This document shows, in pieces, positions 1 to 32,147 of a stretch of DNA of 32,147 bases. Under the pieces are notes generated by a model. The model worked only from the letters and a program-made list of their open reading frames with translations, was not told the origin of the DNA and searched no databases. A program made the position numbers and the translations under genes. Origin of the DNA: an uncultured Erysipelotrichaceae bacterium (GTDB taxonomy: Bacteria > Bacillota_I > Bacilli_A > Erysipelotrichales > Erysipelotrichaceae); contig OMXQ01000021.1 in the NCBI GenBank assembly GCA_900315065.1, positions 1 to 32,147 on the forward strand. The letters are read 5' to 3'. Positions within the stretch are counted from its first letter, which is position 1. Every line of letters starts with the position of its first letter.

Positions 1-180
1 ACGCTTACCTCATTTACATATGTGAGTATAGCTGAAGGTCAGAGAAGGGCTGTACGTTCCAAGGTACAACGCCAACACTTAGCTAGAAAAGAGCGTTTAG
101 TAACTGGTAATGTAAAACATTTTCCGGTACATCCAATTGTTGTGACACCTGCAGAATTTATCCGGTTGCTGGAAAACTAA
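1..180 (+). pseudogene. C-terminal fragment of a PIN-domain toxin-like protein (open at window edge)
   Basis: The reading frame is open from base 1 to a TAA at 178-180. Its last 27 or so residues contain LVTGNVKHFP followed by IVVTPAEFIRLLEN. This matches the end of the 'putative toxin-antitoxin system toxin component, PIN family' group, where a TGN-x-KHFP strand and a VVTPxE strand close the nuclease fold. The residues before it (roughly 1-33) do not look like the preceding PIN segment, which normally carries acidic residues and an F/Y-rich helix. The join may therefore be a recombination scar, and it lies beside a 26-bp segment that recurs at the other window edge. No antitoxin gene is visible. 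The gene is either truncated by the window or already broken. The family call rests on about 25 residues. Confidence 0.5.
72..97. repeat. 26-bp segment shared with the right window edge (inverted copy)
   Basis: This segment begins CCAACACTTAGCT and ends AGCGTT. It matches the reverse complement of 32056-32081 at 23 of 26 positions, with mismatches at 85, 89 and 91. Weaker similarity may continue downstream through a TTTAGT...CTGGT stretch. The two copies point towards each other's flanks, so the sequence outward of each copy could belong to the same repeat family. Confidence 0.6.
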
Positions 181-254
181 GCAGGACAAGCTATATCAAT
201 GAATAAGCTCGGAGAAAATCCGGACTTTTTTCATGCCGGAAAGGAGGACTATCT

Positions 255-826
255 ATGGCATCGGGAATTAAGGAAATCACCGTGGAAATCGGTGGTGACA
301 CAACAAAATTTCAGAATTCATTGAAGTCCCTGGACAGCCAGCTCCGTAACACCCAGGCGCAACTGAAGAATGTTAATAAACTGCTGAAACCTGATCCGGG
401 AAATACCGATCTGCTGGCACAGAAGCAGTGAAGGAAAACAAGGAACGCCTGGATACCTTGAAGGAAGCGTCCAGGAGCGCAGACGAAGCTCTGAAGAACG
501 GCACGATGACACAGGAGCAGTACGATGCTCTCCAGCGTGAAATCGAAGATACCACTTAGAAACTCAAGGAACTGGAAAAGCAGGCAGGACAGTCTTCTGA
601 AGCAGTACAGAAGATTGCCGCTGCTGGCGAAAAGCTCAAGGACATCGGTACGGGTGTAAAAAATGTTGGCGATGCACTGACTACACATGTCAGTCTGCCA
701 TAGGGTAACATCCTTCTTGTCGGTGGAGAAGCAGGATAGGAAGCCGTGGATGGTGTCAGCTCACTGCAGACTATGATTCAGCAGGCAGTTGCTTCCGAGA
801 CCCGTCAGTTGTCAGTGGCGTCTTGA
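255..826 (+). pseudogene. Phage tail tape-measure protein remnant (N-terminus joined to C-terminus)
   Basis: Starting at ATG 255 behind a strong AAGGAGG (241-247), the protein reads MASGIKEITVEIGGDTTKF, then a helix with LKNVNKLLKPDPGNTDLL. This is the typical start of siphophage tail tape-measure proteins. The frame hits TGA at 429-431. The same protein continues in another frame from about 422 (AVKENKERL, then NGTMTQEQYDALQREIED, then GEKLKDIGTGVKNVGDALTT). After 703 it jumps to ILLVGGEAG-x-EAV...SSLQTMI, which resembles the GEAGPEAVVPL motif near the C-terminus of these proteins. The several hundred residues normally lying between are missing. In-frame stops inside the second frame are at 557, 701 and 737, all TAG, and the final TGA is at 824-826. 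This is a decayed, internally deleted prophage gene with no other phage genes beside it. Confidence 0.75.
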
Positions 827-1022
827 GAAACATTGAATGGTTCTTTTTCGCCTGAGCTCTGGCATATTTATTCGAAGATATCCCGTTGTTGCATTATATG
901 AAGTTCTTCCCGAATGAGAAATACAAAATCGTCATGCATTTCTTGTGATGGAATCCTGGCCATCTTTCGGTAAAAAAGATAGGCAAAATCAATTTAGGCA
1001 AAATAGATTTTGACAAAATACT
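827..1022. other. Spacer between two gene remnants, with a possible minus-strand coding scrap
   Basis: No intact gene is visible here. On the minus strand a 31-codon frame runs from ATG 963 to TAA 868. It reads as protein-like sequence, starting MARIPSQEMHDDF, and stays open a further ten codons upstream. I do not recognise it, and it has no clear ribosome binding site, so it may be the tail of a lost gene. Confidence 0.3.
981..1020. repeat. Three short direct repeats upstream of the ATPase remnant
   Basis: The unit (A/G)RRCAAAAT occurs at 981, 996 and 1012, twice as AGGCAAAAT and once as TGACAAAAT, with 15-16 bp periodicity. The last copy is part of the palindrome ATTTTGACAAAAT, immediately before the ATG at 1023. 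The spacing of about one and a half helical turns and the position suggest an operator-like array. The function is inferred, not shown. Confidence 0.4.
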
Positions 1023-1370
1023 ATGGAGCTTGCAGGCAGAGAAAAAGAAATCAAGGATATTACAGAACGATTTCAGAGCGATCGGTTTGAAGGACTTTTT
1101 ATATATGGAAGAAGAGTCGGAAAATCTGATCTGATAAAAGAATGCATCAGAAAATCAGGTATCAAGGCAATTTCTTTTGTCTGTCGTGAATCCTTGTTTC
1201 ATGATAATTTCCGTTCACTTTGCAAGAACGTCACATCAGCATTTGGTGAAGAATACCTGAGTTTTACCAGACTGGAAAACCTTCCGACTTATGTATTTCG
1301 GAAAGCGGAAAAAGAAAACTGATCGCAATAGATCAGTTTTTAAGTTCAACTGCAAGTAGAAAAAAAGATT
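1023..1370 (+). pseudogene. N-terminal remnant of a DUF234/AAA_14-type ATP-binding protein
   Basis: The open frame 1023-1322 (99 codons) starts MELAGREKEIKDI and contains FIYGRRVGKSDLIKECI. This is the start of the bacterial/archaeal ATPases usually written IYGRRRVGKTELI, which normally run to about 400-470 residues. One Arg codon is missing in the P-loop, so the loop has only three residues between G and GK where GxxxxGK[ST] requires four. The frame stops at TGA 1320-1322, but a shifted frame from about 1318 reads KLIAIDQFLSSTA. That resembles the Walker B strand (LVIDEF-type) of the same family and continues to about 1370, where the rpmB terminator begins. The gene therefore carries a codon deletion, a frameshift and a truncation, and is almost certainly not functional. 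Confidence 0.75.
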
Positions 1371-1386
1371 TCCGGCCGGAAATCTT
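1359..1386 (-). terminator. Rho-independent terminator of rpmB
   Basis: Bases 1365-1386 form a perfect 22-base inverted repeat with arms AAGATTTCCGG and CCGGAAATCTT, giving a stem of about 9 bp with a GGCC loop. On the minus strand the stem is followed by a run of T (complement of 1360-1366). It lies 5 bases beyond the rpmB stop codon. Confidence 0.85.
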
Positions 1387-1390
1387 CTAC

Positions 1391-1594
1391 TTATGCATTG
1401 ACTGCCTTGGCGTTCTTAGACTTCAAAGTCTTTAACGCACGTGCGCTGACACGAACTGTCTGCGGCTTGCCATCAATGACCATATGTACTTTCTGCAGGT
1501 TGACATTCCATCTGCGGCGAGTAGCGCGCAGGGAGTGTGAACGTCTGTTACCTGTTAATGCCTTTTTACCGGATACAGCACAAACTCTTGACAT
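1391..1594 (-). CDS. rpmB: 50S ribosomal protein L28
   Basis: This 67-residue basic protein begins [21 protein letters not shown] and contains the L28 core [11 protein letters not shown] followed by [12 protein letters not shown], which binds 23S rRNA in the large subunit. The chosen start is the ATG at 1594-1592. It has GAAGGAGG seven bases upstream and matches the family N-terminus (MSRxCxxxGK), whereas an earlier in-frame ATG at 1615 would add seven unrelated residues and bury the Shine-Dalgarno sequence inside the gene. The gene stands alone on the minus strand, divergent from ftsA, and ends at its own terminator. The single-gene arrangement is common for rpmB in Bacillota. Confidence 0.97.
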
Positions 1595-1631
1595 ACCATA
1601 ACCTCCTTCGCTCATAATGCTCTAGTACTCT

Positions 1632-1661
1632 ATCATATAAAAAAAATAAGTGCAAGAAAAA
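1632..1661 (-). promoter_or_regulatory. Probable rpmB promoter
   Basis: On the minus strand a TATGAT hexamer (complement of 1632-1637) lies about 38 bases before the rpmB start. Upstream is T-rich sequence including TTTTTC at 18-bp spacing (complement of 1656-1661). A TTGCAC (complement of 1650-1655) paired with a weaker TAGAGT is an alternative. The exact -35 element is uncertain. Confidence 0.4.
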
Positions 1662-1719
1662 ACGTTGGCTGTCAGTATTATATAAGAGAATTATTCGATG
1701 AAAACGACAAAAGATCGTG

Positions 1720-1748
1720 TTTTTTTCACAAAAAGAATGTTGTATAAT
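1720..1748 (+). promoter_or_regulatory. Probable ftsA-ftsZ promoter
   Basis: A consensus TATAAT at 1743-1748 lies 31 bases before the GTG start of ftsA. The -35 side is only a T-rich tract (1720-1727), so the -10 element carries the call. Transcription starting about seven bases later would exclude any ftsA start upstream of about 1755. Confidence 0.6.
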
Positions 1749-1779
1749 ATTTTACATAAGAATGAAAGGAGACTTCACG

Positions 1780-3060
1780 GTGAGCGATAAACAGATTTTT
1801 GCGGCAGTAGAAGTTGCAGACAGTGAGGTACGCCTTATCGTTGGAGAGTTTTTCAACACACGCTTCAACATTATCAAAGTAGAAAAAGTTCCTTGTTCCG
1901 GCATGACATTCAATGAAGTCACTGATCCGGATGCCATCATCACTGCATTGCACAAGGCATGTGCAGATGTGAAAAAGATGCTGGGAGCTGAAATCAGGAA
2001 AGTGATTCTGGCGATGCCTTCTTATCGTCTGAAGAGATATTCTCTGCAATCCTCTGTCAATGTCGAAGGCATTGATCAGGTTGTAACGATTCAGGATGTC
2101 CGCAATGCAGTTCATAAAGCGGAAAGAGCACAGATTCCAGGCCAATATGCATTGCTGCAGGCAGTGTGTCAGAAATATACAGTCAACGGCGTGACAACCA
2201 GAAAGATTCCGCTTGGTGAGCATACTGACAAGCTGACGGTTGATATTGATCTGCTGTGTGCAGACAGGAAAGTATCTTTCGATCTTGTCGGCGCAGTTGA
2301 AAAGGCAGGGCTGAGTGTTCTCGATATTTTCCCGGATGTGTTTGCAATCGGCAAGGAAACCGCATTGCTGCAGGCATCCATGGACAAGCAGGTCATCATT
2401 CTGAAGGTTGGCCGTACGGCAACAACCCTTGGGTATCTGCATCAGGGAAGAGTTGCTTCTGCTGCTGTCCTGCCGGCAGGCCTTGGAACATTGGCATCCG
2501 GTGCAGTTGAAAAATATGGCCTCAAGTCAGAAATGGCAGTTGAGTTATTGAAGTACAGCGTTCGTCTTGGCGAAGACCAAGCATCAGAGAATCCGATCCA
2601 CATCTGGTCAGACGGCCAGCAGACACATACTGTAAATGAACGTGAGTTTGTCGAAAGCATCCATGAAAACCTTGAAAAATGGCTGGATGCAATTGATAAA
2701 ACGTGTGTTCCAATCTTGCAAGCAGGTGAAACAACTGTTATTATTACAGACGAGGGTGGCGAAACACAGGGTCTCAGTGATCTTGTTGCCAGGCGTTTGG
2801 GATGTGAATGCAGGTGTTACATACCGGAAACATTGGGCGGCCGAAATGCCGGCCTGACCGCTTGCCTTGGTTTGTTCTATGCTTATCAGGATAAATTGCC
2901 GATTACAGGCTACATTGAAGACAGCCTGGATATGGATGCTTTTGTCAAAGCAGTGTCCTATCGTGAAAATACACCGGCATTGAGAAAGCAGGAAACAGCA
3001 AATAAAGAAGATACCCTTACAAACAAGCTGAAAGGGTTATTCCTGGAAGGGAAAAAGTAA
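1780..3060 (+). CDS. ftsA: Cell division protein FtsA (divergent)
   Basis: FtsA is the actin-fold protein that anchors FtsZ filaments to the membrane. The start is GTG 1780, with AAAGGAG eight bases upstream; an ATG-free extension back to 1717 would overlap the -10 box. The 426-residue product has the SHS2-type insertion (about residues 75-190), C-terminal subdomains, and a final amphipathic segment TLTNKLKGLFLEGKK suited to membrane binding. It sits 16 bases before ftsZ, which supports the identity. The nucleotide motifs are unusually poor. Phosphate-1 reads AVEVADSEVRLIVGE where a DIGTSK-like motif is usual. Phosphate-2 reads ILKVGRTATTLGYL instead of DIGGGTTD. The adenosine motif reads IITDEGGETQGL. 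The overall FtsA assignment is firm from context and fold-level features, but ATP binding may be weakened. Confidence 0.85.
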   Translation: MSDKQIFAAVEVADSEVRLIVGEFFNTRFNIIKVEKVPCSGMTFNEVTDPDAIITALHKACADVKKMLGAEIRKVILAMPSYRLKRYSLQSSVNVEGIDQVVTIQDVRNAVHKAERAQIPGQYALLQAVCQKYTVNGVTTRKIPLGEHTDKLTVDIDLLCADRKVSFDLVGAVEKAGLSVLDIFPDVFAIGKETALLQASMDKQVIILKVGRTATTLGYLHQGRVASAAVLPAGLGTLASGAVEKYGLKSEMAVELLKYSVRLGEDQASENPIHIWSDGQQTHTVNEREFVESIHENLEKWLDAIDKTCVPILQAGETTVIITDEGGETQGLSDLVARRLGCECRCYIPETLGGRNAGLTACLGLFYAYQDKLPITGYIEDSLDMDAFVKAVSYRENTPALRKQETANKEDTLTNKLKGLFLEGKK

Positions 3061-3076
3061 TTGAGAGGTAAATCAA

Positions 3077-4168
3077 ATGGCAGACTTAGAGTATAATCAG
3101 ATCGCTAAGATCAAGGTGTTCGGTATCGGTGGTGCCGGCAGCAACGCTGTAAACAGAATGGTTCAGGAAGGCGTACAGGGCGTAGAGTTCTATGTAGCAA
3201 ACACAGACCTGCAGGCTCTGGATATTTCTCCTGTAGCCAATAAAATTCAGCTCGGCAAGGAAGGTCTTGGTGCCGGCGGCAATCCTGATAACGGACGCAA
3301 GGCAGCAGTTGAATCTGAAGATGCAATCCGCAAGTCCATCGAAGGCGCAGATATGGTCTTCTTAACAGCAGGTCTGGGCGGCGGCACAGGTACAGGTGCT
3401 TCGCCATTATTTGCCAAGGTTGCAAAGGAATTAGGGTGCCTGACAGTAGGTATCGTTACAAAGCCTTTCTCCTTTGAAGGCAAGAAGAGAATGATTCAGG
3501 CTGAACAGGGTCTTGAACAGCTGAAGGAATATGTTGATTCTCTGATCATCATCTCCAACAACAAGGTTCTGGAAGTCATCGGTCATATTCCGTTCGAAGA
3601 TGCATTCAAGGAAGCAGATAACATTCTGCGTCAGGGCGTTCAGACAATCACTGATCTGATCGCTGTTCCGGCAATGATCAACCTTGACTTCGCTGATATC
3701 AAGTCTGTTATGGAAGGTCAGGGTTCTGCATTGTTCGGCATCGGCATGGCTGATGGGGAAGACAAGGCCAAGGAAGCTGCTAACCGCGCTATTCAGTGCC
3801 CGTTGCTTGAAGCTTCTATCTCCGGTGCAAAGTCTGCTATTATCAATGTCACCGGCGGTGCTTCCATGAGTGCTTATGATGCATCCGAAGCAGTTGACTT
3901 CATCCGTGAAGCAGCCGGCAATGATATCGATATCATCTTCGGTGTTGCCATCAATGACAAGATCGGTGATTCCATCATCGTTTCCGTAATCGCTACAGGT
4001 TTCGATCTGCCAAAGCCTGAAATGCTCAATGCTGCCAAGCAGCCTGCCAAGGCGGAAGCTGCTCCGGCTCCGGCTGCCGTTACAGCTGCAGCTCAGGATG
4101 CTGAGCCTTCTTTCGGTGAAGAAGACAGCGATGATAATGTCATCCCTGGTTTCTTCAGAAGAGGTTAA
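3077..4168 (+). CDS. ftsZ: Cell division protein FtsZ
   Basis: FtsZ is the tubulin-like GTPase that forms the division ring at mid-cell. The 363-residue protein has the N-terminal GIGGAGSNAVNRM motif (residues about 15-27) and the tubulin signature GLGGGTGTGASP at about 100-111. It also has the T7-loop region NLDFADIKSVM, an Ala/Pro-rich linker (about 320-345), and the C-terminal peptide DDNVIPGFFRRG that binds FtsA. The length is slightly short of the common 370-390, mainly in the linker. The start is ATG 3077 with GAGAGGT upstream, 16 bases after ftsA, so the two are co-transcribed. A strong terminator directly follows. Confidence 0.98.
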   Translation: MADLEYNQIAKIKVFGIGGAGSNAVNRMVQEGVQGVEFYVANTDLQALDISPVANKIQLGKEGLGAGGNPDNGRKAAVESEDAIRKSIEGADMVFLTAGLGGGTGTGASPLFAKVAKELGCLTVGIVTKPFSFEGKKRMIQAEQGLEQLKEYVDSLIIISNNKVLEVIGHIPFEDAFKEADNILRQGVQTITDLIAVPAMINLDFADIKSVMEGQGSALFGIGMADGEDKAKEAANRAIQCPLLEASISGAKSAIINVTGGASMSAYDASEAVDFIREAAGNDIDIIFGVAINDKIGDSIIVSVIATGFDLPKPEMLNAAKQPAKAEAAPAPAAVTAAAQDAEPSFGEEDSDDNVIPGFFRRG

Positions 4169-4178
4169 TCAAACGCTG

Positions 4179-4208
4179 AAAGGGTCATCTGCGGATGACC
4201 TTTTTTTT
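4179..4208 (+). terminator. Rho-independent terminator of ftsA-ftsZ
   Basis: The stem GGTCATC (4183-4189) pairs with GATGACC (4194-4200) around the loop TGCG, and eight T follow (4201-4208). It begins 11 bases after the ftsZ stop. Confidence 0.92.
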
Positions 4209-4228
4209 CATACCGGAAAGGAAATTTT

Positions 4229-4636
4229 ATGAAGAACGAAGAAATTGCAGTTGCAAAAAGAAACAAAGGATATACCTGTTCCCAATCTGTGATCTGTACG
4301 TATTGTGAACAGTTTGGAATCAGTGAAAAAGATGCTTTCAGAATGGCAGAAGGCCTTGGGGCAGGCCTGGCCTGCACGCTTGGTACATGCGGTGCATTGA
4401 ATGCTGCATGCATGGTGGCAGGTCTTGCCAACAGCACAGGCAATCTGGATCACCCGGATTCAAAAGGAAAAACCTATCCGGTTTCAAGAGAACTGACTCT
4501 GCGTTTCCAGAAGGAAGCAGGTGCCCTTCGGTGCCGGGATCTCAAGGGAATTGAAACAGGCAAAGTACTTTGTGAGTGTGAAGACTGTGTCCGCATTGCC
4601 TGCCGGCTTGTAGATGAGATTGTTCTGAAAAAATAG
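4229..4636 (+). CDS. C_GCAxxG_C_C family redox-type protein
   Basis: The 135-residue protein has eleven or so cysteines in the pattern of the C_GCAxxG_C_C family. An N-terminal CSQSVICTYC (Cys17, 23, 26) is followed by GLGAGLACTLGTCGALNAAC (Cys49, 54, 61). The C-terminal cluster is LRC...LCECEDCVRIAC. Proteins of this family are thought to have redox or metal-related roles, but no reaction is established, so none is assigned here. No signal peptide or membrane segment is visible, so it is probably cytoplasmic. The ATG at 4229 is preceded by GGAAAGGA eight bases upstream, just past the ftsZ terminator. No terminator is evident after it. Its transcription may depend on read-through or an unseen promoter. 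The family call is firm and the function is open. Confidence 0.85.
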   Translation: MKNEEIAVAKRNKGYTCSQSVICTYCEQFGISEKDAFRMAEGLGAGLACTLGTCGALNAACMVAGLANSTGNLDHPDSKGKTYPVSRELTLRFQKEAGALRCRDLKGIETGKVLCECEDCVRIACRLVDEIVLKK

Positions 4637-4674
4637 TATCTGTATTAATTATTGAGACCAGTGCTATTGGAAAT

Positions 4675-4703
4675 TTGCAAGGATATTTATTTTCCTGTAA
4701 TAT
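4675..4703 (+). promoter_or_regulatory. Probable promoter for the small ORF and CNNM gene
   Basis: TTGCAA (4675-4680) and TAATAT (4698-4703) are separated by exactly 17 bp. This is the same TTGCAA-17 architecture as the rpsU promoter in this window. It lies 18 bases before the small ORF. Confidence 0.55.
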
Positions 4704-4720
4704 AGTTTTTATATTTACGA

Positions 4721-4813
4721 ATGAAAGGATGTGTATTTAGTTTGGAAGATATTGGTATACCGCTGGACAGCGATGTGTATTTGTGCATTGAAGAAGGGAT
4801 GATCCGTCTATGA
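4721..4813 (+). CDS. Putative 30-residue leader peptide / small protein, coupled to the CNNM gene
   Basis: ATG 4721 opens a 30-codon frame that ends in TGA 4811-4813, overlapping the ATG of the next gene (ATGA). The product begins MKGCVFSLEDIGIPLDSDV and ends IEEGMIRL. It has no membrane segment and is mildly acidic. There is no good Shine-Dalgarno sequence before ATG 4721. A TTG at 4742 lies 12 bases after AAAGGA (4724-4729) and could be the real start. The exact 4-base overlap and the promoter just upstream favour translation, but a chance frame cannot be excluded, and I recognise no family. Confidence 0.35.
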   Translation: MKGCVFSLEDIGIPLDSDVYLCIEEGMIRL

Positions 4814-6075
4814 GCACGAATGGAAAATATATTATCTCCATTGTGGTTTTATTGATCTTGTCGTCTCTTTTCTCTGCTGCAGAGACTGCTTTTTCTTCAG
4901 CATCCAGAATCAGATTGAAGAATATGCAGAATGACGGCAATGCCAATGCGGGGGTTGTTCTGAAGGTCCTGGAAGACTTTGATAAGTTTCTGACCACGAT
5001 CCTGATCGGCAACAACATTGTCAATATTGCAGCTGCTACCATCGGTACACTTTTATTTACAAGTTATCTGAAGGATAACGGACCGACTGTTTCTACAATT
5101 GTTCTGACGATTGTGACAATTCTCTTTGGGGAGACTGCGCCTAAGTCCTTAGCCAAGCAGATGCCGGAGAAAATTTCCTGCGGCATGGTCGATTTTGTCC
5201 GTTTCTTTGAATTGATTCTGACCCCGCTTTCGGTTCTGTTAAGAGGCTGGACATGGCTGATCAACCACATGGTCAAAGTACCGGAAGATGATAATGATAT
5301 TTCTGATGAACTCATCACCATGGTAGATGAAGCGGAAAAAGAAGGGGATCTGGAAGAACACGAATCTGATCTGATTTCCAATGCAATTTCCTTCAATGAT
5401 CTGGATGTCAAGGATATCCTGACCCCGCGGGTTGATGTGGTTGCAATAGATATCACGACACCGGTAGACCAGATTGAAAAAGCATTCCGCTTCAATTCAT
5501 TCTCAAGACTTCCTGTTTATGAGAATTCCATCGATAATATCGTCGGCGTCATTCATGAAAAAGATTTTTATGATCTCATGTATCATGAAAAGGGATCTTT
5601 GCGCAGGATTATCAAGCCGGTGATTTATACTTCTCCAAATACTCTGATCAGTACGGTATTGAAACAGCTGCAGGCAGCCAAGCTCCATATGGCAGTTGTT
5701 CTGGATGAATACGGCGGTACCGAAGGCATCATTACCCTGGAAGATATCATCGAAGAATTAGTCGGTGAAATCTGGGATGAACACGATACGGTTGAAGAAT
5801 ACTATACAAAGATTGATGACAGAACCTGGATGGTCAAGGGTGATGCAGAAATCGATGATCTGATCGACCGTTTTGATGTGGAAGAGGAAGATGATGAATT
5901 TGATTTCATCACAGTATCCGGCTGGGCCATTCATGAATTGGGACACATCCCTCATGTCGGGGAAACTTTCGACTACAAGAATCTTCACGTTGAAATTACC
6001 AAGGCAGACATGCGGAAAGTCCTGGAAGTAAAGGTGGAAATCCACCCGAAAGAGGAGGAAAAGGAAGACGAATGA
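4810..6075 (+). CDS. CNNM/CorC-type (hemolysin-family) transmembrane protein with CBS pair
   Basis: The 421-residue protein has the three-part layout of bacterial CNNM/HlyC-CorC proteins. An N-terminal DUF21 membrane domain (about 1-190) carries the family motif [19 protein letters not shown] at residues 21-39. A pair of CBS domains follows (about 205-325; [12 protein letters not shown] and [17 protein letters not shown]), and then a C-terminal CorC_HlyC domain (about 340-415; [18 protein letters not shown]). Family members are Mg2+ transporters or Mg2+-homeostasis proteins, and the name hemolysin is historical. The CBS pair usually senses Mg-ATP. Start ATG 4810 overlaps the stop of the small ORF, with GAAGGGA upstream. 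The tail is a run of acidic and basic residues (KEEEKEDE). Placement in the plasma membrane is clear; the transported ion is inferred from family. Confidence 0.9.
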
Positions 6076-6093
6076 TCGTCTCCTTTTGTTTGT

Positions 6094-6819
6094 ATGCAGC
6101 AATATTTTTCTGATGTTCCTCTGCACACAGGGGATACCTATACATTTACCAGAGACCAGGAGCACCATGTTTCTGTGGTCAGACTCAATCATGAAATCAT
6201 CCGTCTTGTATACAATGGCGAAGCATATTTTGCCGAGTGCATTCAGGAAGGAAAGCACTACCATGCGGTAGTTAAGGAAAAGGACGATAGAATCAATGAA
6301 CTGCCGGTTTCCTTAACCCTGGTGCCGGCTTTGATCCGCCGGGAAAAGTTTGAACTGGTTCTTCAGAAAGCAGCCGAGATGGGCGTCAGCCGGATAGTTC
6401 CTCTGGAAAGCAGCCGGTGTGTCGTTCATGCAAAAAAAGAAGGCAGGGAAAAGCTCCTTGCCAGATGGCATCAGATCGTCACGGAAGCCAGCGCTCAATG
6501 CAAGCGCAATTTCATTCCCGAAGTTACCGATGTGATTTCCTTCTCTGATCTGAATAAAGTAAAGAGTGAAGTCAATTGCGCACCCTATGAAAATGCCTGG
6601 GGCACATCCCGCTTTTTATCAGAAGCTGTTCAGGGGGCTAAGTCTGTGACGGCAGTCATCGGTCCGGAAGGCGGCTTTTCCGAAGAAGAAATGCAATGGT
6701 TCAAAGCTAACGGCTATGAAGCAGTTACGCTTGGCTCAAGAATTCTCAGAGCGGAAACAGCTGCCATGTATACGTGTGCTGTAATTGGGGAAACAGCTGA
6801 AAGAAACAGGAAAAAATAA
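6094..6819 (+). CDS. rsmE: 16S rRNA (uracil-1498-N3)-methyltransferase RsmE
   Basis: RsmE uses S-adenosylmethionine to methylate U1498 of 16S rRNA in the assembled 30S subunit. The 241-residue protein has an N-terminal PUA-like part (about 1-70) and a SPOUT-class trefoil-knot domain. Diagnostic sequences are LVLQKAAEMGVSRIVPLESSR at about 87-107, shortened here by family expectation to K-x-x-E-L/M-G, then VIGPEGGFSEEE at about 188-199 and LGSRILRAETA at about 216-226. The length is normal for the family. ATG 6094 lies 18 bases after the CNNM stop with no strong Shine-Dalgarno sequence, suggesting coupling to the upstream gene. The stop is one base before the mtaB ATG. Confidence 0.95.
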   Translation: MQQYFSDVPLHTGDTYTFTRDQEHHVSVVRLNHEIIRLVYNGEAYFAECIQEGKHYHAVVKEKDDRINELPVSLTLVPALIRREKFELVLQKAAEMGVSRIVPLESSRCVVHAKKEGREKLLARWHQIVTEASAQCKRNFIPEVTDVISFSDLNKVKSEVNCAPYENAWGTSRFLSEAVQGAKSVTAVIGPEGGFSEEEMQWFKANGYEAVTLGSRILRAETAAMYTCAVIGETAERNRKK

Positions 6820-6820
6820 A

Positions 6821-8113
6821 ATGAAATTCTGTATTTATAATCTTGGCTGCAAAGTCAACGCCTATGAAGCAGAAAGCATCTCGGAAGAATTAATCAAAGA
6901 AAACTGGGAACGCGTTGATGAAGAAAGTGCAGCAGATGCAGTTCTGATCTTTACGTGTGCAGTCACCAATACGGCGGCTGCCAAAAGCAGAAAGGTTCTG
7001 CATAAGGCAAAGCGTCTGAATGACAAAGCAGTTACCGTGGTTGCCGGGTGCTACGCCCAGATCAATGACGGCATGCTGGATGGTGCTGATATTCTTGTCG
7101 GCTCTGCCCATAAGAAAGACATTCCCCTTTATCTCAATCAATTTCTCAAAGATGGAAAAAAGATCAGAGCTTTGGAAAACCTTGATCACGCAGAGTTTGA
7201 AAACCTGCCGGCAGATCATTTTGAAAACCACTCCAGAGGCGTTCTGAAGATCCAGGACGGCTGCAACCAGTTCTGTGCTTATTGCATCATTCCTTATGCA
7301 AGAGGCAGAGAAAGATCCTTAGCGCCGGATCTGGTCATCGCTGAAGCAAAGAAGATTGCTGAAAGACATAGTGAAATCGTATTGACCGGTATCCATACCG
7401 GCAGGTATGGAAGAGAATACGGGGTGACCCTGACGCAATTGCTGGAAAGAATTCTTGAGGAAGTTCCATCGATCAAAAGACTTCGGATTTCTTCGATTGA
7501 AGTCACGGAGCTGAGTGATGAGTTTATTGCTTTGATGAAAAGAGAAAAGCGCATTGCCCGCCATCTGCATATTCCTCTGCAGGCAGGCTGCGATAAAACC
7601 CTGAAGAATATGGGGCGTCCGTATGATACTGCTGCTTATTATGATAAAATAGAGCGTATCCGCAGGGAAATTCCCGATGTTGCAATTTCATGTGACATCA
7701 TGGTCGGCTTTCCTTCCGAAAGCGATGCGGATTTTGAAGAAAGCTATGCTTTTCTGAAAAAGTGCCGTTTCTCTTTCCTCCATGTCTTCCCGTTCTCTTT
7801 GCGGGAAGGAACCAGAGCAGCGGATATGCCGTGTCAGATCGATCCTGCCGTGAAGAAAGAAAGAGCAGCTAAGTGCATTGCCTTGTCAAGGGAACTTGAA
7901 AAAGACTATTGGCAAAGCTGGATCGGCAAAGATGCGGAAGTCATCAGTGAGAAAGTCCATGACGGCTATACGCCGGGATATACGTCTCAATACATTCCGG
8001 TCAGGATGGAAGGTATTGAATTACCGCGCGGGTCGTTTGTGAAAGTAAAGATGAGCAGGTACAGCGAAGAAGCTGTGTTTGCTGAAATGAGGCAGAGTCA
8101 TGAAATTATCTGA
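6821..8113 (+). CDS. mtaB: tRNA t6A37 methylthiotransferase MtaB
   Basis: MtaB is a radical-SAM enzyme that converts t6A37 to ms2t6A37 in tRNAs reading ANN codons. The 430-residue protein has the N-terminal methylthiotransferase domain (KFCIYNLGCKVNAYEAE, then FTCAVTN, then GCYAQ), whose three cysteines hold one Fe-S cluster. It also has the radical-SAM motif GCNQFCAYC with Cys148, 152 and 155, and a C-terminal TRAM-like region. The HIPLQAG and DIMVGFP blocks are typical. I chose ATG 6821 because it starts exactly at the family N-terminus; a TTG at 6785 would add 12 residues inside rsmE. rsmE-mtaB adjacency is common in Bacillota. The 3' end overlaps murE by 14 bases. Confidence 0.95.
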   Translation: MKFCIYNLGCKVNAYEAESISEELIKENWERVDEESAADAVLIFTCAVTNTAAAKSRKVLHKAKRLNDKAVTVVAGCYAQINDGMLDGADILVGSAHKKDIPLYLNQFLKDGKKIRALENLDHAEFENLPADHFENHSRGVLKIQDGCNQFCAYCIIPYARGRERSLAPDLVIAEAKKIAERHSEIVLTGIHTGRYGREYGVTLTQLLERILEEVPSIKRLRISSIEVTELSDEFIALMKREKRIARHLHIPLQAGCDKTLKNMGRPYDTAAYYDKIERIRREIPDVAISCDIMVGFPSESDADFEESYAFLKKCRFSFLHVFPFSLREGTRAADMPCQIDPAVKKERAAKCIALSRELEKDYWQSWIGKDAEVISEKVHDGYTPGYTSQYIPVRMEGIELPRGSFVKVKMSRYSEEAVFAEMRQSHEII

Positions 8114-9566
8114 ATTGTTTGAAAATGTTCCGGATGTAGAAGTAAAGAGCCTGATGGCTGACAGCCGCAAGAAGCGTCCGGATTCCATCTTTTTCTGTGT
8201 AAAGGGCATGATGTTTGACGGTCATCAATTTGTCGAACAGGCCATTGCCAACGGGGCAATAGTCATCGTTCATTCTGAACCGATCGAACACATGCATGAT
8301 GATATTACTTACATCAAGGTCAGGGATGTTGTCGCTGCTTTTAATAAAGTCGCAGATGCTTTCTACGGCCATCCTTCCAGAAAGATGTTGATGTACGGGG
8401 TCACCGGTACCAATGGCAAGTCTTCCATTGCCTGCATTATCCGTGACATCATGAATGAATTCCAGCCGACCGGCTATGTCGGTACCATCTCTATTGAATA
8501 CGGCAGCGTCAAGCTTCCGCCTTTATTGACAACGCCGGATATTGATGATCTGCACGGCATTTTGAGAGATATGGTAGATGCCGGCATGAAGTGCTGCGCG
8601 CTTGAAGCAAGTTCCATCGGTATTGAACAGGGCAGAGTCGATGCCATCGATTTCGATGTTGCGATCTTTACCAACCTGACTCATGATCATCTGGATTATC
8701 ATGGCAACATGCAGAACTACTTCATGGCCAAGAAGAAGCTCTTTGATAACCTCAAGCCGGAAGCTGTTGCGATTACCAATGTCGATGATTCCTATGGTCT
8801 GAAGATTACCGGGAACTGCCCATGCAGAGTCGTCACATACGGCATTGACCATGACGCAGATTACAGAGCTTCCAATATCCAGCTGCTCAAGGACAGAACC
8901 AGATTTACCCTCCAGGCAGCAGGCATGGAATATGAGATAGAGACAAATCTTGTCGCAAAGTTCAATATCTATAACGTTCTGGCTGCGATTGCTGCATTGA
9001 ACCTGAAGGGAATTTCCATTACCCAGATGATGCCGCTGCTCAAGGACATTCATCAGATTGAAGGCCGCATGCAGAGAATCAATGAAGGCCAGCCTTTCAA
9101 TATCCTTGTCGACTTTGCCCATACCCCGGACGGCATTGAAAAGGTCTGCCAGTATGCAAGTGCCATTACTCCGAAGGGCAAGCGCATCATTGCAATTACC
9201 GGTTCTGCCGGCAAGCGGGATACCATCAAGCGTCCTGTTTTCGGTCAGATTCTTGATAAATACTGCGACATGATCATCCTGACAGAAGATGATCCTCGTA
9301 ATGAAAATCCGCGTGAAATTGCCGAGCAGATTGCTTCCGGCATCAAGGATACAAACTACGTCATCATTCTTGACAGATATGATGCCATCCACGAAGCCAT
9401 TGATCTTGCCGATCCGAATGACACCATCATCATTCTCGGCAAAGGCGACGAAAAGTTCATCTATCGTGAATTCGGCAGAGAACCATATGAAGGCGATGAT
9501 ACCATTGCCCGCGAAGTATTAAAGAAATACTACTTTTCAGAGGAGGATAAAAATGAAGCTGAGTAA
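8100..9566 (+). CDS. murE: UDP-N-acetylmuramoyl-tripeptide synthetase MurE
   Basis: MurE adds the third amino acid to UDP-MurNAc-L-Ala-D-Glu in cytoplasmic peptidoglycan precursor synthesis. The 488-residue protein has the three Mur ligase domains. The N-terminal substrate domain contains [18 protein letters not shown]. The ATPase centre has [10 protein letters not shown] at about 100-108, [21 protein letters not shown] and [13 protein letters not shown]. The C-terminal domain has [26 protein letters not shown] and, at about 397-402, DDPRNE. The Arg in D(N/D)PR is the residue that contacts diaminopimelate in DAP-adding enzymes, while strict lysine enzymes usually differ there. Thermotoga MurE, which also has DDPR, can use lysine, so specificity is not settled. 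The gene overlaps mtaB by 14 bases and deoC by 14 bases, away from any division/wall cluster. Confidence 0.93.
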
Positions 9567-10194
9567 GTATATTGATCACACATTATTAAAGCCGGAAAGC
9601 ACCAGGGCTGATATCCAGAAGGTCGTTGATGAAGCAATCAAATATGACTTCGCTTCCGTCATGGTCAATCCGTGCTGGATCCCGTTTGTCAAGGAACAGC
9701 TCAGGGGTACAGATGTCCTGGCTGCCTGCGTTATCGGTTTCCCGCTTGGTGCCAATACAACAGCAGTCAAGGTTTATGAAGTAGAAGATGCCATTAAGAA
9801 CGGGGCAGATGAAGTTGACATGGTTCTCAATATCGGCATGCTCAAGGGCGGCGATGACGAATATGTCACCAATGAAATCAGAGCTTTGAAGAAGGCTGCC
9901 GGTACCCATACATTGAAGGTCATCATTGAAACATGTCTGCTCACAGATGAAGAAAAAGTCCGTGCCTGCAAGGATGCGGTTGCTGCTGGTGCTGATTTTG
10001 TCAAGACAAGTACAGGCTTCTCTACAGGCGGGGCAACTGTCGAAGATGTCAAGCTGATGAAGAAGGCTGTGGAAGGTTCTCCAGTCAAGGTCAAGGCATC
10101 CGGCGGTGTCAGAACACCGGAAGAATTCCAGGCTATGATCGATGCCGGTGCTGAAAGAATCGGTACATCCCACGGCTGTTCTCTGGTAAAGTAA
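9553..10194 (+). CDS. deoC: Deoxyribose-phosphate aldolase
   Basis: DeoC cleaves 2-deoxyribose-5-phosphate to glyceraldehyde-3-phosphate and acetaldehyde in deoxynucleoside catabolism. The 213-residue protein is a normal-length TIM barrel. It starts with [16 protein letters not shown] and contains [22 protein letters not shown] and [14 protein letters not shown]. The Schiff-base lysine is in [10 protein letters not shown] at about residue 150, and the second catalytic lysine is in VKASGGVRT near 180. The ATG is preceded by GAGGAGG and overlaps the end of murE by 14 bases, so it is translated from the same mRNA. Its pairing with a wall ligase is odd, because deoC more often lies with nucleoside phosphorylases or cytidine deaminase; a cdd gene is found 19 kb away in this window. 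No terminator is obvious before the rpsU promoter. Confidence 0.96.
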
Positions 10195-10210
10195 GACCGG
10201 TAAAATTTTA

Positions 10211-10239
10211 TTGCAATTCAACATTCCCTTTGGTATCAT
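10211..10239 (+). promoter_or_regulatory. rpsU promoter
   Basis: TTGCAA (10211-10216) and TATCAT (10234-10239) are spaced 17 bp apart, 34 bases before the rpsU start. This is a good match to a housekeeping sigma-A promoter. Confidence 0.75.
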
Positions 10240-10272
10240 ATTTTAGTCAGATTAAGGAAGGGGGTGTCCCGA

Positions 10273-10455
10273 ATGTCCAGAGTTGTATTAAAGGAAAATG
10301 AAAACCTCGATGATGCATTACGTAGATTCAAGCGTCAGGTATCCCGCAACGGAACCCTCGCTGAAACACGTAAGAGAGAATATTACGTTAAGCCAGGTGT
10401 CAAGAGAAAGCTGAAGGCTGAAGCTGCACGCAAGGCTCGTAGAAGAGGTAAGTAA
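10273..10455 (+). CDS. rpsU: 30S ribosomal protein S21
   Basis: The 60-residue, very basic protein begins [21 protein letters not shown] and ends in an Arg/Lys-rich tail (RKARRRGK), which is diagnostic for S21 of the small ribosomal subunit. I chose ATG 10273, with AAGGAAGGGGG ending about eight bases upstream. The in-frame GTG at 10264 lies inside that Shine-Dalgarno region and would add three residues not found in the family. It has its own promoter and a strong terminator, so it is a single-gene unit. In many relatives rpsU sits next to a yqeY gene or dnaG, and neither is present here. Confidence 0.97.
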
Positions 10456-10456
10456 G

Positions 10457-10482
10457 AAGAAGCGGAAACGCTTCTTTTTTTT
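10457..10482 (+). terminator. Rho-independent terminator of rpsU
   Basis: AAGAAGCG (10457-10464) pairs with CGCTTCTT (10469-10476) around a GAAA tetraloop, followed by an uninterrupted T run to 10482. It starts right after the stop codon. Confidence 0.93.
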
Positions 10483-10739
10483 GCGCATTGTTCAAAACAG
10501 CCGGCAAATGCTATTTTACAAAGCAACAATACTTCAGTTGAGATGAAACATTGCCAATAATAAGGAAGAAGCACAGAAAGCGGTGCAGCCCTGGGAACAG
10601 CTGGACAAAATAATTCATCAATGATCATTGCTTAAGGTCTGTTTTATGTCTCTTGTTAAATCTATGTTAAACCTTGCCTGCATGTCCCAAATCAGGATTT
10701 TTCACTTCTATAATGAAATAGATCAGAGGTTGTTTTGTT
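10483..10739. other. Intergenic region with a possible decayed coding scrap and a -10 element
   Basis: No intact gene is visible. A frame ending in TGA at 10621-10623 reads NNKEEAQKAVQPWEQLDKI, which is protein-like but is preceded by two TAA codons and has no start, so it may be a gene remnant. A consensus TATAAT at 10709-10714 lies 26 bases before the next gene and probably belongs to its promoter, although no good -35 hexamer sits at 16-18 bp. Confidence 0.4.
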
Positions 10740-12347
10740 ATGGTAAACATTATCAGAAAATTGAAGAAGTCTCTGCTTTGCGGGATGAGTGCAGTCCTTG
10801 CGGCAGGCTTGTTAACAGGATGTTCTGATTCAGGCAAAGAGAAAAACTATCTTGGTAAAAAAGGGGAAATTCTGACAATTGTCTCCGGCAGTGAAAACAA
10901 GGAACTGGAACCGATTCTGGAAGAATATGCAGATCAGAATAATATCCGTATCTCTATGGTTTATAAAGGTTCGCTGGATATCATGCATGAATTGGAAGAT
11001 GGCACAACGGACTATGATGCCATCTGGCCTGCATCTTCCGTCTGGCTGAATATGGGAGATACCGCTCACAGGGTCAAATACGCTGAGTCCATTTCCATCA
11101 ATCCGGTTGTTTTCGGTATTAAGAAATCTTTAGCAGAAGAACTTGGTTTCGTGGATAAGAAGGATGTTTCCATCAAGGATATTCTTGCGGCAATTCAATC
11201 CGGCAAATTGAACTTCTGCATGACTTCTGCCACCCAGTCCAATTCCGGTGCCAGTGCTTATATCGGTTTTATCTATGCTCTGCTTGGTACCCCGGATGTC
11301 ATCACGGAAAGTGATCTGGACAAGCCGGAACTCCAGGAACAATTAAAGGAATTGTTATCCGGTATTGATCGTTCTTCCGGTTCTTCCGACTGGTTAAAAG
11401 ACATGTTTGTCAAAGGCGATTATGATGCCATGGTCAATTATGAGTGTCTGACCATTGCGGCAGATAATGAATTGACGCAGGAGGGAAGAGAACCTTTGTA
11501 TGTTGTGTATCCCTTTGATGGCCTCAGTATCGCTGATTCCCCGCTCGGCTATATCGATAATGGTGATTCCAAAAAGGAAGAAGCTTTCAAGGGCCTGCAG
11601 AAGTATCTGCTTTCTTCAGAAGCCCAGGACAAGATTCAGAGAACCGGCAGAAGAAGCGGCTATACCGGTGTCAGTGACAAGAACAAGGACGTCTTCAAAT
11701 CTGAATGGGGCTTGCAGCCGGACCGGGTCATTTCTCCGTTCAAGATGCCGGATACTGATACGATCAGGAAAGCATTGAATCTGTATCAGACAGCTTTGCG
11801 CAAGCCTTCTGCTACCGTTTATTGTCTTGATTTCTCCGGTTCGATGTCAGGAGACGGGGAAGAGCAGCTGACCAAAGCCATGGAACAGTTATTGATCCAG
11901 GCCAATGCCGCAAAGAATTATCTGCAGGCTTCTGACAAAGATATCAATATCATCATTCCGTTCAACGAAGACATCATCTATGACGAAAAGGCTGAAGGCA
12001 ACGGCACTGAAATGGAAAACCTCTATCAGGACATCGAGGCATGCGATGCCGGCGGCGGTACCAATATGTATACAGCAATTCTGCAGGGCATGGATGACCT
12101 TGCCTCATATGGAAAAGACTACAACCGGGCCATTGTCGTGATGACCGACGGCGAGTCCATGGAAGACTATGATGAACTGCAGGAAAGAGTAGAAAAAGAC
12201 GGCAGCCAGATTCCGGTTTTCTCCATTATGTATGGCGATGCCGACAAGCGGCAGCTGGAAAAGATTGCGGATCTGACTAACGCAAGAGTCTTTGACGGCC
12301 GGGATTCTTTGACAGATGCCTTCCGGAAAGTGAAGGGATACAACTGA
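10740..12347 (+). CDS. Lipoprotein with substrate-binding domain fused to a C-terminal VWA domain
   Basis: This 535-residue protein is exported and lipid-anchored. It has a basic N-terminus, a hydrophobic stretch 11-25 and a lipobox LLTGC with Cys28. Residues about 42-315 look like a type-2 periplasmic-binding fold (ILTIVSGSENKELEPIL, DYDAIWPASS at 91-100, ATQSNSGASA at 164-173, YPFDGLSIADSPLGYID at 257-273). Residues about 355-533 form a von Willebrand A domain with an intact metal site: D364-x-S366-x-S368 in DFSGSMS, T441 in GGGTNMY and D470 in VMTDGES. The combination matches proteins annotated as substrate-binding and VWA domain-containing; no biochemical role is established. It opens a three-gene unit with 1-base and 23-base overlaps. 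No ABC permease partner suited to a binding protein is nearby, so a ligand-sensing or adhesion/assembly role at the cell surface is an inference. Confidence 0.85.
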   Translation: MVNIIRKLKKSLLCGMSAVLAAGLLTGCSDSGKEKNYLGKKGEILTIVSGSENKELEPILEEYADQNNIRISMVYKGSLDIMHELEDGTTDYDAIWPASSVWLNMGDTAHRVKYAESISINPVVFGIKKSLAEELGFVDKKDVSIKDILAAIQSGKLNFCMTSATQSNSGASAYIGFIYALLGTPDVITESDLDKPELQEQLKELLSGIDRSSGSSDWLKDMFVKGDYDAMVNYECLTIAADNELTQEGREPLYVVYPFDGLSIADSPLGYIDNGDSKKEEAFKGLQKYLLSSEAQDKIQRTGRRSGYTGVSDKNKDVFKSEWGLQPDRVISPFKMPDTDTIRKALNLYQTALRKPSATVYCLDFSGSMSGDGEEQLTKAMEQLLIQANAAKNYLQASDKDINIIIPFNEDIIYDEKAEGNGTEMENLYQDIEACDAGGGTNMYTAILQGMDDLASYGKDYNRAIVVMTDGESMEDYDELQERVEKDGSQIPVFSIMYGDADKRQLEKIADLTNARVFDGRDSLTDAFRKVKGYN

Positions 12348-12952
12348 TGAATATTCTGCTCAGTATTGTTCTTTCCGTCGGTGTCTTTGGCTTGTGCGGT
12401 TTTGTCTTCAAAATGAATCTGATCTTTTCCGTCGTCATTGCAGCACTTTGTTACTTCGCTTTTTCCTTTCTGCTGAACAAAGATCCCAAGCCTGCCCCCA
12501 AGCCTTTGTATGAACCCGGCAGTCAGGAAGAAATGATGGCAGATGCGGAAGAAGATGTCAGAACACTGGAAAAGGATGCCGCAAGAATTCAGGGAGAAGT
12601 CAGTGAAACAACCGCATCTCTTGCAAAGAAGGGAAACAGGATTCTTGCATACCTGCAGGCACACCCGGAACAGATTTCTGCCAGCCGTAAGTTTGCGACC
12701 TATTATCTTGACATGGCAGGCAGGTTTGCGGACAAGTATGCGGATCTTGATGAAACCGGATTGAAAACGGAAGAAGTTGTCAATGCCAAGAAGGAAATTA
12801 CCAAAGCACTGAAGCTATTGGATAATGCCTTCGACGCCCAGTATACAAAGCTTCTTTCAGGGGATGTGATGAGCGTGGAAGCAGATGTCAAAGTTCTGCA
12901 GCAGATGGTGAATATGGAGGAACCTGGTCATGAAATTAAGCTCAAAGGTTAA
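12347..12952 (+). CDS. XpaC-like (5-bromo-4-chloroindolyl phosphate hydrolysis family) membrane protein
   Basis: This 201-residue protein has two hydrophobic segments at about 2-20 and 25-43, a Pro/Lys-rich joint (KDPKPAPKPL), and then a long helical cytoplasmic part. The end of that part, KKEITKALKLLDNAFDAQYTKLL then MSVEADVKVLQQMV, resembles the XpaC family, as does LAYLQAHPEQISASRKFATYYLD in the middle (given here in short blocks: AYLQAHPEQI and RKFATYYLDMAGR). XpaC is named from an old phenotype; its true function is unknown, and it is often found with TelA-like proteins. No telA gene is present here. The start ATG shares its first base with the stop of the preceding VWA gene, and the 3' end overlaps the next gene by 23 bases, so the three products are probably made in fixed proportion. 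Confidence 0.75.
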   Translation: MNILLSIVLSVGVFGLCGFVFKMNLIFSVVIAALCYFAFSFLLNKDPKPAPKPLYEPGSQEEMMADAEEDVRTLEKDAARIQGEVSETTASLAKKGNRILAYLQAHPEQISASRKFATYYLDMAGRFADKYADLDETGLKTEEVVNAKKEITKALKLLDNAFDAQYTKLLSGDVMSVEADVKVLQQMVNMEEPGHEIKLKG

Positions 12953-13991
12953 AGGATTTATCATCCTGGCGCTGGTATTGGCGCTGATTGTGGGATATAC
13001 AATCTTCTCCCGATCCAAACATGTGGATTCGATTACCGGCTTAGTCGGCGGGGAAAAGTTAGGATTCCTGGAGGATGAAGAAGTCGAAAATGTATTGGCC
13101 AAAGATTATCATCTGAAGCTTGATTATGCCAAAGCCGGTTCCATTGACATGGTTGCCAATCATCATGACGGCAAGGATTTCCTGTGGCCTTCTTCACAGA
13201 CTGCTCTGGAATTGTATAAGGCAAATTATGGAAATCCGGTCAAATCGGATACCATCTTCAATACGCCGATTGTTCTTTATACAAGAAAACCTGTCGCTGA
13301 TGCATTGCAGAAAGCTGGTATTGTCGCAGTGAATGATAATGTCTATACATGTGATGTCGCAAAGCTTGCGGACATGATTGAAAAGGATACTTCCTGGTCT
13401 TCCATCGGCCTGAGCCAGCTGTATGGGAATATCAAAGTTGGTACAACCGATCCTGCCAAGTCCAATTCCGGCAATATGTGGGCGGGTCTTATGGCAAATG
13501 TTTTAGCCGGCGGGATTGCAAATCAATCCAATATTTCGGAAGTATTGCCCAGACTTGAAGCAATCTTCGCAAAGAGCGGCTATATGGAAACTTCCAGTGC
13601 GGATATCTTTTCTGACTTTCTGAAGATGGGCATGGGAGCCAGGCCGATCGTTGCCGGATACGAAAGCCAGTTACTTGAATTTGCGGTAGAAAATCCGGAT
13701 ATCTTCTCTCAGGTCAAAGATGATGTTGTAATGATGTATCCGACCCCGACGGTCTGGTCCAGCCACGAATGGATCGCACTTGATGATAAAGCAGTACCGG
13801 TCATTGATGCTTTGAAGAGCGATAAAGTACAGAAGCTGGCATGGGAAAAGCATGGCTTCAGAACCGGTGTTGCCGGAGCAGAAAACAACACGGATGTCTT
13901 TGGTGTCAATGGTGTTGCTGAGAACATCACCCAGGTTGTGCAGATGCCTGACTATGCCGTCATGGATCAGATTATCAATGCTTTGTCCTGA
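12930..13991 (+). CDS. Membrane-anchored substrate-binding-like protein, paralogue of the VWA lipoprotein's binding domain
   Basis: This 353-residue protein has one N-terminal membrane segment at about 9-26 without a lipobox, so it is probably anchored with the rest outside. The body shares an ordered set of motifs with the binding half of the gene at 10740. GKDFLWPSSQ (81-90) corresponds to DYDAIWPASS, NTPIVLYTRKPVADAL to NPVVFGIKKSLAEEL, and AKSNSGNMW to TQSNSGASA. GYESQLLEF corresponds to NYECLTIAA, and KHGFRTG near the end to RRSGYTG. It has no VWA domain. I read it as a tandem paralogue that kept only the binding fold. ATG 12930 has GGAGG upstream inside the XpaC-like gene. A terminator follows the stop, closing the unit. 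The ligand is unknown. Confidence 0.75.
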   Translation: MKLSSKVKGFIILALVLALIVGYTIFSRSKHVDSITGLVGGEKLGFLEDEEVENVLAKDYHLKLDYAKAGSIDMVANHHDGKDFLWPSSQTALELYKANYGNPVKSDTIFNTPIVLYTRKPVADALQKAGIVAVNDNVYTCDVAKLADMIEKDTSWSSIGLSQLYGNIKVGTTDPAKSNSGNMWAGLMANVLAGGIANQSNISEVLPRLEAIFAKSGYMETSSADIFSDFLKMGMGARPIVAGYESQLLEFAVENPDIFSQVKDDVVMMYPTPTVWSSHEWIALDDKAVPVIDALKSDKVQKLAWEKHGFRTGVAGAENNTDVFGVNGVAENITQVVQMPDYAVMDQIINALS

Positions 13992-14029
13992 TCAATGCCT
14001 GAAAAGCGAAATGAATTATGATCAGAAGG

Positions 14030-14063
14030 AACAGATTCTGTATGATGCAGGATCTGTTTTTTT
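14030..14063 (+). terminator. Rho-independent terminator of the VWA/XpaC/binding-protein unit
   Basis: AACAGATTCT (14030-14039) pairs with AGGATCTGTT (14049-14058) with one internal mismatch, around a 9-base loop, followed by a T run to 14063. Confidence 0.8.
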
Positions 14064-14072
14064 AACATTTCT

Positions 14073-14117
14073 TTTTCAATACAAGCGCTTTCCTGTAAAA
14101 TAATTCTGTTTACAGGA
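14073..14117 (+). promoter_or_regulatory. Promoter with overlapping 9-bp inverted repeat (putative operator) before the ABC exporter
   Basis: TAAAAT at 14096-14101, preceded by TG in extended -10 position, pairs with TTTTCA (14073-14078) at 17-bp spacing. A perfect inverted repeat TCCTGTAAA (14091-14099) / TTTACAGGA (14109-14117) with a 9-base spacer spans the -10 and the expected start site, and its right arm includes the Shine-Dalgarno AGGA. If transcription starts near 14108 only the right arm is in the mRNA. That favours a DNA operator bound by a dimeric regulator over an RNA hairpin. Confidence 0.6.
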
Positions 14118-14128
14118 GAGCTTTTTCT

Positions 14129-14896
14129 ATGGAAACCATACTTGAAACCCAGCATCTCAGAAAGATTTATAATTACCGGACTGAAAATGCCTTTGAAGCT
14201 TTGCATGACATCAATTTCAAAGTTGAAAAAGGGGAGTTTGTTGCCATTATGGGACCTTCCGGATCGGGCAAATCTACTTTCATCAATAACATTTCAACGA
14301 TTGATCTGCCTACTTTCGGCAAAGTCTTTATCAAAGGAAAAGAAGTCCGTTCCATGTCTGCCAATGAAACCGGACATTTCCGCTATGAGCATCTCGGTTT
14401 TATCTTTCAGGATTTCAATCTGCTGGATACCCATACTTTATTTGAAAACATTGCCATGCCTTTGTCATTAGCACATGTAAACAAAGAGGAAATCATGAAG
14501 AGAGTCAATGACCTGGCTGACAAGATGAATATCAGAGGCATCCTTGCCAAGTATCCATATGAGTGTTCCGGCGGCCAGAGACAAAGAGCTGCCATCTGCA
14601 GAGCATTGGTCAATCAGCCAGATATCATCGTTGCGGATGAGCCGACCGGCAATCTTGACTCTGCTAATTCTGCAGAACTCATGAACATATTAGATCAGAT
14701 GAACCGGAAGGACGGGGTTACCATTGTCATGGTTACCCATGATGCTCTGATTGCCTCCTATTCTTCAAGACTCATTTATATCAGAGACGGAAATATCGAA
14801 AAACAGCTGGAAAGAAACGGGATGGACCAGGATTATTACTTCCAGAAAATTTCTGAAATCAACAATGAAGAAAGACGGGAGATTATCCGGAAATGA
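14129..14896 (+). CDS. ABC transporter ATP-binding protein, BceA/MacB-like
   Basis: This 255-residue ATPase has all the motifs: Walker A GPSGSGKST (42-50), Q-loop FIFQDFN (Gln94), signature CSGGQRQR (146-153, with Cys in place of the usual Leu), Walker B IIVADEPTGNLDS (Asp170-Glu171) and H-loop His204. The HFRYEHLGFIFQDFNLLD block and the Cys/Ser-GGQ context are typical of the BceA/VraF group. Those proteins power export or target-protection against bacitracin and other lipid-II-directed antimicrobial peptides. The start ATG 14129 follows ACAGGAGAG. The stop overlaps the start of the permease gene (ATGA). No two-component regulator lies beside it, unlike most Bce modules. The subfamily is confident; the substrate is not known. 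Confidence 0.9.
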   Translation: METILETQHLRKIYNYRTENAFEALHDINFKVEKGEFVAIMGPSGSGKSTFINNISTIDLPTFGKVFIKGKEVRSMSANETGHFRYEHLGFIFQDFNLLDTHTLFENIAMPLSLAHVNKEEIMKRVNDLADKMNIRGILAKYPYECSGGQRQRAAICRALVNQPDIIVADEPTGNLDSANSAELMNILDQMNRKDGVTIVMVTHDALIASYSSRLIYIRDGNIEKQLERNGMDQDYYFQKISEINNEERREIIRK

Positions 14897-16131
14897 TATT
14901 TCGTGATGCTTTGAAGTCGATGAAACAGGATGCCGTAAAAGCCTTCTTCTACTGGCTGACGTTTGTGCTGACATCCATGTTTATCTTCCTGTATTTTAAT
15001 ATTGCCATGAGTGATCCGGCCATTCAGCCGTTTCAGAATTCGGATAACACCATTACCAATCTGAGTGCGCTTGTTGTTGCACTTTGTTCCGTGGATATTA
15101 TCTTTGCCAATCAGTTCTATATCAAAGCCAAGGGAAGAGATCTGGCTGTGCGCTTAGTGTGCGGGGCAACGTATCTTCATTTGTCCGGCTACTTATTGAT
15201 TCAGACATTGCTGCTGTTGTTGTGTGCAGCACCGCTTGGATTCGGATTAGGAATGGTGATGCTGCCGGTCTCGGAGAAGCTTCTGTTTTCCTTTTCTGCT
15301 TCTGCCTATCATCTGACCATCCACGCTGCTGCCATCGGGGAAGCCTTATTGATTATCGGCTATGTTGTTTTCTGGATTATTTTACTGAATATGAGTTTTT
15401 CCTATCAGAATGCCCAGATCATGTTAACCAGCAACAATGTTCTGCATGGCAGCACCACTGTAAAAAAATCTGCCTTGCTGAAGATCAAAATGATTGCAGG
15501 TGCAGTTCTGTATTTATTGCCGCTGGTTTTTTTCTACGGCAATCCGTATGCATCAACTGTTTCCGTCATTGTGGGTCTGGTCGGTCTGTATTTTGTACTC
15601 CGCTATGATGTACCTCTCTGGCTTGGAAACAGGATTGAAAAAAATTACGATTCGCCGATGAAATTAGCAGTACTGGGCATGATCCGGCAGGACCTGTCCA
15701 TTCTGAAATACAACATTTTCTTATTGATCTTTACGTCGGTCATCTTTGCCGGTCTTTTTGCCATGAACAGAGAAGGCATTATCGGTCTGATTGTGCTTGT
15801 TTCCTATATTGTCATGGTCATCATGCAGGTGCTGGCATTGATGTTCCGGTTTGCGACTTCAGCTGCCGGAAGAAAGAAGAACTTTGCGATTCTGCGGCAT
15901 CTTGGCTATGAAGAGACACAACTTATTGGGATCATGAAGAAAGAAGTATGGGGCGTTTACGGCATCGTTATGGTATTCACGCTTCTCTATATCATCAATT
16001 TATCGGCAGCCTATCTGAAAGAAGGCATTATGCCGCTTCCTGTAGTTTGTCTGCTGGTAGGAGTGCCGGTTCTTGTCTCGTTTTTTGCAGCATTGACGGA
16101 TCTGATGTTCTACCGCAAAGCCGTTCTCTAG
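14893..16131 (+). CDS. Compact FtsX-like/BceB-related ABC permease lacking the extracellular sensor domain
   Basis: This 412-residue membrane protein is translationally coupled to the ATPase gene by an ATGA overlap. By eye I count ten hydrophobic segments: AFFYWLTFVLTSMFIFLYF, then around residues 55-75, 90-120, 140-168, 193-213, 216-240, 272-292, 296-320, 350-372 and 378-402. The order and the RDALKSMKQDAVKAFFYW start resemble BceB-type permeases (about 620-660 residues, ten TM). In BceB a large extracellular domain of about 200 residues sits between TM7 and TM8. Here those two segments (KYNIFLLIFTSVIFAGLFAM and GLIVLVSYIVMVIMQVLALM) are joined by about six residues. The reading frame is intact and ends normally, so this is a compact form, not a truncation. 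Peptide sensing through that domain would not be possible. Confidence 0.75.
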   Translation: MIFRDALKSMKQDAVKAFFYWLTFVLTSMFIFLYFNIAMSDPAIQPFQNSDNTITNLSALVVALCSVDIIFANQFYIKAKGRDLAVRLVCGATYLHLSGYLLIQTLLLLLCAAPLGFGLGMVMLPVSEKLLFSFSASAYHLTIHAAAIGEALLIIGYVVFWIILLNMSFSYQNAQIMLTSNNVLHGSTTVKKSALLKIKMIAGAVLYLLPLVFFYGNPYASTVSVIVGLVGLYFVLRYDVPLWLGNRIEKNYDSPMKLAVLGMIRQDLSILKYNIFLLIFTSVIFAGLFAMNREGIIGLIVLVSYIVMVIMQVLALMFRFATSAAGRKKNFAILRHLGYEETQLIGIMKKEVWGVYGIVMVFTLLYIINLSAAYLKEGIMPLPVVCLLVGVPVLVSFFAALTDLMFYRKAVL

Positions 16132-16231
16132 TTTTTTTGCATGAAGTTATCAAACTGGTAACAGAATTTGTACAGGTTGTGTATTAAAATAGGAATAAGA
16201 ACAAAACAAAGAGAGAAAAGGGGTATTGTAT

Positions 16232-17215
16232 TTGAACGATGTGATCAGAATAGATCTCTATGATCTGAATGACGAGGAAGCGAGAAATCTCTTAGGGCCT
16301 GATGACCGCAATCTGAAGACCCTGCAGGAAATTACCGGCAGACAAATCAGTTATCGGAATTCCTGTTTCTTTGTGAGAAACTGCAATGAACTGGAAGTGC
16401 ATCTGATTGAAGAAATCCTGCATTCCCTCAAGTCCATTGCTGTTCAGGGCAAAGCAGTGAGCGAACAGGATGTCATCTATGCCGCCAGGTCTTTGAAAAA
16501 AGGCAATGAACCGGATTTCCAGGGCATGCAGAGTGTGATTGTCGGCAGAACTCTGGCAGGCAAAGCCATTTCTCCCAAGACCAAAGGCCAGGAGGAATTC
16601 GTTGAGAAGATGAATTCCTGTGATATTGTCTTTGCGACCGGACCAGCCGGCACCGGCAAGACGTATCTGGCAGTAGTGCAGGCAGTTTCTGCCATGAAGC
16701 GCGGCGAAGTCAAAAGAATCGTTCTGACCAGACCTGCCGTAGAAGCAGGTGAAAGCTTAGGTTTCTTACCAGGAGACCTTAAAGAAAAGGTAGATCCGTA
16801 TCTGACCCCTTTGTATGATGCATTGCACATCATGTTAGGCAATGAAGCCACTGATAAATTAATCGAAAGAGGTGCGATTGAAATTGCCCCGCTTGCCTAT
16901 ATGAGAGGACGCACACTGGATGATGCCTATGTTATTCTCGATGAAGCACAGAATACGACCATTGCCCAGATGAAGATGTTCCTGACCCGGCTTGGTTTCC
17001 ATTCCCATATGATCATCACGGGCGATGTGACCCAGATTGATCTGAACGGCAAACAGGAATCGGGTCTGATCCAGGCAGTCAGAATTCTCAAAGACGTGAA
17101 GGAAATCGGCTTTGTCGAATTGACCAGTGACGATGTTGTCCGTCATCCGTTAGTCCAGAAAATCATCGAATGTTATGAAAAAGCAGGACGCGGACAGACA
17201 AAAACGGATAAATAA
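16232..17215 (+). CDS. phoH: PhoH family ATPase
   Basis: PhoH-like proteins are P-loop NTPases linked to RNA metabolism and usually encoded beside ybeY. The 327-residue protein has an N-terminal nucleic-acid-binding-like region (about 1-110) and then the ATPase core. The core contains TGPAGTGKTYLAV (about 136-148), LTRPAVEAGESLGFLPGDL, AYMRGRTL, Walker B AYVILDEAQNTT (about 231-242) and ITGDVTQIDL. The C-terminal block is ELTSDDVVRHPLVQKII. I chose TTG 16232 as start because AAAAGGGG ends eight bases before it; the earlier TTG at 16226 is only two bases from that site. It is the head of the conserved phoH-ybeY-dgkA-cdd-era-recO-glyS neighbourhood, here cut off from ybeY by the V-ATPase and Na/Pi genes. 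A weak hairpin (CCTGGA/TCCAGG, 17223-17242) follows. Confidence 0.93.
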   Translation: MNDVIRIDLYDLNDEEARNLLGPDDRNLKTLQEITGRQISYRNSCFFVRNCNELEVHLIEEILHSLKSIAVQGKAVSEQDVIYAARSLKKGNEPDFQGMQSVIVGRTLAGKAISPKTKGQEEFVEKMNSCDIVFATGPAGTGKTYLAVVQAVSAMKRGEVKRIVLTRPAVEAGESLGFLPGDLKEKVDPYLTPLYDALHIMLGNEATDKLIERGAIEIAPLAYMRGRTLDDAYVILDEAQNTTIAQMKMFLTRLGFHSHMIITGDVTQIDLNGKQESGLIQAVRILKDVKEIGFVELTSDDVVRHPLVQKIIECYEKAGRGQTKTDK

Positions 17216-17268
17216 TTCAGAACCTGGATTCAGTTTTCCAGGGGTTTGTGTATTTGAGAGTGTGTGTA

Positions 17269-17296
17269 TTGAATAAACCTCAGATTGAGATAAAAT
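17269..17296 (+). promoter_or_regulatory. Promoter of the V-ATPase operon
   Basis: TTGAAT (17269-17274) and TAAAAT (17291-17296) are 16 bp apart, 37 bases before the first ATPase gene. The position rules out the upstream in-frame start at 17298. Confidence 0.6.
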
Positions 17297-17333
17297 ATTG
17301 AGGTCATCCACAAAAACGACAGGAAGTGAAAGT

Positions 17334-17666
17334 ATGGAAATAGATGCGATTAAAAAGCTGATTGAAACAGATGAAAGAGTCCGCAGGGAAATTCAGGAAG
17401 AATATGACAAGCGTGACAAATTCAAGCAGGAAATCGAAGCTGAAAAGAAAAAGATTTCTGATGAAGCATGGAAAGCAGTCAATCAGCAGGTAGAAGATAC
17501 ACGAAACCAGCTGCAGGCAAAAGTAAAGGCTGATGATGAAAAGAATCAGGCTTACTACGCCAGGGCAAGCGAACTTCTGAAGAAGGACTACGCTGAAAAC
17601 AAAGACAAGTGGCGTAAGGAAATCTATCATTACGTGCTTGGCAGTACAGCAAAGGAGGCACAATGA
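17334..17666 (+). CDS. V/A-type ATPase peripheral-stalk subunit G/H
   Basis: The 110-residue product is almost entirely charged coiled coil (MEIDAIKKLIETDERV, then repeated K/E-rich heptads, YYARASELLKKDYAE) and ends YHYVLGSTAKEAQ. This is the size and style of the G/H subunit that pairs with subunit E in the peripheral stalk and ties the A3B3 head to the membrane part. Sequence alone is weak for coiled coils, so the call rests largely on being the first gene of a complete V-ATPase operon that otherwise lacks this subunit. ATG 17334 follows AGGAAGTG. Its stop overlaps the start of subunit C by four bases. Confidence 0.8.
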   Translation: MEIDAIKKLIETDERVRREIQEEYDKRDKFKQEIEAEKKKISDEAWKAVNQQVEDTRNQLQAKVKADDEKNQAYYARASELLKKDYAENKDKWRKEIYHYVLGSTAKEAQ

Positions 17667-18700
17667 GCGCTGATGGTGCAATGGCAGCCAAGGCCAGAGC
17701 AATGTTCGGCGAGCGCCTCAATGCGGATGCGTATGCAGCGTTGCTGCAGAAAAGATCACTAGGTGAGATTGTTGCGTATCTCAAAACCAATACGCTTTAC
17801 AAACACGCCCTGGAAGGCGTCAATGAAAAGGCAATTCACCGCGGCCAGCTGGAAGTATTGCTAAGAAGATCTTCCTTTGACAGATTGCAGAAACTGCTCC
17901 GCTATGGATCAAAGGAAAGCACCGAACTGATCATGGCCATGGTCATGAACATGGAAATCGAAATGATTCTCCAGTGCATCCGTTCTCTGATCAATCCTGA
18001 CAGCGATGAAAGACAGCAGATGATCGCGGAAATGCCGATGTACATTTCTCATTACATGTCATTTGATATCTCATTGTTAACGGATGTGACTAGCTACGAT
18101 GATCTGCTGAATTTACTGAAGGATACCGTTTACTACGATATTCTGCGTCGGCATCGTACCAATGATCTTCTGTCCATTGATGCCGCAAGCCTGGAACATG
18201 AGATGCGGGATGCCTATTATCAGAAGCTGATCAGAATCGCAAAAGCAAATACGTCCGGATCAGAAAGAGGCATTATTCTGCAGATGATCTCCATGGGTGC
18301 AGAACTTGAAACAATTTCAATCATTTACCGTATGAAGAAATACTTCCGGGTTGCCCCGGCTGAGATTGAACATGCGGTACCGCTGCGTACCTGCCTCTTC
18401 AAAGAAGCAGAAATGTGGAAGATGATTGAAGAAGACAGTGCGGAAGATGTACTGGACAAGTTGTCCCGCCGCTATCACCGCTATGTCAGAAACGCCGATC
18501 CGGCCAACATTGACCGCTTTATTGAAAGAATTACCTATAACATTTACTACACTGTGATTGAAACAGAAACAAGTGAGAACCTGGTCCTGATCAGTTACCT
18601 GAAACTTTCCCAGATTGAGATTCACAATGTGATCAATATCTGTGAAGGTGTCAGATACCGGATCTCCAACGACAGAATCAGAGCTCTGCTTGTGTATTAA
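17663..18700 (+). CDS. ntpC: V/A-type ATPase subunit C (central-stalk socket)
   Basis: Subunit C (homologue of eukaryotic V-ATPase subunit d) joins the rotor shaft to the membrane ring. The 345-residue all-helical protein begins MSADGAMAAKARAMFGERL and has the family pattern of LLQKRSLGEIVAYLKTNTLY near the N-terminus. Repeated three-fold helical bundles follow, with RLQKLLRYGSKE and EIHNVINICEGVRYRIS near the C-terminus, the latter resembling the usual NI(I/R)xIxEGxRY. Length is normal (about 330-350). It is coupled to the upstream gene by ATGA. In Enterococcus and most clostridial operons this gene lies after subunits I, K and E; here it precedes I. Confidence 0.9.
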   Translation: MSADGAMAAKARAMFGERLNADAYAALLQKRSLGEIVAYLKTNTLYKHALEGVNEKAIHRGQLEVLLRRSSFDRLQKLLRYGSKESTELIMAMVMNMEIEMILQCIRSLINPDSDERQQMIAEMPMYISHYMSFDISLLTDVTSYDDLLNLLKDTVYYDILRRHRTNDLLSIDAASLEHEMRDAYYQKLIRIAKANTSGSERGIILQMISMGAELETISIIYRMKKYFRVAPAEIEHAVPLRTCLFKEAEMWKMIEEDSAEDVLDKLSRRYHRYVRNADPANIDRFIERITYNIYYTVIETETSENLVLISYLKLSQIEIHNVINICEGVRYRISNDRIRALLVY

Positions 18701-18716
18701 GAGAGGAGTCAGATGA

Positions 18717-20516
18717 ATGGCAATTGTCAAAATGAAGTTCGTTGAAGCATCAACGGATGAAGCACATCGTGATGCCATGCTTCTGCAGGGAATGAATTCC
18801 GGCCTGCTGGATGTTACGCCTGCGGATCAGATTGTCACCGATGAAAACGGCGGACAGATGATCTCCCAGGACAATCCGTTTGCGGATTACAAGCAGACTC
18901 TGCAGAACTTTGCCCACGCGGTAGGTTTCACCTTTGATGAAACGAAGAAACCATCCCGTACGTATACGAAGGAAGAAATTGAATCTTTCCTGTCCGGATT
19001 GAATGAAACTTTCGGCATCAACAGTGATTCTGCCGAAGTCATTCTTACCCCGGATGATGAAAAGGCTCTGGCGGCATTGAGCGAATGCGGGTTTGAGAAA
19101 ATCCATGCCTGCCGGTATCTGAACTTTGGTTTCGGCCGGATGCCGAGAGAAAGTTTCCCTAAGCTTTCTGCTTACCGGGATGTCAACTTCGTCCATCATA
19201 GATTGCACGATACCAAGCAGTATATCTGGATGGTTTATGTAACTTCTGATTCCTATGCAGATCAGGTTGCGAACATCTTCAAGTCCCTGTACTTTGAACC
19301 GATGGAAATTCCGAATGTCGATGTGCATCGGCTGCTGCATGAATACGAAGACAAGCTGAATGATCTCTGGGCATATTGTTCCCAGGAGAACGAAATCATC
19401 TCCCGTTACAAGTACATTTCCGTATTTGACAAAAAGCAGGTGCTTTCCGGCTTTGTCACCGCTGACAGCGTTGAAAAGTACAAGGAAACTTACAAGGATC
19501 TGCCGGTAGAATTCACGGTGAAGGATCCGGAAGAAGTACCGCAGCTGCAGTGTCCGACCTTATTGAAGAACAACTGGTTTGCAAGACCTTTTGAACTTTA
19601 TGTTGACATGTATTCCATGCCTGCATACGGTGACTTCGATCCGACTTTCTTCTTAGCCATCACGTATTGCATTCTGTTCGGTATCATGTTCGGTGATATG
19701 GGACAGGGCATTGTGCTGATGCTGATCGGCTTCCTGTTTGAGAAAAAGGGCAGGCTGTTCGGTATCATCGGCAGAGTCGGCATTACTTCCACGATCATGG
19801 GTTTCCTCTTCGGTTCCCTGTTCGGTTATGAAGATGCTTTGAATCCGCTGCATCAGAAGTTGTTCCATGTGCGTGAAAAGCTCTTCGATGTCATGGCAAA
19901 TTCCAATACAATGACGCTGCTGGGCGGTGCCTTGTTAGTCGGTGCTGTATTGATTGCATGTTCCATGATCATCAATATTGTGAACAACATCCGCCACAAG
20001 AAGTGGGGCGAAGTATGGTTCTCGCAGAATGGCGTTGCCGGTATCTTCTTCTATACCTATGTGGTATTGGCTGCCGGCGGTTATCTGACCGGGGCTTACA
20101 ACCTGCTGCTTGCACCGTTTGTCGTTCTGTTTGTGATTGTGCCTGTCTTCTGTTTCCTGATGAAGGAACCGCTGACCAATCTCATCAGTCATAAGCCGGT
20201 CAAGCCGGCAGAAGGCTGGGGCGGCTACATGACCCAGAATGTCTTCGAAGTATTGGAAATTCTGCTGTCATTTGTGACCAACTCCATGTCGTATCTGCGT
20301 GTCGGCGGCTTCGTATTGTCACATGCCGGCATGATGCTTGTTGTTATGACGCTGGTCAAGATGACGGGCAATGCAGGACCAGTAGTCCTGGTCATCGGCA
20401 ATGCCTTTGTCATGGTACTGGAAGGCCTGGTTGTAGGTATTCAGGCTCTGCGTCTTGAATATTATGAAATGTTCTCCCGTTACTATACCGGCGGGGGAAG
20501 AAAGTTTGCAGCATAA
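18717..20516 (+). CDS. ntpI: V/A-type ATPase subunit I (a-subunit)
   Basis: Subunit I forms the stator half-channels that pass ions to the proteolipid ring. The 599-residue protein has a soluble N-terminal arm (about 1-305) that contacts the peripheral stalks, and a membrane half from about 310 with repeated hydrophobic segments (FFLAITYCILFGIMFGDMGQ, LMLIGFLFEKKGRLFG and later). The essential stator arginine is in NSMSYLRVGGFVLSHAGMM, Arg528. The size is a little below the common 640-690. ATG 18717 has GAGAGGAG upstream; an ATG at 18713 is out of frame. The C-terminal YYEMFSRYYTGGGRKFA matches the family end (EFYGKFYxGxGxxF). Confidence 0.95.
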   Translation: MAIVKMKFVEASTDEAHRDAMLLQGMNSGLLDVTPADQIVTDENGGQMISQDNPFADYKQTLQNFAHAVGFTFDETKKPSRTYTKEEIESFLSGLNETFGINSDSAEVILTPDDEKALAALSECGFEKIHACRYLNFGFGRMPRESFPKLSAYRDVNFVHHRLHDTKQYIWMVYVTSDSYADQVANIFKSLYFEPMEIPNVDVHRLLHEYEDKLNDLWAYCSQENEIISRYKYISVFDKKQVLSGFVTADSVEKYKETYKDLPVEFTVKDPEEVPQLQCPTLLKNNWFARPFELYVDMYSMPAYGDFDPTFFLAITYCILFGIMFGDMGQGIVLMLIGFLFEKKGRLFGIIGRVGITSTIMGFLFGSLFGYEDALNPLHQKLFHVREKLFDVMANSNTMTLLGGALLVGAVLIACSMIINIVNNIRHKKWGEVWFSQNGVAGIFFYTYVVLAAGGYLTGAYNLLLAPFVVLFVIVPVFCFLMKEPLTNLISHKPVKPAEGWGGYMTQNVFEVLEILLSFVTNSMSYLRVGGFVLSHAGMMLVVMTLVKMTGNAGPVVLVIGNAFVMVLEGLVVGIQALRLEYYEMFSRYYTGGGRKFAA

Positions 20517-20555
20517 GTAATTGAAGGACAGAAAGTCCGGGAGGAAAAAATTATT

Positions 20556-20990
20556 ATGTTAACTATCAGTGAAATGTTATTGCCGCTTGTTGCCGTTGTA
20601 CTCGTGATCGGTCCGCTTTGGATCATGTTCCGCAAGGGTGTTAACCGCACCAATGCCAGAAGCAGACTGCTTGCTCAGATTTCTTTGTTTGCAGGTGTAT
20701 TCCTTGTCTGCATGATCGTCGGCGGTCATCAGTTTGTCGCTTTTGCTGAAGATGCTTCTGCTACTGCTGCTGACAGCGCAAAGGGCTATGGTTTCCTGGC
20801 TGCCGCAATTGCGGTTGCTGCTTCTTCTCTTGGTGCTGCCTGGGCTGTTGCCAAGGCTGCTCCGGCTGCCATCGGTGCTATTTCTGAAAATCCGGATAAC
20901 TTCGGTAAAGCAATCATCTTCGTCGCCCTGGGTGAAGGTATTGCCATTTATGGTCTTCTGATTTCCATCCTCATCATCAACGCACTCTGA
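20556..20990 (+). CDS. ntpK: V/A-type ATPase proteolipid subunit K
   Basis: The ring subunit carries the ion through the membrane. The 144-residue protein has four hydrophobic segments: 6-25, 41-63, 77-99 and 117-142. Only the second pair looks like a classic proteolipid hairpin, with the loop ISENPDNFGKA and the ion-binding carboxylate Glu127 in VALGEGIAIYGLL. The first pair (LLPLVAVVLVIGPLWIMF and QISLFAGVFLVCMIVGGH) has no carboxylate. This layout is known in clostridial V-ATPases and gives one ion site per four helices. The residues used by the Enterococcus Na+ ring (the TQ pair, a Thr after the Glu) are not apparent. GGGAGGA precedes ATG 20556. Confidence 0.92.
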   Translation: MLTISEMLLPLVAVVLVIGPLWIMFRKGVNRTNARSRLLAQISLFAGVFLVCMIVGGHQFVAFAEDASATAADSAKGYGFLAAAIAVAASSLGAAWAVAKAAPAAIGAISENPDNFGKAIIFVALGEGIAIYGLLISILIINAL

Positions 20991-21298
20991 TGAAGGCATT
21001 CTGCATCAGTGACAACACCGATACCCAGACGGGTATGCGTTTAGCCGGCATTGAAGGCGGCGTGTATCATGAGCGTGAAGCAATTCTGAAGAAACTTGAT
21101 GAATTGATTCATGATCCTGAGATTGCCGTTATTCTGATGACGACCAAGTGTGTTGAATTAACCGGCGACGTGGTTTCAGATTACAAACTCAATCTGCCGC
21201 GTCCGCTGATTGTTGAAATCCCGGATCGACATGGTTCCGGCAATATCGGCGCAACGATTGATTCCTATATCAGTGAAGCGATCGGTATCAAACTGTGA
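20990..21298 (+). CDS. ntpG: V/A-type ATPase subunit F
   Basis: Subunit F is a small Rossmann-like protein of the rotor shaft, binding subunit D and tuning ATPase activity. The 102-residue protein has the family pattern KAFCISDNTDTQTGMRLAGI at the N-terminus, a central IAVILMTTKCVE strand-helix and LIVEIPDRHGSG near the end, close to the usual P-x-I-x-x-I-P. Length is normal. Its ATG shares one base with the stop of subunit K (TGATG). The symbol follows the Enterococcus naming, where this subunit is NtpG. Confidence 0.92.
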   Translation: MKAFCISDNTDTQTGMRLAGIEGGVYHEREAILKKLDELIHDPEIAVILMTTKCVELTGDVVSDYKLNLPRPLIVEIPDRHGSGNIGATIDSYISEAIGIKL

Positions 21299-21302
21299 GG
21301 TG

Positions 21303-21914
21303 ATGGAATTGGAAAAGTATGAAGAGGAAATCCTGAAGAAGATTGATGAGGACGTCAGTTCGAATGCGGATCTGATCCGTACACAGGTAGAGACCGAGAA
21401 TGAAAATCTTCACCAGGATCAGCTTTCCTTTTTCAAGGAAGGCCTGAAGAAGGAAACAGATACTTATCTGGAAAAAGAACTGGCAGAACAGCGTTTCTTC
21501 GCTGCTACCAAGACTTCTACCGATAAGATGAATACAAAGAAAAAGCTTCTGGCTCTGCGTCAGTCATTGAGTGATGAACTATTCAATGATGTCCGCAGCG
21601 ACCTGAAGAAATTTACCAAGTCAGCTGAATATGAAACCTGGCTTCGTGATCGTCTCAGGGAAGTTCCGTTAAGCAGAACCGGATATTTCCTGGCACGGGA
21701 AGAAGACATGGATCTTCTGAAGAAGCTGCTTGCTGAGATTCATTGTGATCTTGAAGTAAAGAAGGGTTATCCTGAAATCGGCGGTTTTGTTTATGCCGAT
21801 GTGGAAAACAGCGTTGAATACAGCTGTACATTAGGCGAAAAACTGAAGGAAGCGGGCGAATGGTTCCGCAACCATGCAGAATTTTATATTACGGAAAGCG
21901 GTGAAAATGTATGA
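21303..21914 (+). CDS. ntpE: V/A-type ATPase subunit E (peripheral stalk)
   Basis: Subunit E pairs with G/H to make the peripheral stalks. The 203-residue protein starts MELEKYEEEILKKIDEDV with a long helical N-terminal half. It ends in a mixed globular domain (LEVKKGYPEIGGFVYADVE, where the GG(F/V) strand pair is typical). I chose ATG 21303, which follows GAGGTG and begins the helical family N-terminus. Upstream in-frame codons to 21210 lie inside subunit F and encode unrelated residues. Its 3' end overlaps subunit A by four bases. Confidence 0.88.
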   Translation: MELEKYEEEILKKIDEDVSSNADLIRTQVETENENLHQDQLSFFKEGLKKETDTYLEKELAEQRFFAATKTSTDKMNTKKKLLALRQSLSDELFNDVRSDLKKFTKSAEYETWLRDRLREVPLSRTGYFLAREEDMDLLKKLLAEIHCDLEVKKGYPEIGGFVYADVENSVEYSCTLGEKLKEAGEWFRNHAEFYITESGENV

Positions 21915-23662
21915 GTGATGTCATTTATTCCATCAACGGTTCCGTCATTTCCGTCCGTCATGCCAAAAATCTTGCCATGCGTGAGATGGTATATGTCGGT
22001 GATAAGAAACTGCTTGGCGAAGTGATCCGTATTGATGACGACAGAGTCATGATCCAGGTCTATGAATCCACAACCGGATTAAGACCAGGCGAAGAAGTCG
22101 TCGGTACCGGTTCATTATTGAATGCAACTTTAGGTCCTGGCATTCTGCGCAATATCTATGATGGTATTGAAAGACCTTTGCAGCAGATTGCGGAGGAACA
22201 AGGTGCCTTTATCTCAGCCGGCAAGACAATTGCTTCGCTGGATGAAAATAAGAAGTGGCATGTCACCATGAAGATCAAGGAAGGCGATCAGGTAAAGGGC
22301 GGACAGATTTTTGCGACCTGTCCGGAGACCAGTCTGATTGAACATCGTTCTCTGATCCCGGTCGGTATTTCCGGTACAGTGGTCAAGGCTGTTGGCGATG
22401 GTGATTATACAGTTAACGACGTTCTTGCCGAAATCAAAGATGAAGAAAGCGGCAAGGTTACGGAAGTATATCTGAAGCAGAAGTGGCCGATCCGTAATCC
22501 GCGTCCGATTCTGAACAGAGAACCGATTTCCATGCCGTTGGTAACCGGCCAGCGTGTCATTGATACCATGTTCCCGATTGCCAAGGGCGGCTCGAGTGCA
22601 TTGCCGGGCGGTTTTGGTGCCGGCAAGACAATGATGCAGCATCAGATCGCCAAGTGGTGTGATGCCGATATCATCGTTTACGTTGGCTGCGGCGAGCGCG
22701 GCAACGAAATGACCCAGGTTCTGGAAGAATTCTCTGAACTGACTGACCCGAAGAGCGGCAAGCCTCTGTTAGATAGAACCGTATTGATTGCCAATACTTC
22801 CAACATGCCGGTAGCAGCTCGTGAAGCAAGTATCTATACTGGTGTTACGATTGCTGAGTATTATCGTGACATGGGCTATCATGTTGCCTTAATGGCAGAT
22901 TCTTCTTCCCGTTGGGCAGAAGCATTGCGTGAAATTTCCGGCCGTCTGGAAGAAATGCCGGCTGAAGAAGGCTTCCCGGCTTACCTGCCGTCCCGTATTG
23001 CCCAGTTCTATGAAAGAGCAGGCTATGTGGATACCTTATCCGGCAGCAAGGGTTCCGTTACTTTGATCGGCGCCGTATCTCCGCAAGGCGGTGACTTCTC
23101 TGAACCGGTTACAGCCAATACAAAGAGATTCGTCAGATGTTTCTGGGCATTGGATAAGTCGCTTGCTTACGCAAGACACTTCCCGGCCATGAACTGGAAT
23201 GAATCTTATTCCGAATACATTGATGATCTTTCTCATTGGTACAACCAGAATGTTGCTCATGACTTCCTGGATCTGCGTGCAATGATGCAGACAGTTCTGC
23301 ATGAAGAAGCCAATCTGATGGAAGTCGTCAAGCTGATCGGTTCGGATGTATTGCCGGAAGATCAGAAGCTGACACTGGAAATTGCCCGTGTTATTCGTGT
23401 CGGTTTCCTGCAGCAGAATGCATTCCACAAGGACGATACATCTGTTTCGCTTGAGAAGCAGTACAAGATGATGAAGACCATCGACTATCTGCGCCGTGCC
23501 TGCAGCCAATATGTTGCTAAGAAGATTCCGGTTACTTTGATCAAAGAAACAGGCATCTTTGAAAAGGTCATTCAGATCAAGTATGAAGTACCAAATGACA
23601 AGCTGGCATTGCTCGATGAATATCCGGCTATGATTGATGCCGCACTGGCTAAGATTGAATGA
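21911..23662 (+). CDS. ntpA: V/A-type ATPase catalytic subunit A
   Basis: Subunit A carries the catalytic sites of the A3B3 head. The 583-residue protein has the beta-barrel start [17 protein letters not shown], the long non-homologous insert specific to A subunits (about 110-185), and the P-loop [12 protein letters not shown] at about 231-242. It also has the catalytic [15 protein letters not shown] block, [19 protein letters not shown] and a C-terminal helical bundle. Length is typical. It starts by ATGA overlap with subunit E and is 16 bases from subunit B. With B, D, F, E, H, C, I and K all present, the operon can encode a full rotary enzyme. The direction of use (ion pumping or ATP synthesis) cannot be read from sequence. 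Confidence 0.98.
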
Positions 23663-23678
23663 AAGGGGGATCAGAAAC

Positions 23679-25100
23679 GTGAGTCTGCAGTTATTAGGCC
23701 TGCAAGAGATCAGGGGTTCTCTGATTGCCCTGGATCATGTCAGGAATGTATCAAATGAAGAAATGGTTTCCATTGAACTTGCGGATGGTTCTCAGAGAAT
23801 CGGCAGAGTCATGGAAATTGAAGGAGAAAAGGCTGTCATTCAGGTCTTCGAAGGCACTGACGGCATGTCTCCTACCAACGTCAAGACAAAGCTTCTCGGC
23901 CACCCGATGGTACTTGGTCTTTCCAGAGAAATTCTGGGCCGTACTTTCAATGGTGTCGGTGAATTGATTGACGGTCTGGGTGATATTTATCCCCAGAAGT
24001 TTGAAGATGTCAACGGCATGCCGCTGAACCCGGTATCCCGTGTTTATCCGCGTAACTATATCCAGACAGGCATCTCTGCCATCGATGGTCTGAATACATT
24101 GATCAGAGGACAGAAGCTGCCGATCTTCTCCGGATCCGGTCTGCCGCATGATCAGCTGGCTACCCAGATTGTCAGACAGGCAAAGCTGACGGGCGAAGAC
24201 AGTGAGAACTTCTGTATCGTTTTCGGCGCCATGGGTGTCAAGAACGACGTCGCAGATATGTTCCGCCGTTCCTTCGAAGAAACCGGCGTCATGGAAAAGG
24301 TTGTCATGTTTATCAACCTGGCTGATGACCCGATTGTTGAAAGAATGTTAACGCCAAGATGTGCATTGACTGCTGCTGAGTATCTTGCATACGAATGCGG
24401 CAAGAATGTCCTGGTTGTTCTGACTGATATGACTTCCTATTGTGAAGCTATCCGTGAAATTTCTTCCTCTAAGGGAGAAATTCCTTCCCGTAAAGGTTTC
24501 CCAGGCTACCTGTATTCTGATCTTGCCTCTTTGTATGAAAGAGCAGGCATCGTCAAGGGCGGCAAGGGTTCCGTTACTCAGATTCCGATCCTGACAATGC
24601 CGAATGATGATATTACCCATCCGGTACCTGACTTAACTGGTTATATTACCGAAGGCCAGATCGTTCTGGATCGTGATCTGTATCTGAAGGGTATCAATCC
24701 GCCGATCGGCGTATTGCAGTCATTGAGCCGTCTGATGAAGGACGGCATCGGTGAAGGCTATACCAGAGCCGATCATCAGGATGTTGCCAACCAGCTCTTT
24801 GCTTCTTATGCAAAGGTGCAGGAAGCCAGATCTCTTGCTTCTGTCATTGGTGAAGATGAATTGTCTGAGCTCGATCAGAAGTACATGAAATTCGGCCGCA
24901 GATTTGAAGAAATCTTCGTCGGCCAGGGCTTCCATACCAACCGCTCTATTCAGGAAACATTGAACTTAGGCTGGGCATTGCTGTCCACGCTGCCGGTTGA
25001 AGCTCTGGATCGTCTGGATCCGAAGCTGATCAAGGCAAACTATAATCCTGAACGCGCTGAGCGTACGATTTCACTTGCTGTAGAGCAGGAGGAAAAATAA
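23679..25100 (+). CDS. ntpB: V/A-type ATPase regulatory subunit B
   Basis: Subunit B alternates with A in the head and holds non-catalytic nucleotide sites. The 473-residue protein contains [38 protein letters not shown] (where A subunits and F1 have a P-loop, and as expected there is no GKT), [18 protein letters not shown] and [16 protein letters not shown] chose GTG 23679 as start, since AAAGGGGGA lies about nine bases upstream and the following [10 protein letters not shown] matches where the family begins. The extension back to 23634 lies inside subunit A. The gene is directly followed by subunit D. Confidence 0.97.
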
Positions 25101-25733
25101 ATGAGCGGCGTTCCGGCAACCAAAGGCAATCTGATCAAGGCAAGAAAGTCTCTTGCTTTGGCGCAAAACGGCTACGAGCTTATGGATCGTAAGCGGAATA
25201 TTCTGGTCAAGGAAATGATGGCTGAAGTTGAAACCGTCAAGAAGCTTCGTGATCAGATCACAGATGCTTATGCCACCGGGTATTTCCTGCTGCAGCAGGC
25301 CAATGTCTATTCCGGTGTCATTGACAGAGTAGCCCGCCGGACAAAAATTGAGAGTTCCATTCATGTCACATACCGTTCCGTTATGGGCGTCGAAGTACCG
25401 AAGGTTATCTATCATGCTCCGGATCACTACGAAGTACCGTACGGCATGGAAGACACGAATGCTGCGATCGATGAAGCTTATATCCAGTTTCAGAAAGTCA
25501 AGGAAATCACCATGGTCCTTGCCGAAGTAGACAATACCGTCTATCGTCTGGCTCATGCTATTTCCACGACCCAGAAACGTGCAAATGCTTTGAAGAACAT
25601 CGTGATTCCGCGTTACCAGGAACAGATCCGTGTCATGACTGCAGATCTGGAAGAAAAGGAACGTGAAGAATTCTCACGTATGAAGGTCATCAAGGCAAAC
25701 AAGGAAAAACAGGCAAAGCGGGCAGCGGCATAA
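25101..25733 (+). CDS. ntpD: V/A-type ATPase subunit D (rotor shaft)
   Basis: Subunit D is the central rotor, a long antiparallel coiled coil turning inside the A3B3 head. The 210-residue protein starts VPATKGNLIKARKSLALAQN, matching the family pattern P(T/N)K..L..LK..L..A. It has the second coiled-coil helix near its end (TTQKRANALKNIVIPRYQEQ), a family hallmark, and a charged tail. ATG 25101 immediately follows the subunit B stop, with GCAGGAGGA upstream. It is the last gene of the operon and a strong terminator lies about 25 bases after it. Confidence 0.96.
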   Translation: MSGVPATKGNLIKARKSLALAQNGYELMDRKRNILVKEMMAEVETVKKLRDQITDAYATGYFLLQQANVYSGVIDRVARRTKIESSIHVTYRSVMGVEVPKVIYHAPDHYEVPYGMEDTNAAIDEAYIQFQKVKEITMVLAEVDNTVYRLAHAISTTQKRANALKNIVIPRYQEQIRVMTADLEEKEREEFSRMKVIKANKEKQAKRAAA

Positions 25734-25759
25734 TTGCTCTGTTCCAATAAACAAAGGAT

Positions 25760-25806
25760 CCTTCTGTTAACAGGATGTTATCATCCTGCAGCAGAAGGTT
25801 TTTTTC
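25760..25806 (+). terminator. Rho-independent terminator of the V-ATPase operon
   Basis: An outer stem CCTTCTG (25760-25766) / CAGAAGG (25792-25798) encloses an inner stem CAGGAT (25771-25776) / ATCCTG (25783-25788), followed by a T run to 25805. Confidence 0.9.
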
Positions 25807-25862
25807 TCAGAAAAAGAACAATCATGTCTGCATGTTTACATCATGCATCGTGATTGTTCTTT
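25806..25862 (-). terminator. Terminator of the Na/Pi symporter gene (minus strand)
   Basis: A 12-bp perfect stem AAAGAACAATCA (25813-25824) / TGATTGTTCTTT (25851-25862) encloses a smaller GCATG/CATGC hairpin. On the minus strand it is followed by a T-rich stretch, 26 bases beyond the stop codon of the gene at 25889. The A-rich left flank could also let it act on the plus strand. Confidence 0.75.
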
Positions 25863-25888
25863 GTTTTCTTTTTATTGTTTTCCTCTGA

Positions 25889-27565
25889 TTAATGCAGGGC
25901 AACCGGTTCATCTTCAGAGATATCAGCGGTAGTCTGTGCAGAGACTGCAGAGCGGGCAATGTTGCAGCAATGATCACCCATACGTTCCAAAGTACCTAAG
26001 ATATCACAATAGACAGAAGCTGCTACAGCAGAAGAACACTTATTGTCTGCCATCCGGCGGAAATGATCATCACGGGCATTATATTCGAGATGGTCCATGG
26101 TATCTTCCAGTTTCTTCAGGACTTCATATGTAGCACTGGACTTGGTTACGAAGATTTCAGCACACAGATCAAACATATTGATGAACTGATCATACATCTT
26201 GTTGATTTCATTGACAGCAGTCGGGGTAAAGGAACCGTCTTTGTCGTTGTAGACCATCTGGTAGAACTCGCCTAAGTTGATCGCAAGGTCACCTAATCTT
26301 TCCAGGTTCTTGCAGGTATCAAATTCGAGTCTGACATCCATTTTGTCTAATTGCGTCATATTCGGCGACATCTGGACTTTGACTAAGTAATCGGTAATTT
26401 TCTTATCGAAGTCATTCACCATGGCTTCGTTTCGCTTTAACAGATCCATGTCTTCATCACTGCCGTGTTCATTCAGAAAACGCTGGGTTTCAAGAACATC
26501 GACCTTGACGACATCAACCATTTTCAGCAAAGCATTCTGAGCAGCCTTGATGGCAGCAGAAGGGAGGACATTGGCAACTTCCGTATCGAGTTCATCGACA
26601 TTGACTTCCATGACTTCCGGTTCATGGCCAGGCACAATCTTGCGGACAAGATTGACAGTAGACTTCAGGATCGGTAAGAACATGAAGGTTGTAATGGTTT
26701 TGAAAATAATGTTGGTAACGGCTATCTGCATCATCGGATTCATGCCGCCGACAATCTTCTGCATGATTGCACAGAATGGTGTCAGTACGATCATGCCTAA
26801 TATAGAACCGATAATATTGATGATGGAATGGAAACCTGCAGTTCGCTTGCCTGCGTTAGAGCCGCCGATCGCAGCCAGGATGCCGGTCATGGTAGTACCG
26901 ATATTGGCACCAAGCATAAACGGAATCGCAGCGGTGTAAGTAACAGCACCCGCCTGATAGAGTTTCTGGACAACGCCGATCGTAGCAGCAGAAGACTGGA
27001 CAGCTGCTGTAAGCAGGATGCCGGCTCCCATGGCAAGCACAGGATTTTCTGTCATCTTCAAAGCGAACTGCTCAAAGGCAGGCATTTCCTTGAGAGCACT
27101 GAGGGCATCGCCCATGGCAGACATGCCGAAGAAGAGAAGACCGAAACCAAGAATGACTTCACCAAGATGCCTTGTCTTCATTTTCTTGGAGAAGCAGATC
27201 ATGATCGCTCCCAGGAAGACAATGTACATGGCGTATTTGTCAATATTAATGGAGATCAGGAAGGAGGTAACCGTGGTACCGATGTTGGCGCCAAGGATAA
27301 TCCCGCATGCCTGCGTTAGATTCATCAGGCCGGCTCTGACAAGACCGATTGTAATCGCTGCCGTTGCGGAAGAAGACTGCATGATGATCGTCAATATGAT
27401 GCCGATGATCATGGCGGAAATCGGGTTGGTCGTATATTTGTCAATATACTCGCGCAATTTATCACCTGCAACGGCTTTCAGACCGTCCCCCATAAAGGTG
27501 ATGCCGAACATGAAAAGGCCGAAGCCGCCCAGTATCATGTCCCACGAGATCGCATTCAATGCCAT
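25889..27565 (-). CDS. Na+/phosphate cotransporter (NptA/PNaS type) with C-terminal PhoU-like domain
   Basis: This 558-residue protein imports phosphate with sodium. The N-terminal half (about 1-310) has two inverted PNaS repeats, each with the family signature: MQSSSATAAITIGLV with GANIGTTVTSFL, and VQSSAATIGVVQKL with GANIGTTMTGIL. The C-terminal part (about 340-545) is a helical PhoU-like domain (CKNLERLGDLAINLGEF and LGTLERMGDHCCNIARSAV), which in this family probably monitors or gates transport. I chose ATG 27565, because GGAGG lies six bases upstream; the ATG at 27577 lies 5' of that site and would add four residues. The gene points opposite to its neighbours and converges with the V-ATPase operon. 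If the V-ATPase pumps Na+, the two could be linked physiologically, but this is only inferred. Confidence 0.93.
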   Translation of the reverse strand: MALNAISWDMILGGFGLFMFGITFMGDGLKAVAGDKLREYIDKYTTNPISAMIIGIILTIIMQSSSATAAITIGLVRAGLMNLTQACGIILGANIGTTVTSFLISINIDKYAMYIVFLGAIMICFSKKMKTRHLGEVILGFGLLFFGMSAMGDALSALKEMPAFEQFALKMTENPVLAMGAGILLTAAVQSSAATIGVVQKLYQAGAVTYTAAIPFMLGANIGTTMTGILAAIGGSNAGKRTAGFHSIINIIGSILGMIVLTPFCAIMQKIVGGMNPMMQIAVTNIIFKTITTFMFLPILKSTVNLVRKIVPGHEPEVMEVNVDELDTEVANVLPSAAIKAAQNALLKMVDVVKVDVLETQRFLNEHGSDEDMDLLKRNEAMVNDFDKKITDYLVKVQMSPNMTQLDKMDVRLEFDTCKNLERLGDLAINLGEFYQMVYNDKDGSFTPTAVNEINKMYDQFINMFDLCAEIFVTKSSATYEVLKKLEDTMDHLEYNARDDHFRRMADNKCSSAVAASVYCDILGTLERMGDHCCNIARSAVSAQTTADISEDEPVALH

Positions 27566-27663
27566 GTTAACCTCCATGCTTTTACAAATGCTTTACATTA
27601 TCTTAACAAATGATTATCAGAACGACAATAACCTGAGCCAGTGGAAAGCATCTTTTCTGGTGC

Positions 27664-27692
27664 TTTCTGGACCAGCGAAACAGCGGTATAAT
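27664..27692 (+). promoter_or_regulatory. Probable promoter of the ybeY-dgkA-cdd-era-recO unit
   Basis: A consensus TATAAT (27687-27692) lies 21 bases before the ybeY start. The best -35 at 17 bp is the poor TTTCTG (27664-27669). It would give the displaced half of the phoH cluster its own transcription. Confidence 0.55.
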
Positions 27693-27713
27693 ATGTTAAC
27701 AAGGAGTTTTTCC

Positions 27714-28166
27714 ATGGAAATCACTTTAATCAACAAAACAAATCAGGATATTGATAAATATCAGAAAATCTTTGACAAGATCGCAGAAAGTGCTGAAAAG
27801 AAACTCTCTTTGCCAAAGGACTATGAAATCAGTGTCACTTTTGTCCGCAGCCGGACCATTCACACCATCAACCGTGACTACCGCGGCATAGACAGACCGA
27901 CAGATGTTATCAGCTTTGCCATCCGGGATGATCTGGAAGACTTTATTCCGGAAGAAGAAAAGGATCTCGGCGATATCTTTATCAATATAGATTATGCAAA
28001 GCGGCAGGCAAAGGAATACGGCCATTCCTATGACCGGGAAGCTGCCTTTCTCTTCACCCATGGTCTTCTGCATTGCCTGGGCTATGATCATATGAAGCCG
28101 GAAGACGAGAAAGTCATGTTTGCCCTGCAGGATGAAATTCTTGATCCGATCATGCCTCGTAAGTAA
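27714..28166 (+). CDS. ybeY: Endoribonuclease YbeY
   Basis: YbeY is a zinc-dependent endoribonuclease for rRNA maturation and ribosome quality control. The 150-residue protein has TINRDYRGIDRPTDVISFA (the family NxxYRxxxxxTDVLSF block) and the zinc motif HGLLHCLGYDH at about 116-126. I chose ATG 27714, nine bases after AAGGAG and at the family N-terminus. The open frame continues far upstream to 27018, but that part is antisense to the symporter gene and is not YbeY sequence. Downstream, dgkA follows after nine bases. In most Bacillota phoH is directly upstream, but here it is 10.5 kb away. Confidence 0.96.
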   Translation: MEITLINKTNQDIDKYQKIFDKIAESAEKKLSLPKDYEISVTFVRSRTIHTINRDYRGIDRPTDVISFAIRDDLEDFIPEEEKDLGDIFINIDYAKRQAKEYGHSYDREAAFLFTHGLLHCLGYDHMKPEDEKVMFALQDEILDPIMPRK

Positions 28167-28175
28167 CAGAACTTT

Positions 28176-28520
28176 ATGAAAAAGAAATTCTCCTATGCCT
28201 GGCAGGGGATTGCAACCGGTCTCAAGCACAAGAGCATCCGGATCCAGTTTATCTTAGCTGCCATGGCTATGCTTGCAGGTATCATCATGAGGCTGAAACC
28301 GATGGAATGGGCGGCAGTCATCATCTGCATCGGGGCCGTTATTACAGCGGAAATGCTCAATACCTGCATCGAAAAAATCTGTGATTTCATCACGAAAGAT
28401 TATCGCGAAGAAATCAAAGTCATCAAAGACATTGCGGCGGGGGCAGTATTGGTAACTTCGCTTGCTGCTCTGATCACGGCACTTATCATTCTTGCATGTC
28501 ATCTGGGCATGCTTTCATGA
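28176..28520 (+). CDS. dgkA: Undecaprenol/diacylglycerol kinase
   Basis: This small membrane kinase phosphorylates undecaprenol (in Gram-positives) or diacylglycerol, feeding the lipid carrier pool for wall synthesis. The 114-residue protein has three membrane segments and the active-site motif AEMLNTCIEKICD (Glu59, Asn62, Glu66, Asp70), matching E-x-x-NTAIE-x-x-VD. KDIAAGAVL follows in the third segment. Its N-terminus FSYAWQGIATGLKHKSIRIQ is typical of the Gram-positive group. No strong Shine-Dalgarno sequence is visible, so it probably depends on translation of ybeY nine bases upstream. Confidence 0.94.
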   Translation: MKKKFSYAWQGIATGLKHKSIRIQFILAAMAMLAGIIMRLKPMEWAAVIICIGAVITAEMLNTCIEKICDFITKDYREEIKVIKDIAAGAVLVTSLAALITALIILACHLGMLS

Positions 28521-28552
28521 CAAAAATATTGAAAGGAAACATCACAAATATT

Positions 28553-28954
28553 ATGGAAAAACAGGAATTAATTGATAAAGCTTTTGAAGCTATGAAAAAC
28601 AGCTATGCTCCATATTCCAGGTATCATGTCGGGGCAGCTGTTCTGACAAAAGACGGTACTGTCTTCAAGGGAACCAACATTGAAAATGCATCTTTAGGTG
28701 CCACCAATTGTGCTGAAAGAAGTGCTGTGTTTGCAGCTTATTCCAACGGCTGCCGCAAAGATGATATTGTTGCTCTCGCCATTGTATCAGACGGGGATCA
28801 GGTCTGTGCACCATGCGGCATCTGCCGGCAGGTATTGAGTGAGCTCATTAATCAGGATACGCCGATTTATCTTTCCAACGGCAAGGAAGAAGTCGATATG
28901 ACAATCTACAGATTATTGCCGATGCAGTTCGGCCTCAAGGATGTGATCCGATGA
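28553..28954 (+). CDS. cdd: Cytidine deaminase
   Basis: Cdd converts cytidine and deoxycytidine to uridine and deoxyuridine in pyrimidine salvage. The 133-residue protein starts MEKQELIDKAFEAMKNSYAP and has the zinc site: Cys53 and catalytic Glu55 in NCAERSAVF, and Cys88 and Cys91 in APCGICRQVL. ATG 28553 matches the family N-terminus but sits a long 13 bases from GAAAGGAAA. The alternative ATG 28517, which overlaps the dgkA stop as ATGA, would add 12 residues. Its stop overlaps the era start by four bases. Confidence 0.94.
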   Translation: MEKQELIDKAFEAMKNSYAPYSRYHVGAAVLTKDGTVFKGTNIENASLGATNCAERSAVFAAYSNGCRKDDIVALAIVSDGDQVCAPCGICRQVLSELINQDTPIYLSNGKEEVDMTIYRLLPMQFGLKDVIR

Positions 28955-29844
28955 GAAGCGGCTTTGTAGCTTTGGCAGGAAGACCGAATGCCGGCAAATC
29001 CACTTTGATCAATAACCTGATCGGTGAAAAAATTGCCATTGTTTCTTCCAAGCCGCAGACTACCCGTTCGGAAATCAGAGGCATCTATACAGATAAAAAC
29101 TGCCAGATTGTCTTTACTGATACACCTGGCATTCATAAGCCGAAGGTTCGTCTTGAAACAAGGATGAACAAAGAAGCAGCTGATGTCATTCAGGGCGTGG
29201 ATCTGATTTATCTGGTCGTCGATGGTTCCAAAAAATTCGGCCCGGGTGATCAGTATGTTCTCGACATGGTAAAGAATGCCGGTCTGCCGGTTTTCCTGAT
29301 TCTCAATAAAATTGACAAGCTGGATCGGGCAAAAGTTGTAGAAATTCTGCAGAGCTGGCAGAAGCGCTTTGACTTTGCGGAATATTTCCCGATCAGTGCT
29401 CTTTTCGGCAAGTCCTTTAAGGAACTGGTAGAAACGACTGCCTCCTATCTTCCGGAAGGCGGTCTTCTGTATCCGGCTGAGATGACATCAGATGATTCTG
29501 AAAACTTCCGGATTGCCGAAATCATCAGAGAAAAGATTCTGCGCTGCACAGAAGAAGAAGTTCCGCATTCGGCAGCAGTCAGAATTGACAACAAGGAATT
29601 CAGGAAAAATGCCTGCTATATTCAGGCAACCATTCTGGTAGAAAAGCAGGGCCAGAAAGCCATCATGATCGGCAAGCAGGGGACCATGCTCAAAAAGATC
29701 GGTACTCTTGCCAGAGCCGATATTGAAAAACTTCTCGATAAGAAAGTCTATCTTGAATTGTTTGTCAGAGTAGAAGAAGAATGGCGGTCCAAGGATGCCC
29801 GGATTACCGAATACGGCTATGCCGGTGCAAACAGAGATGAATGA
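28951..29844 (+). CDS. era: GTPase Era
   Basis: Era is an essential GTPase that binds the 3' end of 16S rRNA during 30S assembly. The 297-residue protein has G1 GRPNAGKS (10-17), G2 PQTTRSEIRG, G3 DTPGIHK (57-63) and G4 NKID near 120. The C-terminal KH domain has the hinge E-x-VPHSAAVRI and IMIGKQGTMLKKIG. The length is normal. It overlaps cdd by four bases and recO by eight bases, in the conserved order cdd-era-recO. Confidence 0.98.
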   Translation: MRSGFVALAGRPNAGKSTLINNLIGEKIAIVSSKPQTTRSEIRGIYTDKNCQIVFTDTPGIHKPKVRLETRMNKEAADVIQGVDLIYLVVDGSKKFGPGDQYVLDMVKNAGLPVFLILNKIDKLDRAKVVEILQSWQKRFDFAEYFPISALFGKSFKELVETTASYLPEGGLLYPAEMTSDDSENFRIAEIIREKILRCTEEEVPHSAAVRIDNKEFRKNACYIQATILVEKQGQKAIMIGKQGTMLKKIGTLARADIEKLLDKKVYLELFVRVEEEWRSKDARITEYGYAGANRDE

Positions 29845-30580
29845 TCACACAGCCGGTCTGATTCTGAAACAGACCGATTACAAGGACTATGATGTTCTGC
29901 TTTCCGTACTGACGAAGGAATATGGTCTTTTATCCTTCCGGGCAGCCGGGGCAAGAAAGATGACCTCAAAGAATGCAGGTTCCATTTTTCCCTATACGAT
30001 TGCAGACTTGTCTTTTGATTATAAACCGGGCAGGACAATGTTCCGTCTCAAGTCCGCCCGGACCATTTCCTTATACAGGCATCTTCATGAAGATCTGTCC
30101 GCTTCCAGTGCTGCTGCTGTAATCGGCGAAGTTACGGAAAGCTTTGCCTCTTTTGATGCATCTTCAGTATCACTTCTGTATGCAGAAACAGAGAAAGCAT
30201 TTGCCTGGCTGGATCAGGGAAAGAATACCAATCTTGTTTTGTGTCTGTTCCTGTCTGATGTCATGAAGTTTTCCGGTTTTGCGCCGGAGGTGGATCAGTG
30301 CGTGGTCTGCGGATCCAGCAAGGTCCATGCCTTAAGCGCAAAAGAAGGCGGCTTTCTGTGTACAGAACATGCCTTGGAATGCAAGGTGCCTTTGTCGGAG
30401 GCAGTGGATCTCAGGCGCTTCCGTCTGATCGTAAAAGCAGGGATTGATCGTCTGGAAATCGTTGAAAAAGCAGGCGGGTGCCAGGAAAAAGATCTGGAAG
30501 TTCTTGAAAATATTTTATTATTGCACTCCGGGCTTCGTTTTAAAAGCTTTTCGCTCTATAATCGGCTGGCTCTTTATTGA
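29837..30580 (+). CDS. recO: DNA repair protein RecO
   Basis: RecO helps load RecA at gapped DNA with RecR and anneals complementary strands. The 247-residue protein has an N-terminal OB-fold (GLILKQTDYKDYDVLLSVLT, matching the family GIVL-K...Y-E-D-x-x-L) and a helical C-terminal domain. That domain has a zinc-finger-like region starting CVVCG at about residue 155 and closing with FLCTEHA. The usual second pair CxxC is therefore CxxH here. I chose ATG 29837, which starts the family N-terminus; upstream in-frame codons lie in era. The stop codon is part of the terminator hairpin. Confidence 0.92.
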   Translation: MNDHTAGLILKQTDYKDYDVLLSVLTKEYGLLSFRAAGARKMTSKNAGSIFPYTIADLSFDYKPGRTMFRLKSARTISLYRHLHEDLSASSAAAVIGEVTESFASFDASSVSLLYAETEKAFAWLDQGKNTNLVLCLFLSDVMKFSGFAPEVDQCVVCGSSKVHALSAKEGGFLCTEHALECKVPLSEAVDLRRFRLIVKAGIDRLEIVEKAGGCQEKDLEVLENILLLHSGLRFKSFSLYNRLALY

Positions 30581-30594
30581 AGAGCCGGTTTTTT
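30565..30594 (+). terminator. Rho-independent terminator after recO
   Basis: GCTGGCTCTT (30565-30574) pairs with AAGAGCCGGT (30580-30589, two G-T pairs) around TATTG, followed by a T run to 30594. The recO stop codon lies in the loop/stem. Confidence 0.85.
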
Positions 30595-30642
30595 GGTGCT
30601 AAACTTAAAACATAATGGGAAAATAGGGGAGGTATACCCAGA

Positions 30643-32028
30643 ATGGAAAAGACATTTGACTTAATCGTATCACACGCAAAGAATACAGGTTTCGTATTTC
30701 AGGGATCTGAAATCTACGGCGGCCTGAGCAATACATGGGATTTCGGTCCATACGGCGTCATGCTGAAGGACAACATCAAGCGCGCATGGCAGAAGAAGTT
30801 TATCCAGGAAGATCCGAACAACGTTGAAATCCAGGCTGCGATCCTGATGAATCCGAAGGTATGGGAAGCATCCGGTCATCTGAAGGGATTCTCTGATCCG
30901 CTGATGGATTGCAAGGTCTGCAAGACAAGACACAGAGCTGACCAGCTGATTGAAAACTGGTCTGAAGGCAAGGTTACCTGCGAAGGCTGGTCCAATGAAA
31001 AGATGGAACAGTTCATCAAGGACAACAACATTCCTTGTCCTGACTGCGGCGGTCATGATTTCACCCCGATCCGTCAGTTCAACCTGATGTTCAAGACATT
31101 CCAGGGAACTCTGGAAGATGCCAAGAGCACCATTTACCTGAGACCTGAAACAGCTCAGGGCATGTTCGTTGATTTCAAGAATGTGCAAAGAGCATACAGA
31201 AAGAAGCTGCCGTTTGGCATCGGCCAGATCGGCAAGTCCTTCCGTAACGAAATTACCCCAGGCAACTTCATCTTCCGTACAAGAGAATTCGAACAGATGG
31301 AAATGGAATTCTTCTGCAAGCCGGGTGAAGATGACAAGTGGTTCCCGTATTGGCGTCAGTTCTGCATGGACTGGATCCTCTCACTTGGCGGCAAGAAGGA
31401 AAATCTCCGTTTCAGAGATCATGAAAAGGAAGAACTGGCTTTCTATTCCAAGGGCACAACCGATATCGAATATAAGTTCCCGTGGGGCTGGGGTGAACTC
31501 TGGGGCATCGCAGATCGTACAGACTACGACCTGACCCAGCATCAGAACACTTCCGGCAAGGATCTGACTTATCTGGATCCAACTACCAATGAAAAGTATC
31601 TGCCGTATGTCGTTGAACCGGCAGTCGGCGTTGAGCGTCTGTTCTTCATGTTCTTTACAGATGCCTATGATGAAGAAGTTGTTAAAAACGGCGACAAGGA
31701 AGACAAGCGTGTCGTCATGCACTTCTCCCCGGTCCTGGCTCCGGTCAAGGCTGGTATCCTGCCTTTGAAGAAGAAGGATCATGCTGAAAAGGCAAAGGAA
31801 ATCTACAAGGATCTTTCTTATGATTTCACTGTCCAGTACGATGAAGCCGGTTCTATCGGCAAGCGTTACAGAAGACAGGATGAAATCGGTACACCATACT
31901 GCATCACGGTTGATGATCAGACCCTGGCAGACGGTACCGTTACAATCCGTTATCGTGATACCATGGCCCAGGAAAGAATGAGTGTTGAAGAAGTCCGCAC
32001 TCTCATCAACAAGGCAATCCGTTTCTGA
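30643..32028 (+). CDS. glyS: Glycyl-tRNA synthetase, homodimeric type
   Basis: This class II synthetase charges tRNA-Gly. The 461-residue single-chain form corresponds to the alpha2 enzyme, not the alpha/beta tetramer. Motifs seen include [20 protein letters not shown] (motif 1 side), a zinc-binding insert with CKVCKTRH (Cys90, Cys93) and CPDCGGHD (Cys132, Cys135), and [11 protein letters not shown]. Motif 2 is [19 protein letters not shown], motif 3 is [13 protein letters not shown], and the C-terminal part is the anticodon-binding domain ([15 protein letters not shown]...). ATG 30643 follows GGGGAGG. Only about 48 bases separate it from the recO terminator, too few for a T-box leader. It closes the era-recO-glyS neighbourhood. 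Confidence 0.97.
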
Positions 32029-32040
32029 TTCTGTTTCACA

Positions 32041-32086
32041 CCAGCACTAAAAAAGAACGCTATGTTCGAGCTAAGTGTTGGTCCCG
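32041..32086. other. Inverted-repeat structure after glyS, containing the shared edge segment
   Basis: ACCAGCACT (32040-32048) can pair with AGTGTTGGT (32074-32082) with one G-T pair, around an inner GAAC (32055-32058) / GTTC (32064-32067) hairpin. On the minus strand the inner hairpin is followed by six T, like a weak terminator for a gene entering from the right edge. No T run follows on the plus strand, so it is a poor glyS terminator. Confidence 0.45.
32056..32081. repeat. 26-bp segment shared with the left window edge (inverted copy)
   Basis: On the minus strand this begins CCAACACTTAGCT and ends AGCGTT, matching bases 72-97 at 23 of 26 positions. It lies about 30 bases past the glyS stop. 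Confidence 0.6.
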
Positions 32087-32147
32087 GTATCTGAATTAGT
32101 CTCCGCAAATATGCCATAGTGGTATTCCTCGTAGGCCGTGCGGAGAT
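32071..32147 (-). CDS. Possible 3' end of a minus-strand gene entering from the right edge
   Basis: On the minus strand a frame is open from the window edge for 24 codons and ends at TAG (complement of 32071-32073). It reads LRTAYEEYHYGIFAETNSDT and a few more residues. The composition is protein-like and a weak hairpin plus T run follows the stop, but I do not recognise a family, and 24 codons are too few to be sure it is coding. Confidence 0.3.
   Translation of the reverse strand, partial: LRTAYEEYHYGIFAETNSDTGTNT

Follow-up and report, generated by a model that had tools for sequence, protein, structure and literature searches.

The window analysed here, a stretch of 32,147 nucleotides from an uncultured Erysipelotrichaceae bacterium, carries a cassette of three overlapping genes encoding a solute-binding protein fused to a VWA domain (SBP-VWA, gene 1), an XpaC-family membrane protein (gene 2) and a second binding protein (SBP2, gene 3) (Table 1). 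On re-reading, the gene coordinates and the overlaps of 1 base between genes 1 and 2 and 23 bases between genes 2 and 3 matched those of the initial annotation exactly. The same annotation had placed the cassette under one promoter and one terminator, of which the terminator was recovered and the promoter only in part, as a perfect TATAAT lacking a consensus -35; a consensus promoter scan reported no forward-strand promoter upstream of the cassette.

Table 1. Features of the cassette and its immediate surroundings in the window.
Feature	Position	Strand	Description
SBP-VWA lipoprotein, 535 aa (gene 1)	10740..12347	+	lipobox LLTGC28, SBP_bac_11 about 45-305, VWA about 359-522
XpaC-family (PF10112) protein, 201 aa (gene 2)	12347..12952	+	two N-terminal TM helices, cytoplasmic helical domain
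SBP2 (gene 3)	12930..13991	+	N-terminal TM anchor, extracytoplasmic type-II binding-protein fold, paralogue of the gene 1 SBP half
-10-like element TATAAT	10709..10714	+	read from sequence; recognisable -35 absent
Terminator-like hairpin, strong	14025..14063	+	18 pairs plus U tract
ABC ATPase and 412-aa permease	14129..16131	+	FtsE/LolD/bacteriocin-export type; same insertion as cassette

Gene 1 matched SBP_bac_11 (PF13531; E 2e-17) with 64.1 bits against a Pfam cut-off of 25, a score that qualifies its N-terminal half as a type-II solute-binding protein, and its C-terminal half matched VWA (PF00092; E 2e-11). The metal-binding MIDAS residues of the VWA domain (D364, S366, S368, T441 and D470; DxSxS, T, D) are intact and were kept in all 22 aligned relatives of gene 1, drawn from Bacillota, Pseudomonadota, Deinococcota and Actinomycetota, so that the domain is predicted to carry a functional MIDAS. 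Together with the lipobox, these matches bear out the initial description of an exported lipoprotein with an intact VWA metal site and a binding-protein domain. The AlphaFold2 model of gene 1 was poor (pLDDT 51) and usable for matching the SBP fold only. HptA was a weak match to gene 1 in both sequence and fold.

The two-TM architecture with an XpaC-like helical domain on the inside, proposed initially for gene 2, was supported by a match to PF10112 covering model positions 4-190 of 191 (E 5e-25; 89 bits against a curated cut-off of 29.8) and by the two helices at its N terminus. Gene 3 had no meaningful match in Pfam or NCBIfam. A profile of gene 3 nevertheless aligned with one of the gene 1 SBP half over 295 columns (22 and 23 sequences; 99.4% probability, E 1.8e-21), and the AlphaFold2 model of gene 3 (pTM 0.71) adopted a type-II periplasmic-binding fold; both results uphold the earlier view of the second binding protein as a TM-anchored paralogue of the first. 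In fold, both proteins come closest to binding proteins for ferric iron, sulfate and polyamines, the best structural match of the gene 3 model being FutA1 (Z 15.8, rmsd 3.4, 258 residues aligned). We considered and set aside SBP2 as a simple iron-binding protein: FbpA/FutA were nearest, but sulfate, polyamine and sugar binders scored within about 1 Z unit, and for this reason no ligand is claimed.

A search of genome contigs returned four relatives of the cassette in Lachnospiraceae or Clostridiales MAGs, each carrying the full trio in the order seen in the window, with gene 1 60-62% identical. Among 299 genomes of Lachnospiraceae, the family of one of these relatives (G434), SBP-VWA occurred in 13 and SBP2 in 14, the 13 coinciding (hypergeometric p 7e-22) and the fourteenth SBP2 genome (G508) holding a decayed remnant. 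We then compared 22 Bacillota loci (the window, L016-L019, L028, L029, L040-L051 and L109-L111; the remnant L052 was left out), and the order SBPVWA-XpaC-SBP2 was found in all of them, with the qualifiers that L109 stops within XpaC and that a stop interrupts SBPVWA in L045. The co-occurrence check suggested in the initial annotation thus showed SBP-VWA, XpaC and SBP2 recurring as one conserved unit in other genomes, and since the order of the trio holds across 22 loci, the three genes are not rarely adjacent elsewhere. The unit places two paralogous binding domains outside the cell and the XpaC helical domain inside, as first described; it recurs in other gut bacteria, usually with TelA adjacent or elsewhere in the genome. 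At L111 (9221-13239) a tandem second SBPVWA, split over two frames, and a second XpaC lie upstream of an intact SBPVWA-XpaC-SBP2-TelA set, and at L016 (3061-6495) the gene directly upstream of the cassette encodes a large NTPase that has TPR-like repeats in tandem and by eye resembles NACHT/STAND proteins.

Two binding proteins of type-II fold, nearest to ferric, sulfate and polyamine binders, could be orphan solute scavengers that feed an importer encoded elsewhere, with XpaC incidental. We regard this as very unlikely: an SBP fused to VWA and tied to XpaC is not how importers are laid out, the cassette tracks TelA (see below), and an SBP-type importer was not a consistent neighbour of the cassette across the 22 Bacillota loci surveyed. 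Nor does the cassette itself include an adjacent SBP-dependent permease and ATPase, and the interpretation as an importer module was dropped because no consistent permease was found. In the window, the ABC pair downstream is of the FtsE/LolD type, in agreement with the initial statement that no importer served by binding proteins lies next door, and it does not accompany the cassette at the other loci read. Permeases related to its 412-aa permease have multiplied across the genus, sometimes in tandem.

A tblastn search of plasmid records also placed relatives of SBP-VWA and SBP2 near one another in Variovorax, Sphaerotilus, Nonomuraea and Deinococcus. In Variovorax and Sphaerotilus (Burkholderiales) and in the actinomycete Nonomuraea the gene order is SBP2-TelA-SBPVWA followed by a two-TM protein of 206-226 aa whose N-terminal region is hydrophobic and whose C-terminal tail is long; Deinococcus has the same gene set without an adjacent TelA. 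The SBP-VWA proteins of these four genera, which NCBI names 'substrate-binding and VWA domain-containing protein', share the architecture of gene 1 and about 27-28% identity with it over near full length, whereas their loci differ from the Bacillota cassette in gene order (SBP2-TelA-SBPVWA-two-TM) and in a two-TM protein without a Pfam match. This protein occupies the position equivalent to XpaC in Burkholderiales, Deinococcus and Nonomuraea, and profile comparison with PF10112 gave 61-74% probability when the TM helices were included and 1.3% for the C-terminal domain alone, values that fall short of establishing homology to XpaC. On a Variovorax plasmid (L105, 1857-19563), SBP2-TelA-SBPVWA is flanked by a flotillin/OB-fold pair on one side and a Wadjet (JetABCD) defence system on the other.

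TelA, reported absent in the initial annotation, is indeed missing from the window, where none lies next to XpaC. It is, however, present in the same genome, which encodes a full-length TelA on another contig (G000:C69:16663-17640; 412 bits), and in the wider cassette family, where 13 of the 22 Bacillota loci (L017, L018, L028, L040, L041, L044, L046, L047, L049, L051 and L109-L111) carry it as a fourth gene directly downstream of SBP2, truncated in L017 and L049 and followed by an AAA ATPase in L028. Within the Lachnospiraceae sample, TelA occurred in all 14 carriers (one of them the remnant) compared with 156 of the 299 genomes overall (p 8e-5, post hoc and with phylogeny ignored), and each of the eight carriers that lacked a full adjacent TelA had one elsewhere (p 0.004, likewise post hoc and ignoring phylogeny). 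Where TelA copies were counted by genome, all eight genomes with a full TelA beside the cassette lacked a second copy, and of the 11 genomes without such a neighbour 10 had a full copy elsewhere; the p of 1e-4 for this contrast is again post hoc and takes no account of phylogeny. From this complementary cis/trans pattern it would follow that a single TelA can work with two or more XpaC-type adaptors. The sole exception, G304, has no TelA anywhere in its genome, and at its locus (L029, 7270-8229) an SPFH/Band 7 gene follows SBP2 in the position of TelA. An XpaC system operating without TelA, as the initial annotation had implied, was therefore rejected, TelA being the usual neighbour of the cassette and present in trans both in this genome and in 10 of the 11 carriers lacking a full adjacent copy.

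Nearly all of the genus relatives searched carry TelA, which is therefore taken as a resident gene. On contig C69 we also noted, as a second locus, another PF10112 protein together with a SpoVK/CbbX-like AAA ATPase, a secreted protein and TelA (L015, 6628-12556); the secreted protein has a phage-lysozyme fold (phage-tail-lysozyme) with Ig-like domains. Many genus relatives (G004, G005, G011, G013-G018 and G021) encode, as a second such protein, a short TelA-like one (about 300-327 aa), which aligns with the first two thirds of TelA only. The truncated TelA genes of L017 and L049 resemble this short protein.

Since the trio recurs, mostly with TelA in the genome, it is probably a surface-sensing front end of an envelope-stress system, and we give an even chance to the cassette supplying the extracytoplasmic and membrane-spanning portion of an XpaC-TelA system of this kind. 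A sensing or envelope-stress role, as first suggested, fits the published data on XpaC and TelA, which have been connected, by a mechanism that is not known, with the ability to withstand nisin, other bacteriocins and tellurite (PMC12791056). XpaC-TelA is induced by the bacteriocin garvicin KS, and mutation of telA makes Listeria sensitive to nisin (PMC12791056); in Lactococcus the pair is induced with a CesSR-type response under the stress of membrane-protein overproduction (PMC3139573). The known XpaC-TelA (YaaN) pairs (Listeria lmo1966-lmo1967 and Lactococcus llmg_1115-1116) likewise combine PF10112 with TelA in an envelope-stress setting, whereas the cassette adds two extracytoplasmic SBP-type proteins, one of them fused to VWA, and here has its TelA in trans. 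A precedent for a binding protein acting as a sensor is HptA, which passes glucose-6-phosphate binding to HptS (PMC8774646). The likeness to the HptA-HptRS system of Staphylococcus aureus lies in sensing rather than import, although HptA signals to a histidine kinase and the membrane partner in the cassette is XpaC, with no kinase included.

From these associations we infer a physical complex in which a head outside the cell, for sensing or for assembly, is coupled by XpaC to TelA. The SBP-VWA lipoprotein and the TM-anchored SBP2 would recognise a ligand or a damaged-envelope component outside, pair via their SBP or VWA domains and then act on XpaC, whose two TM helices would pass this state inwards to the cytoplasmic helical domain. 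As output, XpaC would recruit or organise TelA under the membrane and, in some genomes, possibly also a CbbX/SpoVK-like AAA ATPase. If no telA accompanies the cassette, which is the case in the window, the resident TelA would serve in trans.

The same components could instead form an extracytoplasmic assembly or metalation factor, in which exported proteins or their metals would be bound at the membrane by the MIDAS and the SBP domains, with help from TelA-XpaC on the inside, and the role of the unit would be in secretion or protein maturation. The invariance of the MIDAS in 22 of 22 relatives, the induction of XpaC-TelA upon membrane-protein over-production (PMC3139573), the SPFH gene that stands in for TelA in L029 and the presence of type VII EccA among the nearest families of the AAA partner are all consistent with such a factor, but a secreted client gene is not consistently found beside the cassette, and we consider this reading unlikely.

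Equally improbable in our judgement is a Ter-like defence system whose main role would be immunity and not general envelope stress, in which attack by phages or peptides would be sensed by the surface heads and TelA would raise a barrier to entry beneath the membrane. The Ter literature proposes that TelA and TerF-VWA form sub-membrane structures that block the entry of phage or xenobiotics (PMC7824862), and the patchy, mobile distribution of the cassette, the flotillin and Wadjet genes near the Variovorax copy and the NACHT/TPR-like gene upstream in L016 point the same way. Against this, the neighbours at most loci are of housekeeping type, as far as read, and the cassette was found in none of 50,697 phage records. 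Ter systems (TerY/TerF VWA, TelA) likewise bring VWA and TelA into one functional context, whereas the VWA domain of the cassette is extracytoplasmic and fused to an SBP. No TerD, TerB or TerC was seen in the annotated plasmid loci or among the Bacillota neighbours, the latter judged from their first residues only.

The component families of the cassette are already known and the fusion protein has already been named by NCBI; in the literature covered, which excludes the 2012 Ter survey, we found no description of an SBP-VWA/XpaC/SBP2 module with TelA. Extended to the relatives beyond Bacillota, the sensing front end proposed here could tentatively, with somewhat less than an even chance, be a widespread transmembrane signalling or remodelling machine of at least three phyla, in which two paralogous non-transport SBPs, one with a metal-dependent VWA head, drive TelA via a two-helix membrane adaptor. 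If true, TelA and XpaC would gain a defined extracellular input, and the tracking of TelA by the cassette across genomes suggests what TelA responds to. The gene set is small and transferable to a laboratory host.

The cassette looks horizontally acquired in the genome of the window, judging from gene order and sequence similarity: it splits the rpsU/phoH pair of sister species, and its closest relatives are Lachnospiraceae/Clostridiales (60-62%). In the sister species the run MurE, DeoC, RpsU continues directly into PhoH, the gap between RpsU and PhoH being roughly 75-135 bases where both were read, while in the window 5.8 kb containing the cassette and the ABC pair separate the two genes. 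No full-length match to gene 1 was found in the other genomes among 60 searched, mostly of the same genus or order, and of 392 genomes from the phylum only two others carried SBP2. A phage origin was considered on a weak PHROG match (phrog_22867, residues 6-97) and discarded, having no backing from the phage records. Further downstream, a V-type ATPase operon lies between PhoH and a Na/Pi-cotransporter-like gene (17298-25733). In sister species PhoH is followed directly by the Na/Pi-cotransporter-like gene or by YbeY, and from this gene order the operon looks like a second insertion.
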